Source: Pleomorphomonas carboxyditropha
Lineage (GTDB): Bacteria; Pseudomonadota; Alphaproteobacteria; Rhizobiales; Pleomorphomonadaceae
Assembly: GCF_002770725.1 (NCBI RefSeq)
Contig: NZ_NQVN01000001.1
Location: forward strand, 248,001-312,000
DNA: 64,000 nt
Reading direction: 5' to 3'
Shown: one piece after another, positions 1 through 64,000 of the stretch
Layout of the letters: each line of letters opens with the position of its first letter
Position numbering within the stretch: the first letter of the stretch is position 1
Made by a program: the position numbers and the translations under genes
The notes under the pieces: model-generated
Database searches by the model: none
What the model saw: the letters and a program-made list of their open reading frames with translations, nothing else
Told to the model about the DNA's origin: nothing

Positions 1-833
1 AATACGGCAAGATGCGGCTGTGGGGCTCGGCGTCGTTCATTCTCGGCAATATCGTCGGCGGCTATGCCATGGAGCATTCCGGGTCGACGGCGGTCTATTT
101 CCTGGTGCTGTTCGGCTTCGCCATCGCCCTTCTGTCCACCGTCGCCATTCCGCCGGCGCCGCCGGCCGCCGCGCCGTCTTCCGCGGCGGCGCTCACCGTG
201 CTGCGCAAGCCGGCCTTCCTGGCCGTGCTGCTCGGCCACGCGGTCAATCAGGCGGGACACGCCGCGCTCTACAGCTTCGGCACCATCCTGTGGCGGGCCA
301 ACGGCTTTTCGGACTTCACCATCGGCATCTTCTGGGCCGTCGGCGTCATCGCCGAGATCATCCTGTTCGCGCTGGCCGGGCGGATGTTCCGCGTCGTGTC
401 GCCGCTGAAGCTGATGGCCGGCGGCGCGGTGATCGGCTGCCTGCGCTGGCTGCTGTTCGCGATGGACCTGCCGCTGTTGCCGACGCTGGCGCTGCAGGTG
501 ATGCACGCCGGCTCCTTCGCGCTCGCCCATATCGGGCTGATGCGCTTCCTGCGCGAGGTGGTGCCGACCGAGCGCGCCGCCTCGGCGCAGGGCACCTTCG
601 TCATCTTCAACGGCCTTGCCATGGCGCTCGGCACGGCGCTGGCCGGCCGGCTGGTGCCGACGCTCGGCTCGGATACCTATGTGGTGATGTCGGTCTTCCC
701 GATCCTCGGGCTGATCATCCTGACGGCGGCCGGCGGCGGCGCCCGGCGTCTGCCGGCCCACGACGCGACGTTCCGCGTCACCGGGGGCGAGGACCTGATG
801 CCGGCGCCGAGCCCGGACGCGCCGGCCCGCTGA
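1..833 (+). CDS. MFS transporter, C-terminal part (5' end outside window)
   Basis: Partial gene; the reading frame is already open at base 3 and no start is visible. The first residues, YGKMRLWGS, match the conserved loop of the MFS_1-like group (HcaT / nucleoside-proton symporter type), which is normally preceded by several more helices, so about a third of the protein lies upstream. The roughly 277 visible codons hold several hydrophobic helices, consistent with a 12-helix inner-membrane secondary transporter. The tail after the last helix is short, polar and Pro/Ala-rich. The substrate cannot be read from the sequence. The stop codon lies 4 nt from the stop of the convergent epimerase gene, with no terminator hairpin between them. 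Confidence 0.85.
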   Translation, partial: YGKMRLWGSASFILGNIVGGYAMEHSGSTAVYFLVLFGFAIALLSTVAIPPAPPAAAPSSAAALTVLRKPAFLAVLLGHAVNQAGHAALYSFGTILWRANGFSDFTIGIFWAVGVIAEIILFALAGRMFRVVSPLKLMAGGAVIGCLRWLLFAMDLPLLPTLALQVMHAGSFALAHIGLMRFLREVVPTERAASAQGTFVIFNGLAMALGTALAGRLVPTLGSDTYVVMSVFPILGLIILTAAGGGARRLPAHDATFRVTGGEDLMPAPSPDAPAR

Positions 834-837
834 GCCA

Positions 838-1818
838 TCAGCCCCAGAGGTCGGGGTAGGGCGGATGGACGATCGAGCCGGAGAACATCAGGCCGGGCAG
901 GCGGTCGCGGGCCAGGAGAAGCGGGCCGTCGATGTCGGCATACTGGGCGCGCTGGGCGGCGACGAAGGCCGGCGCCATGGCGAGCGAGCTCGAAACCATG
1001 CAGCCGACCATGACGATCAGCCCTTCCTCCTCGGCGGCGGCGATCATCTCCAGCGCCTCGGTGAGGCCGCCTGTCTTGTCGAGCTTGACGTTGACGGCGT
1101 CGTAGCGGCCGACCAGCCGCTTGATGTCGGCCGTGGTGTGGGCGCTCTCGTCGGCGCACACCGGCACCGGCCGCTTGGCCTCGTCGAGATAGTCGTCGGC
1201 GTCGGCCGGCAGCGGCTGCTCGATCATGGCGACGCCGAGCTCGATGCAGGCCTCCATCATCTCGGGGAACATCTCCGGCGTCCAGCCCTCGTTGGCGTCG
1301 ACGATGATGCGGCTCCGCGGCGCGGCCCGGCGGATGGCGACCAGGCGGTCGCGGCCGCCGTCGCCGCCGAGCTTCACCTTCAGCGTCGGCCGGTCGCTGG
1401 CCGACTTCGCCGCGGCGGCCATGGCGTCGACGCTGTCGAGCGAAATGGTGAAGGCGGTGTTCACCGGCTCGAGCGGCGGCAGGCCCAGAAGGTGGGCGAC
1501 GCCGCGATGGGTCGCCTTGGCTTCGAGGTCGATCAGCGCGCAGTCGAGCGCGTTGCGGGCGGCGCCTGGCGCCAGAATGTCGCGCAGGGCGAAGCGGTCG
1601 CCGCCCTTTTCGATGAAGGCGCGGGCGCTCTCGATCTGGGCGAGGACGCTTTCGACCGATTCCCCGTAGTGGGCGTAGGGAACGCCTTCGCCCCGCCCCG
1701 ACACGGCGCCTTCGCTTATGGTGGCCACCACCACGACCGCCTCCGTCTTGGAGCCGCGCGAGATGGTGAAGGTGCCGGCGATGGGAAAGCTGTCGACGGT
1801 TATGCTGAGCTTACGCAA
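838..1818 (-). CDS. dgcA: Dipeptide epimerase / N-acetyl-D-Glu racemase (enolase superfamily)
   Basis: Enolase-superfamily enzyme of the muconate-lactonizing subgroup, expected to remove and re-add an alpha proton of an amino-acid or dipeptide substrate. The active-site pieces occur in order: LKVKL (KxK base), VDANEGW, the metal ligands in MIEQPLP and CADES, and the second base in NVKLDKTGG. The N-terminal FTISRGSKTEAVVV is typical of the L-Ala-D/L-Glu epimerase / DgcA branch. The frame extends upstream without homology. I chose TTG at 1818 because GAGG sits 7 nt before it and the 326-residue product fits the family. DgcA-type genes often pair with dgcN, which is not adjacent here, so the exact substrate (Ala-Glu or N-acetyl-Glu) is inferred. 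Confidence 0.82.
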   Translation of the reverse strand: MRKLSITVDSFPIAGTFTISRGSKTEAVVVVATISEGAVSGRGEGVPYAHYGESVESVLAQIESARAFIEKGGDRFALRDILAPGAARNALDCALIDLEAKATHRGVAHLLGLPPLEPVNTAFTISLDSVDAMAAAAKSASDRPTLKVKLGGDGGRDRLVAIRRAAPRSRIIVDANEGWTPEMFPEMMEACIELGVAMIEQPLPADADDYLDEAKRPVPVCADESAHTTADIKRLVGRYDAVNVKLDKTGGLTEALEMIAAAEEEGLIVMVGCMVSSSLAMAPAFVAAQRAQYADIDGPLLLARDRLPGLMFSGSIVHPPYPDLWG

Positions 1819-2300
1819 GGCGACCTCACATTGATTTCCGCGCGGGGCAGAGCGGCTTCGGCCGAAGCCGCCGGCGATCGGCCGGAAAACGCCACATCGT
1901 GGGGACCGAACAACTGTCTGTTTCGGTCCATTTTGTCCATCAGGTGCTCCACGGACGCCGGCTTGGCGCGGCCCGGGTAGCAACCAGAGTAAAGACATCA
2001 GGGCGAAATGGGAATCGTTAAAGGGGCATCGCTATGTCGAAACCCCTATCTTTGGTCTAAGGCGCCCGCCGATCCGGCGGAACCGGGCCGGCCCACAGGC
2101 GGTTCCAGGCGGACGGTTCGCGGCGCTCGCCTGGCGGCCCGGCGGGGCGCTCCGTGTCGCCGACGCCATCGCGCACCATCTTCGTCTTCCGGGAACGGCA
2201 TGGATCGCGGTTCGAGGCTGGCGCCGGCGGGCGAGGCTGATGTATCCTGCGCGGGGTCGCGGCGTTTCCGCGCGTGGCGAGATGTTCGAGGAGTGTTGGC
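1819..2300. other. Divergent intergenic region, no gene seen
   Basis: About 480 bp separate the divergent epimerase and Mla-type operon starts. It should hold both promoters, but I see no convincing promoter motif. A short open frame at 2008-2334 has no recognisable protein features and overlaps the start of the permease gene, so it is not called. GAGGAG at 2288-2293 is the ribosome site of the permease gene. Confidence 0.5.
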
Positions 2301-3416
2301 GTGGGGTCGGCTGAGGGGGCGCGGGACGATGTGACGGTGCTCGGCATTGCCGGCGACTGGACGGTGGAAACCGTCGGCGCGGTGCTGCCCGCCGTCGCCG
2401 GAAAAGTGGCGCCCGGCCGGCATCTGGTGTTCGACGGCAGCGAGCTCGGACGGCTCGACACCGCCGGTGCCTGGGCGCTGATCGGCCTGATGCGGCAGCA
2501 GGACAAGGCCGGCGGCTCGACTGAGCTGAAGGACTTCCCCAAGCCGGCGGCGTCGCTGATCGCCGAAATCGATCCGCTCGGCCGCGACGAGCTGCCCGAG
2601 CCGCCGCGCGTCAATCCTGTGACCTGGACGCTGGAGGAGATCGGGCGCGGGGCGGCGGCCATCATCGACGATGGCTATTCGGTGCTCGCCACGCTGGGCG
2701 AGTCGGCGACGACGTTCCTCGACATGCTGCTGTGGCGCCGGCGCATGCGCTGGGCGGCCCTGTTCAACAACATCGGCCGGGCTGCCATCCAGGCGGTGCC
2801 GATCATCGCCCTGATGAGCCTTCTGGTCGGCATGATCATCGCCCAGCAGGGCAGCTTCTACCTGTCCAGCTACGGCGCCGACGTGCTGGTGGTGGATATG
2901 GTCGGCGTGCTGACCTGCCGCGAGCTGGGCGTGCTGCTCACGGCTATCATGATCGCCGGCCGCTCGGGCGCCGCCTACACCGCCGAGCTCGGCTCGATGA
3001 AGATGCGCGAGGAGATCGACGCGCTGAAGGTGCTCGGCCTGTCGCCGGTGGAGGTGCTGGTGCTGCCGCGCCTCCTGGCGCTGATTATCGCGCTGCCAAT
3101 CCTGACGCTGGTCTCCGACCTGGCGGCGCTGGCGGGCGCCTGGATCGTCGGCCTCTACTATATCGGCATCCCCACGGACGTGTTCCTCGATCGCCTCAAG
3201 GCGGCGCTGACGGTCACCTATGTGCTGATCGGCCTCGCCAAGGCGCCGTTCATGGCGGCGATCATCGGCCTCATTGCCGCCATCGAGGGCATGAAGGTGA
3301 AGGGATCGGCCGAGTCGCTCGGCGAGCACACCACGGCGGCGGTGGTGAAGGCCATCTTCATGGTGGTGGTTACCGACGGCATCTTCGCCATGATCTTCGC
3401 GACGATCGGAATCTGA
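2301..3416 (+). CDS. MlaE-family permease with N-terminal STAS-like domain
   Basis: Inner-membrane permease of an MCE/Mla-type phospholipid transporter. Residues 1-120 form a soluble STAS-like domain (VTVLGIAGDW, then LGRLDTAGAWALIGL). Residues about 150-371 are the MlaE/YrbE permease with 5-6 helices and the hallmark ELGVLLTAIMIAGRSGAA and EEIDALKVLGLSP. In E. coli the STAS protein MlaB is separate; here it appears fused to the permease, an arrangement known for this family in alphaproteobacteria. Start: GTG at 2301, with GAGGAG 7 nt upstream; an in-frame GTG at 2274 is also possible. It is the first gene of a four-gene operon, and the ATPase gene starts 3 nt after its stop. Confidence 0.9.
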   Translation: MGSAEGARDDVTVLGIAGDWTVETVGAVLPAVAGKVAPGRHLVFDGSELGRLDTAGAWALIGLMRQQDKAGGSTELKDFPKPAASLIAEIDPLGRDELPEPPRVNPVTWTLEEIGRGAAAIIDDGYSVLATLGESATTFLDMLLWRRRMRWAALFNNIGRAAIQAVPIIALMSLLVGMIIAQQGSFYLSSYGADVLVVDMVGVLTCRELGVLLTAIMIAGRSGAAYTAELGSMKMREEIDALKVLGLSPVEVLVLPRLLALIIALPILTLVSDLAALAGAWIVGLYYIGIPTDVFLDRLKAALTVTYVLIGLAKAPFMAAIIGLIAAIEGMKVKGSAESLGEHTTAAVVKAIFMVVVTDGIFAMIFATIGI

Positions 3417-3419
3417 CGA

Positions 3420-4214
3420 ATGACGGACGAGACGGCGCGGCAGGACGGGCGGGAACGGGAGGCGGTGATCGCCGCGCGCGGCCTCGTGGTGGGCTTTTCC
3501 GGCGAGCCTATCCTCGAGGGGCTCGACATCGACGTCTGGCGCGGCGAGATTCTCGGCGTCGTCGGCGGTTCCGGTACCGGCAAGTCGGTGCTGCTCAGGA
3601 CGCTCATCGGCCTCACCGCCCGCTCGGCCGGCACCATCGAGGTGTTCGGCAGGGATTTCGACCGCATCTCGGGCGAGGAGCGGCAGCATATCGGCCGCCG
3701 CTGGGGCGTGCTGTTCCAGCAGGGCGCGCTGTTCTCCTCGCTCACCGTGCTGCAGAACGTGGCGGTGCCGTTACGCGAGCACATGCGCCTCTCCGACGAC
3801 CTCGCCGACCAGCTCGCCCGGCTGAAGATCGAAATGGCCGGCCTGCCGGCCGACGCCTGCGGCAAGTATCCGGCCGAGCTTTCCGGCGGCATGATCAAGC
3901 GCGCGGCGCTGGCGCGGGCGCTGGCGCTCGACCCCGACATCGTGTTCCTCGACGAGCCGACGGCGGGGCTCGACCCGATCGGCGCCGCCGAATTCGACCA
4001 GTTGATCCTGAGACTGCGTGACACGCTGGGCCTGACCGTGTTCATGGTGACACACGACCTCGACAGCCTCGTCACCATCACCGACCGTATCGCCGTGCTG
4101 GGCAACCGTCGCGTCCTCGTCGATGGTACATTCGCCGAGCTCAAGACTTTCGACCACCCGTGGGTGCGCGCCTACTTCAACGGCCCGCGCGCCGAGCACT
4201 TCACCTTCGGATAG
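3420..4214 (+). CDS. MlaF-type ABC transporter ATP-binding protein
   Basis: Cytoplasmic ATPase that should power the MlaE-type permease encoded 3 nt upstream. All ABC motifs are visible: Walker A GGSGTGKS, the Q-loop in LFQQGALFSSL, signature LSGGM, Walker B IVFLDEPTAGLDP, and the switch histidine in VTHDL. LFQQGALF is characteristic of the MlaF/Ttg2A branch rather than nutrient importers. The length of 264 residues is normal. The MCE gene follows after 8 nt, so translation is probably coupled. Direction of lipid movement cannot be told from the sequence. Confidence 0.93.
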   Translation: MTDETARQDGREREAVIAARGLVVGFSGEPILEGLDIDVWRGEILGVVGGSGTGKSVLLRTLIGLTARSAGTIEVFGRDFDRISGEERQHIGRRWGVLFQQGALFSSLTVLQNVAVPLREHMRLSDDLADQLARLKIEMAGLPADACGKYPAELSGGMIKRAALARALALDPDIVFLDEPTAGLDPIGAAEFDQLILRLRDTLGLTVFMVTHDLDSLVTITDRIAVLGNRRVLVDGTFAELKTFDHPWVRAYFNGPRAEHFTFG

Positions 4215-4222
4215 GAAACGCC

Positions 4223-5875
4223 ATGGAATCTCGGGCCAACTATGCGGTGATCGGCGCCTTCGTCCTGGTCATGCTGACGATCGGCCTGGTGTTCCTCGGC
4301 TGGCTCAGCAACATCGGCCAGAACCAGCAGCAGGCCGAGGTGCGCGTGGTGTTCTCCGGCGCGGTGACCGGCCTTTCGACCGGCTCGGCCGTGCTGTTCA
4401 ACGGCATCAAGATCGGCGAGGTGCGCAATCTCCGGCTCGACGAGAAGGACCCGCGCACCGTCATCGCCATCATCCGCGTCAATCGCGACGTGCCGATCAA
4501 GACCGACACCCGCGCCACGCTGTCCTATCAGGGGCTCACCGGCGCCGCGACCTTGCAGCTCGAAGGCGGCTCGCGCAACGCGCCGGGGCTGTTCGACGCG
4601 GCGACCGACGGCATGCCGACCATGCCGGCGGATATCTCGCCCTTCCAGGACATTCTCGAAAGCGCCCGCAACGTGCTGGTCAGGGCCGACAGCGCCATGG
4701 CGGCGATCGACGACTTCATCACCGAAAACGGCCCGGCCTTCAACCGCACCGTCAATAACGTCGAGAAGTTCTCGGCTGCGCTCGCCGACAATTCCGACGG
4801 CATCTCCAAGGCCATGGCCTCGATCTCGTCGGCCGCCGAGTCCATCGGCGACATCTCGCGCGACCTCAAGGACGCGGCGGCGCAGGTGACGCGCATCCTC
4901 AACGCGGTGGATCCCCAACGGGTGACCGAGATCACCGAACGGCTGACCGAGTCCTCGGAGCGGCTCACCGCCGTGCTGGAGCGCGCCAAGGTCATTGCCG
5001 ACGGCATCGATCCGGCGGCGGTGAACAGCGTCGTCCAGAACGTCGCCGACGCGGCGCGGACGCTCGACGAGACGGTGGGGCAGGCGAAGGCCATCCTGGG
5101 GGCGGTCGATCCCGAGGAGGTCGACCGGCTGGTGGCAAGCGTCACCGCCACCTCCGACGAGCTGCGCGCCACCGCCAACCGGGCCGACGCGGTGTTGGCG
5201 TCCGTCGATACCGAGAAGGTGCGGTCGGTGATCGCGGCGGTGGATACCGCCTCGCAGAACATCGCGGCGGCGTCGGGCTCGCTCGGCATGGTGGTCGAGG
5301 ATGCCCGCCAGACGCTCGGCGCGGCGCGGGGCGTCGTCGAGGCGGTCGATCCGGCCAAGGTGCGCTCCACGGTCACCGACGTCAGCGACTTCGCGGCGAT
5401 GCTGAAGGGCTACAAGCCGCAGCTCGACGCCATCATGGCCGATGTCAATCGCGCCTCGACCAGCCTTGCCGACCTGGGCCAGACCATCGACGAGCGCCGG
5501 CCGGACGTCGACCGCATCATCCGCGACACGCGCACGCTGGCCGAGCAGCTCAACGGCATCGCGGCGCGCGCCGACGGCGTCCTGCAGAAGGTCGACGGCT
5601 ACGTGACCGGCGACGGCCAGGGCCTGGTCGCCGAGGCGACGGCGGCGGCCAAGTCGATCCGCGAGGTGGCCGACAAGCTCAACGGCGCGGTCGGGCCGAT
5701 CACCGACAACGTCTCGAAATTCTCGAGCCGGGGGCTCGACAGCGTGGTGGCGCTGGCCGAGCAGGGGCGGCAGGCGCTGGCGAGGCTTGACCGGGTGCTG
5801 CAAGGCGTTGAAAAGAATCCCCAGCAGTTCATCTTCGGCGGGCAGGGGGTGCCCGAATACGCGCCGCGCCGCTAA
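4223..5875 (+). CDS. MlaD/MCE-domain protein with long helical repeat tail
   Basis: Periplasmic, inner-membrane-anchored MCE protein, the lipid-binding partner of the permease. One N-terminal membrane helix (about residues 8-28, AVIGAFVLVMLTIGLVFLG) is followed by one MCE domain (about 38-115, with GLSTGSAVLFNGIKIGEV and TLSYQGLTGAATLQLEGG). The remaining 430 residues are helical, with an (I/V)D(P/T)xxV signature at residues 229, 262, 295 and 328, exactly 33 residues apart, and again at 375. This fits a long helical tube or needle. At 550 residues it is far longer than E. coli MlaD (183). Start ATG 4223 has GGAAA just upstream and opens the MCE helix directly. Confidence 0.9.
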   Translation: MESRANYAVIGAFVLVMLTIGLVFLGWLSNIGQNQQQAEVRVVFSGAVTGLSTGSAVLFNGIKIGEVRNLRLDEKDPRTVIAIIRVNRDVPIKTDTRATLSYQGLTGAATLQLEGGSRNAPGLFDAATDGMPTMPADISPFQDILESARNVLVRADSAMAAIDDFITENGPAFNRTVNNVEKFSAALADNSDGISKAMASISSAAESIGDISRDLKDAAAQVTRILNAVDPQRVTEITERLTESSERLTAVLERAKVIADGIDPAAVNSVVQNVADAARTLDETVGQAKAILGAVDPEEVDRLVASVTATSDELRATANRADAVLASVDTEKVRSVIAAVDTASQNIAAASGSLGMVVEDARQTLGAARGVVEAVDPAKVRSTVTDVSDFAAMLKGYKPQLDAIMADVNRASTSLADLGQTIDERRPDVDRIIRDTRTLAEQLNGIAARADGVLQKVDGYVTGDGQGLVAEATAAAKSIREVADKLNGAVGPITDNVSKFSSRGLDSVVALAEQGRQALARLDRVLQGVEKNPQQFIFGGQGVPEYAPRR

Positions 5876-5920
5876 AGCCGAGGCAATGGCCGGAAACGGC
5901 TTTTGCTCCGGCTCGTTGTG

Positions 5921-6029
5921 TTCACGTATCCGCGTTGTCCGAAAAGCCTGCAACTTTTCGGGCGGATGTAGGGTCTCTGGTTTCACGCATCCGCGTTGTC
6001 CGAAAGGTCTGCAACTTTTCGGGCGGATG
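5921..6029. repeat. Two direct copies of a 48-nt hairpin repeat
   Basis: Copies at 5921-5968 and 5982-6029, about 90% identical and spaced 61 nt start to start. Each contains a hairpin CCGAAAAG / CTTTTCGG with a 7-nt loop (second copy CCGAAAGG) between ATCCGCGTTGT and GGCGGATG. They lie between the MCE gene and the lipoprotein gene. The same core arms occur in the palindrome at 37567-37611, so this is an interspersed REP-like family rather than a local terminator. There is no T-tract, so readthrough into the lipoprotein gene is plausible. Confidence 0.75.
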
Positions 6030-6041
6030 CTTTAGGAGGCG

Positions 6042-6665
6042 ATGTTGGTATCTGTTCATCCGGGCCGGCGGACGGCCTCTCTGGCGGCGTTCCTCCTCGC
6101 GCTCACCCTTGCGGGCTGTTCGACGCTCGGCCTCGGGTCGCCACCCAAGCCGGACGCCATCTTCGACCTCGCGGTTCCCACGGCCTTCGATGGCGCGACC
6201 AGGCGCTCCTCGGCGCAGATCCTGGTGCCGCTGCCGAACGCCAGCGACGCGCTGTCGACCGGGCGCATCGCCGTGCGCGCCGCCGGCGGGTCGATCTCCT
6301 ACCTGCCGGGCGTCTCCTGGTCCGACCAGCTGCCGCCGCTGATCCAGACGATCATGGTGCGCGCCTTCGAGAACTCCGGCCGCGTCCGGGCGGTCGGCAA
6401 GCCGGGCGAGAGTCTCGCTATCGACGACCAGGTGATCGTCGACATCCGCGCCTTCGAGCTGGATGTCACCGGTTCGCCTACGGCGCACGTCACGCTCGGC
6501 GTCAAGCTGCTCGACGAACGTAACGGCAAGGTGCGGGCGAGCCGCGTGTTCGACGTCAGCCGGCCCGCGGCGTCCGACCGGCCGAAGGACGCCATCGCGG
6601 CGATCGACCAGGCCGCCTCGGCGGCGGTGGCCGAAGTGGTGAGCTGGACGGCGTCGGCGCTGTAG
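6042..6665 (+). CDS. ABC-type transport auxiliary lipoprotein (PqiC / ABC_trans_aux-like)
   Basis: Predicted lipoprotein closing the MCE operon. A signal sequence ends in the lipobox LTLAGC (Cys about residue 24), and a roughly 180-residue soluble domain follows with FDLAVPTAF, IAVRAAGGSISYLPGVSW and GVKLLDERNGKVRASRVFD, the pattern of the DUF330/PqiC family that accompanies MCE transporters. The family is thought to tether or cap MCE assemblies at the outer membrane. The length of 207 residues is typical. The start is slightly ambiguous: ATG 6042 is only 2 nt from AGGAGG (6034-6039), while the next codon, TTG 6045, has better spacing. Confidence 0.85.
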   Translation: MLVSVHPGRRTASLAAFLLALTLAGCSTLGLGSPPKPDAIFDLAVPTAFDGATRRSSAQILVPLPNASDALSTGRIAVRAAGGSISYLPGVSWSDQLPPLIQTIMVRAFENSGRVRAVGKPGESLAIDDQVIVDIRAFELDVTGSPTAHVTLGVKLLDERNGKVRASRVFDVSRPAASDRPKDAIAAIDQAASAAVAEVVSWTASAL

Positions 6666-6728
6666 GCGGCGGGGTGCTGTGACCGGCGCCCGGCGGCTGT
6701 TTTGCCACTCAAGGCCTTCGGCCTCACT

Positions 6729-6861
6729 CCTCTCTCCAACTCTCCCCCACAAGGGGGGAGAGGGCTCGTCGAGCTGAAAGGTGCACCTTTCCAGGGCAAT
6801 AGGTTCTGATCGGAACCAAGCCGTGCCCTCTCCCCCCTTGTGGGGGAGAGTTGGAGAGAGG
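6729..6861. repeat. 133-bp foldback element with perfect 37-nt inverted arms
   Basis: Arms 6729-6765 and 6825-6861 are perfect reverse complements of 37 nt, rich in CTCTCC and CCCCCAC-AAGGGGGG, with a 59-nt spacer. Near the centre lies a separate 16-nt perfect palindrome, GAAAGGTGCACCTTTC (6776-6791). There is no coding capacity. It sits between the convergent ends of the lipoprotein gene and gpr. The arms resemble short palindromic interspersed elements common in alphaproteobacterial genomes; mobility is inferred only from symmetry. Confidence 0.75.
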
Positions 6862-6902
6862 GGTGAACACGACGACAGAAACAACCCTCGTCATTCCAAC
6901 GA

Positions 6903-6928
6903 AAAAGGGCGCCGCGTGGCGCCCTTTT
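6903..6928. terminator. Bidirectional rho-independent terminator
   Basis: A perfect 11-bp stem, AAAAGGGCGCC / GGCGCCCTTTT with loop GCGT, is flanked by an A-tract on one side and a T-tract on the other. It can therefore terminate both the MCE operon and the convergent gpr gene, whose stop is 26 nt away. Confidence 0.85.
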
Positions 6929-6953
6929 CTGTGATTGTCGGTATCGGTCAGGC

Positions 6954-9900
6954 TCAGCCGAGCTTGCCGCTGGCGTGCGCCAGGAGGGTGTAGACCTTGC
7001 CGGTGTCGGAGTTCAGGTAGTTCTCGGCGAGGCGGCCGTTCGGGTCCTTCTGGACGGCTTCCTCGTAGAGCGCGCTGAAGTGGTCGATGTAGCGGTCGAC
7101 CGCCTCGCGGAAGTCGGCCTCGCGGCCATAGCGGCGGCGCACCTCGTCGAAGGTCTGCTGGCCCTGCAAGGTGTAGACGCGGCGCGTGAACACGTTGCCG
7201 TCACCGCGCCGGTAGCGGTCCCAGAGGTCGGCGTAGGCGTCGGGATCGATCGACCGGGCGATGTCGGAGGTCAGCGAGCCCAGGCCGTCGAGCGGGTTGC
7301 CGCCCTTGTTGCGGTCGGACGACGGCAGGCGCGGCGACGGGCCGTCCTCGTCGTTGACCCGGCGCAACAGGTCGGAGATCCAGCCGCTCGACCGTTCGCC
7401 ACGCTCGTCGCCGGCGGGCTGCCGCGCCTCCGGACGCCGTTCGGCGACGGCCGGGCGGGGCGGCTGGTTGGCCGGCTGGCGCGAGAAGGCGCGCGGCTCG
7501 GCCGGCTGCGACGGCTTCTGGGCCGGCAGGCTGCGGCTCGAGGCCTGGGCCGAGGCCTGCGCCCGTACCGGCGTCTCCGCGACGCTCTCACCGGGCAACT
7601 GGCGCGAGACGATCTCGGAGAGCTCGTTCAGGGCGCGGATCTGCTCGCTGACCACGCGGCGCATGGCGGCGGTGTGCTGGCTGGTCTCTTCCGGCAGGTC
7701 GAGGACGCCGCGGCTCAGATCCTCGCGGATCTGTTCCAGCTCGCGACCGACGGCGCGGGTCGCCTTACGCATCTCCTCGGTGGCGCCGGCGAAGCGGTCG
7801 ACCGCCGAGCCGATGGAGGCGTTGATCTCGGAGATCAGCTCGCCGCGCACCCGCTCGATGGTCACCTTGGTCTTTTGGCCTTCCTCCTCGGCGTTGACCG
7901 ACAACTGCTCGAGCTGCTGGGTGACGCCGTTCATGGCCGTCTCGGCGTTGCGGGCGAGTTGATAGCCGACGTCGCGGGCGCGGCGCTCGGCGTTGGACAG
8001 CGTGTCCTGGATCTGGCCGGCGATCGATTGCAGGCTCTCGGACATCGTCTCGCTGCGCTCCTGCAGCGTCGAGACCACGCCGTCGAGCGCGGAGAGGCGA
8101 TCGCCGACGACGCCCTGCAGGGTGCCGCCCACCGACGACAGCGCGCGGGCCGACGACTGCAGGTCGCCGGTCTGCTCGGACAGCGCGGTGGCGATGGTGC
8201 CGATGTCGGCGAGCACCGTCCGCGACACCTCGCGCAGCACTTCGGTCGTCTCGGCGACGGTGGTGCTGGAGGCGGTGGTGTCGGCGACGACGCGCTCGAG
8301 GGCGAGGCGAAGGTCACCGGTCTGCTGCTCGAGACCGCGCTCGATGCGGCTGAGGTTGCCGGAAGCCTGATCGACCAGGGCGCGGAGCCCGCGATTGGCG
8401 CCCTCGACCTGTTCCAGCACGGCGACGACGTCGGTCTTGACGCGCGTCGTGGTGTCGTCGAGCGACTGCAGCACGTCGCGGCCCTGCTCGTCGAAGGTGG
8501 CCATCAGCGACAGCGTCGCCTCCTTCAGGGCTTCCGCCGCCTCGTTGCCGCGCTGGGTGATGGCGCGGCTGACGCCTTCGCCGCCCTTGGCCAGCGCTTC
8601 CAGCACGTCGCTCGCCGCGTTGCGGACCATGCCGGCCACTTCCTCGCCACGGCTGCCGACGGCCTCGTCGAGGGCGCGGGTGCCGGACAGGAAGGCGTTG
8701 GCGAGCTCGCCGCCGCGGCCGTCGATCAGTTCGCCGAGCTCGGCCATGCGGCGGGTGACCAGGTCGACCACCTTCTCGGCACGGCTGTCCATGGCGTTGG
8801 CCGCGGCCTCGGTGCGGGTGTCGAGCACCGCCTCGAGATCGCGCGTCGCCTCGGTGAGGCGCTCGGTAGCGGCGGCGATGGCGGCCGCCAGGATCTCGCT
8901 CGACCGCTCGGTTTCGCCGGCGATGCGGCCGGTGACCGCCTCGGCCGAGCCGATGAGGTTGGAGCGGGCGCGGGCGGTCTCTTCCGACAGCCGGTCGGTG
9001 ACCTCGTCGATGGCGCCGATCAGGCCGGCGCGCGCCTTCTCGCTTTCCGTCGCCATGCGGCCGGTGACGTCGTCGACCGAGCCGATGATGGTGTCGCGGA
9101 CGCGCTCGCTCTCGCCGATGAGGCGGCCCTCGACGGCGGTGATCGCCTCGTAGACGTTCTCGCGCGCCTTCTGGCTCTCGGTGGATAGCACGTCGGACAG
9201 GGTGGTGATGAGGTCGTTGAGCGTGCCGTGCGTCTCGTCGCGCAGGCTGGCGAGCCGGCTCTCGGCGCCCGTCAGCGACTGGCTGACGGCGAACGAGGTG
9301 TTCTCGCCCTCGGTCGCGAGGCGCGAGGCGGCGCCGTCGATGGCGGCGACCACGCTGGCGCGGACCTGCTCGCTCTCGCCGGCCAGCCGTTCGGACATGC
9401 CTTCCAGCACGCCGGCCACCACGTCGCGCGCCCGGACGGAGCCGCTTTCCATCTCGTGGGCGATCTCGGCCATGGCATCGGTGACGATGGCCTTGGCGCG
9501 GTCGGCCTCGACGCGCAGCTTGTCGGTGGCCGCTTCCACCGAGCCGGTGAGGTCCTCGCGGACGCGGGCGCTTTCCTTCTGCAACACGGCGGCGGCGTTG
9601 ATCAGGGCGCGGGCCAGTTCCTCGCGGGCCGTCTCGGTCTGGCTGCCGAGCATGTCGACGATGGAGGCGAGGCGCTGGGTCAGCGACACCTCCAGCGAGC
9701 TGGCGCGGCTGTCCAGCGTCTCGGCGACCTCGAACACCTTGGAGCCGAGCGACACGTTGATCTCGGCCACCTTGTCGGCCAGCGTCTCGGTGAACTCCTC
9801 GGTCTTGCGCTGCAGCGAGCGGCCGACGGCGTCGAGGCGCCCCTCGATGGCGTCGACCATCTCCGACTGGCCGGCCGAGAAGGCCTGCGCCAGGTCGCGG

Positions 9901-12900
9901 GTGCGGGCCATCAGCGTCTCGGTGATCTGGCGGGCCCGGCCGTCGAGCGCGTGGTCGATCAGCTCGATGCGGTTGTCGAGGGTGCCGGTCAGCGCGTCCG
10001 CCTTGTCGGCGAAGGTGCGGGTGGCATCCTCGAGGCGCTTGCCGACGCTGCCGTCGAAGGCGGCGAGCTGGCCTTCCAGCGCGGCGCCGAAGCTGCCGGC
10101 GCGGCCTTCCAGCGAGGCGAGGACCGCCTGGGTACGGCCGTCCAGCGTCTCCACCAGCGCGCCGGAGCGCTTGTCGAACTCGCTGCCCAGCCGCTCGACG
10201 CGCTCGTCGATCAGGCCGGTGATGTTGCCGGAACGGCCGCTGAGCGTCGCCTCGAGGGCGCTGGTGCCTTCGGCGAGGGCGTTCTGGATGGTGAGGGTGC
10301 GCTCGGCCAGCGCCGCCTCGATGCGGGCGATCTGCTCCTCCAGCGAGCCGTCGAGCATCGACGTGCGGCTGACCAGGCTTTCCACCAGCTCGGCGGCGCG
10401 GCCGTTGATGATCTCGTCGAGCACGCGGATGCGCTCGGCGAAGCTGACCGACATGCTGTCGGAACGGTCGTCCAAGAGGTTGGCGATCTGGCTGCCGGCG
10501 GCGAGGATGGTCTCGGCGACGCGCTCGCCGCGGGCGTTGACGGCGCGGGCGATCTCGGCGCCGATGGTCGACAGGCGCTCGGAGAACAGGCTGCCGCTGT
10601 CGGCGAGCAGCGTCTCCACCGACAGCGTGGCGCCGTCGATGATGCCGCGGATCGACGTGGTGCGGTCGTCCATCATGCGGGCGACTTCCTGGCCGGTGGC
10701 GGCAAGGCGGTCGGCGAGATCGACGCCGTTGACGCTGATCGCCGTGTGGACGGCCTCGCCGGTGGTGGCCAGCTTGTTGACGAGATCGGTGCCGCGCTCG
10801 GTGATCGTCGAGGTGATCAGCGTGCCGGTCTGGTCGAGGCGGTCGGTGATCTCGCTGCCGCGGATCGACAGGTCGAGCAGCACGCCCTCGGAGGTGGAGC
10901 GCAGCGTCTCGTTGATGGTCTCGATCTTCTCGGCCATCGCCTTCGACGCTTCGTCGGTGGTGCGGGCGACCTGCTCGCTGACGGCGAAGGCGCGCTGCGA
11001 GATGTCCTCGGCGAAGCTCTGGCCCGAGCGGGCCAGCGTCTCGTCGATCTCGCGGGTGCGCAGCGTGAGGTTTTCCTCGAGGGCGGCGACCGTGGTGTCG
11101 ATCGAGAAGACGATGGCGTCGCTGCGGTCGCGCAGCAGCGTCTCGAGCGAACCGGTGCGGCTTTCGAGGGTGGAGGCGATCTCCTGCGACCGCTCGGTCA
11201 GCACCTTGTCGAGGCTGTCGGTGCGGGTGAGCAACTGCGTTTCCATCACCGACGTCGAGGTGGCGACGGTCGACACCAGCTCGTTGACGCGATGGCCGAT
11301 GGTGCGGTCGAAGTTGGCCGACTGCTCGGCGAGCGTGGTGCCGAACAACTCGGCGCGCGTCGACAGCGTCTCGGCGAGCTCGGCGGTGCGGCCGGAGATC
11401 GTCCGGTCGATCAACTGGGTCTTGTCGGTCAATTCGGCGCTGAGTTCGCCGGTGCGCGCCTCGATGGTGCTGGCGAGCTGGGCCGAGCGCAGGGCCAGCG
11501 TGCTCTCCAGCGCTTCGCTCTTTTCGGCGAGAGCGGTGGAGAATTCGGCGGTGCGCGTCTCCAGCGTGGTGCCGATCTCCTCGGCCTTCTCGCCAAGCGC
11601 CTTGCCGAGCTCGAAGGTGCGGACCGAGAGCGTCGACGAAAGCTCGTCGGAGCGGGCGGCGATCGAGGAGACGATCTCCTCGGTGCGGGCCGACAGCGTG
11701 AAGGCGATGTCGGCGGTGCGATCGGTGAGCGTCGACGACAGCTCGTCGGAACGGGCGGCCAGCGTCGAGACCAGTTCCTCGGTGCGCGAGGCCAGCGTGA
11801 AGGCCAGCTCGCCGGTGCCGTCGCTGAGCGCCGCCGACAGGTCGGCGGTGCGGGTGGCGAGCGTCGACACCAGTTCGTCGGAGCGCTTGGCGAGCTCGCT
11901 GCCGAGCTGCTCGGTTTCCGCGCCGATGGCGCCGACCAGGCGGCCGCCCTCCTCGGTGATGGTGCGCGTCAGCACCTCGCTGCGGCTGGCGATCGCCTCG
12001 TTGATGGCGGTGCCGGTTTCGGCGAGGCCGCTGATCAGGCTTTCGCGCTCGGTGCCGAGCGTCGACAGGAAATCGGCGCCGCGCTTGGCCACCGTCTCGG
12101 TCACCGAGTTGCCGGCCGCCTCGAAGGCCAGCGCCAGTTCCTCGGCCTTGGAGCCGAAGGTGCGGGTAACGTTGCGGCCGGTCTCGTCGATGCGGTTGGT
12201 GAGCAGGTCGCCGGCGGTGCGCAGTTCCTCGGACAGGTTCTGGTGGGCGCCGGAGATGGCGGTGCGCGCCTTCTCGGCGTTGGCGACCACGCTCTCGCGC
12301 TGGCTGACCAGCTCCTCGATCAGGCCGCGGATGCGCAACTCGTTTTCGGCGTAGGAGCGCTCCAGCGAGGAAACCTCGTTGTGGACCAGCACTTCGAGCT
12401 CGCTGGCGCGGGCGAGCGCCCGCTCGATGCCGTCGCCCATGGCGGCGACTTCCCGGCGGATGGCCTGTCCGACGGTGACGACGTTCTCCTTGGCCGACAG
12501 CTCGGGCTCGGCGAGCTTGACCGCCACTTCGGTGAGCGAGCGGGCGGCGAGCCGCAGATCCTGGGCGCGCCAGATCATGGTGGCGATGGCGAAGAACAGC
12601 ACCACCGGCGCGACGATGCCGCCGATCAGCGCGAAGCCGTCGGGGCGCGACGACAGGGCGGCCGGGTCGGCCAGCACGGAAAAGTCGCCGAAGGCGGCGC
12701 GGGCGACGTAGAAGCCGCCGGCGACCCAGACGACCGAGGCGAAGAGGGCGATCCAGAAGGGCAGGGCCGACGGCCGGCGCTGCATCTGGTAGAGCAGCGT
12801 CGCAACGGACCGGCGATCGTCGTTGGCCGGGGCGCGGCCCGGGCGGGCGGAGGCGCGGGGCGCGTCGGCGGGCTCGGCGAGCGGCTGCCGCGCAGCAGCA

Positions 12901-13037
12901 TCCGGGCTTTCGGCGAAGGTATCCTGGTCGGGCGATCTCGGCTCGTCGGCCGAAACGCCGAAGTCGATCTTCAGGGCCTCCTCGACGGCGGAGAGTGCGG
13001 CCTCCGCCGGATCCGATGCCTTGGTGCTTTTTACCAT
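6954..13037 (-). CDS. gpr: Growth pole ring protein homologue (GPR/RgsE), giant hendecad-repeat membrane protein
   Basis: Protein of 2027 residues whose architecture matches the Agrobacterium growth pole ring protein (about 2100 residues with apolipoprotein-like repeats) and Sinorhizobium RgsE, needed for unipolar growth in Rhizobiales. An acidic, disordered N-terminus (1-88) is followed by two membrane helices (about 93-114 and 135-156). Then comes a very long helical region made of 11-residue units such as RTEELVSTLAA, RSDELSSTLTD and RTADIAFTLSA. A Pro/Arg-rich linker (about 1815-1890) and a conserved-looking C-terminal domain (RRVYTLQGQQTFDEVRRRY, YIDHFSALYEEAV) complete it. Start ATG 13037 has GAGGG upstream; a longer frame to 13187 lacks these features. 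Long antisense open frames over it are shadows of its repetitive codons. Confidence 0.82.
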   Translation of the reverse strand: MVKSTKASDPAEAALSAVEEALKIDFGVSADEPRSPDQDTFAESPDAAARQPLAEPADAPRASARPGRAPANDDRRSVATLLYQMQRRPSALPFWIALFASVVWVAGGFYVARAAFGDFSVLADPAALSSRPDGFALIGGIVAPVVLFFAIATMIWRAQDLRLAARSLTEVAVKLAEPELSAKENVVTVGQAIRREVAAMGDGIERALARASELEVLVHNEVSSLERSYAENELRIRGLIEELVSQRESVVANAEKARTAISGAHQNLSEELRTAGDLLTNRIDETGRNVTRTFGSKAEELALAFEAAGNSVTETVAKRGADFLSTLGTERESLISGLAETGTAINEAIASRSEVLTRTITEEGGRLVGAIGAETEQLGSELAKRSDELVSTLATRTADLSAALSDGTGELAFTLASRTEELVSTLAARSDELSSTLTDRTADIAFTLSARTEEIVSSIAARSDELSSTLSVRTFELGKALGEKAEEIGTTLETRTAEFSTALAEKSEALESTLALRSAQLASTIEARTGELSAELTDKTQLIDRTISGRTAELAETLSTRAELFGTTLAEQSANFDRTIGHRVNELVSTVATSTSVMETQLLTRTDSLDKVLTERSQEIASTLESRTGSLETLLRDRSDAIVFSIDTTVAALEENLTLRTREIDETLARSGQSFAEDISQRAFAVSEQVARTTDEASKAMAEKIETINETLRSTSEGVLLDLSIRGSEITDRLDQTGTLITSTITERGTDLVNKLATTGEAVHTAISVNGVDLADRLAATGQEVARMMDDRTTSIRGIIDGATLSVETLLADSGSLFSERLSTIGAEIARAVNARGERVAETILAAGSQIANLLDDRSDSMSVSFAERIRVLDEIINGRAAELVESLVSRTSMLDGSLEEQIARIEAALAERTLTIQNALAEGTSALEATLSGRSGNITGLIDERVERLGSEFDKRSGALVETLDGRTQAVLASLEGRAGSFGAALEGQLAAFDGSVGKRLEDATRTFADKADALTGTLDNRIELIDHALDGRARQITETLMARTRDLAQAFSAGQSEMVDAIEGRLDAVGRSLQRKTEEFTETLADKVAEINVSLGSKVFEVAETLDSRASSLEVSLTQRLASIVDMLGSQTETAREELARALINAAAVLQKESARVREDLTGSVEAATDKLRVEADRAKAIVTDAMAEIAHEMESGSVRARDVVAGVLEGMSERLAGESEQVRASVVAAIDGAASRLATEGENTSFAVSQSLTGAESRLASLRDETHGTLNDLITTLSDVLSTESQKARENVYEAITAVEGRLIGESERVRDTIIGSVDDVTGRMATESEKARAGLIGAIDEVTDRLSEETARARSNLIGSAEAVTGRIAGETERSSEILAAAIAAATERLTEATRDLEAVLDTRTEAAANAMDSRAEKVVDLVTRRMAELGELIDGRGGELANAFLSGTRALDEAVGSRGEEVAGMVRNAASDVLEALAKGGEGVSRAITQRGNEAAEALKEATLSLMATFDEQGRDVLQSLDDTTTRVKTDVVAVLEQVEGANRGLRALVDQASGNLSRIERGLEQQTGDLRLALERVVADTTASSTTVAETTEVLREVSRTVLADIGTIATALSEQTGDLQSSARALSSVGGTLQGVVGDRLSALDGVVSTLQERSETMSESLQSIAGQIQDTLSNAERRARDVGYQLARNAETAMNGVTQQLEQLSVNAEEEGQKTKVTIERVRGELISEINASIGSAVDRFAGATEEMRKATRAVGRELEQIREDLSRGVLDLPEETSQHTAAMRRVVSEQIRALNELSEIVSRQLPGESVAETPVRAQASAQASSRSLPAQKPSQPAEPRAFSRQPANQPPRPAVAERRPEARQPAGDERGERSSGWISDLLRRVNDEDGPSPRLPSSDRNKGGNPLDGLGSLTSDIARSIDPDAYADLWDRYRRGDGNVFTRRVYTLQGQQTFDEVRRRYGREADFREAVDRYIDHFSALYEEAVQKDPNGRLAENYLNSDTGKVYTLLAHASGKLG

Positions 13038-14444
<1,407 letters not shown>

Positions 14445-14550
14445 AGCCTGGCTCGAAACCCGCTGGGCGGGCATCTGGTTCTTTGTTGTCGCATCGTTTT
14501 GCGGGAAACCGGCTTCCATTTTTCCGTACAATGCTTGGCTTCAAGCTCTG

Positions 14551-14966
14551 TGCTTCCGGTACTAACGGACCCTTAAGTGCGCTCCGGTTTTCGTGCGTCT
14601 CGCCATCTCCCTGACAACAGCGAGTGTTGGGAGACTTATATCGGCGTTGCGCCCCATTCTGCCCGAGGTCCTACGCCTTCGCGTAGGATGACAGAATTAT
14701 ATATAAAAAACATATACATAGATTGTCATCCTACGCGAAGGCGTAGGACCTCAGGTCGAAAGAGGCGCGGGGTGGCTATAGGGCTCCAAAAGGGCAGCGA
14801 GGCGATGTCGGGGATTTGACCGGTGGCATCCGATTTGGAATTCTCTGCTTCCGGTGCTGACGAACCGCACTTTTCAAGACGCAAACCGCAAGGCACTTTT
14901 GCCGGAGCTGCCCGGGTTCGCTCCGCCTCGGTTCCCGTGCGTCTCGCCATCTGCCGACCGGCGAGT
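14551..14966. repeat. Diverged direct duplication flanking a foldback element
   Basis: Segments 14551-14625 and 14846-14966 share an ordered series of blocks: TGCTTCCGGT, then ACG-acc, GCTCCG, CGTGCGTCTCGCCATCT and CGAGT. The second copy carries extra sequence. They bracket the perfect inverted repeat at 14665-14752. No gene was found here; short frames crossing it have no protein features. Confidence 0.5.
14665..14752. repeat. 88-bp foldback element, 29-nt perfect inverted arms with AT-rich centre
   Basis: Arms 14665-14693 and 14724-14752 are perfect reverse complements of 29 nt. Each contains the sub-palindrome CTACGCCTTCGCGTAG and an end reading ATGACA/TGTCAT. The 30-nt centre is almost pure A/T. 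The arm sequence (TGTCATCCT.CGCG.AGGCG..GGACCTC) recurs in the large repeats at 62093-62799, so it is a dispersed family. Confidence 0.8.
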
Positions 14967-15141
14967 TTCGAGCCGGGCCGAGGGAAGCCGTACGCGCCGT
15001 TATCCTTAATTCCCAGTTTAGATTGCTTCCAGCCGATACTCGGAATTAAAGATGAGCTCTCTCACGGACTTTTGCCGTGAGGTGTCGCCGCAGCGTGGCC
15101 GGACCGGTTCCGGCATGCCGGCAGCGAACTGGAGCGATGCC

Positions 15142-16287
15142 ATGCGCATGAAGGCACTCGACGGCTGGAGAGGGATCGGCGCGCTCGCCGTCTGCTTTAT
15201 TCACCTGCAGCTCAACGGCTACCTGACCACGGCACCGTCGCTGGATTCCTGGACGCTGGCCGTCGACTTCTTCTTCGTGCTGTCCGGCTTCGTCATCGCC
15301 CGCGTCTATGCCGACGAACTGGCCGACGGCGAGCGGGTGGCCGTCTTCGTGGTGCGGCGTCTCGGCCGGCTGTGGCCGCTGCATCTTTCCATGCTGGCGC
15401 TGTTCGTCGTTGTCGAACTGGCGAAACTGGCGCTGCAGCGCGAGACGGGCTTTTCCCCGGAACATGCGGCTTTCGTAGGCGCCCGCAATCCTTCCGACAT
15501 CCTGCCGATCGCCCTGTTCCTGCAAACGGCCCGCCTCGGCCCCGAGCTCACCTGGAACTTCCCGAGCTGGAGCATCTCGGCGGAAATCTGGACCTACGCC
15601 GTCTTCGCGCTGGTCGCCTTCAGGACGGCCGGCAACCCCGGCCGGCGCGCCGCCGTCGCCGGCGCCATTGCCCTGGTGGCCTGGCTTGTCCTCGTCGTGG
15701 ACATCACCGGCCGCGGCATGATCAGCACCGACGTGTTCGGCATCGTCCGCTGTCTCCTCGGCTTCTTCTCGGGCGTCGTGGCGGAGCACCTGCACCGCCG
15801 GGGATCGTTCAGGGCCTTAGCCGGCGGCCGGGCGGAAATCCCCACGGCGCTGGCCGGCGTCGCGCTGGTCTGGGCGACCGCGTCGCTGCCGGAAGCCCGC
15901 TACTTCGCCCCGGTCGTGTTCCTGGCGCTGGTGTTCGCCCATGCCGACGATCGCGGTCCGCTGTCGCGCTTCATGGCGACCTCGCCGGTGCAGTGGCTGG
16001 GCCGGCTCTCCTACTCGATCTACCTGACCCACCTGTTCCTGGTCGCCTATGTGGTGCCGCGCCTGTCGCAGACCGTCGACCGGCTGCTGCCGGGCGAGAC
16101 GATGCTGCGCGAAGGCGTCGTGGCGGCGCTCTACATCGCCCTGGTGATGGCCTTCTCGCTCGCCACCTGGCGGTTCATCGAGCTGCCGGGCCAGCGGTTC
16201 GCCGCGGCGATCGCCGGCCGCATCCGCCAGTCTCAGACGTTGAGCAGCAAATACTCGCGCTCCCAGCTCGAGATGACACGGTTGTAG
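15142..16287 (+). CDS. Acyltransferase family 3 (OafA/YrhL-type) membrane protein
   Basis: Polytopic inner-membrane O-acyltransferase of 381 residues with about ten hydrophobic helices. Family signatures: ALDGWRGIGALAV at the N-terminus, VDFFFVLSGFVIARVYADEL, the RRLGRLWPLH loop, and SYSIYLTHLF near the C-terminus with the membrane His. Such enzymes acetylate or acylate cell-surface polysaccharides, but no polysaccharide genes adjoin, so the acceptor is unknown. Start ATG 15142 is preferred over 15052 and 15115 because GGAG lies 7 nt upstream and the protein then begins at the conserved motif. Its 3' end overlaps the convergent glutamine-synthetase-like gene by 55 bp. Confidence 0.87.
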   Translation: MRMKALDGWRGIGALAVCFIHLQLNGYLTTAPSLDSWTLAVDFFFVLSGFVIARVYADELADGERVAVFVVRRLGRLWPLHLSMLALFVVVELAKLALQRETGFSPEHAAFVGARNPSDILPIALFLQTARLGPELTWNFPSWSISAEIWTYAVFALVAFRTAGNPGRRAAVAGAIALVAWLVLVVDITGRGMISTDVFGIVRCLLGFFSGVVAEHLHRRGSFRALAGGRAEIPTALAGVALVWATASLPEARYFAPVVFLALVFAHADDRGPLSRFMATSPVQWLGRLSYSIYLTHLFLVAYVVPRLSQTVDRLLPGETMLREGVVAALYIALVMAFSLATWRFIELPGQRFAAAIAGRIRQSQTLSSKYSRSQLEMTRL

Positions 16288-17612
16288 AGCCTGAGTTCGA
16301 GCTGCTTGACGTCGATGTAGGCCCCGACGAAGCGCTCGCCGAGCACGGCCTTCAGGCGCTCGCAGTCGCCGAGCTCGATCAGCGCGTCGGAGAGGTGGAT
16401 GGGCAGCGTCACGCCGAGCGTCTTGGCGTCGACCGTCACCACCTCGTCCGGCTGCACCTCGTCTTCGAGGCCGATCAGGCCGCAGGCCAGCGTCGTCGCC
16501 ATGGCGATGTAGGGATTGCTGTCGGCGCCGATCACCCGGTTCTCGACGCGGCGCGATTCCGGCCCCGAGTCCGGCACGCGCAGGCCGCAGGTGCGGTTGT
16601 CGCGGCCCCAGTGGACGTTGATCGGCGCGTCGCTTTCGAGGCGGATGCGGCGGTAGCTGTTCACGTTGGGGCAGAACAGGCTCATCGACTTCGGCACGTA
16701 GCGCTGCAGGCCGCCGATGTAGTGATGCAACTGGTCGGTGTCGCTGCCGTCGGGATTGGCGAAGATGTTGCGGCCGTCGGCGACGCGCACCACCGACTGG
16801 TGGATGTGAGTGGCCGAGCCCGGCATCTCCTGGTGCGGCATGGCCATGAAGGTGGCGACCATGCCGAACTTGCGGGCGGCGAGGCGGGCGGTGCGCTTGA
16901 ACAGGAAGGTCTGGTCGGCGAGCTCGATCGGGTCGCCGTGGCGGAAGTTCATCTCGAGCTGCGCCGGACCGGCCTCGTGCGCCATGGTGGCGATCTCGAT
17001 GCGCGAGGCCTCGCAATAGTCGTACATCTGGTTGACGACGTGGTCGTAGTCGTTGGCGTGCTCGATGCCGTAGGCCTGGCTGCCGCTTTCCTTGCGGCCG
17101 GAAAGGCCGATCGGCACTTCCAGCGGCAGGTCGGGGTCGTCGTTCTGGCCGGTCAGGTAGAATTCCACCTCCGGCGCCACCACCGGGCGGATGCCATGGG
17201 CGGCGTAGAGCTCGATGACGTGGCGCAGTACGGAGCGCGGCGCGAAGTCGACCAGGCGGCCGTCGGCGAAATGGCAGTCGCAGATCACCTGGGCCGTCGG
17301 CTCGTCGTACCAGGGCACCAGGCGCAGCGTCGTCAGATCGGGCAGGCAGCGGATGTCGCGGTCGAGCGGATTGACGATCTTGCTCTCGACGGCGCTGTCG
17401 CCGGTCACCGCCTGGAAAAACACGAACTCCGGCAGCCGCACGCCGGCGTCGATGATGCGGATGAAATCTTCGCGCGGCACGATCTTGCCGCGCATGATGC
17501 CGTTCATGTCCGGGATGATGCATTCGACCTCGTTGATACGACGGTCGCGGAGCCAGTGGATCGCGTCGGCCTGGTTGGAAAAGCGCGGCGCGACATCTGA
17601 AGCGGTGGGCAT
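16233..17612 (-). CDS. Glutamine synthetase family protein (PuuA-like gamma-glutamyl ligase)
   Basis: A 459-residue member of the glutamine-synthetase superfamily. The beta-Grasp N-terminus (ECIIPDMNGIMRGK) and the catalytic domain are complete: APEVEFYL, AGPAQLEMNFRHGDP, GSATHIHQS, and the arginine-rich loops NRTCGLRVPDSGPESRRVENR. The group that includes PuuA glutamylates amines such as putrescine or ethanolamine rather than making glutamine; true GlnA proteins end in the adenylylation NLY motif, absent here. No puu catabolic genes are adjacent, so the substrate is open. GAGGA precedes the ATG at 17612. The 3' end overlaps the convergent acyltransferase gene. Confidence 0.88.
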   Translation of the reverse strand: MPTASDVAPRFSNQADAIHWLRDRRINEVECIIPDMNGIMRGKIVPREDFIRIIDAGVRLPEFVFFQAVTGDSAVESKIVNPLDRDIRCLPDLTTLRLVPWYDEPTAQVICDCHFADGRLVDFAPRSVLRHVIELYAAHGIRPVVAPEVEFYLTGQNDDPDLPLEVPIGLSGRKESGSQAYGIEHANDYDHVVNQMYDYCEASRIEIATMAHEAGPAQLEMNFRHGDPIELADQTFLFKRTARLAARKFGMVATFMAMPHQEMPGSATHIHQSVVRVADGRNIFANPDGSDTDQLHHYIGGLQRYVPKSMSLFCPNVNSYRRIRLESDAPINVHWGRDNRTCGLRVPDSGPESRRVENRVIGADSNPYIAMATTLACGLIGLEDEVQPDEVVTVDAKTLGVTLPIHLSDALIELGDCERLKAVLGERFVGAYIDVKQLELRLYNRVISSWEREYLLLNV

Positions 17613-17759
17613 GAAATAATCCTCGGCGATCCGGACCGACCGGATTCGCGAGCCCGATCGGGCGGCGGATCGTCGGGGCCGCGCCGGCAGCCCGGAATCA
17701 GGTTAGAATGATTGGACATTACGCCAAGTCCGGCGCGATGGGAGCCCCGGAGCCCGCCA

Positions 17760-18287
17760 ATGCCACGTCTTTTTATTCTCCGCCACGCCAAGTCGCCGCC
17801 GGCAATTTCCGGCCAGAAGGATTTCGACCGGCCGCTTTCCGAGCGGGGCAGGGCGGCCGCGCCGGTGATCGGCCGCTACATGGCCGACGAGGGCTACCTG
17901 CCCGATCTCGTTCTCTGTTCGCCATCGGCGCGGACGCGCGAGACGTTCGACGGGGTCAAACCGTTCCTGCCGGAGCGCGTCGCCGTCGACTACGTGCGCG
18001 AACTCTACGAGGCGTCGCTCGGGGCGATGCTCAAGGTGATCGTCACCCACGCCGAGGCGGCCGAGCGGCTTCTGGTGGTCGGGCACAATCCGTCGGTCCA
18101 CAGGCTGGCGACGACGCTGCCGGAGGACGGCGATCCCGCCGAATTGGCTCGGCTCGGGGCCAAATTCCCGACCGCCTCGCTGGCGGTGATCGAGTTTTCA
18201 AGGACCTGGTCCGAAATCGAGCCGGGCGACGGCCGGCTCATCGCCTTCGTGACGCCGGCCGACCTCGGCGGCCCCGCCGGCGACTAG
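17760..18287 (+). CDS. SixA-type histidine phosphatase
   Basis: A 175-residue phosphoglycerate-mutase-superfamily phosphatase. The catalytic RHAK motif is at residues 8-11, the second catalytic His is in LLVVGHNPSV, and SPSARTRETF matches the substrate loop. SixA in E. coli dephosphorylates phosphohistidine on Hpt or PTS proteins; many alphaproteobacteria carry a similar protein of unknown target. GGAG about 7 nt upstream supports ATG 17760. It precedes ycjX on the same strand by about 110 nt. Confidence 0.88.
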   Translation: MPRLFILRHAKSPPAISGQKDFDRPLSERGRAAAPVIGRYMADEGYLPDLVLCSPSARTRETFDGVKPFLPERVAVDYVRELYEASLGAMLKVIVTHAEAAERLLVVGHNPSVHRLATTLPEDGDPAELARLGAKFPTASLAVIEFSRTWSEIEPGDGRLIAFVTPADLGGPAGD

Positions 18288-18396
18288 AGCGACGGATGCC
18301 GCTTTCGGTCCGATGCCTCAAGCCATTGTGGCGGCGCGGGACGTGCCTACATAGAGGCCGCGGCGCCTTTCGCGCCGGACGAGGTTCGACGAGGTC

Positions 18397-19860
18397 GTGA
18401 GCTTCACCACGTTTTCCGACGAGGCGCGCATCGCCCTCGACAACATGGCCGATTTCGCCTGGAGCCTCGGTTCGCCATCGCTCCGGCTCGGCGTCACCGG
18501 ATTGTCCCGCGCCGGCAAGACGGTGTTCATCACGGCGCTGATCCACAACCTGACGCATGGCGGCCGGCTGCCGATGTTCGAGCCCTGGCGGGCCGGCCGG
18601 CTTCTCGGCGCCGACATCCGGCCGCAGCTCCATCCCGACGTGCCGACCTTCGACTATCGCGGCCATGTGCGGAAGCTGACCGACGCCCGCGTCTGGCCGG
18701 ACTCGACGCGGCAGATTTCCGAGCTGCGCCTGACCATCGCCTACGAGAGCGCCACCTTCCTCGGCCGGTCGCTGGGGCGCGGCAAGCTCGATCTCGACAT
18801 CGTCGACTATCCCGGCGAATGGCTCCTGGACCTGCCGCTGCTCTCCAAGGATTACCGCGCCTTTTCCAGCGAGACGCTGGAACGGGGGCGCGAGCCGCGC
18901 CGCACGGCGATCGCCGCCGACTGGCTCGCCCATACCTCCGGCGTCGATCCGCTGGGGCCGGCCGACGACGAGGCGGCCGGACGCCTGCACGAGCTGTTCG
19001 CCGCCTATCTCGGCGCGGCGCGCGGCGGCAGCCTCGCGCTGTCCATGGTGCCGCCCGGCCGCTTCCTGATGCCGGGCGATCTCGCCGGCTCGCCGGCGCT
19101 GACCTTCGCGCCGCTCGACCTGCCGGAGAGCGGCGAGGCGCCGCGCGACAGCCTTTGGGCGCTGATGGAAAGCCGCTTCGAGGCCTACAAGGACGTGGTC
19201 GTCAGGCCGTTCTTCCGCACCCATTTCGCCCGCCTCGACCGGCAGGTGGTGCTGGTCGACGTGCTGGCGGCGCTGAACGGCGGCCGCGAGGCGCTCGTCG
19301 ATCTCGAGATGGCGCTCGGCGAGATCCTCGGCTGCTTCCGGCCGGGGCGCTCCTCCTGGCTCGGGCAGGTGCTGACGCGCCGCATCGACCGCATCCTGTT
19401 CGCCGCCACCAAGGCCGATCACCTTCATCATGCCAGCCACGACCGGCTGGAGCTGATCCTCCGCCGCCTCACCGACCGGGCGATCGCCCGCGCCTCGTTC
19501 TCCGGCGCCGAGGTGGACGTAAAGGCGCTGGCGGCGGTGCGGGCGACGCGCGAGGCGACGGTGCGCCGCAACGGCGAGAGCCTGCCCTGCATTCTCGGCG
19601 TGCCGCAGGAGGGCGAGCTCCTCGACGACCATCTCTATGACGGCAAGGAAGAAATCGCCCTGTTCCCCGGCGACCTGCCGGACAATCCGCAGGCGCTGTT
19701 CCGCCCGCCCGAGGCGGGCGAACCTGGTTTCGACGCGCTGCGCTTCCTGCGCTTCCGCCCGCCGCCGCTCGAAGTGACGGCCGAGGGCGTCAGCCTGTCG
19801 CTGCCGCATATCCGCCTCGACCGCGCCCTCGATTTCCTGATCGGAGACCGTCTGGCATGA
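18397..19860 (+). CDS. YcjX-like P-loop NTPase (DUF463)
   Basis: A 487-residue predicted nucleotide-binding protein of the YcjX family. The P-loop is VTGLSRAGKTVFITAL near residues 33-48, and DIVDYPGEWLLDLPLL holds a Walker-B/switch-like segment; both are hallmarks of DUF463. In E. coli ycjX and ycjF form one operon linked to the phage-shock regulon; function remains unsettled. Here the ycjF homologue overlaps by 4 nt (ATGA), so the partnership is conserved. The start is GTG 18397 by family alignment; GAGG at 18391 is rather close and a second GAGG is at 18381. Confidence 0.88.
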   Translation: MSFTTFSDEARIALDNMADFAWSLGSPSLRLGVTGLSRAGKTVFITALIHNLTHGGRLPMFEPWRAGRLLGADIRPQLHPDVPTFDYRGHVRKLTDARVWPDSTRQISELRLTIAYESATFLGRSLGRGKLDLDIVDYPGEWLLDLPLLSKDYRAFSSETLERGREPRRTAIAADWLAHTSGVDPLGPADDEAAGRLHELFAAYLGAARGGSLALSMVPPGRFLMPGDLAGSPALTFAPLDLPESGEAPRDSLWALMESRFEAYKDVVVRPFFRTHFARLDRQVVLVDVLAALNGGREALVDLEMALGEILGCFRPGRSSWLGQVLTRRIDRILFAATKADHLHHASHDRLELILRRLTDRAIARASFSGAEVDVKALAAVRATREATVRRNGESLPCILGVPQEGELLDDHLYDGKEEIALFPGDLPDNPQALFRPPEAGEPGFDALRFLRFRPPPLEVTAEGVSLSLPHIRLDRALDFLIGDRLA

Positions 19861-20852
19861 CGCGCCGCCCCACCGCCTTCGATCTGACGGCCGACGAGGT
19901 CAGCCATGTCCGTCCCGGCGAGGCGCCGCCGGCCGATGCCGCCGTTATCGTCGAGGAGGCGGTGGAGGCCGACGACCTGCCGGCGCCGCTGCCGCCCGTC
20001 CGCCGGCGGTTTTCCTGGTCGCGGCTGTTGTTCGGCGCCGTCGCCGGCATCCTGTCGCTGGCCATCGGCCTCTGGCTCGACCAACTGGTCCGCGAGCTGT
20101 TTTCCCGCGACGACTGGCTCGGCTGGCTGGCGGTCGGCCTGATCGCCTTGGCGGTGATCGCCGTCGTCGCCATCGCCGCCCGCGAGATTGCCGGCCTGAT
20201 CTGGCTGAGGCGCATCGACCGCATGCGCCGGCGGGCCGATCTCGCCGCCGTCCGCGACGACCGGCCGGAAGCCGAGGCGGTGGTGGACGAACTGATCAAG
20301 CTCTATGCCGACCGGCCCGATCTCGCGCCCGGCCGGCGGGCCACGCAAGCCCGCGTCGACGACATCATCGACGGCCGCGACCGGCTGGTGCTGGCCGAAG
20401 CCGACCTTCTCGCCCCGCTCGACGCGGCGGCCCGCCGGCTGGTGTCGGACGCCGCCGCCCGCGTGTCGGTGGTGACGGCGGTGTCGCCGCGCGCCGCCAT
20501 CGACGTGATCTTCGTGGTGGTGGCGACGCTCGGCCTGATCCGCCGCCTCGCCGCGCTCTACGGCGGCCGGCCGGGGTTCGTCGGGCTGGCGCGGCTGACC
20601 CGCCTGGTGCTCACCCATCTCGCGGTCACCGGCTCGATCGCCGTCGGCGACGGCCTCGCCCAGCAGTTGATCGGCCACGGCCTCGCCGCCAAGCTGTCGG
20701 CGCGGCTCGGCGAAGGAGTGATCAACGGCCTGCTGACCGCCCGTGTCGGCGTCGCCGCCATCGACGTCTGCCGCCCGCTGCCGTTCCTCGAACGCCGGCG
20801 GCCGCAGATCTCGGAAATCATGGCCGGCATCCGCGCGCCGCGCGCGAAATGA
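19857..20852 (+). CDS. YcjF-like membrane protein (TIGR01620 / DUF697)
   Basis: A 331-residue inner-membrane protein translationally coupled to ycjX by a 4-nt overlap. A Pro-rich N-terminus is followed by two hydrophobic helices (about residues 55-75 and 85-107, with SLAIGLWLDQLV and WLAVGLIALAVIAVVAIAA). The C-terminal DUF697 region contains AVSPRAAIDVIFVVVATLGLIRRLA and GEGVINGLLTARVGVAAID, typical of YcjF. The biochemical role is unknown; it may anchor YcjX. A strong hairpin follows its stop. Confidence 0.87.
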   Translation: MTRRPTAFDLTADEVSHVRPGEAPPADAAVIVEEAVEADDLPAPLPPVRRRFSWSRLLFGAVAGILSLAIGLWLDQLVRELFSRDDWLGWLAVGLIALAVIAVVAIAAREIAGLIWLRRIDRMRRRADLAAVRDDRPEAEAVVDELIKLYADRPDLAPGRRATQARVDDIIDGRDRLVLAEADLLAPLDAAARRLVSDAAARVSVVTAVSPRAAIDVIFVVVATLGLIRRLAALYGGRPGFVGLARLTRLVLTHLAVTGSIAVGDGLAQQLIGHGLAAKLSARLGEGVINGLLTARVGVAAIDVCRPLPFLERRRPQISEIMAGIRAPRAK

Positions 20853-20864
20853 CGTCATGCGGCG

Positions 20865-20901
20865 GGTTCGGCCCGGCAGGTTTTGCCGGATACGCCGAAC
20901 C
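20865..20901. terminator. Strong hairpin after ycjF
   Basis: Outer stem GGTTCGGC / GCCGAACC stacked on inner stem CCGGCA / TGCCGG with a 5-nt loop and a 4-nt bulge. No T-tract follows, so it may be a weak terminator or an RNA-end stabiliser separating ycjF from the flagellar genes. Confidence 0.45.
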
Positions 20902-20982
20902 TTGCCGCCGCGTTAACCTATCGTTCATCAAAGCCAGGCGCCGATTTCCCGGAAACAAACGGAAAAAGAGCAGAAATCCATT

Positions 20983-20997
20983 TGGCACGCCCGTTGC
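20983..20997 (+). promoter_or_regulatory. Sigma-54 promoter of flgE
   Basis: TGGCACGCCCGTTGC matches the -24/-12 consensus TGGCACG-N4-TTGC completely, with GG and GC exactly 12 nt apart. The predicted transcription start is about 50 nt before the flgE ATG. A partial CtrA-like site (TTAA-N7-TTCA, 20913-20927) lies just upstream. Confidence 0.85.
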
Positions 20998-21060
20998 CCT
21001 TGTCTTGCGTAGCGGCCACTCGTCCGGCCGACCGCGTTGCAGATCGTAAGGGAAACGAGC

Positions 21061-22548
21061 ATGGGTATCCTGACCGCAATGAACTCGGCCGTCGGTGGCC
21101 TCGGAGCGCAATCCTTCGCCCTCGAGAATATCTCGGGCAATATCGCCAACTCGTCGACAACCGGCTTCAAGCGCAAGGATACCAGCTTCGCCGACCTCGT
21201 GCGCTCCAACACCTCCAACGCGGCGCGCGTCACCTCGGGCGGCGTCACCGCCTCCTCGCGCTCGACCATCACGCTCGACGGCGACATTCAGGGATCGGCG
21301 GTCGATACCCATCTCGCCATCAACGGCACCGGCTTCTTCTCCGTTTCGGCCGACCCGCTCGACAACACCCTCGGCACCCGCTACACCCGCGCTGGCGATT
21401 TCGAGCAGTATTACGACGCCCGCAACGGCCAGACCTACCTGCGCAACGGCTCCGGCTACAGCCTGATCGGCATCAACATGACGCCGGCGATCGGCGAGGA
21501 CCCGAAGGGGCCGATCACCATCGACAAGACGTCGCAGAGCGCCAAGGCGTCGACGCAGATCACCTACAAGCTCAATCTGCCGACCGAACCGGTGACCACC
21601 TACTCCGCCGCCAACTCGACGGTGGCTGGCGCCAACATCTACGATCCAAGCTACAGCGCGACCTCCATCCCCTACCAGATTGCCAGCACTGGCAAAGTTG
21701 TCGGCACCCAGGTGACCGACTTCATGAAGAACTCGATCGCCGGCGGCACGGTCACGGTCTACGACGCCCAGGGCACGCCGGCCGTCGTGCAGCTCCGCTG
21801 GTCGAAGTTCGAGGAGGCGAGCACCGGCCGCAGCGAGTGGGGCCTGTTCTACCGCAACGCGGAAACCTACGACGCGACGGACACGACCGACGCCGTCTGG
21901 ACGCAGATTCCCTCGAACACCACGATCAACGACGGCACGCTCGGCCGCGTGGCGGCGACCGATACCAACGGCGTCGCGCCAGGCGGCACCGGCTGGATCG
22001 AGACCTACACCCATCCGGCAAGCACCGGCTTCTTCTTCGACAGCAACGGCAAGCAGCTCGACGCGACCTCGGCGATCGCCATCAACAACCTTACCGTCAA
22101 CGGCAAGAATTTCGGCACCATGACGCTCGACATGGCGGCCACCGAGTTCGCCGACAAGAACGGTCTCGCCTCCGCCAACCAATTGACGCAGGACGGCTAT
22201 TCGACCGGCGCCTTCGAGGGCGTGTCGATCGACAACAACAGCGGCATCATCAGCTACAACTACTCGAACGGCCAGACCGTCCAGAAGTGGAAGATCCCGA
22301 TCGTCGCCTTCAACGGCGCCAGCTATCTCAAGGCGGAGGACGGCGGCGCCTACACCGAGACGATCCAGAGCGGCAGCCCGATCGACATCGACGGCGCGCT
22401 GTCGAGCTCGGCGCTCGAGGCGTCCAACGTCGACATCTCCGAGGAATTCACCAAGCTGATCGTCACGCAGCAGGCGTTCTCGGCCAATTCCAAGGTGATC
22501 ACCACCGCCGACCAGATGATGTCGGACATCCTGCAGATCATCCGCTGA
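21061..22548 (+). CDS. flgE: Flagellar hook protein FlgE
   Basis: Structural subunit of the hook. The N-terminus MGILTAMNSAVGGLGAQS followed by ALENISGNIANSSTTGFK is the conserved rod/hook D0 helix. The C-terminus SNVDISEEFTKLIVTQQAF with SKVITTADQMMSDILQI is the matching D0 partner. The 495-residue length fits alphaproteobacterial hook proteins. Start ATG 21061 is preceded by AGGGAA. It follows a perfect sigma-54 promoter and heads flgE-flgK-flgL, hook followed by hook-filament junction proteins. Confidence 0.95.
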   Translation: MGILTAMNSAVGGLGAQSFALENISGNIANSSTTGFKRKDTSFADLVRSNTSNAARVTSGGVTASSRSTITLDGDIQGSAVDTHLAINGTGFFSVSADPLDNTLGTRYTRAGDFEQYYDARNGQTYLRNGSGYSLIGINMTPAIGEDPKGPITIDKTSQSAKASTQITYKLNLPTEPVTTYSAANSTVAGANIYDPSYSATSIPYQIASTGKVVGTQVTDFMKNSIAGGTVTVYDAQGTPAVVQLRWSKFEEASTGRSEWGLFYRNAETYDATDTTDAVWTQIPSNTTINDGTLGRVAATDTNGVAPGGTGWIETYTHPASTGFFFDSNGKQLDATSAIAINNLTVNGKNFGTMTLDMAATEFADKNGLASANQLTQDGYSTGAFEGVSIDNNSGIISYNYSNGQTVQKWKIPIVAFNGASYLKAEDGGAYTETIQSGSPIDIDGALSSSALEASNVDISEEFTKLIVTQQAFSANSKVITTADQMMSDILQIIR

Positions 22549-22556
22549 CGCTTTCG

Positions 22557-22587
22557 GCGGCCGTCATGCCCCAGGCGTGACGGCCGC
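22557..22587. terminator. Hairpin between flgE and flgK
   Basis: A perfect 10-bp stem GCGGCCGTCA / TGACGGCCGC with an 11-nt loop begins 8 nt after the flgE stop. No T-tract follows, so it probably attenuates transcription or protects the abundant hook mRNA end while allowing readthrough to flgK. Confidence 0.5.
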
Positions 22588-22619
22588 TCTCCGCGACGTT
22601 CTCTGACCGCGAGACGGAC

Positions 22620-24506
22620 ATGCCTGTTTCGAGTGCCCTTTCCACGGCCCTGTCCGGCATCAGGACGACCCAGCAGCAGTTGGGCGTGACGTCGGCCAAC
22701 ATCGCCAATGCCAAGAGCACCGGCTACAGCCGTCAGACGATCTCCTCGACGGCGCAGGTCGCCAACTCGCGGGTCTACGGCGTCGAGGCCAACCAGGTCA
22801 CGCGCGAGATCAACCTTCTCGTGCAGAAGCAGTGGCGGACCTCGCAGGCCAATTCGGCCTATGCCGACACGCGGGTCACCGCGCTGTCGGCGCTCGACAG
22901 CTATTGGGGGGCGCCGAACAGCAGCAGTTCGCTGAACTCGATCTACGGCGATTTCAGCACGACGCTCCAGAAGCTGGCGACGACGCCGAACGACACGGCG
23001 ACGCAGGGCAGTGCCGTGTCGGCGGCGCAGAACCTGGTGAGCCGCCTCAACCAGTTGTCGGGCGACGTGCAGTCGCTGCGCCAGGAGGCGGAATCCAACA
23101 TCGCCAACGCCGTCAGCCGCGTCAACGCGCTGCTGTCGACCATCGCCGATCTCGACAAGCAGGTGGTGGCCGTCGGCGCCGGCGGCACCAACAGCACCTC
23201 CGCCCTGCAGGACAAGCGGGACGCCGCCATCGACGAATTGTCCGAATACATGGACATTCACGTCACCGACCAACCGGGCGGCGGCATCGCCATCTCGCTG
23301 ACCGACGGCACCCAGCTCTACGACGACGTGGCGGTGACGCTGAGCTTCGACCAGCAGGGCGTGGTCGACGCCTCGCGCGTCTATTCGACCGAAGACAGCC
23401 AGCGGTCGCTCGGCACCATCCGCATCAGTTCTGGTCCCGGCTCCGGCGTCGACCTGTTCAAGAGCGGATCGATCCGCTCGGGCAAGATCGCCGCCTATAA
23501 GGAATTGCGCGACGAGACGCTGGTCAATGCCCAGGCCCAGCTCGACACCATCGCCGCTACACTGTCGAAGGCCACCTCGACGCGGCAGGCGTCGGGCACC
23601 GCGGTCGGCGACGCCACGACGGCCGGCTATACGCTGGACATTTCCGGGCTGACCGAGGGCAACACGCTCAAGGTCGAATATACCGACGCCTCCGGCGCCA
23701 AGGGGGCGATCACCTTCGTCGCCTACAAGGGCGGCACCGCCCCCGGCAACGGCTTCACCCCCGAGCCGGGCGATACGGTGGTCGGCATCGACCTCACCAG
23801 CGCCACCGACGTCGGCGCCCAGATCGCCAATGCCCTCAACGCGGCCACCGGCGGCAGCGATTTCTCCGGCTCGGTGTCGACCTCGGGCTCCACCTCCACG
23901 GTGAGCCTTTCGGCGACCACCGTTCCTGCCAGCCACGGCAGCATCACCAGCGTCGTCGGCGAGATATCGTCGGGCGAACAGGACGGCTACCAGGCCTATC
24001 CGCTGTTCGTCGACGGCTCCACCGGCAAGGCCTATACCGGCCTCACCAACGGCACCGACACCATCACCGGCCTCGCCGCCCGCATCTCGGTCAATCCCAA
24101 GGTGGTGGCCGACCCGTCGCTGACGGTGAAATACGGCAGCGACACCCTGTCGGGCGACGGTACGCGGCCGCAGGCGATCCTCGATGCGCTCGACAGCCGC
24201 GTCTATTCCTATTCCGCCTCGATCGGCATCGGCTCGGCGACGACGCCGTTCAAGGGCACCTTCGAGGGCCTGCTGTCGCAGGTCGTCAACACCCAGGGCG
24301 CCTTGGTCGAGGATGCGCAGAACGTCGCCGACGGCCAGTCGGTCGTCACCTCCAATCTCAAGGAGCGTTACGACAACAGCCGCTCCGTCGATCTCGACAC
24401 CGAGCTGATGGCGCTCATCCAGCTCCAGACGTCCTATTCGGCCAACGCCCGGGTGCTGTCCGTGGCGCAGGAGCTGATGGACACCCTCATGAACACGTTC
24501 AAGTAA
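22620..24506 (+). CDS. flgK: Flagellar hook-associated protein 1 FlgK
   Basis: First hook-filament junction protein. The N-terminal helix (SALSTALSGIRTTQQQLGV, TSANIANAKSTGYSRQ) and the C-terminal SVDLDTELMALIQLQTSY with ANARVLSVAQELMDTL are diagnostic. The 628 residues include a long variable central domain rich in Gly/Thr/Ser (about 310-500) with beta-like sequence. It lies 71 nt after flgE and 44 nt before flgL on the same strand, with only an imperfect hairpin between flgE and flgK, so all three are probably one transcript. Confidence 0.94.
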   Translation: MPVSSALSTALSGIRTTQQQLGVTSANIANAKSTGYSRQTISSTAQVANSRVYGVEANQVTREINLLVQKQWRTSQANSAYADTRVTALSALDSYWGAPNSSSSLNSIYGDFSTTLQKLATTPNDTATQGSAVSAAQNLVSRLNQLSGDVQSLRQEAESNIANAVSRVNALLSTIADLDKQVVAVGAGGTNSTSALQDKRDAAIDELSEYMDIHVTDQPGGGIAISLTDGTQLYDDVAVTLSFDQQGVVDASRVYSTEDSQRSLGTIRISSGPGSGVDLFKSGSIRSGKIAAYKELRDETLVNAQAQLDTIAATLSKATSTRQASGTAVGDATTAGYTLDISGLTEGNTLKVEYTDASGAKGAITFVAYKGGTAPGNGFTPEPGDTVVGIDLTSATDVGAQIANALNAATGGSDFSGSVSTSGSTSTVSLSATTVPASHGSITSVVGEISSGEQDGYQAYPLFVDGSTGKAYTGLTNGTDTITGLAARISVNPKVVADPSLTVKYGSDTLSGDGTRPQAILDALDSRVYSYSASIGIGSATTPFKGTFEGLLSQVVNTQGALVEDAQNVADGQSVVTSNLKERYDNSRSVDLDTELMALIQLQTSYSANARVLSVAQELMDTLMNTFK

Positions 24507-24550
24507 AAAGCGGCGCCGCCGGGCGTTGCCGAAGTCACGGGTAGGATGCC

Positions 24551-26233
24551 ATGTCGATCAACAGCGTGCTCGTCAATCCGAACATGTCGCTCCTGTCGAC
24601 CATGCGGCAGCAGCTCGAGGACATGCAGCGCCAGCTCTCCACCGGGCAGAAGGCGGCAACCTACGGCACGCTCGGCACCGGGCGCACGCAGTCGATCACC
24701 TTCCGCTCGAAGATTTCGGAGATCACCGGCTATCTTCAGAACACCGACGTTCTGAACATGCGCATTTCGCTGCTCGACAAGTCGATGGGCCGGCTCGAGG
24801 ACATTCCGAGCGAAGCCGCCGCCGCCATCGATCCCAACACCTACAACATCGATTCCACCGGCACCACCACCGGCCAGAAGGGCGCCAAGATCGCCCTCAA
24901 CGAGGTGATCGGCCTGCTCAACTCCGAGGCCGACGGCCGCTACCTGATGTCCGGCAAGACCACCGACACCAAGCCGGTGGTCAGCATGAACGACATGCTC
25001 TACGGCACGGGCAACAAATACGGGCTGCAGAAGGTCGTCCAGGAGCGCTACACGGCCGACCTCGGCACGGGCAAGCTCGGCCGGCTCGATCTCGGCACCG
25101 CCGACGGGGCGGTCACCGGCGACACGGTGACCATCACCCGCCAGGGCGCCACCACGACCCCGCCGTCGGTGTCGGCGGAATTCGGCTACAAGCTCTCCGG
25201 CGCCTCGACCTCGACGCTTGACGCCACGCATATCCAGTTGACCCCGACCACCGGCACGGACAGCGCCGGCAACAGTGTCACCACCTCCTACGGCGTCCAG
25301 TTCGGCGCCAACCTGCAAGCCGGCGACAGCGTCTCGTTCGAGCTCGAGAATCCCGACGGGACCAAATCGACGGTCAAGCTGACCGCGACGCTGACCAGCC
25401 CGCCCGGCGACGGCGAGTTCACCATCGCCCAGGACACCAGCACCACGCCGCCCACCGTCGATATCGCGGCGACCGCCGCCAACTTCCAGAACCGGCTCGA
25501 GGACAGCCTCAAGACCGAGACGAAGACCACCTTCCAGGCGGCGTCGATGATGCGGGCGTCGGACACGTTCTTCGATACGGCGGGCGGCGGCAAGCCGCAG
25601 CGGGTCGACGTGGCCGATCCCACCGACGACAGCCTGCTGGCCACCGCCACCGGCCTGCGCGACGGCACCGATACCGACACGGTGGAGTGGTATGTCGGCT
25701 ATAACGCGGCGATCGATGCCAGCGACAGCGCGACCTCGCCGCGCAACGACGTGACGGCGCGTGTCGACAGCAACATCACCGTCGGCTACGGCGTCAGGGC
25801 CAACGAATCCGCCTACGCCCAGATGGTGCGCTCGCTCGCCGTCATGACCATCGCCGAGTTCGATCCCAAGGCCGGCACGACGGGCGACACCAACGCCACC
25901 ACCGACGCGGAGCGGCAGAAGAACCTCCAGGTCGAGAAGGCCCGCTATTCGGCGCTGGCCTCGCGGGTCGACGGCGTCCTCGCCTTTGCCGACGGCAGCC
26001 AGAAGCCGACCGACATCCACACGGAAATCGCCGTGTCCGGCAACGTCGCTAAGAGCGCAGCCGATCGCCAGACCAATTCCAAGACGACGCTGCAGGTGAT
26101 GCTCGACGGCGTCGAGGGCATCAACAAGGAAGAGCTGACGGCGCAGATCCTGACGCTCCAGACCCGCATGGAAGCGAGCTACACGACGTCGATGATCCTC
26201 AACAACCTCAGCCTGCTCAACTACATGAAGTAA
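24551..26233 (+). CDS. flgL: Flagellar hook-associated protein 3 FlgL, enlarged
   Basis: Second hook-filament junction protein. The N-terminus (NMSLLSTMRQQLEDMQRQLS, ITFRSKISEITGYLQNTD) and C-terminus (TLQTRMEASYTTSMILNNL) are of the FlgL/flagellin-like type. At 560 residues it is much longer than usual FlgL (about 300-350). The extra length is a Thr/Asp/Gly-rich insertion (about residues 165-360) with beta-strand character, probably surface-exposed domains. TAGGATGCC before the ATG provides the ribosome site. The cluster is interrupted immediately after its stop by the convergent two-component genes. Confidence 0.88.
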   Translation: MSINSVLVNPNMSLLSTMRQQLEDMQRQLSTGQKAATYGTLGTGRTQSITFRSKISEITGYLQNTDVLNMRISLLDKSMGRLEDIPSEAAAAIDPNTYNIDSTGTTTGQKGAKIALNEVIGLLNSEADGRYLMSGKTTDTKPVVSMNDMLYGTGNKYGLQKVVQERYTADLGTGKLGRLDLGTADGAVTGDTVTITRQGATTTPPSVSAEFGYKLSGASTSTLDATHIQLTPTTGTDSAGNSVTTSYGVQFGANLQAGDSVSFELENPDGTKSTVKLTATLTSPPGDGEFTIAQDTSTTPPTVDIAATAANFQNRLEDSLKTETKTTFQAASMMRASDTFFDTAGGGKPQRVDVADPTDDSLLATATGLRDGTDTDTVEWYVGYNAAIDASDSATSPRNDVTARVDSNITVGYGVRANESAYAQMVRSLAVMTIAEFDPKAGTTGDTNATTDAERQKNLQVEKARYSALASRVDGVLAFADGSQKPTDIHTEIAVSGNVAKSAADRQTNSKTTLQVMLDGVEGINKEELTAQILTLQTRMEASYTTSMILNNLSLLNYMK

Positions 26234-26248
26234 GCAGGGATTGGCCAT

Positions 26249-27568
26249 TTACGGCAGATGAAGGCGGGCCTCGAATCCCTCGTCCTGCCCGGGTATCGGC
26301 GAGAGCAGTTCGAGCCGTCCGCCCGCCTGCTGGGCGATCTGGTGCGCGATATGCAGGCCAAGGCCGAATCCGCCGCTGCGGCGGCTAGTGAACCGATCCG
26401 ACAGCCGGGCCAGATCACCGGCGGCGACCGCCGAACCCATATTCCGGACGATCAGCACCCTGTCGGAGGTCAGCGAGACAGCGACGGCCGTGCCGGCCGG
26501 CCCGTGCTGCAAGGCGTTGTCGATCAGGTTTCCCACGACGATGGCCAGCGCGTCGGCATCCATCGGCGTCAAGACCGGACCATCGGGCAGCGCCAGGCGC
26601 AGGCGGGTCCCGTCGCCACGGGCATCGCGCAGAATATGCGGCAGCAATCCGCCTGCGTCGGTTCGTGACGCGCCACGGCCGATGCCGGCCTCGGCCCGCG
26701 CCAGTTGCAGCAGCCGCGTGACCCGGCGCGACATGCGCTGCAACGCCTGTTCCATCGCGGCGAGCCGCGTCCGCTGCCCGTCGTCATCCGTCTCGCGCTG
26801 CATCCGCTGCACCTGCGCCAGGGCCACCGCGACGGGCGTGCGCAGTTCATGCGCGGCGTTCGAGGCAAAGGCGCGCTCGCCTTCGAGCGCCTGCGACAGC
26901 CGCGCCATGAAACCGTTCAGCGTTGCGATTATCGCCGAGAATTCGGCCGGATGGGCCGCCGCGTCCATCGGCGCCAGCGATTGGCTGTCGCGCGTGGCCA
27001 CCTCGGCCCGCACCCGATCGAGCGGTTGCAGGCCCTTGGCGGTGATCCAGCGCACCAGCACATAGCCAAGCGGCAGGATCGCCAGCATCGGCAACAGAAA
27101 GGCCAGGAAGCTTTCCCGGAAAGCCTCGCGCCGCTCGGCCAGCGGATCGGCGAACTGAACGGCGAGGCCCGTCCCGTCATAGTCCGTCGTGTAGACGACA
27201 TGCGTCGCCGTCCGGGCATAGCGGCGCGGTTCGGCACGGTCCGGAAACACCGCGGCCCCGGCAGCCGGCGAGGAGGCAAGCACCCTGGCATCGCGGTCGA
27301 TCAGGCGCCAGACCAGCGCCTCGTCGGGATCGGCATTTTGGCCTTCATCCGCGTCGGCCTCGGTCGCATGCGGATCGGCCCGCACGCCGCGACTGAGAAT
27401 CGGCAGCAGGGTGTTGGCCGAGATCACCAGTTGCTGATCGTAAAGCTCGTCCTGTTCCCTGCGAAGAACGAGCGCCATGGCCAGCACCGCCACCACCCAG
27501 ACAGCGCCGAGCCCGAGGCTGACCAGCAGCGCAAGGCGGCGGACGAGCGTGGGCCGGCGGGCGGCCAT
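26249..27568 (-). CDS. Two-component sensor histidine kinase (QseC/PmrB-like)
   Basis: A 439-residue membrane sensor with TM helices about 12-34 and 154-174 bracketing a periplasmic domain of about 120 residues. A HAMP-like linker is followed by the H-box ASNAAHELRTPVAVAL (phospho-His 240), the N-box NLIDNALQHG, and a G-box GGFGLGLHIAHQ. The layout matches the QseC/PmrB/TctE group. Its ATG overlaps the regulator stop by one base (TGATG), so the two are coupled. The divergent neighbours are a LAB_N protein and an ArnT-like transferase, which suggests control of envelope-lipid modification. Its stop lies 15 nt from that of flgL. Confidence 0.87.
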   Translation of the reverse strand: MAARRPTLVRRLALLVSLGLGAVWVVAVLAMALVLRREQDELYDQQLVISANTLLPILSRGVRADPHATEADADEGQNADPDEALVWRLIDRDARVLASSPAAGAAVFPDRAEPRRYARTATHVVYTTDYDGTGLAVQFADPLAERREAFRESFLAFLLPMLAILPLGYVLVRWITAKGLQPLDRVRAEVATRDSQSLAPMDAAAHPAEFSAIIATLNGFMARLSQALEGERAFASNAAHELRTPVAVALAQVQRMQRETDDDGQRTRLAAMEQALQRMSRRVTRLLQLARAEAGIGRGASRTDAGGLLPHILRDARGDGTRLRLALPDGPVLTPMDADALAIVVGNLIDNALQHGPAGTAVAVSLTSDRVLIVRNMGSAVAAGDLARLSDRFTSRRSGGFGLGLHIAHQIAQQAGGRLELLSPIPGQDEGFEARLHLP

Positions 27569-28227
27569 CAGGCGACGCCCATGCGATAGCCGAAACCGCG
27601 AACCGTCTCGACCGCACCGCGTCCGAGCTTGGCGCGCAACCGGCTGACATGCGCCTCGATCGCGTTGCTTTCGACCTCGGCTTCAAAGGCATAGAGCGCC
27701 TCTTCCAACTGGTCTCGGGTGACGGTGACGCCCGGGCGGCGGCTGATGCGCTCGATCACCGCCCACTCCTTCGGCGTCAGGTGGACGGCGGTGCCGTCCA
27801 AAAGCGCCGCCTGCCGTTCGGGTAGCAGCAGCAAACGGCCGAAACGACGCTCGGGTTCCGCCCGGCCGTTGGCGCGACGGCGGATGGCGGCGATCCTGGC
27901 CAGCATCTCATCGAGGTCGTAGGGCTTGACGAGATAGTCGTCCGCCCCGGCATCGAGCCCCTCGATCCGTTCGACGATCCGGTCCCGGGCGGTGCCGATC
28001 AGCACCGGCACCCGGTCGCCTCGCCGCCGCAGGGCGCGCAGGAAGGCGATGCCGTCGCCGTCGGGCAGGTGCAGGTCGAGCAGCACCAGATCGTAATCCA
28101 CCCCGGCCATCGCATCGGCAGCCGTGGCCAGATCGCCCGCGGCATCGACGGCATGGCCTTGCGCGCGCAGATGATCGGCGATGGCCGAAGCCAGATCGCG
28201 TTCGTCCTCGACGACCAGCAGCCGCAT
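27568..28227 (-). CDS. OmpR-family response regulator
   Basis: A 219-residue regulator. The receiver domain (1-115) carries the acidic pocket VVEDERD, phospho-Asp 51 in LLDLHLPDGDG, and the conserved Lys in YLVKPYDLDEM. The C-terminal winged helix has HLTPKEWAVIERISRRPG, SNAIEAHVSRLRAKLG and TVRGFGYRMG. Start ATG 28227 is chosen because GGAAGGG precedes it and the protein then opens with MRLLVVEDE; a longer frame to 28317 adds nothing recognisable. It is the first gene of the pair with the sensor kinase, and divergent from the LAB_N gene across 80 bp that should hold both promoters. Confidence 0.89.
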   Translation of the reverse strand: MRLLVVEDERDLASAIADHLRAQGHAVDAAGDLATAADAMAGVDYDLVLLDLHLPDGDGIAFLRALRRRGDRVPVLIGTARDRIVERIEGLDAGADDYLVKPYDLDEMLARIAAIRRRANGRAEPERRFGRLLLLPERQAALLDGTAVHLTPKEWAVIERISRRPGVTVTRDQLEEALYAFEAEVESNAIEAHVSRLRAKLGRGAVETVRGFGYRMGVA

Positions 28228-28307
28228 CTTACCCTTCCCGTCCAGTCCGTCAGCCAATCGTAAGGTCCGTTCGACACACGGCAACATCAAAACCAGCGGA
28301 CCGGAAG

Positions 28308-28577
28308 ATGTACGCACAGGCTTGGATGTTGATAGGTTTCGCAGGGCAGGGGTTCTTCACCTCGCGCTTTCTCGTGCAATGGATCGCCAGCGAGCGGCAG
28401 GGACGAAGCGTCGTGCCCGGCGTTTTCTGGGTTCTTAGCATAGCCGGCGGCGCAATGCTTCTGGCCTATGCCCTGTGGCGGCGGGACCCCGTGTTCGTCG
28501 CGGGGCAGGCGCTCGGGCTGGCCGTCTATCTGCGCAACCTGAGGCTGATCTCCCGAAGCGGCAAGGCCGCTCCATGA
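28308..28577 (+). CDS. Lipid-A-disaccharide-synthase N-terminal domain (LAB_N) membrane protein
   Basis: An 89-residue membrane protein with three hydrophobic segments. Motifs: GFAGQGFFTSRFLVQWIASE and SVVPGVFWVLSIAGGAMLLAY, the free-standing LAB_N domain. Despite the name it is not LpxB; small LAB_N proteins commonly sit beside lipid-sugar transferases and resemble SMR-like flippase subunits such as ArnE/ArnF. The next gene, an ArnT-like transferase, overlaps by 4 nt (ATGA), supporting a joint role in modifying an envelope lipid. Confidence 0.82.
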   Translation: MYAQAWMLIGFAGQGFFTSRFLVQWIASERQGRSVVPGVFWVLSIAGGAMLLAYALWRRDPVFVAGQALGLAVYLRNLRLISRSGKAAP

Positions 28578-30259
28578 GCCGCGCGCAAAGCCCGCTGGCC
28601 GGCGCCGCGCCGGTTCCTTCGGTGGATAGCGCCACGACGTGGATCGTCCTCTTTTCGTTCTTGGCGGTCTCGCTGGCCGGGGTGCTGCTTCGCCCGGCGC
28701 TGCCGGTGGACGAGACGCGCTACCTCGCCGTCGCGTGGGAGATGCACCTGAGCGGCGACTGGCTGGTGCCGACGAAGAACTTCGCCGTTTATTCCGACAA
28801 GCCGCCCTTGTTGTTCTGGGCCATCAACCTCGTCTGGAGCCTGACCGGCGTCAGCGACACCGCGGCCCGGATGGTCGGACCCGGGTTCGCCGCGATCGCG
28901 CTATGGCTGACGGGGCGACTTGCGCGGGCCCTCTGGCCGGAAGACGCGGGGATCGGCGTCCGGGCGACACTGGCACTCGTCGCGTTGCCGCTATTCGCGG
29001 TCATGGGCGGGCTGACCATGTTCGATGCCGCGCTGACCGTCTCGGTGCTGGCCGGTCTGCTTGGGCTGGTCGGCGCCGGACATGGCGACCGTCGGGGGCC
29101 GTGGGTGTTCGGAGCCGCCCTGGCGTTCGGCGTTCTGGTCAAGGGGCCGGTCGTCCTGCTGCATCTTCTGCCCGCGGCGGCGTCGCTGACGATCTGGCAC
29201 CCGGCGCGGCCGGGATGGCGGCAAACCCTGGCGTCGCTGGGGCTGGGCCTGACGACGGGCCTGGTGCTGGTGCTTCTATGGCTGGTCCCCGCGGCAATTC
29301 ACGGCGGGCCGGAGTACCGGCGCGCAATCCTGTGGACCCAGAGCGCCGGCCGCGTCGCCGACAGCTTCGCCCATGCGCGGCCATGGTGGTTCTTCGCCGT
29401 GCGGCTGCCGCTGATCGCCCTTCCCTGGGTTGCGGTGCCGCGCCTGTGGTCGGCGGCGCGCCATACGGCGTGGAGCGAGGGCGGGCTGCGCCTTTGCCTG
29501 ATCTGGGGTGTTGGGGCACTGATCGCCTTCAGTCTGATCAGCGGCAAGCAACTGCACTATCTTTTTCCCGAATTGCCGGTCATCGCCCTGGTGGTGGCGC
29601 GGCTTGCCGGAAAGGCGCCGGTCTCGCTGCGCCCGGTGGCGCTTCCTTTTGCCCTGGTGGCGGTTGGCGCGTTTCTGGTCGGCTGCGGCCTGATACCAGC
29701 CGATCCGAAAATCGCCGGACTGCGCCCGCCATCGGCGCTGATCGCGATAGCGTCGACATTTGCGGTGGTGGTCTGGGCGGCAACAGGTGCGCCGGGCCTG
29801 GAGCGTCTTCGAGCGAAGCGGGCATCGGCTCGCGTGAATAAAATGCGCCGTTTCCTCAGTGCCATGAAGCACGGAAACGCTCTGGCAGGTGGCGCTATGC
29901 TGTCGCTGGTCCTGACGCTCTGCGCCGATCTCGTCTACAGCGCCACCGATCTGGGCGAGCGCTACGACAGTGCCCCGATCGCCAAGGCGATCATCGGGCA
30001 CGAACCGCAGGGTATCGCATGGGTCGGTGACGCCTATAGCGCCGAGTTCAATTTTGCCGGTCGGCTGACGCGGCCGGTCGCCCTTCCCGGTACCGCCGAA
30101 CTGCCGGCTTGGATCGCCGCCCATCCCGGCGGCGCCATTGTCGGGCCCGAATCGCGCGTTGCACCCGGATGGGCGCCCGAGCTCCGTATCCCGTTCCTCA
30201 ACAAAGCCTATGCGATCTGGATCGTCCCGGACCGTCCAAAGGCCGAGACTGCGCCGTGA
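28574..30259 (+). CDS. ArnT-like glycosyltransferase, GT39/GT83 type
   Basis: A 561-residue polytopic membrane transferase using a polyprenyl-phosphate sugar donor. The first periplasmic loop carries the catalytic acidic pair in LPVDETRYLAVAWEMHLSGD followed by YSDKPPLLFWAINLVW, diagnostic of the ArnT/PMT superfamily. Ten or more helices follow, then a periplasmic C-terminal part (from about 470). ArnT adds aminoarabinose to lipid A. Here no arnABCD genes are nearby, so the sugar is unknown. Overlap with the LAB_N gene and the divergent PmrAB-like pair suggest a regulated surface-charge modification module. Confidence 0.84.
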   Translation: MSRAQSPLAGAAPVPSVDSATTWIVLFSFLAVSLAGVLLRPALPVDETRYLAVAWEMHLSGDWLVPTKNFAVYSDKPPLLFWAINLVWSLTGVSDTAARMVGPGFAAIALWLTGRLARALWPEDAGIGVRATLALVALPLFAVMGGLTMFDAALTVSVLAGLLGLVGAGHGDRRGPWVFGAALAFGVLVKGPVVLLHLLPAAASLTIWHPARPGWRQTLASLGLGLTTGLVLVLLWLVPAAIHGGPEYRRAILWTQSAGRVADSFAHARPWWFFAVRLPLIALPWVAVPRLWSAARHTAWSEGGLRLCLIWGVGALIAFSLISGKQLHYLFPELPVIALVVARLAGKAPVSLRPVALPFALVAVGAFLVGCGLIPADPKIAGLRPPSALIAIASTFAVVVWAATGAPGLERLRAKRASARVNKMRRFLSAMKHGNALAGGAMLSLVLTLCADLVYSATDLGERYDSAPIAKAIIGHEPQGIAWVGDAYSAEFNFAGRLTRPVALPGTAELPAWIAAHPGGAIVGPESRVAPGWAPELRIPFLNKAYAIWIVPDRPKAETAP

Positions 30260-30399
30260 CCGTGTCAACTGGAGCGGGGCAGAGCTGCTACATTAAGGCG
30301 ATGTCCGTTATCCGACCCAAATTGCTCGGGGGTGCTGAAATCCCGTGTGAGCGCGACGGCCGGCAGATTGGACAGGATGGAATGGCCACTATATAAAGC

Positions 30400-30409
30400 A
30401 CGTATACGT
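30400..30409. promoter_or_regulatory. Palindrome, possible operator of the toxin-antitoxin pair
   Basis: The 10-nt perfect palindrome ACGTATACGT lies 15 nt before the antitoxin ATG, just after an AT-rich TATATAA stretch (30390s). Ribbon-helix-helix antitoxins usually bind such short palindromes at their own promoter. Assignment is by position only. Confidence 0.4.
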
Positions 30410-30424
30410 ATTACGGAGGCGACC

Positions 30425-30655
30425 ATGCATCGCAAGATGACGATCACTCTCGACGAGGAAGTCTACGAGGGGCTTTATCGCACGGTGGGCAAGCGGCGCA
30501 TGAGCCAGTTTATCGAGGATCTGGTTCGGCCGCATGTGCTCGCAACCTCGCTCGACGAGGGCTATCGCGCCATGGCGGCCGATGTCGCACGTGAGGCCGA
30601 AGCGCAGGAATGGTGCAATGGCCTTGCCGGGGATATGGCGAATGAAGCGCGGTGA
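30425..30655 (+). CDS. Ribbon-helix-helix antitoxin (MazE/CopG type)
   Basis: A 76-residue protein. The N-terminal MTITLDEEVYEGLYRTV followed by SQFIEDLVRPHV is a ribbon-helix-helix DNA-binding fold, with an acidic, flexible C-terminal part expected to wrap the toxin. GGAGG at 30415-30419 supports ATG 30425. The MazF-like toxin gene overlaps the last 14 nt, standard for type II modules. It neutralises the toxin and probably represses its own promoter. Confidence 0.87.
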   Translation: MHRKMTITLDEEVYEGLYRTVGKRRMSQFIEDLVRPHVLATSLDEGYRAMAADVAREAEAQEWCNGLAGDMANEAR

Positions 30656-30968
30656 GGTGTGGTGGGTCGAGTTCGACCCATCGGTCGGCAGCGAAATCAG
30701 GAAAACGCGCCCGGCGATCATCGTCAGCAACGATGCGGCCAACCGGAATCTGTCGCGTGTGGTGGTCGTGCCATGCACCAGCTCGGTCGAACGAGTCTAT
30801 CCCGGCGAGGCCGTAGTGACGGTCGGCCGGCAAAAGAGCAAGGCCATGGCGGATCAGATCATGGCGGCAGACAAGTCACGCCTGAAGGACCAACTCGCGA
30901 CGCTGTCGAAGTCCGATCTCGAAGCCGTCGAGACTGCCATCAAGATTCATCTGGGGCTTCACCTGTAA
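30642..30968 (+). CDS. MazF/PemK-family endoribonuclease toxin
   Basis: A 108-residue type II toxin. MKRGEVWWVEFDPSVGSEI, KTRPAIIVSNDAANRN and VVVVPCTSSVERVYPGEAVV match the MazF/PemK SH3-like fold, including the Arg of the KTRPAI loop and the Thr/Ser of VVPCTSS. MADQIMAADKSRLKDQL is the conserved interface strand and helix. Such toxins cleave mRNA at short specific sequences. It is encoded directly after its antitoxin with a 14-nt overlap and is intact. It closes the accessory insert within the flagellar cluster, which it may help stabilise. Confidence 0.9.
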   Translation: MKRGEVWWVEFDPSVGSEIRKTRPAIIVSNDAANRNLSRVVVVPCTSSVERVYPGEAVVTVGRQKSKAMADQIMAADKSRLKDQLATLSKSDLEAVETAIKIHLGLHL

Positions 30969-30996
30969 CACACGGCAAGTTGCCGCGTGGCCAGCC

Positions 30997-31410
30997 TCAC
31001 TTCTCTCCACCATCGGCCGATACCGGCTTCAAGGCGGCGAAGATCTTCTTCTCGTGCTCGATCAGGGCGCGGGCTTCCTTCAGCGCCTTGTAGAGCTGGT
31101 CGGCGATGATGTGGTTGCTGATCCGCGTCACGAAGGGGATGGTGCTCGGCGCCGCCTGGATAATATCCTGGACGAGCGAGAAATAGCCGTCCTGGAACTT
31201 GGTGATCTCCCGCGACAGATACATCAGTTGCACGGCGAGGTAGATTCGCTTGGCCGGCGTATTGGCGGAATCGACCGTCAGGATGTCTTTTTCGCGCAGG
31301 ATCGGCGCGTTGCCCTCGATGTAGAGGCGCGTGCGCTGGTCGTCGTTGGTGATCATCGACTCGCCGATGATGATGCGTTCGCCGGGCTTCAGTTCAACCT
31401 TGAGGGTCAT
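30997..31410 (-). CDS. flbT: Flagellar biosynthesis repressor FlbT
   Basis: A 137-residue post-transcriptional regulator. KVELKPGERIIIGESMITND, LREKDILT and AVQLMYLSREITKFQDGYF are the conserved FlbT segments. In Caulobacter FlbT binds the flagellin mRNA leader and promotes its decay until the hook is finished. Here it is the second gene after the divergent flagellin (23 nt gap), so it should be co-transcribed with a target. FlaF, its antagonist, is encoded at 37810 beyond the other flagellins. Confidence 0.95.
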   Translation of the reverse strand: MTLKVELKPGERIIIGESMITNDDQRTRLYIEGNAPILREKDILTVDSANTPAKRIYLAVQLMYLSREITKFQDGYFSLVQDIIQAAPSTIPFVTRISNHIIADQLYKALKEARALIEHEKKIFAALKPVSADGGEK

Positions 31411-31433
31411 CGGACTGTAATCCTGTCGGGGGG

Positions 31434-32906
31434 TCAGCTGCTTCCGCCGCTGAGCAGGCGGAGGATGCCGTTATCGGCCGTCTGGGTGATCGAGAAGGAG
31501 CTGATGGCCAGTTGCTGCTGCGTGCTGAGCGCCAGCATGATGGCCGCCTCCTCGTCCTTGTCGGAGGCGCGCATCGATTCCGCGGTCGAGCTGAGCACGT
31601 CGGCGAAGCTGCCGACGTAGTCGGCGCGGCTTTTCAGGAGCGTCAGGCCGATGCCGATGTTGGTCGTGTGCTTCTCGGCGGCATGGCGGGCGTTGGTGAC
31701 GGTCTGCTGCGCCGCCTCGGCGTCGGTGCGCTTCACCCAGGACGAGGCGGTGGCCGTCGTCAGGTCGGCATAGGTCGAGGTGCTCGTCCTGTCGATCGCG
31801 AAGGCGTCGGACGTCGAATCGACGGTGAGCACGCCGGCGGCGTCGAGCGAGGCGCCGAGGCCGCTGGCCGGAATGTTGAAGGCGTTGACGAGATCGCCCA
31901 CCGTGGTGGCGGCGCCTACCGTCAGCGAACCGACCACCGTGTTGCCCTGGCGGATGGAGATGACGTCGCCTTCCTTGTACTGGCCGGTCGCCGTGAGAAG
32001 GCTCGTCGCGGTGGCCGGAACGCCGCCGTCGGTCAGGGTGGTCGAGGCGGACGGGGGAGACCCCGCCGACGTCGCGACGTTGGTGGCGCGCGTGCTGTCG
32101 ATGGTCAGCTTGTCGGCCGCTTCGATCGTCAGCACGCCGTCGCTGCCGAGCGTGGCCCTGAGGCCCTTGTCGGGCAGGGAGAAGGCCGTGACCAGGTCGC
32201 CGACCGTGGTGTCGGCCGAGACGGTCAGCGAGCCGATGATGGTGCCCGAGGAATCCTTGACGGCGATCTCGTCGCCAACCGCATATTCTCCGGATTCGAC
32301 CAGCTTGCTGGTGGACTTCAGCGGCTTGGCCGGCGACCCGCCGTCGGTCAGCTTCGTCTCGAAGGTGCCGAGCTGGCCTTCGTCGAGCTTGGTGAGGCCG
32401 AGCGTGTTGAGGAGGTCGGTGAAGTCCACCGCGTTGATAGTGATGGATTCGTTCTGGTCGGCGGAGAGATACAGCGTCAGGTCATTGCCGGCGCCGAGCA
32501 GCAGGTTCTTGCCGCTGTAGGAGGAGTCCTTGGCGGTATCGACGATCTTGTCGAGAAGGTCGTTGTATTCCTTGACGAGGTCGGCCCGGTCGAAGGCGTT
32601 CTTGCTGGCGGAGGCGCGCGTCACCACGCCCTTCAGCGTATTGATGCTGTCGGTGATCGAGGTGAGGCCGTTGTTGGCGGCGTCGATGATGCCCAATCCC
32701 TGGTCGAGGCGCTCCAGATACTTGTCGAGCGCGGCGGCGTGCAGCGACAGGCTCTTTGCCGAGATGTAGGTGCTGGGGTCGTCGAGCGCCGTCTGGACCT
32801 TGACGCCGCTGGTCAGCCGCTGGCTGGCGGCGGCCGATTCATCGCTCACCCTGTTCAGCGTCGAGACGGTGCTGCGCAGCGATTTCGTCAGGGAAATATC
32901 GACCAT
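31434..32906 (-). CDS. Flagellin with duplicated central module
   Basis: A 490-residue flagellin. The N-terminus (SLTKSLRSTVSTLNRVSDE, QTALDDPSTY) and the C-terminus (EEAAIMLALSTQQQLAISSF) form the D0/D1 helices but differ clearly from the two tandem flagellins encoded downstream. The central region contains two copies of a roughly 105-residue unit, beginning LTDGGSP near residue 186 and LTDGGVP near 291. Each contains IGSLTVSADTTVGDLV or VGSLTVGAATTVGDLV and an xLTxxxxxxxxxID strand. Start ATG 32906 is preferred over 32912 because GAGG then has 7-nt spacing. It heads a short operon with flbT. Confidence 0.9.
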   Translation of the reverse strand: MVDISLTKSLRSTVSTLNRVSDESAAASQRLTSGVKVQTALDDPSTYISAKSLSLHAAALDKYLERLDQGLGIIDAANNGLTSITDSINTLKGVVTRASASKNAFDRADLVKEYNDLLDKIVDTAKDSSYSGKNLLLGAGNDLTLYLSADQNESITINAVDFTDLLNTLGLTKLDEGQLGTFETKLTDGGSPAKPLKSTSKLVESGEYAVGDEIAVKDSSGTIIGSLTVSADTTVGDLVTAFSLPDKGLRATLGSDGVLTIEAADKLTIDSTRATNVATSAGSPPSASTTLTDGGVPATATSLLTATGQYKEGDVISIRQGNTVVGSLTVGAATTVGDLVNAFNIPASGLGASLDAAGVLTVDSTSDAFAIDRTSTSTYADLTTATASSWVKRTDAEAAQQTVTNARHAAEKHTTNIGIGLTLLKSRADYVGSFADVLSSTAESMRASDKDEEAAIMLALSTQQQLAISSFSITQTADNGILRLLSGGSS

Positions 32907-33222
32907 CCGCATGCCTCTGGTGGATGCCTCTGGGGGCGGCTCGTTGCATTTTGAGAATCATAGCGTCCAATTCGTTAAGAATAGCTGTTCATGGACCGAA
33001 GAAAAGCGGCGAACGGTCGGAAAAATCGACCGGTTCTGCTGTTTTCCGCCGTTAACCATTGCGGCGGGCGCGGCCGGGCGGCGCGTACGTGGAATTCCGG
33101 AAGTGCCTACAAAGATGGCATTTGCACCAAGCCATTAACGGCTCCGCAACACCTCGGCGCTAGGGTCTGCCCACTTCCTCAGAATGGGGAAGATGAGTTC
33201 ACCCAAGGAATGGGATGTAAAA
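32907..33222. other. Divergent flagellin promoter region
   Basis: About 316 bp between divergent flagellin genes, more AT-rich than the coding DNA. It contains a CtrA-like half-site TTAACCAT at 33052-33059 and another TTAAC near 33135. No sigma-54 -24/-12 pair with correct spacing was found on either strand. The two tandem flagellins share a similar leader near the start codon (CCCAAGGAA..GGGATG..AAAATG), a possible FlbT-responsive 5' UTR. Confidence 0.5.
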
Positions 33223-35103
33223 ATGTCCGATATCAATCTGACCGCCGCCGTCCGCCAGAACCTGCTCTCGCTGCAGGGCACCGCCTCGATGATGGCGAAG
33301 ACGCAGAACAAGCTGTCTACCGGCAACAAGGTCAACTCCGCTCTCGACAATCCCTCGAACTTCTTCACCGCGTCCTCGCTGAATTCGCGCGCCAGCGACC
33401 TCGGCAACCTGATGGATTCGATGAAGAGCGGCATCAAGACGATCGAAGCCGCCGACAACGGCCTGACCTCGATCACCAAGACCCTCGAGTCTATGCAGTC
33501 GACGCTGCGCCAGGCCCGTCAGGACAAGTCCTTCGAGACCGCCTCCTACACCATGGCCGCCGACAGCTCTAGCCTGACCTCCACGTCCAAGATCAGCTTC
33601 TCCGGCGGCGCCTTCGGCACCGGCGCGGGCAGCGTCAATCTGCTGACTGGTTCGGCTCAGTCGAAGGTGGCCACCGGCGCCGCTGCCGATCAGCTGACGG
33701 CGATCAAGGGAGAGCTCACCGAGACCAAGGCGAGCCTGACCGGCACGACGACGGCCTTCACCGACTACACGACTTTGAACTCCAAGTCGCTTGACGTTAC
33801 CTTCGGCGGCAAGACGCTCAAGGTCGACTTCTCGGGCCTGCCGACGACCGGCGGCACCGTGGACGACGTCGTCGACGCGCTGAACGATGCGTTCGCAGCC
33901 AGCACCGATTTCAATGGCAAGATCACGGCCAGCGCTGACGGCGGCAAGGTGAAGCTCGAAGCCGCTACCGCCACCGATGACACCATCACCGTTGCCGACA
34001 ACGGAACGGCGGGCGCCGCCGCTTTCCTGTTCGGTACCCCCGCCCAGGTCACTTCGGGCACGGTCAAGGGCTCGGACGGCAAGGCTTCGGCCTTCAGCGT
34101 GAATGGTGTCGAGGTCAAGCTGTCGGGGGCTGATCTGGTCAATGCGGGCGCCACCAACGTCGCAGGCGCGACGATGGAAAACGTCGTCAAGGCCATCAAC
34201 GTCCAGCTCGGCAATGCCGGCTCGAAGTTCAAGGCCGTGGTGGGTACCGGCACCGATGCCGACAAGCTCAAGATCCAGGCCGACAGCACCAGCGCCGGCG
34301 CCCTGAAGATCACCGGCGAAGGCGCGAAGACGCTGTTCGGGGCCACCTCGGCGACCGATGGCGTCTCCGGCACCGACGATACCACGGTCAACCTCGTCAA
34401 GACCGTCGATGACCTCGTCAACGAGATCAACAACAACTCGACGCTTTCGACGAAGATCAAGGCCTCGAACGACGGCGGCAAGCTGCGTATCCAGAACCTG
34501 TCGACGCAGGATCTGAACATCGACGGCATCAGCTCGTCCGGTCTCATCGACGACGTGTCGCAGGGCCAGGCGAAGATCGGCGGCAACACCGTCCGTTCGG
34601 ATCTGGCCAACCAGTTCAACGAACTGCGCGACCAGCTCGACAAGCTGGCCGACGACGCCTCGTTCAACGGTATCAACCTGCTGCGCGGCGACAAGCTGAC
34701 GATCACCTTCAACGAGACCGACACCTCGTCGATCGCCATTCTCGCCAAGGATGGCAAGTCCGTCGACTCGACCAACCTCGGCGTGCCGACGACCGTCGAA
34801 GCCAAGGATCTGGACTCCGACACCACCATCGACGGCATCCTGTCCAAGGTGAAGACGGCGCTGAACAGCGTCCGGTCGCAGTCTTCGGCCTTCGGCTCGA
34901 ACCTGTCGGTCGTCGAGAACCGCCAGAACTTCACCACCTCGATGATGAACACCCTGCAGACGGGCGCCGGCAACCTGACGCTCGCCGACATGAACGAGGA
35001 AGCGGCCAACATGGTGGCGCTGCAGACCCGCCAGTCGCTGGCGACGTCCTCGCTGTCCATGGCCAACTCGGCCGACCAGAACGTGCTTCAGCTTCTCCGC
35101 TGA
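33223..35103 (+). CDS. Flagellin, DUF1522 type (first of tandem pair)
   Basis: A 626-residue filament subunit. The N-terminal D0/D1 (VRQNLLSLQGTASMMAKTQ, NPSNFFTASSLNSRAS, TLESMQSTLRQARQDKSFE) and C-terminal D1/D0 (LRDQLDKLADDASFNGINLL, NMVALQTRQSLATSSLSMA) are conserved. The central domain, with VNEINNNSTLSTKIKASND and LRIQNLSTQDLNIDGISSSG, is of DUF1522 type, common in large Hyphomicrobiales flagellins. Start ATG 33223 matches its paralogue and the leader sequence. A strong terminator follows. It is a paralogue of the gene at 35615, with nearly identical ends and a diverged centre. Confidence 0.94.
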   Translation: MSDINLTAAVRQNLLSLQGTASMMAKTQNKLSTGNKVNSALDNPSNFFTASSLNSRASDLGNLMDSMKSGIKTIEAADNGLTSITKTLESMQSTLRQARQDKSFETASYTMAADSSSLTSTSKISFSGGAFGTGAGSVNLLTGSAQSKVATGAAADQLTAIKGELTETKASLTGTTTAFTDYTTLNSKSLDVTFGGKTLKVDFSGLPTTGGTVDDVVDALNDAFAASTDFNGKITASADGGKVKLEAATATDDTITVADNGTAGAAAFLFGTPAQVTSGTVKGSDGKASAFSVNGVEVKLSGADLVNAGATNVAGATMENVVKAINVQLGNAGSKFKAVVGTGTDADKLKIQADSTSAGALKITGEGAKTLFGATSATDGVSGTDDTTVNLVKTVDDLVNEINNNSTLSTKIKASNDGGKLRIQNLSTQDLNIDGISSSGLIDDVSQGQAKIGGNTVRSDLANQFNELRDQLDKLADDASFNGINLLRGDKLTITFNETDTSSIAILAKDGKSVDSTNLGVPTTVEAKDLDSDTTIDGILSKVKTALNSVRSQSSAFGSNLSVVENRQNFTTSMMNTLQTGAGNLTLADMNEEAANMVALQTRQSLATSSLSMANSADQNVLQLLR

Positions 35104-35134
35104 GGCCAGTCGGGCCGAATCAGACGAAATACGA

Positions 35135-35162
35135 GGGGGCGGACCAGAAGGTCCGCCCCCTT
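35135..35162 (+). terminator. Terminator after first tandem flagellin
   Basis: A perfect 11-bp stem GGGGGCGGACC / GGTCCGCCCCC with loop AGAA, followed only by TT. It begins 31 nt after the flagellin stop, so the two tandem flagellins are likely separate transcripts. Confidence 0.75.
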
Positions 35163-35614
35163 CGCATTGATGCATGCATGATTTCTTAACGAGTTCTTTT
35201 CGTCTTTCAACAATATGCAGTCTGCGCGTCGAGCTACGTGGGCTTTTCCCGGCCGATCCACAGGTTGCTTGGCGCCGGATGGCGCCGATCCAAGCAAAAT
35301 CAAAGCGTTATGACCGCTTGTGTCCTTGGCGGCGCGTCGCGGCCTGTCTCCGGGACAGCCGGATGCACGCGGAAACAATGAGCGCTCGTCGTCTCGTCCT
35401 GACACATGCCGTTTTCCAGAATTAACAAGAGTTTATCCGGATTAATTCCGCTTCGTTGCAAAACGGCATTCGGAAACTTTTTGTTAACCATGTCGGGTGT
35501 TAATTCCGAGACGAAGGTACCGCCGCGTCCGCCATGCATCGCAGGTCGACCGTCAGGTCCGGTTCGTTTTCGGGATGAAAGAAACCCGTCAGCCCAAGGA
35601 AGTGGGATGCAGAA
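35163..35614. other. Flagellin promoter and leader region
   Basis: A 450-bp gap before the second tandem flagellin with no credible gene. It contains AT-rich stretches, a perfect CtrA-type half-site TTAACCAT at 35485-35492 and TTAATT elements around 35443 and 35500. The last 35 nt (CCCAAGGAAGTGGGATG) repeat the leader of the upstream flagellin. No sigma-54 motif of correct spacing was seen. Confidence 0.5.
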
Positions 35615-37441
35615 ATGAGCGACATTAATCTGACCAAGGCCGTGCGCCAGAACCTTCTGTCTCTGCAGAACACCGCCAAGCTGATGGCGACGACGCAGAA
35701 TCGCCTAGCGACCGGCAACAAGGTCAATACCGCTCTCGACAACCCGACCAACTTCTTCACGGCATCGTCGCTGAATGCGCGCGCCGGCGAGCTCGATGCG
35801 CTGCTCGACTCGATGAACAACGGCGTCAAGACGCTGGAGGCGGCCGACAACGGCCTGACGTCGATCACCAAGACGCTGGAATCGATGCAGTCGACGCTGC
35901 GCCAGGCGCGCCAGGACAAGTCGTTCGAAACGGCGTCCTACACGCTTAGCACCATCAGCGACGTCAATGCGAAGATCAGCTTCTCGGGCGGGGCGTTCGG
36001 AACCAGCGGTGCCGGCAGCGTCAAGCTGATGACCGACTCGGCGCAGTCGCTGACGACGGCGGACACCATGGAGAATCTGAAGGGTGTTCTGACCGAGGCG
36101 AAATCGACGGTTACCGGTGGCGTTACGCTCACAGGCACCGACCTGACCGCCGCGCAGGGCAAATCGGTCACCATCAAGTATGGTGACGACACGCTGACCT
36201 ATACGACCGGTGCCACCCTGGCCGACAGCCAGGCCGTGGCGGACGAGATGAACGCCAAGATCGCCGCCGACGCCAAGCTCAAGGGAAAGCTGGCCGTGAC
36301 GGTGACCGGCGACAAGCTCGTGGTGACCGCGACTTCGGCGGAAGACAAGGCTCTGACCTTGACCGGCGCCGAGGTGTTCGGTGCGACGGCGGCGCAGACG
36401 ACGACCAATGCGCAAGGGTCGGACGGCAAGACGACCTTCAACATCAACGGCGTCGATGTCTCCATCGGGCAGGCCGACCTCAATAACACGGCCTGGTCCA
36501 CCCCCGCCGAGACCACGGCGAATGTCGACGCGCTGGTGTCGGCGATCAACGTCCAGCTCGGCAATGCCGGTTCCAAGTTCAAGGTCAAGAACGACAGCGG
36601 CTCGCTGAAGTTCGAGGCCATCAGCACCAGTGCCGGCACGCTGAAGATCACCGGCCAGGGCGCGATCGACCTGTTCGGCGCGACGGCCGCCTCGGTCGGC
36701 GTGACGGGAGCCGAGGACACCTCCATCCATCTGGCCAAGACGACGGACGACCTCGTCAACGAGATCAACAGCAATTCGTCGCTGTCCAGCAAGATCAAGG
36801 CGTCCAACGACAACGGCAAGCTGCGCATCCAGAACCTGTCGACGCAGCAGCTCGACATCGACGGCGTCAGCTCGTCCGGCCTGATCGACGCGGTTTCGAC
36901 AACCGCCGCCTCGATCGGCGGCAACACGGTTCGCGCCGATCTCGCCGGCCAGTTCAACGAACTGCGCGACCAGCTCGACAAGATCGCCGACGACGCCTCG
37001 TTCAACGGCATCAACATCCTGCGCGGCGACAAGCTGACCATCACCTTCAACGAGACCGGCACCTCGGCGATCGACATCATCGCCAAGGACGGCAAGTCGG
37101 TGGATTCCAACAGTCTCGGCGTGCCGACGACGGTGCTGGAGCAGGACCTCGATGCCGACACCAGCATCGACGCGATCCTCGACAAGGTGAAGACGGCGAT
37201 CAACGCCGTCCGGTCGCAGGCTTCGACCTTCGGCTCGAACCTGTCGGTGGTGGAGAACCGCCAGAACTTCACCAAGAACATGATGAACACCTTGCAGGGC
37301 GGCGCCAGCAACCTGACGCTGGCCGACATGAACGAGGAAGCGGCCAACATGGTGGCGCTGCAGACCCGCCAGTCGCTGGCGACCTCCTCGCTGTCCATGG
37401 CCAACCAGGCCGACCAGAACGTGCTCCAGCTCCTCCGCTGA
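35615..37441 (+). CDS. Flagellin, DUF1522 type (second of tandem pair)
   Basis: A 608-residue filament subunit and paralogue of the preceding gene. It shares LTKAVRQNLLSLQNTAKLM, NFFTASSLNARAGELDALL, SMQSTLRQARQDKSFETAS, LRIQNLSTQQLDIDGVSSSG and NMVALQTRQSLATSSLSMA, with a largely different segment at about residues 110-300. That pattern suggests duplication followed by divergence of the outward-facing domain. The shared 5' leader and a downstream terminator mark it as a separate unit. The filament probably contains more than one flagellin. Confidence 0.94.
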   Translation: MSDINLTKAVRQNLLSLQNTAKLMATTQNRLATGNKVNTALDNPTNFFTASSLNARAGELDALLDSMNNGVKTLEAADNGLTSITKTLESMQSTLRQARQDKSFETASYTLSTISDVNAKISFSGGAFGTSGAGSVKLMTDSAQSLTTADTMENLKGVLTEAKSTVTGGVTLTGTDLTAAQGKSVTIKYGDDTLTYTTGATLADSQAVADEMNAKIAADAKLKGKLAVTVTGDKLVVTATSAEDKALTLTGAEVFGATAAQTTTNAQGSDGKTTFNINGVDVSIGQADLNNTAWSTPAETTANVDALVSAINVQLGNAGSKFKVKNDSGSLKFEAISTSAGTLKITGQGAIDLFGATAASVGVTGAEDTSIHLAKTTDDLVNEINSNSSLSSKIKASNDNGKLRIQNLSTQQLDIDGVSSSGLIDAVSTTAASIGGNTVRADLAGQFNELRDQLDKIADDASFNGINILRGDKLTITFNETGTSAIDIIAKDGKSVDSNSLGVPTTVLEQDLDADTSIDAILDKVKTAINAVRSQASTFGSNLSVVENRQNFTKNMMNTLQGGASNLTLADMNEEAANMVALQTRQSLATSSLSMANQADQNVLQLLR

Positions 37442-37471
37442 CGACGACTGCCCGGTAACGGAAAGTGCAGG

Positions 37472-37499
37472 GGCGGGCCGTTTGGCCCGCCTTTTCTTT
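37472..37499 (+). terminator. Terminator after second tandem flagellin
   Basis: A perfect 8-bp stem GGCGGGCC / GGCCCGCC with loop GTTT, followed by TTTTCTTT. It lies 30 nt after the flagellin stop and is a canonical rho-independent terminator. Confidence 0.88.
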
Positions 37500-37513
37500 G
37501 TGGTTGTTCTCTT

Positions 37514-37552
37514 GGAGCGGCGGGCGACCGGATATATCCGGGCTGCCGCTCC
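37514..37552. other. Composite hairpin with internal 14-nt palindrome
   Basis: Outer stem GGAGCGGC / GCCGCTCC (37514-37521 and 37545-37552) encloses the perfect palindrome CCGGATATATCCGG (37528-37541). It is followed by GGTCTTTTGTTT, so it might act as a second terminator for the flagellin. Alternatively it is another palindromic repeat element. Confidence 0.45.
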
Positions 37553-37566
37553 GGTCTTTTGTTTGC

Positions 37567-37611
37567 GCATCGGATTTGGCCGAAAAGTGGATCCACTTTT
37601 CGGTCCGATGC
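37567..37611. repeat. REP-like palindrome (CCGAAAAG family)
   Basis: A perfect 24-nt palindrome (37580-37603, arms CCGAAAAGTGGA and TCCACTTTTCGG) lies inside outer arms GCATCGG / CCGATGC. The CCGAAAAG/CTTTTCGG core matches the paired repeats at 5921-6029. Similar palindromes are widely dispersed in Rhizobiales genomes. It lies in the 368-bp gap before flaF, which otherwise contains TTAAC half-sites around 37650 and 37693. Confidence 0.75.
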
Positions 37612-37809
37612 TCTGGCTTTTGTTTCCGGCTCTGGTTGAGTTCCGTATTGTTAACTCAATCCGGTTGCTGATTTCTTTGAAGAAACCTGTTGTTAACCGT
37701 GCTGGGTGTTTAGTTGTATCGGTAATCGGTCCCCCTGACCGGAAGAACGACAACGGGCCCGAGGCTGCATCGGGCGACGGGTTGGAAAGCACCGGGGAGT
37801 GTTTGTTCG

Positions 37810-38184
37810 ATGAATGGTTACGGAGCGTCGGCTTACCAGCGGGTCCAGACAACCTTGGGGCCGCGCCAACTGGAAGCTCACCTGTTGCTCAAGGCGGCGG
37901 CCCAGTTGCAGTCCTTCAAGGACAACTGGTCCTATGATGCCGAGGCCGTGGCCGAGGCTTTGACGCTCAACCGCAAGCTCTGGACGATCCTCGGCACCTC
38001 GGCCACCGAGGACAGCAATCCGCTGCCGGCGGAGCTCAAGGAAAACATCGGCAACCTCACCGTGTTCGTGCTGAAGCGGACGCTGGAGATCATGGACGAT
38101 CCGTCGCCCGAGAAACTGTCGGCGCTGATCACCATCAACCGGTCGCTGGCCCAGGGGCTGCGCGGGCAGGGCGACGAGGAATAG
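37810..38184 (+). CDS. flaF: Flagellar biosynthesis regulator FlaF
   Basis: A 124-residue regulator. AYQRVQTTLGPRQLEAHLLL, ALTLNRKLWTIL and ENIGNLTVFVLKRTLEIM are the conserved FlaF segments. In Caulobacter and Brucella FlaF opposes FlbT and is needed for flagellin translation or secretion. It is separated from flbT by about 6.4 kb and three flagellin genes. A clear terminator follows. Confidence 0.94.
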   Translation: MNGYGASAYQRVQTTLGPRQLEAHLLLKAAAQLQSFKDNWSYDAEAVAEALTLNRKLWTILGTSATEDSNPLPAELKENIGNLTVFVLKRTLEIMDDPSPEKLSALITINRSLAQGLRGQGDEE

Positions 38185-38211
38185 GCAGGCCGTTCGGATC
38201 CCCGAAAAGCG

Positions 38212-38236
38212 AAAAGGCGCCCGACCGGCGCCTTTT
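38212..38236. terminator. Bidirectional terminator between flaF and flaG-like gene
   Basis: A perfect 10-bp stem AAAAGGCGCC / GGCGCCTTTT with loop CGACC carries an A-tract on one flank and a T-tract on the other. It serves flaF on one strand and probably the convergent flaG-like gene on the other. Confidence 0.85.
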
Positions 38237-38306
38237 GTCGTCTCAGGGCTACTCCGCGCACATGCAGCGGCCGGCGGGCTTCCTGAGCCCGCAAAGGCCA
38301 TGGCCG

Positions 38307-38681
38307 TCAGACGAGGGTGCTCGCCGAACCGGTCGATCCGTGCATGGCTTCGGTCCAGGCGTTGATCATCGCCCGCATGCGCAGGCGGCTTTCGTCGGGT
38401 ATCTGGTCGATGACGTCGCCGGTCGTCTCGTCGATCCGGCGATAGACGATCATGTCGGCGTCCTCGTCGACGGTGACCGTGGAGCGCAGGTTGAGGGAAT
38501 AGACGTTCGACTGGTCCGAGCCGCCGCGCCTGTCGTTGCCGGCGTAGGCCGTCTCGTCGGATCGTGCGACCGCCGATCCGACGGGCAGGTCGGTGCTCGC
38601 CGCCTGGTCCGCCGCCGCCGGCGCTCTCGGCACCGGCGCGTTCATGCCGGATATCACCGGTCTCACGCTGCCGATATCCAT
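38307..38681 (-). CDS. FlaG-like small flagellar protein
   Basis: A 124-residue protein. The N-terminal half is polar and low-complexity. The C-terminal half, DADMIVYRRIDETTGDVIDQ followed by IPDESRLRMRAMINAW, resembles the FlaG domain (typical ending: R-x-x-D-x-x-T-G-E-V-I-x-Q-I-P). FlaG affects filament length in other bacteria. It lies directly beside flaF in convergent orientation. Start ATG 38681 has AAGGA at proper spacing; a longer frame to 38738 adds an unrelated N-terminus. Family assignment is moderate because the domain is short. Confidence 0.62.
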   Translation of the reverse strand: MDIGSVRPVISGMNAPVPRAPAAADQAASTDLPVGSAVARSDETAYAGNDRRGGSDQSNVYSLNLRSTVTVDEDADMIVYRRIDETTGDVIDQIPDESRLRMRAMINAWTEAMHGSTGSASTLV

Positions 38682-39017
38682 GACCCATGTCCTTTTCCCG
38701 CGAATCCCTGGGGGTTCGCCCGAAAAGGACGCTAGCATCGACGATTGAAGGCAGCGTTTACGGAATAGTTAAAGTTTTAGCGATCCGGCGTTTTCCGCTG
38801 GTTCTCGGTTGGTCGATTGTATGGAGAGTCTGCCTGTCGCTCCTCCGGCCGCTTCAGATAAGGCCACGAGTCTTAAAAAAGAGCGAAGGAGGCCGACATC
38901 CGGCCTTGGAAATATTGACAATAAGTATTGCCGCTTAGCGCTCCCGCCGGAGCCCCGCCTGGCGGCTTGCGCGGCCGCTTCGGCCGTTCGCGTCAGCCGA
39001 CCGGAGGGCCGTCGCGG
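38682..39017. other. Intergenic region between flaG-like and flbY-like genes
   Basis: 336 bp without a convincing gene, partly AT-rich (38755-38935). One short hairpin, AGGCCG / CGGCCT with loop ACATC, occurs near 38891. It contains the flaG-like promoter and the 3' end of the flgI operon; no clear T-tract terminator is seen. Confidence 0.4.
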
Positions 39018-39497
39018 TCAGAGGCTGCGGTTGATGGCGACGCCGCGGGCGCCCATGGCATGGGCGGCCTGGGCATGGCCGCTGCGGCCATAGACGGCGG
39101 GCGCCTCGCCCCGGCCGACCTCGTGCGCCACCGTGCGCAGGATGTCCTCGGCGACGTCGCGGGCGGTGTCGAGCACGGCGAGGTTGATCTGCACTTCCGA
39201 ACGGAACAGCTCGTGGCGCTTGAGCAGCGCCGCCGTCTCGGCCGGCACGAAGGCCTTGAGCGTGTCGATCTCGTCGCGGGCGGCCAGCATCAGGCGGGTG
39301 TAGAGGGCAGCCTTGTCTTCCTTGTCCATGGCGAGCTCGCCGGCCTGCTGAAGCTTGCCGGCCTTGACCAGCGCCGTCTCCGCGCGCAGCAGCACCAGAA
39401 GGTCTTCCATGGCATGGCCGAGTTTTTCGACCAGCTTGCCGGCGATCTCCGGGCTCGTGACGAGCTTGGGACGGTTGTCCTGTAGCGCTACGCTCAT
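39018..39497 (-). CDS. flbY: FlbY-position, FlgN-like flagellar protein
   Basis: A 159-residue, mainly helical, highly charged protein with the look of a FlgN-type export chaperone (AGKLVEKLGHAMEDLLVLLR, AETAALLKRHELFRSEVQI). It is the third gene of flgI-cheL-flbY, the same order as the Caulobacter operon, and overlaps cheL by 4 nt. FlgN chaperones FlgK and FlgL in other bacteria. The C-terminus GARGVAINRSL is conserved-looking. The name rests mainly on gene order and helical pattern, so it is tentative. Confidence 0.6.
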   Translation of the reverse strand: MSVALQDNRPKLVTSPEIAGKLVEKLGHAMEDLLVLLRAETALVKAGKLQQAGELAMDKEDKAALYTRLMLAARDEIDTLKAFVPAETAALLKRHELFRSEVQINLAVLDTARDVAEDILRTVAHEVGRGEAPAVYGRSGHAQAAHAMGARGVAINRSL

Positions 39498-39814
39498 CCC
39501 GCGTGCCCTTCCTGTATCTTGATGAGTTCGGCGGCGATGCCGTCGGCGAGGCCGATGCCGCCCTTGCCGACGAAATCCTTGGCATACTGGTCGATCAGCA
39601 TGTCGCGCCAGGTCTCGTTGGAATTGTCCGACTTGCCGTTGAGCGGGTCGACGGAGACGTCCTTGAACATCGCCTTGAAGGCGTCGGCGACGTAGACGGA
39701 CTCGAAATCGGCGGCGACGGCGTGCGCCTTCTTGGCGACGGCATCCTTGTTCATGCCGGCGTAGGCCTTGGAGGCGAAGGTGGACGTGACCGAGGAGAGG
39801 CTGTCGGTCTCCAT
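39494..39814 (-). CDS. cheL: Rod-binding protein CheL (FlgJ N-terminal type)
   Basis: A 106-residue single-domain rod-binding protein corresponding to the N-terminal half of FlgJ without the muramidase. Motifs: AHAVAADFESVYVADAFKAM, ETWRDMLIDQYAKDF and GGIGLADGIAAELIKIQ. It caps or scaffolds rod growth in the periplasm. Alphaproteobacteria encode the muramidase separately, and none is seen here. Its ATG overlaps the flgI stop (TAATG), and its own end overlaps the flbY-like start by 4 nt, so the operon is translationally coupled. Confidence 0.87.
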   Translation of the reverse strand: METDSLSSVTSTFASKAYAGMNKDAVAKKAHAVAADFESVYVADAFKAMFKDVSVDPLNGKSDNSNETWRDMLIDQYAKDFVGKGGIGLADGIAAELIKIQEGHAG

Positions 39815-40935
39815 TACATCACCTCCACGTCGGCTTGCAGCGCGCCGGCCGCCTTGATCGCCTGCAGGATGGAAATGAGGTCGCGCGGGCCGAGGCCGAG
39901 GGCGTTGAGCCCGTCGACCAGTTCCTGCAGCGTCACGCCGGAGCGGACGACCGCCAACTGGTGCTCCTTGCCGTCGGCCACCTGGATCTGCGTCTGCGGC
40001 GTCACCACGGTCTGGCCGTTGGCAAACGGCTGTGGCTGCGACACCTGCGGGTTCTCGGTGATCATCACCGTCAGGTTGCCCTGGGCGACGGCCACCGTCG
40101 ACACGCGCACTTCCTGGCCCATGACGATGATGCCGGTCGCCTCGTCGACCACCACCTTGGCCGGCAGGTCGGGCTCGACGATCAACTGCTCGACGTCGGT
40201 CAGGAGGTCGACGATGTTGCCCCGGAACTTGGGGGGCATCGACAGGCGGACGGTCGACGGGTCGGTCGGCTCGGCCACCGGCGAGCCGTAGAGGTCGTTG
40301 ATGGCGAGAGCGATGCGGCGCGAGGTGGTGAAGTCGGGGTTGCGCAGCGACAGGCGGACGGTGCCGAGGTCGGCCAGCTTGAATTGCAGCTCGCGTTCGA
40401 TGACGGCGCCGTTGCTGATGCGACCCTGCGTCGGCACGCCGCGGGAAATCTTGGCCGCCTCGCCCTGGATGTCGAAGCCGCCGACGGCGATCGCGCCCTG
40501 GGCGATGGCGTAGACCTCGCCGTCGGCGCCCATCAGCGGCGTCACCAGAAGCTGGCCGCCCTGCAGGTTCTTGGCGTCGCCGAGCGCGCTGACCGACACG
40601 TCGATGGCGGTGCCCTGGGCGGCGAAGGCCGGCAGCTTGGCGGTGACCATGACGGCGGCGGTGTTGGCGGTGCGCATGGTGGAATCGCGCACGTTGACGC
40701 CGAGCCGCTCGAGCATCGCCTGCAAGCTCTGCTTGGTGAAAGGCGAGTTGTTGAGGCTGTCGCCGGTGCCTTGCAGGCCGACGACGAGACCGTAGCCGAT
40801 GAGCTGGTTCTCGCGAACGCCCTCGACGTCGACGATATCCTTGATGCGCGAGGCGGCGACCGCCGCTTCGGCGCCCATCAGGATGAGCATGAGGGCGCCA
40901 AGCGCGCCGAGAATCCTAGTCCGCATTGTCATCAT
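39814..40935 (-). CDS. flgI: Flagellar P-ring protein FlgI
   Basis: Periplasmic P-ring subunit, 373 residues including a signal peptide (ILGALGALMLILMGAEAAVA). Hallmarks: RIKDIVDVEGVRENQLIGYG, LVVGLQGTGDSLNNSPFT, SALGDAKNLQGGQLLVTPL and LQELVDGLNALGLGPRDLI. Of several clustered ATGs I chose 40935, with GGGAAA about 7 nt upstream; 40926 is also possible. A near-perfect sigma-54 promoter lies 39-53 nt upstream. First gene of flgI-cheL-flbY. Confidence 0.95.
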   Translation of the reverse strand: MMTMRTRILGALGALMLILMGAEAAVAASRIKDIVDVEGVRENQLIGYGLVVGLQGTGDSLNNSPFTKQSLQAMLERLGVNVRDSTMRTANTAAVMVTAKLPAFAAQGTAIDVSVSALGDAKNLQGGQLLVTPLMGADGEVYAIAQGAIAVGGFDIQGEAAKISRGVPTQGRISNGAVIERELQFKLADLGTVRLSLRNPDFTTSRRIALAINDLYGSPVAEPTDPSTVRLSMPPKFRGNIVDLLTDVEQLIVEPDLPAKVVVDEATGIIVMGQEVRVSTVAVAQGNLTVMITENPQVSQPQPFANGQTVVTPQTQIQVADGKEHQLAVVRSGVTLQELVDGLNALGLGPRDLISILQAIKAAGALQADVEVM

Positions 40936-40973
40936 CCCCGTGTTTCCCGACACGGCTTCCCGAGGACGTTTTC

Positions 40974-40988
40974 GCAATCGGCATGCCA
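40974..40988 (-). promoter_or_regulatory. Sigma-54 promoter of the flgI operon
   Basis: On the minus strand TGGCATGCCGATTGC differs from TGGCACG-N4-TTGC at one base, with GG and GC 12 nt apart. The predicted start is about 25-30 nt before the flgI ATG. Confidence 0.8.
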
Positions 40989-41161
40989 AACTGGCATAAA
41001 TAGGAACCATTTTTAACTGTTTGAAATAAAGCACTTATTTTGATTTTGTCCGCATCCTCGATCCGAACTCGCGCTTTATGGGCGGCATTTCTTGCCGGGT
41101 GGGCGGGGAAGCGGTAACCTTGCCGTGTCGAAACTGCCGGGTCAGCTTCAGGGAACGAGCG

Positions 41162-41584
41162 ATGCGCATTCAGGGTCCGAACCGCCTCGGGGGCGTCTCC
41201 TCGGGATCGCCGACCAAGCGAACCGATGGAACGGGCTTCGCGCTGCCGTCCGAAGGCGAGGGCGGCGCGCCGAAGACCGCCACCGCCACCGCGACCCACG
41301 CGCTCGCCGGGCTCGACGCGCTGATCGCCCTGCAGGCGGTCGACGCCGACGCGCCGCGCAAGAAGCGCAAGGCGGTCAAAAGGGGGCGCGACCTGCTGGA
41401 CCGGCTCGACGAGATCCGAATCGGCCTCTTGTCGGGGCAGATGTCGGGCGAGGCGATCGCCCGCATCCTCGGCCTGCTCGACGAGGCGGAACCGACCGGC
41501 GATCCGCGGCTCGACGGCCTCATGGAGGACATCGCGCTGAGGGCGGAAGTGGAGCTCGCCAAGCTCGGCTACTTCCGCGGTTGA
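41162..41584 (+). CDS. fliX: Flagellar assembly regulator FliX
   Basis: A 140-residue regulator. The N-terminus MRIQGPNRL and the helical C-terminal part (LAGLDALIALQAVDA, RGRDLLDRLDEIRIGLLSG, AEVELAKLGYF) are the FliX pattern. In Caulobacter FliX binds the enhancer-binding protein FlbD and couples basal-body assembly to sigma-54 promoters. Its presence beside flgI, whose promoter is sigma-54 type, fits that role; flbD itself is not in the window. AGGGA precedes ATG 41162. Confidence 0.87.
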   Translation: MRIQGPNRLGGVSSGSPTKRTDGTGFALPSEGEGGAPKTATATATHALAGLDALIALQAVDADAPRKKRKAVKRGRDLLDRLDEIRIGLLSGQMSGEAIARILGLLDEAEPTGDPRLDGLMEDIALRAEVELAKLGYFRG

Positions 41585-41748
41585 GCGCCCCCGCCGGCCG
41601 CCGGAGCGGCAAAAGATGGCTTAATCGATTGATATGTATTGGTAAATGCCGACCCTACAAGGTTTGGTGATTTTCTTGCATTTGCCGTTGTCGGGCGAGG
41701 GTGGGATAGCTATATTCCGCCCGCCTTCGTGGTGTGTGAGGACCGTCG

Positions 41749-42165
41749 ATGTCGATTGAGCTTGCCGATGACTACCGGCCGTCCGACGACGAGCCGTTCA
41801 TGAATGACCGCCAGCGCGAATACTTCCGGCGCAAACTGCTCCAGTGGAAAGAGGACATCCTGCGCGAAAGCAAGGAGACCCTCCAGAACCTTCAGAACGA
41901 AAACACCAACCTTCCCGACATCGCCGACCGGGCGTCGTCGGAAACCGACCGCTCGATCGAGCTCAGGGCGCGCGACCGCCAGCGCAAGCTGATCTCCAAG
42001 ATCGAGGCGGCCATCAAGCGGATCGAGGACGGCTCCTACGGCTATTGCGAGGAGACCGGCGAGCCGATCTCGCTGAAGCGTCTCGACGCCCGGCCGATCG
42101 CCACTCTGTCGATCGAGGCGCAGGAGCGGCACGAGCGGCGCGAGAAGGTCTATCGCGACGAGTGA
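41749..42165 (+). CDS. dksA: RNA polymerase-binding protein DksA, single-cysteine type
   Basis: A 138-residue transcription factor acting in the RNA polymerase secondary channel with ppGpp. The coiled-coil tip DIADRA (D57, D60, A62) retains the functional DxxDxA. The globular end SYGYCEETGEPISLKRLDAR keeps only Cys100 of the four zinc cysteines, as in the cysteine-poor DksA of alphaproteobacteria. It is a standalone gene with its own terminator. It lies among flagellar genes here, as in several Hyphomicrobiales; a flagellar role is not implied by the sequence. Confidence 0.94.
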   Translation: MSIELADDYRPSDDEPFMNDRQREYFRRKLLQWKEDILRESKETLQNLQNENTNLPDIADRASSETDRSIELRARDRQRKLISKIEAAIKRIEDGSYGYCEETGEPISLKRLDARPIATLSIEAQERHERREKVYRDE

Positions 42166-42193
42166 CAGAGCCGCCTTTGCCTGAACGTGATGA

Positions 42194-42218
42194 GGGGCGC
42201 CCGCAAGGCGCCCCTTTT
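42194..42218 (+). terminator. dksA terminator
   Basis: A perfect 8-bp stem GGGGCGCC / GGCGCCCC with loop CGCAA followed by TTTT, 28 nt after the dksA stop. Confidence 0.88.
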
Positions 42219-42245
42219 CGTTATCCCGATCGGATGATTCGCCTG

Positions 42246-42400
42246 GGCGCGACCTCCGCGATGACTTGGGAAGGGAGGTCGCGCCGCTCGGGAAAGCCGG
42301 CCCGGAACTTGGGGAAGGGGCCGGCGGGATCGCCTCGGGCCAGTTGGGGAGCGGCCCTTCGGCGATACGGCTCGCTTGGGATGCTTGGGGAGCGCGAGCC
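42246..42400. ncRNA. Array of four hairpins with common TTGGGGA loops (candidate structured RNA)
   Basis: Four consecutive stem-loops fill this gap. H1 (42246-42285) has a 12-bp perfect stem GGCGCGACCTCC / GGAGGTCGCGCC. H2 (42296-42325) has an 8-bp stem GCCGGCCC / GGGCCGGC. H3 (42329-42366) has ATCGCC / GGCGAT plus GGGCC / GGCCC. H4 (42369-42400) has a 7-bp stem GGCTCGC / GCGAGCC. Every loop carries the same motif: CTTGGGAAG, CTTGGGGAAG, TTGGGGAGC, and TTGGGA..TTGGGGAGC. On the minus strand the loops read YTCCCCAA, an anti-Shine-Dalgarno-like sequence, and the array would be the 3' UTR of flgH. On the plus strand it follows the dksA terminator. No promoter or T-tract is evident, so strand and transcription are unknown. 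Confidence 0.4.
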
Positions 42401-42413
42401 GATCCTTGTGCCG

Positions 42414-43157
42414 TCAGAACGGCAGCAGGATATCGAGCACCTGCTGACCGGTGCGCGGCTGCTGCACGTCGGAGATCTGGCCGCGGCCGCCGTAGGAGAT
42501 GCGAGCCTCGGCGATCTTGGTGCTCTCGATGGTGTTGTCGGCGGCGATGTCCTCGGGCCGGACGACGCCGGCCACCACCAGCTCGCGGATCTCGTAGTTG
42601 ACGCGCACCTCCTGGCGGCCCTCGATGACGAGGTTGCCGTTGGGCAGGAGCTGGGTCACCACGGCGGCGACATTGGTGGAGAGGCTTTCCGATCGGTCAA
42701 TGGTGCCTTCGCCCTTGTAGGAGGAGGCGCCGGTGGTCGATGCGAGGTCGCTGGCCGCCATGCCGGCCGGCAGGGCGATGGTGTCGATGGCGGTACCGAG
42801 CGCACCGCCGACGCCGGTCGAGTCGCTCGACGTGCGCTTCCGCTCCGAGGAGTTGTCGAAGGCCGCCTTGTCGGAGATCGCCACCTTGACGGTGAGGATA
42901 TCGCCGACGTTGCGGGCCCGCTGGTCCTTGAAGAAGGTGCGCGAGCCGGACTGCCACAGCGAATTGGGGCTGTAGGCGATCGGCTGCACGGTGGGCATCG
43001 GCATCTGCACCGGCTTGTAGCCGGCCTGGGCGGTGGGGTTTTCGATGGCCGACAGCTTGGGGGTCTGACCGACCTGCGACAGGCGATCGATGGTGCTGCC
43101 GCAGGCGGAAAGGCCGATGCCGAGGAGGGCGATGGCGAGGCCGGTGGGGAAACGCAT
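42414..43157 (-). CDS. flgH: Flagellar L-ring lipoprotein FlgH
   Basis: Outer-membrane L-ring subunit, 247 residues. A signal peptide with lipobox GLSAC is followed by SLWQSGSRTFFKDQRARNVG, DILTVKVAISDKA, LLPNGNLVIEGRQEVRVNYE, and VVAGVVRPEDI with GGRGQISDVQQPR at the C-terminus, all FlgH hallmarks. It is the last gene of flgF-flgG-flgA-flgH, 10 nt after flgA. The hairpin array at 42246-42400 lies immediately downstream of its stop. Confidence 0.95.
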   Translation of the reverse strand: MRFPTGLAIALLGIGLSACGSTIDRLSQVGQTPKLSAIENPTAQAGYKPVQMPMPTVQPIAYSPNSLWQSGSRTFFKDQRARNVGDILTVKVAISDKAAFDNSSERKRTSSDSTGVGGALGTAIDTIALPAGMAASDLASTTGASSYKGEGTIDRSESLSTNVAAVVTQLLPNGNLVIEGRQEVRVNYEIRELVVAGVVRPEDIAADNTIESTKIAEARISYGGRGQISDVQQPRTGQQVLDILLPF

Positions 43158-43167
43158 CTTGTGATCC

Positions 43168-44157
43168 TCAGTTCATCGCCGTCTTGACGACGGACGGCCC
43201 GCTCGACGCGGTCACTTCAACGATGCCGGCTCCGGTGACGACGCCCTGGATGGTGCGCTTGGACTGCTCGTTGAGCACGGAGACGAGGTCGCCCCGGGCG
43301 CCGTCGCCGAGGGCGCGGCCGCGGGCGCTGAGCGTCAGGCCGGGGCGCGAATACTGCAGCGTGACGAGGTCGCCGCGCAGGATGACGCGGGGTGGTTCGA
43401 TATCGGCGGGGGCGATGATCTCGCCGGCCCGGAGGGGGCGCTTGGCGGCCATGTCGACGAGGTCGCTCGTGTCGATGACGGCCGAGCCGGGCACGCGCCG
43501 CTTGTCGATGCGGACGATCGTGACGTCGGAGGCGTGGATGACGTCGCGGCGGTCGATCGGCCGGCTCAGCACCGGCACGGCCATGGTCTCGACGGCACGG
43601 CCGCCGACCGACAGCGTCCTGTCTTCCCCGCCGAGGTCGATGGCGACCATGGCGTTGAAGCGGCCGGATTCCGGCTGGAGGACGAAGTTGGAGAGGGTGG
43701 CCGGCGTGGCGGCGGTGGCCGCGGCGGCAACCGGCGCAAGGGGAGCGTCGACGGCGACGTCGATGTTGTCGACCGCCACGCCCAGGCGGGTGGCGGCGGC
43801 GTCGGCGATCAGCGCCTTGATGGCGGCGGCGTCGACCATGGTGGCGCGGCGGACGACGCTGACGCTGCCGAAGGCCGGCAGGCGGTCGACGGCGAGGCCG
43901 GCGGCGACGGCGGCCTTGACCGCCTCGGCGGCCGGCAGGGCGCCGGTGACGCCGAGGTCCGGCGCCCGGAACACGGCGCGGCCGGCCAGATCGCCGGCGC
44001 CGTCGAACAGGTCGCCGAGCGTGACGACGGCGCCGTCGATCTCGACGCGCTGCCTGAGCTCGGCGGCGGACGCCTGGTGGGTGGCGATGAAGCCGGCCGC
44101 CAGGCTGGCGAGGGCCGCGGCGAGGACGATCCGGAGGAGGGTGCGCATCATGGTCAT
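43168..44157 (-). CDS. flgA: Flagellar P-ring assembly chaperone FlgA
   Basis: Periplasmic chaperone for P-ring assembly, 329 residues. A signal peptide (LLRIVLAAALASLAAGFIA) precedes an Ala-rich N-terminal region with low similarity. The C-terminal SAF-type domain contains AAKRPLRAGEIIAPADIEPP, RVILRGDLVTLQYSRPG, ARGRALGDGARGDLVSVLNE and RTIQGVVTGAGIVEV, typical of FlgA. Start ATG 44157 lies 2 nt after the flgG stop; ATGs at 44151 and 44148 are alternatives. The middle of the operon position fits. Confidence 0.88.
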   Translation of the reverse strand: MTMMRTLLRIVLAAALASLAAGFIATHQASAAELRQRVEIDGAVVTLGDLFDGAGDLAGRAVFRAPDLGVTGALPAAEAVKAAVAAGLAVDRLPAFGSVSVVRRATMVDAAAIKALIADAAATRLGVAVDNIDVAVDAPLAPVAAAATAATPATLSNFVLQPESGRFNAMVAIDLGGEDRTLSVGGRAVETMAVPVLSRPIDRRDVIHASDVTIVRIDKRRVPGSAVIDTSDLVDMAAKRPLRAGEIIAPADIEPPRVILRGDLVTLQYSRPGLTLSARGRALGDGARGDLVSVLNEQSKRTIQGVVTGAGIVEVTASSGPSVVKTAMN

Positions 44158-44159
44158 GC

Positions 44160-44948
44160 TCACTTGCCCAGGCTGGACGTCGTCTGGGACATCTCGTCGG
44201 CGGCGGTGATGATGCGGGAGTTCATCTCGTAGGCCCGCTGCGCCGAGATCAGCGACGACAGCTCGTTCACCGCCTCGACGTTGGAGGATTCGAGGTAGCC
44301 CTGCAGCAGCGTGCCGTAGCCGGCGTCGCCGGGGTTGCCGGTCTGGGCGGTGCCGCTCGACGCCGTCTCGAGGAACAGGTTGTCGCCCATCGGCTCGAGG
44401 CCGTTCTTGTTGACGAAGCGGGCGAGCTCGATCTGGCCGAGCACCGTCGCGGTGGTGGCGTTGCCGATCTTGGCCTGCACCTGGCCGGTGTTGGAGATGG
44501 TGAGGTCGCTGGCGTTCTGCGGCACGGTGATGGCCGGCAGCACGGTATAGCCGTCGGCGGTCACCAGCGTGCCGGTGCTGTCGAGCTCGAAGGAGCCGTC
44601 GCGGGTATAGGCGGTGCGGCCGTCGGGCAGATCGATCTGGAAGAAGCCCTCGCCGCGGATGGTGAGATCCTTGTCGTTGCCGGTGGCCTCGGGGTCGCCC
44701 TGCGTCATGTTGCGCGGCGTGGCGACGACGCGGACGCCCGAGCCGAGCTGCACGCCGGCCGGCACCTGGGTGTTGGCGTCCGACGTGGTCGAGCCCTGGC
44801 GGCGCAGCGTCTGGTAGAGCAGGTCCTGGAAGTTGGCGCGCTGGCTCTTGTAGCCGGTGGTGCGCATGTTGGCGATGTTGTTGGAGATGACGGAGACGTT
44901 GGTCTCCTGGGCCTTCATGCCGGTGGCGGCGATGGTCAGGGCTTTCAT
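44160..44948 (-). CDS. flgG: Flagellar distal rod protein FlgG
   Basis: A 262-residue rod subunit. MKALTIAATGMKAQETNVSV followed by ISNNIANMRTTGYKSQR is the conserved N-terminal helix. GEGFFQIDLPDGRTAYTRDG and the C-terminal SNVEAVNELSSLISAQRAYE match FlgG. It is the second gene after flgF, 46 nt away, in the sigma-54-driven operon. Confidence 0.96.
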   Translation of the reverse strand: MKALTIAATGMKAQETNVSVISNNIANMRTTGYKSQRANFQDLLYQTLRRQGSTTSDANTQVPAGVQLGSGVRVVATPRNMTQGDPEATGNDKDLTIRGEGFFQIDLPDGRTAYTRDGSFELDSTGTLVTADGYTVLPAITVPQNASDLTISNTGQVQAKIGNATTATVLGQIELARFVNKNGLEPMGDNLFLETASSGTAQTGNPGDAGYGTLLQGYLESSNVEAVNELSSLISAQRAYEMNSRIITAADEMSQTTSSLGK

Positions 44949-44994
44949 GTGCGGTCGCTCCTCGGAGCAAGAGCTCCAAATTCTTGTTTTTCAG

Positions 44995-45738
44995 TCACGC
45001 GTTGACCGAGCCGAGGCGCTCGATCGCCCTGGAGCTGAGGTCGTTCTGCTGCTTGACCATGTTGGAGATGCGCTCGTAGGCGCGCTGGACGTCCAGCATG
45101 GCGGTGAGTTCCTGGACGCCCGAGACGTTGGATTTCTCGAGGGCGCCCTGGCGGACGCGGACGAAGGCGGGCGCCTGGGGCACCGCGCTGGCCGAATAGA
45201 GGTTCTCGCCGTCCTTGGAGAGCACCGTGGTGTCGGGGAACTCGGCGATGCGGAGCTTGCCCTTCAGGCCGGCGCTGGTGGAGATCGTGCCGTCGTGGGC
45301 GATGGAGATGTTGGTCTCCTCGGGCTCGAAGGTGATTTCGCCGCCGTCGCCGAGCACCGGCTTGCCGTCGGCGGTCACCAGGCGGCCGGTGCTGTCGATG
45401 GCGAAATCGCCGGCGCGGGTGTAGCGCTCGCCGGCCGGCGTCCCCACGGCGAAGAAGCCGTTCTCGCCCTCGATCGCCACGTCGAGGTCGTTGCCGGTCA
45501 TCTCGATCGATCCGGCCGAGAAGTCGTGCACGGTGGCGAGCTCGCGGACGAAGCGGTTGTCGCGGTCGCGGCGGGGAAAAAGCGTCGCCGACGCCTTCGG
45601 CATGGTCGTTTCCTCGAAGTCGAGCGAAACGCGCTTGAAGCCGGCGGTGTCCATGTTGGCCACGTTGTTGGCGATGACGTCCAGCTTGCGCCTCAGCGCA
45701 ACCTGACCCGACAGCGCCACCAGAGTTGCATTCTGCAT
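44995..45738 (-). CDS. flgF: Flagellar proximal rod protein FlgF
   Basis: A 247-residue rod subunit. LSGQVALRRKLDVIANNVAN with MDTAGFKR forms the N-terminal helix. EGENGFFAVGTPAGERYTRA and KSNVSGVQELTAMLDVQRAY are rod-protein motifs. It lies first in flgF-flgG-flgA-flgH and 70 nt after a sigma-54 promoter, the same order as the Caulobacter class III operon. Confidence 0.94.
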   Translation of the reverse strand: MQNATLVALSGQVALRRKLDVIANNVANMDTAGFKRVSLDFEETTMPKASATLFPRRDRDNRFVRELATVHDFSAGSIEMTGNDLDVAIEGENGFFAVGTPAGERYTRAGDFAIDSTGRLVTADGKPVLGDGGEITFEPEETNISIAHDGTISTSAGLKGKLRIAEFPDTTVLSKDGENLYSASAVPQAPAFVRVRQGALEKSNVSGVQELTAMLDVQRAYERISNMVKQQNDLSSRAIERLGSVNA

Positions 45739-45807
45739 GGCAAATCGTTCCCAAGTCCCAATCGGACGGCGTCACGCTCCCCAGCGTCGCTGCCCGAAAC
45801 GGGTATC

Positions 45808-45822
45808 GCAGGGAACGTGCCA
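45808..45822 (-). promoter_or_regulatory. Sigma-54 promoter of the flgF operon
   Basis: On the minus strand TGGCACGTTCCCTGC matches TGGCACG-N4-TTGC with a single mismatch (C for T), GG and GC 12 nt apart. It lies 70 nt before flgF. Confidence 0.82.
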
Positions 45823-45928
45823 ATTGGATAATCTTTATAAAACAATGGATTGACGGATATGACCCGCCGGCTGTGGCCGGCGTTTCTTGCCGGCCGGCAG
45901 TCGAGGGGCGGCAAGATTTGCCGGGGCG

Positions 45929-45954
45929 TTAACCAATTATCAACCAATCGTTAA
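45929..45954. promoter_or_regulatory. Tandem CtrA-type boxes upstream of fliL
   Basis: TTAA-N7-TCAA-N7-TTAA: two overlapping TTAA-N7-TTAA boxes sharing a central element with one mismatch. The outer TTAA elements are 22 bp apart, two helical turns. They lie about 130 nt before fliL in the 343-bp gap divergent to flgF. The match to the CtrA consensus is by sequence only. Confidence 0.65.
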
Positions 45955-46081
45955 CTATCCTGGCCATCAATGAAAGGGCTGTGGGCGCCGGCAAAGAATC
46001 GTTGTCGCCGATGAGGGGCCGACCCATAGCTTTCCGGCGGAGGCGCTCGGCTTCCCCGATTCCGGAGCAGGCGCCAGAGGC

Positions 46082-46591
46082 ATGGCCAAGACCCCGAAAA
46101 CAGACGTCGAACAGGAAGGCGGCGAGGCCGGCGGCTCCTCCTCGAAGAAGAAGCTGATCATGATTGGCGGCGGCGCCGTGGCGGTGCTGCTGGTCGGCGG
46201 CGGCGCGGCCTTCTTCCTGACGGGCGGCACACCGGCGACGCCCGCGGTGAGCGACGTCGCGGCGGTCGAGGCGGCGTCCCAGCCGCACGCCTACTACTAC
46301 GACCTGCCGATGATGATCCTCAACCTCTCCACGGCCGACGAGCGGCCGACCTTCGTCAAGATGGAGATCGCCCTCGAGGTCAGCGACGACAGGATGCTGG
46401 ATGTGATCAAGCCCAACCTGCCGCGCGTGCTCGATGCCTTCCAGACCTACATGCGCGAGCTCCGGGCCTCCGACCTGCAGGGGTCGGCCGGCCTGTTCCG
46501 CCTCAAGGAAGAGCTGCAGCGGCGCGTCAACATCGCGGTCTATCCGGCCCGCGTCGACGACGTGCTCTTCAAGAACGTCATCGTGCAATAA
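46082..46591 (+). CDS. fliL: Flagellar basal-body-associated protein FliL
   Basis: A 169-residue inner-membrane protein associated with the stator. A short cytoplasmic N-terminus rich in Lys/Ser precedes one helix (about residues 23-44, LIMIGGGAVAVLLVGGGAAF). The periplasmic domain contains YYYDLPMMILNLST, TFVKMEIALEVSD and NIAVYPARVDDVLFKNVIVQ, the conserved FliL end. It heads the run fliL-fliM-DUF6468-motE-like-TPR. CtrA-type boxes lie upstream. Confidence 0.93.
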   Translation: MAKTPKTDVEQEGGEAGGSSSKKKLIMIGGGAVAVLLVGGGAAFFLTGGTPATPAVSDVAAVEAASQPHAYYYDLPMMILNLSTADERPTFVKMEIALEVSDDRMLDVIKPNLPRVLDAFQTYMRELRASDLQGSAGLFRLKEELQRRVNIAVYPARVDDVLFKNVIVQ

Positions 46592-46602
46592 GGATGTCTG
46601 GC

Positions 46603-47823
46603 ATGGCGGGCGAGGACGACGATCTCTCTGCGGACTGGGGCGCGGCGCTGGCCGAGCAGCGGGCCGACAGCGGCGACGATATGGACGACCTCGCCGCCGA
46701 GTGGGGCGCCGCCCTCGAGGAGCAGGGCGTCGAGAACGCCGACGCGGTGGCCGCCCAGTGGGCGGCGATGATCGACGACAACGACGCCGAGCTCGACGCG
46801 TCGAGCCGCGGCGCCGACCGCGTGCTCAACCAGGAGGAAATCGACAATCTCCTCGGCTTCAACGTCGAGGACCATGTCTCCAGCGATCAGAGCGGCATCC
46901 GTTCGCTGGTCAACTCGGCGCTCGTCTCCTACGAGCGCCTGCCGATGCTGGAAATCGTCTTCGACCGCTTCGTGCGGGAGACGACGACGACGCTCAGGAA
47001 CTTCACCTCCGACAACGTCGAAGTGTCGCTCGACGGCATCTCGTCGGTGCGCTTCGGCGACTATCTCAATTCCATCCCGCTGCCGGCTATCCTGGCCGTG
47101 GTCAAGGCCGAGCAGTGGGACAACTACGGCCTGATGACGGTCGATTCCTCGCTGATCTACTCGATCATCGACGTGCTGCTCGGCGGCGGCCGCGGCACCT
47201 CGGCGATCCGGGTCGAGGGGCGGCCCTACACCACCATCGAGATGAATCTCGTCCGCCGCATGATCGACCTGCTGCTGGCCGACTGCGAGAAGGCGTTCGC
47301 GCCGCTGACCCAGATCAACTTCACGCTGGAGCGCCTGGAGACCAACCCGCGCTTCGCGCCGATCTCGCGGCCGGCCAACGCCTGCATCCTCATCCAGTTC
47401 CGCGTCGACATGGAGGATCGCGGCGGCATCGTCGAGATGCTGCTGCCCTATGCCACCATCGAGCCCATCCGCAACCTTCTGCTGCAGATGATCATGGGCG
47501 AGAAGTTCGGCCGCGACAACATCTGGGAAGGCCACCTCGCCACCGAGATCTACAACGCCGACATCGAGGTCGACGCCGTGCTGGTGGAGGAAGAGCTGCC
47601 GCTCTCGATGGTGATGGACCTCGAGGTGGGCCAGACCCTGCTGTTCGGCGTGTCGCCCGAGGATCCGGTGGCCATCAAGTGCGGCGACGTCCACATCTCC
47701 TCCGGCAACATCGGCCGGCTCGGCGACAAGGTGTCGGTGAAGATCAACAGGAACCTGAAGCGGCCGCGCATGACGCTGGCGGCCTTCGAGCGCGCGGTTC
47801 AGAAGGAGATGCAGAACACATGA
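46603..47823 (+). CDS. fliM: Flagellar motor switch protein FliM
   Basis: C-ring subunit of 406 residues that receives CheY-P and contacts FliG and FliN. The switch-binding peptide is LNQEEIDNLLGF (about residues 75-86). The middle CheC-like domain (SYERLPMLEIVFDRFVRET, GGGRGTSAIRVEGRPYT) and the C-terminal SpoA domain (MVMDLEVGQTLLFGVS) follow. Before the usual N-terminus is an acidic extension with three imperfect repeats, DLSADWGAALAEQ, DLAAEWGAALEEQ and DAVAAQWAAMIDD. Start ATG 46603 is preferred to 46594 because AAGGA then has 8-nt spacing. Confidence 0.94.
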   Translation: MAGEDDDLSADWGAALAEQRADSGDDMDDLAAEWGAALEEQGVENADAVAAQWAAMIDDNDAELDASSRGADRVLNQEEIDNLLGFNVEDHVSSDQSGIRSLVNSALVSYERLPMLEIVFDRFVRETTTTLRNFTSDNVEVSLDGISSVRFGDYLNSIPLPAILAVVKAEQWDNYGLMTVDSSLIYSIIDVLLGGGRGTSAIRVEGRPYTTIEMNLVRRMIDLLLADCEKAFAPLTQINFTLERLETNPRFAPISRPANACILIQFRVDMEDRGGIVEMLLPYATIEPIRNLLLQMIMGEKFGRDNIWEGHLATEIYNADIEVDAVLVEEELPLSMVMDLEVGQTLLFGVSPEDPVAIKCGDVHISSGNIGRLGDKVSVKINRNLKRPRMTLAAFERAVQKEMQNT

Positions 47824-48296
47824 CCTCCGGTCTCAATCTCGGCGTGGCGATCGAGATCGTCGTTGCCATCCTGCTTGCGCTCACCATCGTCTATTGCGCC
47901 ATCCTCAACCGCCGCCTGACGCGTCTCAGGGCCGACGAGGAGGTGCTGCGCGCCACCATCTCCGAGCTGATCACCGCCACCGAGATCGCCGAGCGGGCGA
48001 TCCTCGGCCTGAAGGCGACGGCTTCCGAGTGCGAGCGGGCGCTGGGCGGCCGCATGCTGGCCGCCGAGACGCTGCTCGGCGATCTCGACCAGCGGCTCAC
48101 CGCCGGCAACGAGATCGTCAAGCGGATCGGCGCCATCGTCGGCGCGGCGCGCAGCGGCGTCGTCGCGCCGGTGGGCGATGTCGAGCCGGAGCCGATGGCG
48201 CGCGAGAGCACGGCACGCAATCTCAAGGCGGCGGCCGAAGCGGCGGCGGAACGTCTGTCGGCGCTCCGGCGCGGCAAGCGGGAGGCCGCTGCGTGA
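47820..48296 (+). CDS. DUF6468 membrane protein in fliL operon
   Basis: A 158-residue protein with one N-terminal membrane helix (about residues 7-29, LGVAIEIVVAILLALTIVYC) followed by a charged, helical, coiled-coil-like domain (RLTRLRADEEVLRATISELI, ERAILGLKATASECERAL). It matches the DUF6468 pattern found beside fliM in Hyphomicrobiales. Function is unknown; a motor or stator accessory role is inferred from operon position only. It overlaps fliM by 4 nt (ATGA), and the next gene overlaps its end by 4 nt (GTGA). Confidence 0.72.
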   Translation: MTSGLNLGVAIEIVVAILLALTIVYCAILNRRLTRLRADEEVLRATISELITATEIAERAILGLKATASECERALGGRMLAAETLLGDLDQRLTAGNEIVKRIGAIVGAARSGVVAPVGDVEPEPMARESTARNLKAAAEAAAERLSALRRGKREAAA

Positions 48297-49459
48297 AAAG
48301 GATCCGCCTGCTCCCGCTGGTGCTGATTGCCGTTTCGGCGTTGCTCGCCGTGAAGGTGCTCGGCTTCGTGATGGGAGTGGAGCCGTTGGCGGTGGGGCCG
48401 CGGGCGGCGGCGGCCGCGGGCGGCGCGGCGGCGGATCACGGCGAGGCGGCGGCCCAGCCGGCCGCCGGGGCGGACACCTCGGCGGTCGACCGCCTGACGG
48501 CGCCCATCGACCTCGCCGACGAATACAAGAAGCTGAAAGCCGAGCAGGACAAGGCGGCGGCCGAGCATGGCGGCGGCCATGGCGAGGCGCCGGCCGATGG
48601 CGCGCACGAGGCGGCGCCGGCGGCGGACGCCTCCCATGGAGCCGCCCCGACCGACGCGAAACCGGCCGAAGACGCGGCTCCCGATGCCGCGCCGGTCGAC
48701 GCCAAGCCTGCGGAGGGCGACAGCCACGAGGCGGCTCCCGCCGCCGATCCCCACGCCAAGCCGGCCGGGGGCGGGCATGGCGCCAAGCCGGAGAGCGACG
48801 TCTATACCGAGCGGCCGAAGGAGTATTCGGCGCCGATCGGTTCGTCGGAGCGGGCGATTCTCGAAGGCCTCGCCGTGCGGCGCGACGAGCTCGACAAGCG
48901 GGCGCAGGATCTCGACCTGCGGGCCAAGCTGCTCGAAGCGGCGGAAAAGCGTCTCAACGACCGTCTGAACCAGTTGCAGTCCATCGAGTCCCAGCTCGGC
49001 GTGACCGGTGGCAGCGGCGCCCCGGCCGCGCCCGCTCCGGCGCCGGCATCCGAATCTCCCTCCGCGCCAGCGGCGGCGTCCGCCGCTCCGCCTGCCGCCC
49101 CGGCCGCCGGGGCTGCGCCGGCGGTGAACGAGCAACTGGCGGCCCTGGTATCGCTCTACGAGGGGATGAAGCCGAAGGCCGCCGCCGCCGTGTTCGACAA
49201 GCTCGATACCGGCACGCTGCTGGAGCTGGCCGGCCACATGAATCCGCGCAAGCTGTCGCCGATCGTCGCCGCCATGGATCCCGACAAGGCCAGCCGCATC
49301 ACCGGCCTGATGGTCGGCGCCCAGCAGGCGCAGAAGCGGGTGGTCGTCCAGGTGGAACAGGTGGCGCCCACGCTGGGGCCGACGCCGGAAGACGGCGGGG
49401 CCGCGCCGGCCGACATCTCGCAACTGCCGCAGATCATGCCGGCGCCGTCCGGGCAGTGA
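48293..49459 (+). CDS. MotE-like protein with MgtE N-terminal domain
   Basis: A 388-residue secreted or anchored protein. An N-terminal hydrophobic segment (LPLVLIAVSALLAVKVLGFV) precedes a long Ala/Pro/His/Asp-rich linker (about 45-170). A coiled coil follows (RDELDKRAQDLDLRAKLLEA), then a second Ala/Pro linker and an MgtE_N-like helical domain (LYEGMKPKAAAAVFDKLDTG, LSPIVAAMDPDKASRITGLM). Sinorhizobium MotE is the periplasmic chaperone of the motor protein MotC; NCBI-type annotation places such proteins in the MotE family. Start GTG 48293 with GGAGG 7 nt upstream. The linker is unusually long for the family. Confidence 0.78.
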   Translation: MKRIRLLPLVLIAVSALLAVKVLGFVMGVEPLAVGPRAAAAAGGAAADHGEAAAQPAAGADTSAVDRLTAPIDLADEYKKLKAEQDKAAAEHGGGHGEAPADGAHEAAPAADASHGAAPTDAKPAEDAAPDAAPVDAKPAEGDSHEAAPAADPHAKPAGGGHGAKPESDVYTERPKEYSAPIGSSERAILEGLAVRRDELDKRAQDLDLRAKLLEAAEKRLNDRLNQLQSIESQLGVTGGSGAPAAPAPAPASESPSAPAAASAAPPAAPAAGAAPAVNEQLAALVSLYEGMKPKAAAAVFDKLDTGTLLELAGHMNPRKLSPIVAAMDPDKASRITGLMVGAQQAQKRVVVQVEQVAPTLGPTPEDGGAAPADISQLPQIMPAPSGQ

Positions 49460-49588
49460 GCCGCGGCCGACGGCGGGGAATTTCCTTGAAAATCCGGCTG
49501 TTTTCCAAGCGGAAGTAACGGCAAATTAAGCGCATGCCCCCTAGGCTTGCGGGGCGCCGGCCTGTTTCGGCGTCGTCGGGGTGTGTTC

Positions 49589-52500
49589 ATGCGTTTTGCC
49601 CGGTTGGTGCGTGAGGCGGCGTTGCGTGTTCGGTCGTCGGTCCGTCGTGTGGCCGTCGTCGCGACCCTGTGCCTTGCGACGATCGCCACGCCGGGCGTCG
49701 CCGAGGCCCAGCAGACCGCCGAGCCGGTCACCGTCGACTTCCGCTCCGGTCCCGATTTCGGCCGCATGGTCCTGACCTTTCCCAAGCTCAACCTTCTGCC
49801 GCCGCACAAGGTGACGTCGGACAGCGGCGTGCTGGTCATCCAGTTCGACCAGCCGGTAAGCCTCGATGCCGAGGCGGCAGTGACCCGGCTCGCCGACTAC
49901 GTGCTGATCGTGCGCACCGATCCGGATGGTCTCGGCGTCCGCATGGCGCTGGCCCGCTCGGTCAAGGTCAACGTGATGGAGGCGGGGCCGCAACTGTTCG
50001 TCGACTTCCTGCCGGGTAGCTGGAAAGGCGAGCCGCCGCGCCTGCCCGACGAGGTGGTGACGGCGCTCGCCAAGAAGGCCGACGAAATGGCCAAGGCGGC
50101 CGAGGCGGCGCAGCGGCTGATCGCCGAGACCGAAAAGCCGATCCGGATCGATGTGTCGGCGGCGCGGGCGCCGACCTTCAGCCGCCTGAGCTTCAAGTGG
50201 AACGTGCCGTTCGACGTCGACTTCCGGCGCACCGACCTCGGCGTCGATCTGCGCTTCAACCGGATGGCGACGCCCGACCTGACGGCGATCCGCGCCGCGC
50301 CGCCACCCTTCGTCAACGACATCACGGCCGAGCAGGGCGAGCAGGGCCTCACCGTCCATGTGCTGGTCGACAACGTCGCCGACGTCCGCGCCTACAAGGA
50401 CGGCGACAGCTACGTCGTCGACGTGCGCGGCCCCGACAATCCGGCCGCCATGACGCCGCTCGATCGCGCGCTGCAGGCGGCCGTCTCGCCGCTGCCGGCC
50501 GTTCCGGCCGGCGCGACGCAGGCGGTGAGCGCCGGTGGACACGATGCGCCGGCAACGGCCGCCGCCCAGCCGCCCGTCGATCACGCCGCGCCGGTTGCCG
50601 GTCAGGCGGCCCCGGCGGCGTCCAGCGCGGCCGCCATGCCGGCCGATGGCAATGCGGCGCCCCATGTCGATGCGCCGGCGGCCGCCGCCGATCCGGCCGC
50701 CCCGGTGGCCGGCGCCGCCGCTGCGCCGCCCCGGCCGGAGCAGGCGGCCGAGGCCGCGCCGGCACGGCCGGAGATCGTCCCGCCAAGCGGCAAGCCGCAG
50801 ACCGACATCGCCGAACTGCCGGAAAACGCCGTGGCGCGGGCGCTGGTCGACGGCGTCATCCGCGTCGAGTCCGAGCGCGTCGGCCAGGCCGTCCACATCA
50901 CCTTCCCCTACAAGACGGAAGTCGGCGCGGCGCTGTTCATGCGCGACAATACGCTCTGGATGGTGTTCGACGACGCGGCGCCGATCGACGCCGCCACATT
51001 GCAGGACGCCTTCGTCGGATTTGCCCGGAGAATCGAGCCGACGGCGCTCGACGGCGCCCAGCTCATCCGTATCGAGATGACCGACCGCTTCGTGTCGACC
51101 CTGAACCCGGATGGCCCCAAGTGGGTGGTGACGATCGGCGAGATGGTCACCGATCCGACGCGGCCCTTGTCGATAGGCCGCCAGGTCCATCCGGACGGGT
51201 CCAAGTCGCTCGACATTCCCTTCGGCCCGGTGTCCCGCATCCACAGGCTGACCGATCCGCAGAGCGAGGACGCGGTCATCGTGGTGACCGGCAAGGGCCA
51301 GGCGCGCGGCCTCGTCAAGTCGCACGCCTTCGCCGAGCTCGACGCGCTGGCCTCGATCCATGGCCTCGCCCTGCTGCCGAAGGTCGACGATCTCGCGGTG
51401 ACCTCCGACGGCATCCTGGTGTCGGTCAGCCGGCCCGGCGGGCTCGCCGTGTCGACGCTGGCCGAGGAGAAGAAGGCGACGCTGTTCGACCTGCCGGCCG
51501 CGCTCGGGTCGTCGGTCGCCCGCAAGGAGGCGGTCATCGATTTCGGCGACGTGCGCGACGCCGACGTCGCCGGCTATCTGAACGCCCGCCAGAAGCTGAT
51601 GACGGCGATCACCCAGGCGCGCGACATGCCGGAGAGAATCAATTTCTGGTACAAGACGGCGACGCTGGCCTTGGCCGAGGGGCTCGGCCCGGAGACCACC
51701 GGCATGCTCGACCTCGTCGGCAAGCTGGCGCCGGAAGAGACCGCTTCGGGCCGCATGGCCGCGCTGAGGGCGGGCGGCGAATACTTCACCTACCGGCCGG
51801 AGCAGACGCTGAAGCTTCTGGACCGCCGCGATTTCGACGACAGTCCCGACGCGTCGGTGTGGAAGGCGATGGCGCTCAGCGATCTCGGCCGGCACGAGGA
51901 TGCCGTGGCCGAGTTCGCCAAGGGCGACGCGGTGATCGGCAGCTTTCCGCCGATCATCCAGCAGCGCTATGCGTTGAGCCACGTCGCCTCGGCGATCGAC
52001 CTCAAGGACTACACCACGGCGCGCGACCTCCTGGCAAAGCTCGACCCGAGCAGCCTCAGCCCCAACGAGCGCGCCCGGCTCGATCTTCTCAACGCCCTGG
52101 CGCGCGACGCGGCCGGCCACGCCATGGACGCCGTGACGCTGCTCTCCAACATCGTGCGCGAAGACCAGGGACCGGTCGCCGCCGAGGCCACCTACCGTCT
52201 GGTGCAGTTGCAGCGGCGCGAGGGCCTGATCACCCTCGATCAGGGGATCGACCGGCTGGAGCAACTGGCCGTCGCCTGGCGCGGCGACGAGCTGGAGCTG
52301 AAGACGCTGCGCCTGCTCGGCCAGTATTCGATCGAGCGCGGCAACTACCGGCGCGCCTTCGAGGTGATGCGCGTCGCCGAGCAGGTCAACCCGAACTCCA
52401 GTACCTCGCGGCAGATGACCGACGAGATGCAGACGGCCTTCTCGCAGGTGTTCCTCGACAGGAAGAATTCCGATCTCAGCCCGGTGCAGGCGCTGTCGCT

Positions 52501-53332
52501 CTACTACGACTATCGCGAGCTGACGCCGAGCGGCCGCCGGGGCGACGCCATGGTGCGCAAGCTCGCCGATCGCCTCGTCGACGTCGACCTGCTGCCGCAG
52601 GCGGCGTCGTTGCTCGACTATCAGGTGAAGAACCGGCTGCGCGGCGCCTCCCGCGCCCAGGTGGCCGCCGACCTCGCCCTCGTCTATCTGCTCGACCACC
52701 GGCCGGACAAGGCGATGTTCACGCTGTCGACCACCCGGCAGGCGTCGCTGCCGGTGGCGATCGAGCGGCAGCGGCGCACCGTCGAGGCCAAGGCCATGGC
52801 CGAGTCGGGCAATCCCGACGGCGCGCTCGAGGTGCTGCAGCCGCTCGACGGCGTCGAGATCGGCCGCCTCAGGGCCGACATCCTGTGGTCGGCCGACCGT
52901 TACGCCGAGGCAGGGACCGCCTACGAGCGGATGCTCGGCGGCCGCTGGACCGACGCGATGCCGCTCAGCGACAGCGAGCAACTGGCCGTGCTCAAGGCCG
53001 GCATCGCCTATACATTGGCCGGCGACCGCATGAGCGTCGACCGGCTGCGCTCCAAATATACCGGTAAGATGGCGCCGACCGCCAACGGCTCGGCCTTCGA
53101 CGCGGTGACCGGCCCGATCGTGGCGAGCGGCAGCGACTTCCAGAGCGTCGTCAAGTCGATCGCCGACGCCGACACCATGCGCAGTTTCCTCGCCGACTAC
53201 CGCAAGCGCTACCTCGACGTCGAAACCGGCGACAAGCCGGAGATGGTCGCGCCCGCCGAGGGCGCCATCGCGCCGAGGCCCGCCGAGTCCAACGCGTCGG
53301 CCGATGCCGGCGGCACGACCAGCGCCGGCTGA
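49589..53332 (+). CDS. Large periplasmic TPR protein of the flagellar cluster (MotC-like position)
   Basis: A 1247-residue protein not recognisable as a standard flagellar part. It has a signal peptide (VRRVAVVATLCLATIATPGV, predicted cut after AEA). Two beta-rich regions (about 45-295 and 400-650, each with patterns like VTVDFRSGPDFGRMVLTFP and AVHITFPYKTEVGAALFMRD) are separated by an Ala/Pro linker (about 300-400). The C-terminal 500 residues are helical repeats of TPR type (WKAMALSDLGRHEDAVAEFA, EATYRLVQLQRREG, GQYSIERGNYRRAFEVMRVA). It follows the MotE-like gene by 129 nt on the same strand. Because MotE chaperones periplasmic MotC in Sinorhizobium, a MotC-like motor role is possible but unproven. 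It ends 7 nt from the convergent fliP stop. Confidence 0.8.
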   Translation: MRFARLVREAALRVRSSVRRVAVVATLCLATIATPGVAEAQQTAEPVTVDFRSGPDFGRMVLTFPKLNLLPPHKVTSDSGVLVIQFDQPVSLDAEAAVTRLADYVLIVRTDPDGLGVRMALARSVKVNVMEAGPQLFVDFLPGSWKGEPPRLPDEVVTALAKKADEMAKAAEAAQRLIAETEKPIRIDVSAARAPTFSRLSFKWNVPFDVDFRRTDLGVDLRFNRMATPDLTAIRAAPPPFVNDITAEQGEQGLTVHVLVDNVADVRAYKDGDSYVVDVRGPDNPAAMTPLDRALQAAVSPLPAVPAGATQAVSAGGHDAPATAAAQPPVDHAAPVAGQAAPAASSAAAMPADGNAAPHVDAPAAAADPAAPVAGAAAAPPRPEQAAEAAPARPEIVPPSGKPQTDIAELPENAVARALVDGVIRVESERVGQAVHITFPYKTEVGAALFMRDNTLWMVFDDAAPIDAATLQDAFVGFARRIEPTALDGAQLIRIEMTDRFVSTLNPDGPKWVVTIGEMVTDPTRPLSIGRQVHPDGSKSLDIPFGPVSRIHRLTDPQSEDAVIVVTGKGQARGLVKSHAFAELDALASIHGLALLPKVDDLAVTSDGILVSVSRPGGLAVSTLAEEKKATLFDLPAALGSSVARKEAVIDFGDVRDADVAGYLNARQKLMTAITQARDMPERINFWYKTATLALAEGLGPETTGMLDLVGKLAPEETASGRMAALRAGGEYFTYRPEQTLKLLDRRDFDDSPDASVWKAMALSDLGRHEDAVAEFAKGDAVIGSFPPIIQQRYALSHVASAIDLKDYTTARDLLAKLDPSSLSPNERARLDLLNALARDAAGHAMDAVTLLSNIVREDQGPVAAEATYRLVQLQRREGLITLDQGIDRLEQLAVAWRGDELELKTLRLLGQYSIERGNYRRAFEVMRVAEQVNPNSSTSRQMTDEMQTAFSQVFLDRKNSDLSPVQALSLYYDYRELTPSGRRGDAMVRKLADRLVDVDLLPQAASLLDYQVKNRLRGASRAQVAADLALVYLLDHRPDKAMFTLSTTRQASLPVAIERQRRTVEAKAMAESGNPDGALEVLQPLDGVEIGRLRADILWSADRYAEAGTAYERMLGGRWTDAMPLSDSEQLAVLKAGIAYTLAGDRMSVDRLRSKYTGKMAPTANGSAFDAVTGPIVASGSDFQSVVKSIADADTMRSFLADYRKRYLDVETGDKPEMVAPAEGAIAPRPAESNASADAGGTTSAG

Positions 53333-53339
53333 GTCAAGG

Positions 53340-54158
53340 TCAACTGGCGTAGCTTCGCACCAGGCTGCCGGCGAGCAGCGCCCAGCCGTCGACCAGCACG
53401 AAGAAGATCAGCTTGAACGGCAGCGACACCACCTGCGGCGGCAGCATCATCATGCCCATGGCCATCAGGATCGACGACACCACCATGTCGATGATCAGGA
53501 AGGGCAGGTAGATCAGGAAGCCGATCTCGAAGGCACGGCGCAGCTCGGAGATCATGAAGGCCGGAATGACGATGCGCGTCTCGAGGTCGGCCTGGCTTTC
53601 CGGCTGCGGCAGGCCGGCGAGATCGACGAACAGCCGCAGGTCGGCCTCGCGGGTATGCGCCAGCATGAAGGCGCGCATCGGCTGCATGGTGCGGGTAAAG
53701 CCCTCGGTCAGCTCGATCTGGTTGTTGACCACCGGCTCGATGCCGTTGGTGTAGGCCTCCTGGAAGGTCGGCGCCATGATGAAGGCGGTGAGAAACAGCG
53801 CCAGCGAGATCATCACCGCGTTGGGCGGCGCCGATTGCAGGCCGATGGCCGACCGCAGCAGCGACAGCACGACGACGATGCGCGTGAACGACGTCATCAT
53901 CACGACGATCGACGGGGCGAGGCTGAGAACGGTGAGCAGGCCGACGAGCTGGACGGCGCGTTCGGTCAGCGTCGAGCCCTGGCCGAGCGAAATGCTGACG
54001 TCCTGGGCAAGCGCCAGCCCGGCGGACAGGCCGAGCCAGACAAGGCCGAGCAGCAAGGGGCAGAGGAGGGCGAGGAGCAACCGCGCGACGCCGCCACGGC
54101 GGTCCTTCACCGGAGGCGCGGTGCCATTGTCGTCAGTCCTGCCGTCGTCCGTCGCCAT
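53340..54158 (-). CDS. fliP: Flagellar export gate protein FliP
   Basis: Core subunit of the type III export gate, about 272 residues. A cleavable-type hydrophobic N-terminus (LLLALLCPLLLGLVWLGLSA) is followed by four helices, with LLTVLSLAPSIVVMMTSFTR, IVVVLSLLRSAIGLQSAPPN, AFIMAPTF and FMISELRRAFEIGFLIYLPF, all invariant FliP segments. No strong ribosome site is visible. I favour ATG 54158, with GGATGGG upstream; 54164 and 54185 are alternatives. It is co-directional with fliO, 126 nt upstream. Confidence 0.94.
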   Translation of the reverse strand: MATDDGRTDDNGTAPPVKDRRGGVARLLLALLCPLLLGLVWLGLSAGLALAQDVSISLGQGSTLTERAVQLVGLLTVLSLAPSIVVMMTSFTRIVVVLSLLRSAIGLQSAPPNAVMISLALFLTAFIMAPTFQEAYTNGIEPVVNNQIELTEGFTRTMQPMRAFMLAHTREADLRLFVDLAGLPQPESQADLETRIVIPAFMISELRRAFEIGFLIYLPFLIIDMVVSSILMAMGMMMLPPQVVSLPFKLIFFVLVDGWALLAGSLVRSYAS

Positions 54159-54284
54159 CGCGCCCATCCGGGAGGACCGGCGCATACCGGTCGCGGCCGG
54201 ACGCGAATCATCCGGCTTCTCGCGACACTGTCGCCCCGGCCGGCGGGCGGCTCAAGGCGACCGCCGTCGAAAGCGGCGAAGCGT

Positions 54285-55562
54285 TCAGCGTTTTCCCTTG
54301 GAATCGCCGGCCAGCTCGTCGAGCAGGCGGGCCATTTCGTTTTCCAGGGAGGAGAAATCGGCGCCGCTCTGCGCCTCGTCCTCCGGCGCGTCGGCCGGCT
54401 TGGCGGCCGGACGAGGCGCCGCCACCGGTTCCGGCGCGGCAACGGGCTCGGCCGGCGGTTCGGCTGCCCGGGGCTCGACGACGGGCGGCCGCACCGGCGG
54501 ACGCGGCTGGGCCACCGGCGGTGCAGCCGGTTCGCGAGGCGCAACCGGCTCGCGGGGCACGATCGGCCGGGGCGGCTGGGCGGTACGCGGCCGGAGCCAG
54601 GCGGACGCGGCCGACGAGGCCGGCTTGGGCGGCTCGGGTTTGGGCGCCGGCTCCGGCGCGGCGGGAGTGGGCGGCTCGGCCGCCGGCGCGGCGGCCTCGA
54701 TCTGCATGCCCTCGATTTCGCTCTTCAGCGCTTCGTCGAGCTGGCGGGCGAGATCGTCGAATCCGGGGCCGTCGTCAGCGGTGGGGGCGGGTGCGCCGAC
54801 CGGCGCCACGCGCGGCGGCTCGGCGGCCTTGCGCTCGGCCGGCGGGGCTTCCGGCTCCGTCCTGTCCGTCGCGGGCTTGTCGGGCACGATCGGCGAAATG
54901 GGCGCTACCGTCGGCTCGACGCGATGCGCTTCCGGCGGGATGTAGGGCGACGCCGGCGTGGCGCGAGGGGCGTCGGGCGTGCGGGGCGGCACGCGGTTGA
55001 GGCGGGCCTGGATGGACGTCGCCTTGGGATGCTCGCCGGCGACGTGCGAGGGGAAAGCCGGGCGGAGGGGCTCGACGGCCGGCGCCGGCCGCGGCACCGG
55101 GCGGACGGTCGCGGCGGTGGTTTCGACGGCCGGCACGAAGGACGGCGTCGCGACGGCGGGCGTGTCGATTGCCGGCGTGTCGACGGCGGGGGGCTCGGCC
55201 TCCTCGGCGATGGCCGGCGAGGTGGGCGCCGGACGGGTTGCCCGTCCGAGGCTGCCGACCGGCACGCCGCGGATGATGGTCGGCTCGACCACGAGGTCGT
55301 TGCCGCCGCCCACCAGAATCAGGTGCTCGACGCCGTCGCGCCGGACGAGCAGGAGGCGCCGGCGCTGGTCCAGGGCGACCTGCTCGACGATCGTCAGCCG
55401 GTTCTGGCGGCCGCGGCCGATCGATAGCTGGCCGCCGGTCGCATAGGTCCGGAGAACCCAGCGGAGCAGCAGCAGCAGCCCGATCACCACGGCGAGGGCT
55501 AGGGCGTAGCGCACGACGGTTGCACCGGTGGCGCCAAACCAAGTTACCAGCAAATCCTGCAT
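54285..55562 (-). CDS. fliO: FliO-like flagellar export protein with long Pro/Ala-rich tail
   Basis: A 425-residue protein. The N-terminus has one membrane helix (about residues 17-37, VVRYALALAVVIGLLLLLRW), followed by the FliO-like beta domain RGRQNRLTIVEQVALDQRRR and LLLVRRDGVEHLILVGGGND. FliO assists assembly of the FliP ring. The remaining 320 residues are low-complexity Pro/Ala/Glu sequence with a short helical segment (FDDLARQLDEALKSEIEGMQ) and a conserved-looking end (SSLENEMARLLDELAG). FliO proteins are usually 100-150 residues. It lies directly upstream of fliP, supporting the call. Confidence 0.78.
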   Translation of the reverse strand: MQDLLVTWFGATGATVVRYALALAVVIGLLLLLRWVLRTYATGGQLSIGRGRQNRLTIVEQVALDQRRRLLLVRRDGVEHLILVGGGNDLVVEPTIIRGVPVGSLGRATRPAPTSPAIAEEAEPPAVDTPAIDTPAVATPSFVPAVETTAATVRPVPRPAPAVEPLRPAFPSHVAGEHPKATSIQARLNRVPPRTPDAPRATPASPYIPPEAHRVEPTVAPISPIVPDKPATDRTEPEAPPAERKAAEPPRVAPVGAPAPTADDGPGFDDLARQLDEALKSEIEGMQIEAAAPAAEPPTPAAPEPAPKPEPPKPASSAASAWLRPRTAQPPRPIVPREPVAPREPAAPPVAQPRPPVRPPVVEPRAAEPPAEPVAAPEPVAAPRPAAKPADAPEDEAQSGADFSSLENEMARLLDELAGDSKGKR

Positions 55563-55810
55563 CTCACTTTTCCACTCAAGACCCGTTTCGTTGAAGGCGC
55601 CAGTTCGTCAAGTCGATAGCCGGTTTATCTCGAAATGGGAAATTATTCGAAAACGTCTACCATCGCTGTTCGTATTGTTTGGCTTGGTCCGGCAATTCTC
55701 CACCATCGGGCTGTTGCAGGGCGCAACCATAAGCCCATTCGACACTTTTCCCCAGCTATCAGCCAAATCAGGCGTTTTTCAAGTCTCTCCGCGTGCGGAA
55801 CAAAAGATTG

Positions 55811-55825
55811 TTAACCATTCATTAA
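55811..55825. promoter_or_regulatory. CtrA-type box between fliO and flgB
   Basis: TTAACCATTCATTAA is a perfect TTAA-N7-TTAA with the preferred CCAT spacer start. It lies 134 nt before flgB and 249 nt before the divergent fliO start. Binding by CtrA is inferred from the consensus. Confidence 0.7.
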
Positions 55826-55859
55826 CCACGCGGTCGGCAAATATTGCCCATGCTTTTCA

Positions 55860-55939
55860 GGTTGCGAATCCTTGTTAAGGATCGCGACCTTGCGGGCGCC
55901 GCTCCCCAGGCGGTGTGTCAGGTGGCCGGCTCGGCCGCC
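55860..55939 (+). promoter_or_regulatory. Structured flgB leader (three hairpins)
   Basis: Three stem-loops lie between the CtrA-type box and the flgB start. Hairpin 1 (55860-55889) has a 13-bp stem with one bulge, ATCCTT-gtt-AAGGAT at its tip. Hairpin 2 (55897-55915) is CGCCGC / GCGGTG with loop TCCCCAG. Hairpin 3 (55921-55939) is GGTGGCC / GGCCGCC with one wobble pair. A conserved RNA named the flg-Rhizobiales motif is known from leaders of flagellar operons in this order; whether this is a member needs a covariance-model search. Confidence 0.5.
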
Positions 55940-55958
55940 GTTTGCGGTGAGTTCTTCG

Positions 55959-56369
55959 ATGTCGATGACCGATCTGCCGGTTTTGCAGGCTCTCAAGGGC
56001 AAGCTGCGGTTTCACGAGACGCGGCAGAAGGTGCTGGCCGAGAACGTCGCCAACGCCGAAACGCCCGGCTACACCGCGCGCGACATCAAGGCGCCGGATT
56101 TCTTTCGGGTGGCGGTGGAGGGCGAGGCCGATGCCGGCGTGTCGACCGTGCTGACCAGCCCGATGCACATCGCCGGTCCGGCGATCGGCAACGGCACGCC
56201 GTTCCGTCCCGAGAAGGTCGGCGGCTACGACGTGACGCCGGACGGCAACGCGGTGTCGCTCGAAGACCAGATGATGAAGGTCACCAGCAACCAGATGGAC
56301 TTTCAGACGGTGACATCGCTCTACCAGCGCAGCCTCGGTCTTCTGAAGACCGCCGTCGGCAAGAAGTGA
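55959..56369 (+). CDS. flgB: Flagellar proximal rod protein FlgB
   Basis: A 136-residue rod subunit. LPVLQALKGKLRFHETRQKV, LAENVANAETPGYTARDIKA and the C-terminal MMKVTSNQMDFQTVTSLYQR are the FlgB pattern. It heads flgB-flgC-fliE-fliQ-fliR-flhB. Start ATG 55959 with GGTGAG upstream; an in-frame ATG at 55965 is the alternative. The frame continues upstream to 55872 only through the structured leader. Confidence 0.94.
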   Translation: MSMTDLPVLQALKGKLRFHETRQKVLAENVANAETPGYTARDIKAPDFFRVAVEGEADAGVSTVLTSPMHIAGPAIGNGTPFRPEKVGGYDVTPDGNAVSLEDQMMKVTSNQMDFQTVTSLYQRSLGLLKTAVGKK

Positions 56370-56378
56370 GGTGAGGCC

Positions 56379-56789
56379 ATGGATTTTCTCAAGACGCTGA
56401 TGATCTCCTCCGCCGGCCTCAAGGTGCAGACCGGCCGCATGCGGATCATCGCCGAGAACGTCGCCAACGCCGACTCGGTCGCCTCGACGCCGGGCGGCGA
56501 TCCCTACCGCCGCCAGGTTCCCACGGTGACCTCCAAGTTCGACAAGGAACTGGGGGCCGAAATGGTGCGGCTCGGCAAGGTGGTGCCCGACCGTTCGGAC
56601 TTCGAGGTGAAATACGAGCCGAACAGCCCGGCGGCCGACGCCAGCGGCAACGTCAAGTATCCCAACGTGTCGCCGCTCGTCGAGATGGTCGACATGCAGA
56701 GCGCCCAGCGCACCTACGAGGCCAACCTCAACGTGGTCTCGTCGACGCGCAGCATGCTCCAGAAGACCATCGACATCCTGCGCGGCTGA
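56379..56789 (+). CDS. flgC: Flagellar proximal rod protein FlgC
   Basis: A 136-residue rod subunit. LKTLMISSAGLKVQTGRMRI, IAENVANADSVASTPGGDPY and SPLVEMVDMQSAQRTYEANL followed by RSMLQKTIDILRG are diagnostic. It begins 9 nt after flgB, with GAGG in front of the ATG. Confidence 0.96.
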   Translation: MDFLKTLMISSAGLKVQTGRMRIIAENVANADSVASTPGGDPYRRQVPTVTSKFDKELGAEMVRLGKVVPDRSDFEVKYEPNSPAADASGNVKYPNVSPLVEMVDMQSAQRTYEANLNVVSSTRSMLQKTIDILRG

Positions 56790-56815
56790 GCGCTTTTCCG
56801 AGAAGGACCACCATC

Positions 56816-57157
56816 ATGGCGCTCACCACCACCGCGCTCAACGCCAGCAATGTGTACGGCGCCATGTCGAGGCTGGCGAATCGCGGCCAGTCGGGGCAGG
56901 CTGCCGACGCGGCGGCCGATCTGGCGGCCGGGGCGAAATCGCCGGACTTCGGCGCCATGCTGCGCGACCAGGTGCGCGAGGTGGTCGACCAGGGCAACGC
57001 CTCGGAGGCCAAGCAGGCGAGCTACATGGCCGGCAAGGGCGACATCATCGACGTCGTCACCGCCGTGTCGGAGGCCGAGGTGGCGCTCGATACCATGGTG
57101 TCGGTGCGCGACAAGGTGATCTCGGCCTATGAGGAAATCATGCGCATGGCGATCTGA
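56816..57157 (+). CDS. fliE: Flagellar MS-ring/rod adapter FliE
   Basis: A 113-residue rod adapter joining the MS ring and rod. The C-terminal DFGAMLRDQVREVVDQGNAS and GKGDIIDVVTAVSEAEVALD with MVSVRDKVISAYEEIMRM are FliE signatures. It begins 26 nt after flgC; AGAAGGA lies upstream of the ATG. Confidence 0.95.
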   Translation: MALTTTALNASNVYGAMSRLANRGQSGQAADAAADLAAGAKSPDFGAMLRDQVREVVDQGNASEAKQASYMAGKGDIIDVVTAVSEAEVALDTMVSVRDKVISAYEEIMRMAI

Positions 57158-57184
57158 CGCCGGCGCCGGCTCGGAGCGGACGGA

Positions 57185-57448
57185 ATGGGTGGCGCTGAGG
57201 TTCTCGACCTGGCCCGGACCGCCATCTGGGTGACCATCAAGATCGCGGCGCCGGTGATGCTGACCGGCCTCGCGGTCGGCTTCGTCGTGTCGCTGTTCCA
57301 GGCGCTGACGCAGATCCAGGAACAGACGCTGGCCTTCATTCCGAAGATCCTGTCCATCTTCATCGTGCTGCTGCTGACGCTGCCGTTCATGGCGGACTCG
57401 CTCAGCAGCTTCATGGTGACGATCAGCGAATGGATCGTCCGGGGATGA
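57185..57448 (+). CDS. fliQ: Flagellar export gate protein FliQ
   Basis: An 87-residue two-helix export-gate subunit. VTIKIAAPVMLTGLAVGFVV, SLFQALTQIQEQTLAFIPKI and MADSLSSFM are typical FliQ. It lies between fliE and fliR; its last bases overlap the fliR start by 4 nt. Confidence 0.96.
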   Translation: MGGAEVLDLARTAIWVTIKIAAPVMLTGLAVGFVVSLFQALTQIQEQTLAFIPKILSIFIVLLLTLPFMADSLSSFMVTISEWIVRG

Positions 57449-58209
57449 TCATCCGCATCCTCCCCGACGTGACGGTGCTGTTCCTGCTGCTGTTCGCGCG
57501 CATCGGCGCCCTCTGCATGCTGATGCCCGGCATCGGCGAGCAGACCATCTCGACGCGCCTGCGCCTGACCTTCGCCCTGCTGCTCACCGTCGTCTTCTAC
57601 CCGGTGCTGTCGAACCGGCTGCCGCCGGGGCTCGCCAACGACACGAACCGGCTGATCTTCGCGCTGGTCGCCGAGGTGATCATCGGCGTCGCCATCGGCC
57701 TCACCGCCCGCCTGCTGATGAGCGTCATCCAGGTGGCCGGCACCGCCATCGCCTCCGACATCGGCCTCGGCTTCGCCCAGAGCGTCGACCCTACCATGGG
57801 CCAGCAGGGCGCCATCGTCTCGTCCTTCCTGTCGGTGACCGGCGTGACCGTCATCTTCATGACCGACCTGCACCACGTGGCTCTCGCCGGCATCGCCGGC
57901 AGCTACACCATGTTCCCGCCCGGCGAGATGGTGCCGGTCGGCGACTTCAAGGACGCCGCCCTTCTGACCATCGCCGAATCCTTCAAGACGGCGTTGCAGA
58001 TCGCCGCGCCGTTCATGGTGTTCGCCCTGGTCTACAATCTCGGCCTCGGCGTGCTGCAGAAGCTGATGCCGCAGTTCCAGGTGTATTTCCTGGCGATGCC
58101 GCTCACCATCATGATCGGCCTCGCCATCCTGGCGTCGCTGGTCGTCACCATCCTCGGCCTCTACCGGTCCTTCCTGGAGACCGGTCTGATGCGCCTCATT
58201 CCCAATTGA
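57445..58209 (+). CDS. fliR: Flagellar export gate protein FliR
   Basis: A 254-residue polytopic export-gate subunit. FARIGALCMLMPGIGEQTIS, AEVIIGVAIGLTARLLMSVI, GFAQSVDPTMGQQGAIVSSF and FMTDLHHVALAGIAGSY are FliR hallmarks. Start ATG 57445 overlaps fliQ (ATGA). An in-frame ATG at 57430 would overlap more deeply. flhB starts 7 nt after its stop. Confidence 0.96.
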   Translation: MIIRILPDVTVLFLLLFARIGALCMLMPGIGEQTISTRLRLTFALLLTVVFYPVLSNRLPPGLANDTNRLIFALVAEVIIGVAIGLTARLLMSVIQVAGTAIASDIGLGFAQSVDPTMGQQGAIVSSFLSVTGVTVIFMTDLHHVALAGIAGSYTMFPPGEMVPVGDFKDAALLTIAESFKTALQIAAPFMVFALVYNLGLGVLQKLMPQFQVYFLAMPLTIMIGLAILASLVVTILGLYRSFLETGLMRLIPN

Positions 58210-58216
58210 GGCAGCC

Positions 58217-59293
58217 ATGGCCGGTTCGGACGACGACAGCGACAAGACGGAAGAACCAACCCACCGAAAACTCGAGCAGGCGCACGAGCAGGGCGACGTC
58301 ATCAAGAGCATGGAGGTGAGCACCTTCTTCGGGCTCGTCGCCGTGACCGCCGTCATCGGGCTTGCCGGCTCGGGCATGACCGGCACGCTGCTGTCGCCGC
58401 TGCGCGGTCTCATCGAACATGCCGCCGAGATCGCCGTCGACGGCGGCGGCCTGCGCCGGCTCTATCTCACCCTGGTGGGTGGATTCCTGATCGCGCTGGC
58501 CTTTCCGCTGGTGCTGATGGCGCTCGGCGGCATCGCCGGCAACCTCGCCCAGCACCGCATGGTATTCTCGTGGAAGTCGCTGGAGCCGCGGCTCGACAAG
58601 GTGTCGCCGCTGTCGGGCCTGAAGCGGATGTTCTCGCCGGAGAGTCTCGCCAATTTCATCAAGGGCCTCCTGAAGGTCGCCATGCTCGGCACGGTGATGG
58701 TCTCCGTGCTGTGGCCGGAGCGCGACCGGCTCGACGCGCTGGTCACCATCGACATCGCGCGCACGCTGCCGGTGGCCAAGGCGCTGGCGCTCAGGATGCT
58801 CGGCTTCATGCTGGCGCTGATGTTCTTCATCGCCGCCGTCGACTATTTCTGGGCGCGCTTCCGCTACATGAAGCGCCAGCGCATGTCGCTGCAGGAGGTC
58901 AAGGACGAGCACAAGCAGACCGAGGGCGATCCGCATATCAAGGGCCGCATCCGGTCGCTGCGCATGCAGCGGGCGCGCCAGCGCATGATGCAGAAGGTGC
59001 CGGAGGCGACGGTGGTGGTCACCAACCCGACGCACTACGCGGTGGCGCTCAAGTACGACCAGACGACGCCGGCGCCGGTCTGCGTCGCCAAGGGCGTCGA
59101 CGAGGTGGCGCTGCGCATCCGCGAGATGGCGAAGACGGCCGACGTGCCGATCGTCGAAAATCCGCCGCTCGCCCGTGCGCTCTACGCCAGCGTCGATCTC
59201 GACGAAGCCATCCCCGAGCAGCACTACAAGGCGGTGGCGCAGGTGGTGGGCTACGTGATGAATCTCAAGAAGAAGCCGAGCTGGCGGTCGTGA
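58217..59293 (+). CDS. flhB: Flagellar export switch protein FlhB
   Basis: A 358-residue export component that switches substrate class after hook completion. The N-terminal EEPTHRKLEQAHEQGDVIKS is followed by four membrane helices. The cytoplasmic domain carries the autocleavage motif NPTH in VVVTNPTHYAVALKY and the family end VDLDEAIPEQHYKAVAQVVG. The length is standard. It is the last export gene, with cckA 189 nt downstream on the same strand. Confidence 0.96.
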   Translation: MAGSDDDSDKTEEPTHRKLEQAHEQGDVIKSMEVSTFFGLVAVTAVIGLAGSGMTGTLLSPLRGLIEHAAEIAVDGGGLRRLYLTLVGGFLIALAFPLVLMALGGIAGNLAQHRMVFSWKSLEPRLDKVSPLSGLKRMFSPESLANFIKGLLKVAMLGTVMVSVLWPERDRLDALVTIDIARTLPVAKALALRMLGFMLALMFFIAAVDYFWARFRYMKRQRMSLQEVKDEHKQTEGDPHIKGRIRSLRMQRARQRMMQKVPEATVVVTNPTHYAVALKYDQTTPAPVCVAKGVDEVALRIREMAKTADVPIVENPPLARALYASVDLDEAIPEQHYKAVAQVVGYVMNLKKKPSWRS

Positions 59294-59482
59294 AGGAGGG
59301 CGATCGCCGCGCGGATGGGGCGCAAAAGCTGGTATCATCCGCTCCGATCGGCGAAAAGGCGCAAGTCGGCGTTTGCCTCGTCACGGGCGATTGCTAAAGA
59401 TCATGGCTTGAACAGACGATTCCCGGCCGGCGCGGACCTTGCGCAACGCGGCGCCGGCGGGCGGGGGTAGGGCGAGAGCAGC

Positions 59483-62026
59483 ATGAACGAAACCGAGCCG
59501 TCGGCACCTTCCGTCGAAACGCCGATCGTCGACCGCTCCGAGCGCGGCGGCAACGTCGGCCTGGTGATCGCCCTGGCGCTGGCGCTGGTGGCCGCCGCCG
59601 CCGTGTTCGCGGTGCTCGACCGGGCGGCGGCCGAGCCCTATGTGCTCGGCCTGCTCGGTCTCCTGGCGGTGATCGGCGTGTTCTCGCTGTTCGCCATCGC
59701 CATCGGCCTCGTCCGCCTGTCCTCGCGCAACGACGGCCAGGTGCAGCTCGCCAAGCGCTTCCTCGACACCATGACCGACGGCGTCTGCGTCACCGACGGC
59801 GACGGCCGCATCGTCTACGCCAACGCCACCTACGGCCGGCTGATCCGCGCCGAGGCGGCCGTCGACGTCCGCACCGTCGAGCGGGTGTTCTCGGGCGATC
59901 CGGATACCGCCGACGTGATCTTCCGCCTGGCCCAGGCGTCGCGCGAGGGGCGGCGGGCCACCGAGGAGGTGCGCGTCGCCCATCCGCTCGGCCGCATCGA
60001 CGGCCCGGCCCGCTGGTATCGCATCCGCGTGCGGCCGCTCAACGGCCTGTCCCAGCCGCTCAACGTCTGGCAGGTGGCCGACATCACCCGCGACCGCGAC
60101 GAGCAGGAGAACAGCTTCCAGGCGCTGCAGCGGGCGGTGAACTTCCTCGATCACGCGCCGGCTGGCTTCCTGTCGGCCAACGCGCTCGGCCGCGTTGTCT
60201 ACATGAACGCCACGCTGACCGACTGGCTCGGCTACGACTTGGCCGAGTTCGAGGCCGGCGCCATGCAGTTGAAGGAGATCGTGGTCGGCGACGGCGTGGC
60301 GCTGCTCGACGGCATCCGCGGCGCCTCCGGCGAGGTGAAGACCGGCATCGTCGATCTCGACATGATGAAGCGCAACGGCCAGATCCTGCCGGTCCGCATC
60401 ATCCACCGCGTGCCGGTGGGCAGCGACGGCTCGGTCGGCGACAGCCGCACGCTGGTGCTGAACCGCTCGCCCGGCGAGGACGTGTCGGAATCGCTGCGCG
60501 CCGCCGAGGTGCGCTTCACGCGCTTCTTCAACAACACGCCGGTCGCCATCGCCTCGATCGACAAGGAAGGCCGCATCGGCCGCAACAACGCGCCGTTCAT
60601 GCGCCTGTTCGGGGCGTCGATCAAACCGGACGCCTCGGCGCCGCGCGGCCGCCTCACCGACGTGGTCGCCGAGCGCGACCGCAAGGCGATCTCCGAGGCG
60701 ATCGAGTCGGCCGTCGGCGGGCAGGGCAATATCTCCGGCATCGACGTGTCGCTGCCCGGCGAGGGCGACCGCTCGGCCCGCTTCTACGTGTCGACCGTCG
60801 AGGAAGGGGCAGGCGACAGCGAGGTGGCGATCGTCTACGCGCTGGAGACCACCGAGCAGCGGGCGCTGGAGGAACAGTTCGCCCAGGGGCAGAAGATGCA
60901 GGCGGTCGGCCAACTGGCCGGCGGCGTGGCGCATGACTTCAACAACGTGCTGACCGCCATCATCGGCTTCTCCGACCTGCTGCTCAACAACCACCGGCCG
61001 ACCGACCCATCCTTCCAGGACATCATGAACATCAAGCAGAACGCCAACCGCGCCGCCGGCCTCGTCCGGCAGCTCCTGGCCTTCTCGCGCCGCCAGACGT
61101 TGAGGCCGCAGGTGCTGGTGCTCTCCGACGTGCTGGCCGAGCTTTCCAACCTGCTGAGCCGGCTGCTCGGCGAGAAGGTGCAGCTCAAGGTCGTCAACGG
61201 CCGCGACGTCTGGCCGGTGATGGCCGACCTCAACCAATTCGAGCAGGTGGTCATCAACCTCGCCGTCAACGCCCGCGACGCCATGACCAGGGCCGGCAAG
61301 CTGGAGATCCGCACCTCCAACGTCACGGCGGCCGAATGCGCCGCCTCCTATCCGTTCAAGGGGATGCCGGCCGCCGATTACGTTCACCTCGAGGTGGAGG
61401 ACAATGGCTCGGGCATGACGCCGGAGATCATGGAGAAGATCTTCGACCCGTTCTTCTCGACAAAGGAAGTGGGCAAGGGCACCGGTCTCGGCCTCTCCAC
61501 CGTCTACGGCATCATCAAGCAGACCGGCGGCTACATCTATCCGGTGTCGGAAGTGGAGGTCGGCACCACCTTCCACATCTTCCTGCCGCGCCACGAGGCG
61601 CCGGCCGAGGCAGTGCCGAAGAAGAACGTCGAGGCGACGCCGATCGCCGACCTCACGGGCAACGCGTCGATCCTGCTGGTAGAGGACGAGGAGGCGGTGC
61701 GCGCCTTCGCCGCCCGGGCGCTGATCTCGCGCGGCTATACCGTTCACGAGGCTTCGACCGGCACCGAGGCGCTGGAGGTGATGGCCGAAGTGGGCGGCAA
61801 CATCGACCTGGTGGTGTCCGACGTGGTGATGCCGGAGATGGACGGGCCGACGCTGCTGAGGGAACTGCGCAAGACGCAGCCCGACCTCAAGATCATCTTC
61901 GTGTCGGGCTATGCCGAGGACGCCTTCAAGAAGAACCTGCCGGAAAACGAGCAGTTCAACTTCCTGCCCAAGCCCTTCTCGCTGAAGCAGCTGGCGACGA
62001 CGGTGAAGGAAACGCTGGCCGAGTAG
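59483..62026 (+). CDS. cckA: Cell-cycle hybrid histidine kinase CckA
   Basis: An 847-residue membrane hybrid kinase. Two N-terminal helices (about 27-47 and 53-76) are followed by PAS domains (about 90-210, 215-330 and 340-455). HisKA has [17 protein letters not shown] (phospho-His 484), HATPase has [10 protein letters not shown] and [20 protein letters not shown], and the C-terminal receiver has phospho-Asp 780 in [13 protein letters not shown] with Lys in [16 protein letters not shown] and overall order are CckA-specific. CckA phosphorylates ChpT and through it CtrA. It lies downstream of flhB. The 189-nt gap and no visible terminator leave co-transcription open. Confidence 0.93.
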
Positions 62027-62092
62027 GCGGGGCCGGCGAGCAAGGTTGATGGAAAAATTATATAATTAAAACATATATATAAGCGTCACCCT

Positions 62093-62378
62093 GCGTGCCC
62101 GGGAATTTGCCCCGGGCACCAGTGCGCCGACCTATCCCTTTGTTCCCCATATATAAAGCTGTCATCCTCGCGCAGGCGAGGACCTCAGGCAGGACAAAGC
62201 TCAACGCGGATATAGCGCTCCAGCAACGCAAGGCGCCCGATACGCCCCTCCTCGCCTTCTCGTCCCGAGGTCCTCGCCTTCGCGAGGATGACAATCCATG
62301 GGAAGCGACGCGCTGGGCGGTGACGGCGTGACGGGAACGTTCGCGTACCCGGGCAAATTCCCTGGCAAGCTTGAGAAA
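62093..62378. repeat. Large foldback repeat, copy A
   Basis: 286 bp beginning GCGTGCCCGGGAATTTGCC and ending TTGAGAAA. Nested inverted repeats: outer arms GGGAATTTGCC near 62100 and GGCAAATTCCC near 62352; inner arms TGTCATCCTCGCG (62160) and CGCGAGGATGACA (62281). A TATATAA stretch precedes the inner left arm. No coding features. It is followed immediately by copy B in direct orientation. Confidence 0.8.
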
Positions 62379-62380
62379 TA

Positions 62381-62669
62381 GCGTACCAGGGAATTTGCCT
62401 GGGGTCCCAGTGTGCCGACCTATCCCTTTGTTCCCCCATATATATAATTCTGTCATCCTCGCGCAGGCGAGGACCTCAGGCAGAACAAAGCTCAACGCAG
62501 ATATAGCGCTCCAGCAACGCTGGGGCGCCTGATACCCCCCCTCATCACCTTCTCGTCCTGAGGTCCTCGCCTTCGCGAGGATGACAATCCATGGGAAGCG
62601 ATGCGCTCGGCGGTGATGGCGGGACAGGAACGTTCGCGTACGGGCAAATTCCCGGGCCAGCTTGAGAAA
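62381..62669. repeat. Large foldback repeat, copy B
   Basis: 289 bp, a direct copy of the preceding element with about 90% identity, separated by 2 nt. It preserves the outer GGGAATTTGCC / GGCAAATTCCC arms and the inner TGTCATCCTCGCG / CGCGAGGATGACA arms. Differences are scattered substitutions and short indels. It covers part of an 872-bp gap without genes between cckA and psuG. Confidence 0.8.
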
Positions 62670-62753
62670 CTCCGCCTGGAAAGCGGCGGCAATGTTCATC
62701 AAGTCATTGAAATGGCATGATCCCGCACATGCGAGACCGGAAATATTGCGTCA

Positions 62754-62799
62754 GCGTGCCCGGGAATTTGCCCCGGGTACGTCATCCTACGCGAAGGCA
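62754..62799. repeat. Truncated copy of the foldback repeat
   Basis: A 46-nt remnant: GCGTGCCCGGGAATTTGCC joined directly to GTCATCCTACGCGAAGGC. It combines the outer arm of copies A/B with the TACGCG variant of the inner arm seen at 14724, linking the two locations as one repeat family. Confidence 0.6.
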
Positions 62800-62898
62800 T
62801 GGGGCTCGGGCCGGAAGGGACAAGAGGCGGATATCGGGCGCCTTTTCCCGGGCGGCAGGTATCGGGGCCGGCGAGCCGGCCCCGGACGTGTGTCTATC

Positions 62899-63810
<912 letters not shown>

Positions 63811-63950
63811 CATGCCTCCGATTGTGGCCGCACGACAGGGCCACGGAGCGGGCACGCGACGTCGGCGGCGAGTGATGGATCTCCGAGCCATGCTCTATAC
63901 GACGAGACGACCGGTTTGCGAAAGAGGGAAGACGCGCCTTGGCGCCGAAG

Positions 63951-64000
63951 ATGGAAATCTCCCTTGTCTTTCAAGGAGGAGCCCGTTGCTCTGGGGCTGC
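63951..64000 (+). CDS. Possible gene start at right edge (very uncertain)
   Basis: An open frame from ATG 63951 reads MEISLVFQGGARCSGA to the edge, resembling but not matching the patatin start (LVxQGGGxxG). Alternatively the strong AAGGAGGA at 63973-63980 would serve a TTG at 63986 in another frame. The two cannot be separated from the visible bases. Confidence 0.25.
   Translation, partial: MEISLVFQGGARCSGA

Follow-up and report, generated by a model that had tools for sequence, protein, structure and literature searches.

C-rich hairpins behind flgH match the flgF leader of their own operon across Hyphomicrobiales and suggest a built-in feedback switch

In Pleomorphomonas carboxyditropha, the tail of a flagellar operon carries C-rich hairpin loops, and the leader of the operon's first gene, flgF, has sequences complementary to them. 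Across the order Hyphomicrobiales, the leader motif and the tail hairpins occur together and vary jointly. This leader-tail match has persisted in many related bacteria and points to a feedback switch that is part of the operon itself. The tail probably pairs with the flgF leader and its ribosome-binding site, in cis or as a 3′ UTR-derived small RNA (sRNA), most likely exerting negative feedback. Few bacterial messages are known whose two ends pair with each other. If the pairing is true, a flagellar operon would have it built in, in multivalent form, with both ends varying jointly throughout a bacterial order.

Four C-rich hairpins between flgH and dksA

As listed in Table 1, four adjacent hairpins with C-rich loops of the CUUCCC(C)AAGUC type were found on the minus strand at 42246-42401 of the 64,000-nt stretch of DNA analysed here (the window), flanked by flgH and dksA. 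H1 is the first hairpin of the flgH 3′ UTR and starts 12 nt past the flgH stop codon. A sequence-only reading had placed the array at 42246-42400; the location was right, but the outer arm of H1 extends one base further. A hairpin was counted as strict if it had at least six Watson-Crick pairs and its loop contained TCCC(C)A. There are three such hairpins in the real segment, while none of 3000 dinucleotide shuffles had three or more (2878 had none, 118 had one, and 4 had two). Only one of 2776 overlapping 184-nt tiles from both strands of the window has three strict hairpins, and that tile is the array itself. The fold energy of the minus strand is better than that of shuffled sequences (z -3.91, 0/200 as good). 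Thus, the four adjacent hairpins are present as had been claimed, and random sequence does not yield such arrays.

The same reading had considered that the plus strand might form a CsrA sponge of the CsrB/RsmZ kind with GGGGA loops, and the plus-strand loops do read UUGGG(G)A. However, the CsrA protein that such a sponge requires was not found in the genome itself by a PF02599 search (0 matches; 3 of 14 control genomes have a match), and the fold energy of the plus strand is no better than that of shuffled sequences (z -0.38, 69/200 as good). Moreover, a terminator-like site separates dksA from the array, and the polarity of the T-tracts described below favours the minus strand. The sponge was rejected, and I regard it as hardly credible.

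The genes of the operon were identified by protein family models (Table 1), and the plus-strand dksA gene by TIGR02420. Transcription of dksA should end at the intrinsic terminator-like site behind this gene and so not reach the array. The array is thus most probably part of the flg transcript from the minus strand and forms the 3′ UTR of the flgF-flgG-flgA-flgH message, whose co-transcription is assumed from the gene order. On the minus strand, 42100-42450 showed no site resembling an intrinsic terminator. From the start site inferred for the sigma-54-type promoter, the flgF leader would be about 60-70 nt in length. A relaxed sigma-54-type pattern exists upstream of flgF in 146 of the 149 loci compared below. 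The proposal that this message ends in a multivalent, structured 3′ UTR whose minus-strand loops are C-rich and anti-Shine-Dalgarno is borne out. In the terminator region of dksA (42165-42223, plus strand), there is a weak match to the BjrC68 sRNA (17.6 bits; gathering score, 39).

Table 1. Features of the flg locus in the window
Feature	Position	Strand	Description	Basis
H1	42368-42401	-	8 bp + inner 3 bp; loop region CUCCCCAA + AUCCCAA	sequence, fold
H2	42329-42366	-	two tiers, outer 6 bp + inner 6 bp; loop GCUCCCCAAC	sequence, fold
H3	42296-42325	-	8 bp; loop CUUCCCCAAGUUC, with CUUCCCCAAG	sequence, fold
Linker H3-H4	42286-42295	-	UUUCCCGAGC, extra C-run (UUUCCC); variable within the genus	
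H4	42246-42285	-	12 bp; 16-nt loop with CUUCCCAAGUCAUC and UUCCCAAGUC	sequence, fold
Intrinsic terminator-like site	42192-42216	+	behind dksA, before the array	
flgH	42414-43157	-	last gene of the operon	NCBIfam NF001305, 325.3 bits, cut-off 255
flgA	43168-44159	-	approximate bounds (within ORF 43168-44979)	TIGR03170 C-terminal domain, 123.1 bits, cut-off 54.65
flgG	44160-44948	-		TIGR02488, 364.5 bits, cut-off 252.75
flgF	44995-45738	-	first gene of the operon; start codon 45738-45736	TIGR02490, 197.2 bits, cut-off 178.5
Leader site B	45748-45757	-	GACUUGGGAA; includes the putative Shine-Dalgarno sequence of flgF; complementary to the H4 loop	
Leader site A	45775-45786	-	hairpin CGCUGGGGAGCG (CUGGGGAGC); complement of the H1 and H2 loops	
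Sigma-54-type promoter	45808-45823	-	TTGGCACG-N5-TGC ahead of the flgF leader	pattern match

Complementarity of the tail loops to the flgF leader

The sequence-only reading stood in part. It missed the complementarity of the loops to the flgF leader and its Shine-Dalgarno site, and also the joint variation of the flgF leader and the flgH tail across genera. Site A has a 9-nt complement in the H1/H2 loops, the H1 part of which is CGCUCCCCA, and site B has a 10-nt perfect complement in the H4 loop at 42263-42272. The calculated duplex energies are -18.0 kcal/mol for the H2 loop with site A and -17.1 kcal/mol for the H4 loop with site B. H3 complements site B less well than H4 does (-14.1 kcal/mol). 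In the predicted fold of the leader, site B is only partly open (mean unpaired, 0.36), and the value for site A is 0.48. Within the window alone, a match of this length is not unusual: of 3000 shuffled tails, 96 reach at least 10 nt with the leader. Thus, the weight of the pairing case lies in the cross-species comparison.

In icaR of Staphylococcus aureus, too, a C-rich motif of the 3′ UTR is complementary to the message's own Shine-Dalgarno region. The icaR motif, UCCCCUG, pairs with that region, and the pairing obstructs the initiation complex and creates a substrate for RNase III (PMC3868564). The icaR case concerns one gene and one motif and is shown by experiment (PMC3868564). In contrast, the flg array, known from sequence alone, belongs to a four-gene operon and has several loops, two leader sites with two loop types, and joint variation throughout an order.

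Conservation within the genus

The array segment was matched in all 14 genus genomes searched. Behind flgH, it was read in 15 loci, as one of these genomes (G011) has two. In G011, two different copies of the flg locus, on C90 (L011) and C258 (L020), each have an array; the listed contamination of G011 is 4%, and the assembly may be mixed. In the 15-sequence genus alignment, 10 of the 38 predicted pairs have changed on both sides with the pair kept in at least one sequence. An inner G-C pair of H2 has become A-U in 4 of the 15 sequences. In H4, an A-U pair has become G-C in three sequences and a C-G pair has become U-A in one. The array is conserved in relatives, with these compensatory changes in the stems. 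The most divergent genomes (L013 and L014) have several different stems, an altered H1 stem among them, and the loops CUCCCCAA and CUUCCC(C)AA.

On the leader side, GACUUGGGAA of site B is found in 13 of the 14 other genus leaders (L149-L161). The fourteenth (L162, from the divergent genome G006) has GACUUGGGGAA. It has gained one G in the leader and one C in the H4 loop, and its complements are 12 and 11 nt in length. By eye, CUCCC(C) hairpins were also seen behind flgH in Stappia, Pseudovibrio, Cohaesibacter, Bosea, Rhodoplanes, and Bradyrhizobium.

Joint variation of leader and tail across Hyphomicrobiales

Is the match kept in more distant genera? I compared 151 loci, namely the window, 15 genome stretches of the genus and its sister genus, 60 stretches of other genomes of the order, and 75 of 80 named loci. 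The five nearest named FlgH loci (L047-L051; 87 to 95% identical; four Pleomorphomonas and one proteobacterial MAG) were left out because the genus is covered by the genome stretches. The flgF leader and the flgH 3′ UTR were obtained from 149 loci; L163 (sister-genus genome G018) and L072 have no recognisable flgF start. After one locus that was too short and 58 near-duplicates among the remaining 148 had been removed, 90 non-redundant loci were left. Of these, 68 have both the leader motif and the tail hairpins, 5 have the leader motif only, 2 have the tail hairpins only, and 15 have neither. With a stricter stem rule, the counts are 64, 9, 3, and 14, respectively. Both the leader motif and the tail hairpins are absent from the Methylobacterium loci L053, L054, and L062, as if lost together.

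The longest complement between a leader and its own 3′ UTR came to 8.81 in the 90 loci, compared with 7.61 for swapped tails (0/20,000 permutations). A composition control with the reversed 3′ UTR gave 7.17 for own and 6.96 for swapped tails, and a 250-nt stretch of flgH coding sequence from the same locus gave 7.18 (Wilcoxon p 4e-11). When the complement was anchored at GGGA, the values were 8.83 and 7.51 (n=72, 0/20,000). Long matches are found in distant genera, of 13 nt in L056, 12 nt in L195 and L206, and 11 nt in L204, L233, and L210. The own tail ranks first, alone or in a tie, in only 11 of 90 rows.

The forms of the two ends correspond as well. Among the 64 loci with both motifs under the stem rule of this test, a tail loop matches the base before the SD-proximal G-run of the leader in 57, compared with 28.5 (sd 3.7) after shuffling (0/20,000), where the permutations leave shared ancestry in place and G+C content could raise the C-C match. 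By type, the match was seen in 22/26 for T, 17/18 for C, and 18/20 for A. All four leaders with five G residues have a tail loop with five C residues. In the main and hold-out sets together (117 loci), the first and last sites differ in type in 62 leaders; the own tail has both types in 30 of them, with 14.7 expected.

Similar loops repeated on different stems would suit a protein array. It may be supposed that the loops are sites for an RNA-binding protein such as an FlbT-like protein, Hfq, or a cold-shock protein, with the complementarity to the leader being secondary. An FlbT gene does exist in the window (30997-31410). However, a protein site gives no reason to expect matched changes in a leader at a distance of 3.5 kb, and a CsrA gene was not found. 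This explanation is improbable.

Another explanation is that the hairpins are ordinary stabilisers of the 3′ end or a transcription terminator, with loops that are C-rich merely by composition. In 84 loci with a C-loop hairpin, a T-tract follows one in 38, and an A-tract precedes one in 14 (opposite-strand terminator). Judging by the 38 T-tracts, some of the genera seem to carry the loop on the terminator of the operon itself, and there the C-loop hairpin is terminator-like. However, the stems change while the loops are kept, and the leader and tail motifs are present together, absent together, and vary jointly. Thus, I consider a purely structural role highly improbable. A C-loop borne on a terminator would suit cis and trans action alike.

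Hold-out set and relatedness

After the measures had been fixed, 40 further loci were fetched; 2 were too short and 11 were near-duplicates, leaving 27. In this hold-out set, 17 loci have both motifs, 2 have the leader motif only, none has the tail hairpins only, and 8 have neither. The base match was found in 12 of the 17 (7.5 expected; 245/20,000) and the match of both base and run length in 7 (2.7 expected; 116/20,000). The longest match was 8.19 compared with 7.39 for swapped tails (2/20,000).

Tails were then exchanged between nearest relatives only. The own tail was better in 21 loci, tied in 15, and worse in 9 (n=45; sign p 0.021, Wilcoxon 0.009). For the loci with both motifs, it was better in 15, tied in 13, and worse in 6 (n=34; sign 0.039, Wilcoxon 0.052), and for anchored matches the numbers were 16, 13, and 7 (n=36; both p about 0.047). 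The changes were also placed on a quick FlgF+FlgH tree, made with no mixture model. The C state of the leader changed 10 times on this tree. In 6 independent supported pairs, the tail changed the same way in 4.8 and the opposite way in 0.1 on average (sign test, median p 0.0625, range 0.031-0.625). For the five-G state, the tail changed the same way in 2.9 of 3. For the other states, the same and other ways were 1.6 and 0 of 3 (A), 3.2 and 1.1 of 8 (T), 1.8 and 0.6 of 5 (three-G), and 3.2 and 0.1 of 5 (presence). The median p of the tree-based sign tests is above 0.05. The relatedness-aware tests are weaker than the permutations, yet they point the same way. Together with the base matches in the main and hold-out sets, these results are good evidence, though not proof, that the leader-tail pairing has been maintained in relatives.

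Does the tail act on many messages?

Since the loops are C-rich anti-Shine-Dalgarno sequences, they might belong to a trans-acting 3′ UTR-derived sRNA that silences many messages in the manner of AbcR, with flgF as one target among them. AbcR1 and AbcR2 of Brucella are two sRNAs regulating ABC-transporter transcripts, and their single-stranded CUCCCA and GUUCCC motifs bind target mRNAs (PMC5461406). The CUCCCA motif is common to AbcR and the flg array. In the genome, CTTGGGA occurs 60 times shortly before an ATG, compared with 13 times for the backwards control, so that other targets in trans are possible. The loop 9-mer GCTCCCCAA is not enriched genome-wide (21 sites, 33 for the backwards control). 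As a point against such an sRNA, the exact 12-mer of the leader hairpin at site A (CGCTGGGGAGCG) occurs only twice in the genome; the second copy lies at G000 C14:28708-28719 (L264). The joint variation also counts against a general sRNA, because the tail loops track the lineage-specific form of the flgF leader in the same operon (a base ahead of the G-run that is T, C, or A, and a run of three to five G residues), which a general anti-Shine-Dalgarno loop would not need. A kinship with the AbcR, ar14, or cuckoo RNAs had been suggested for the array; Rfam covariance models gave no match at gathering score in the whole window, and the suggestion gained no support. Sub-threshold matches over the array, such as ar7 on the minus strand (12.2 bits compared with 60), were treated as chance. 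A general sRNA is thus an unlikely explanation.

The proposed feedback would also resemble known operon autoregulation by RNA. In Vibrio cholerae, OppZ and CarZ arise from the 3′ end of an operon, base-pair with their own transcript, and inhibit its translation, giving negative feedback (PMC7398697). They are sRNAs processed by RNase E (PMC7398697), while the flg loops sit in stable hairpins and their target lies in a structured 5′ leader. The repeated loops, the two address types, and the order-wide spread set the flg array apart from both icaR and OppZ/CarZ. No report of leader-tail pairing in the flg operon was seen among the literature matches listed, a scope with few subscription papers.

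Proposed mechanism

In the preferred reading, the flgF-flgG-flgA-flgH message would be made from the sigma-54-type promoter with the array as its 3′ UTR. The H1 and H2 loops would pair with leader hairpin A, and the H3 and H4 loops with site B. The ribosome-binding site of flgF would thereby be covered, and flgF would be translated less or become less stable. With the Shine-Dalgarno sequence of flgF inside site B, a paired leader should keep ribosomes out, and repression is the most likely effect. An activating role of the tail, opening the leader, is not favoured over repression. Finished messages may act in cis, or one mRNA on another; in the trans form, the agent would be an RNA cut from the flgH 3′ end. 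The operon would thereby be damped, with negative feedback on the supply of rod, L-ring, and P-ring chaperone.

The order of pairing is parallel (A with H1/H2, B with H3/H4), so that kissing loops seem to fit better than one long helix. It is conceivable, though only tentatively proposed, that the loops form a two-address kissing-loop clamp which closes the operon mRNA head to tail, H1/H2 binding the leader hairpin and H3/H4 the Shine-Dalgarno sequence. The translation of flgF would then sense the complete transcription of the operon, as a checkpoint of assembly order kept across Hyphomicrobiales.

The flg-Rhizobiales RNA and the flgI leader

The flg-Rhizobiales RNA (RF01736), a structured RNA listed in 2010, is named in a table entry of PMC2864571 and in a listing of PMC3765529. 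It corresponds to the flgF leader in Bradyrhizobium-type and Rhodoplanes loci, and its model covers the leader only, with the tail outside it. RF01736 scored above its gathering score (55 bits) at the flgF leader in 6 of 17 relative loci, and these leaders have UUGGGAG loops and GGGGAG as the Shine-Dalgarno site. The flgF leader of the window itself scored 34.9 bits and the array region 13.5 bits (plus strand), both below the gathering score. A class-wide search says little about the spread of this RNA, as only 2 of 241 genomes, one of them the genome studied here, matched at E 0.001 or better and none was over the cut-off. Leader-tail pairing would give the flg-Rhizobiales RNA a partner and a testable role; if the clamp is true, this orphan RNA would be one half of a two-part switch. 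The partners of other orphan leader RNAs may be worth seeking in the 3′ UTR of their own operons.

The C-run of the linker was tried as a partner of the flgI leader (UUUCCCGA with UCGGGAAA). This match exists in the window and some relatives and, by eye, does not track the flgI leader across loci; it was rejected, and a tail partner of the flgI leader was not found. The flgI gene has a sigma-54-type promoter of its own. In its leader (40920-40990, minus strand), the hairpin CCGUGU-CGGGAA-ACACGG precedes GGGGAUG. The hairpin and the GGGGAUG are identical in the 14 flgI leaders compared.
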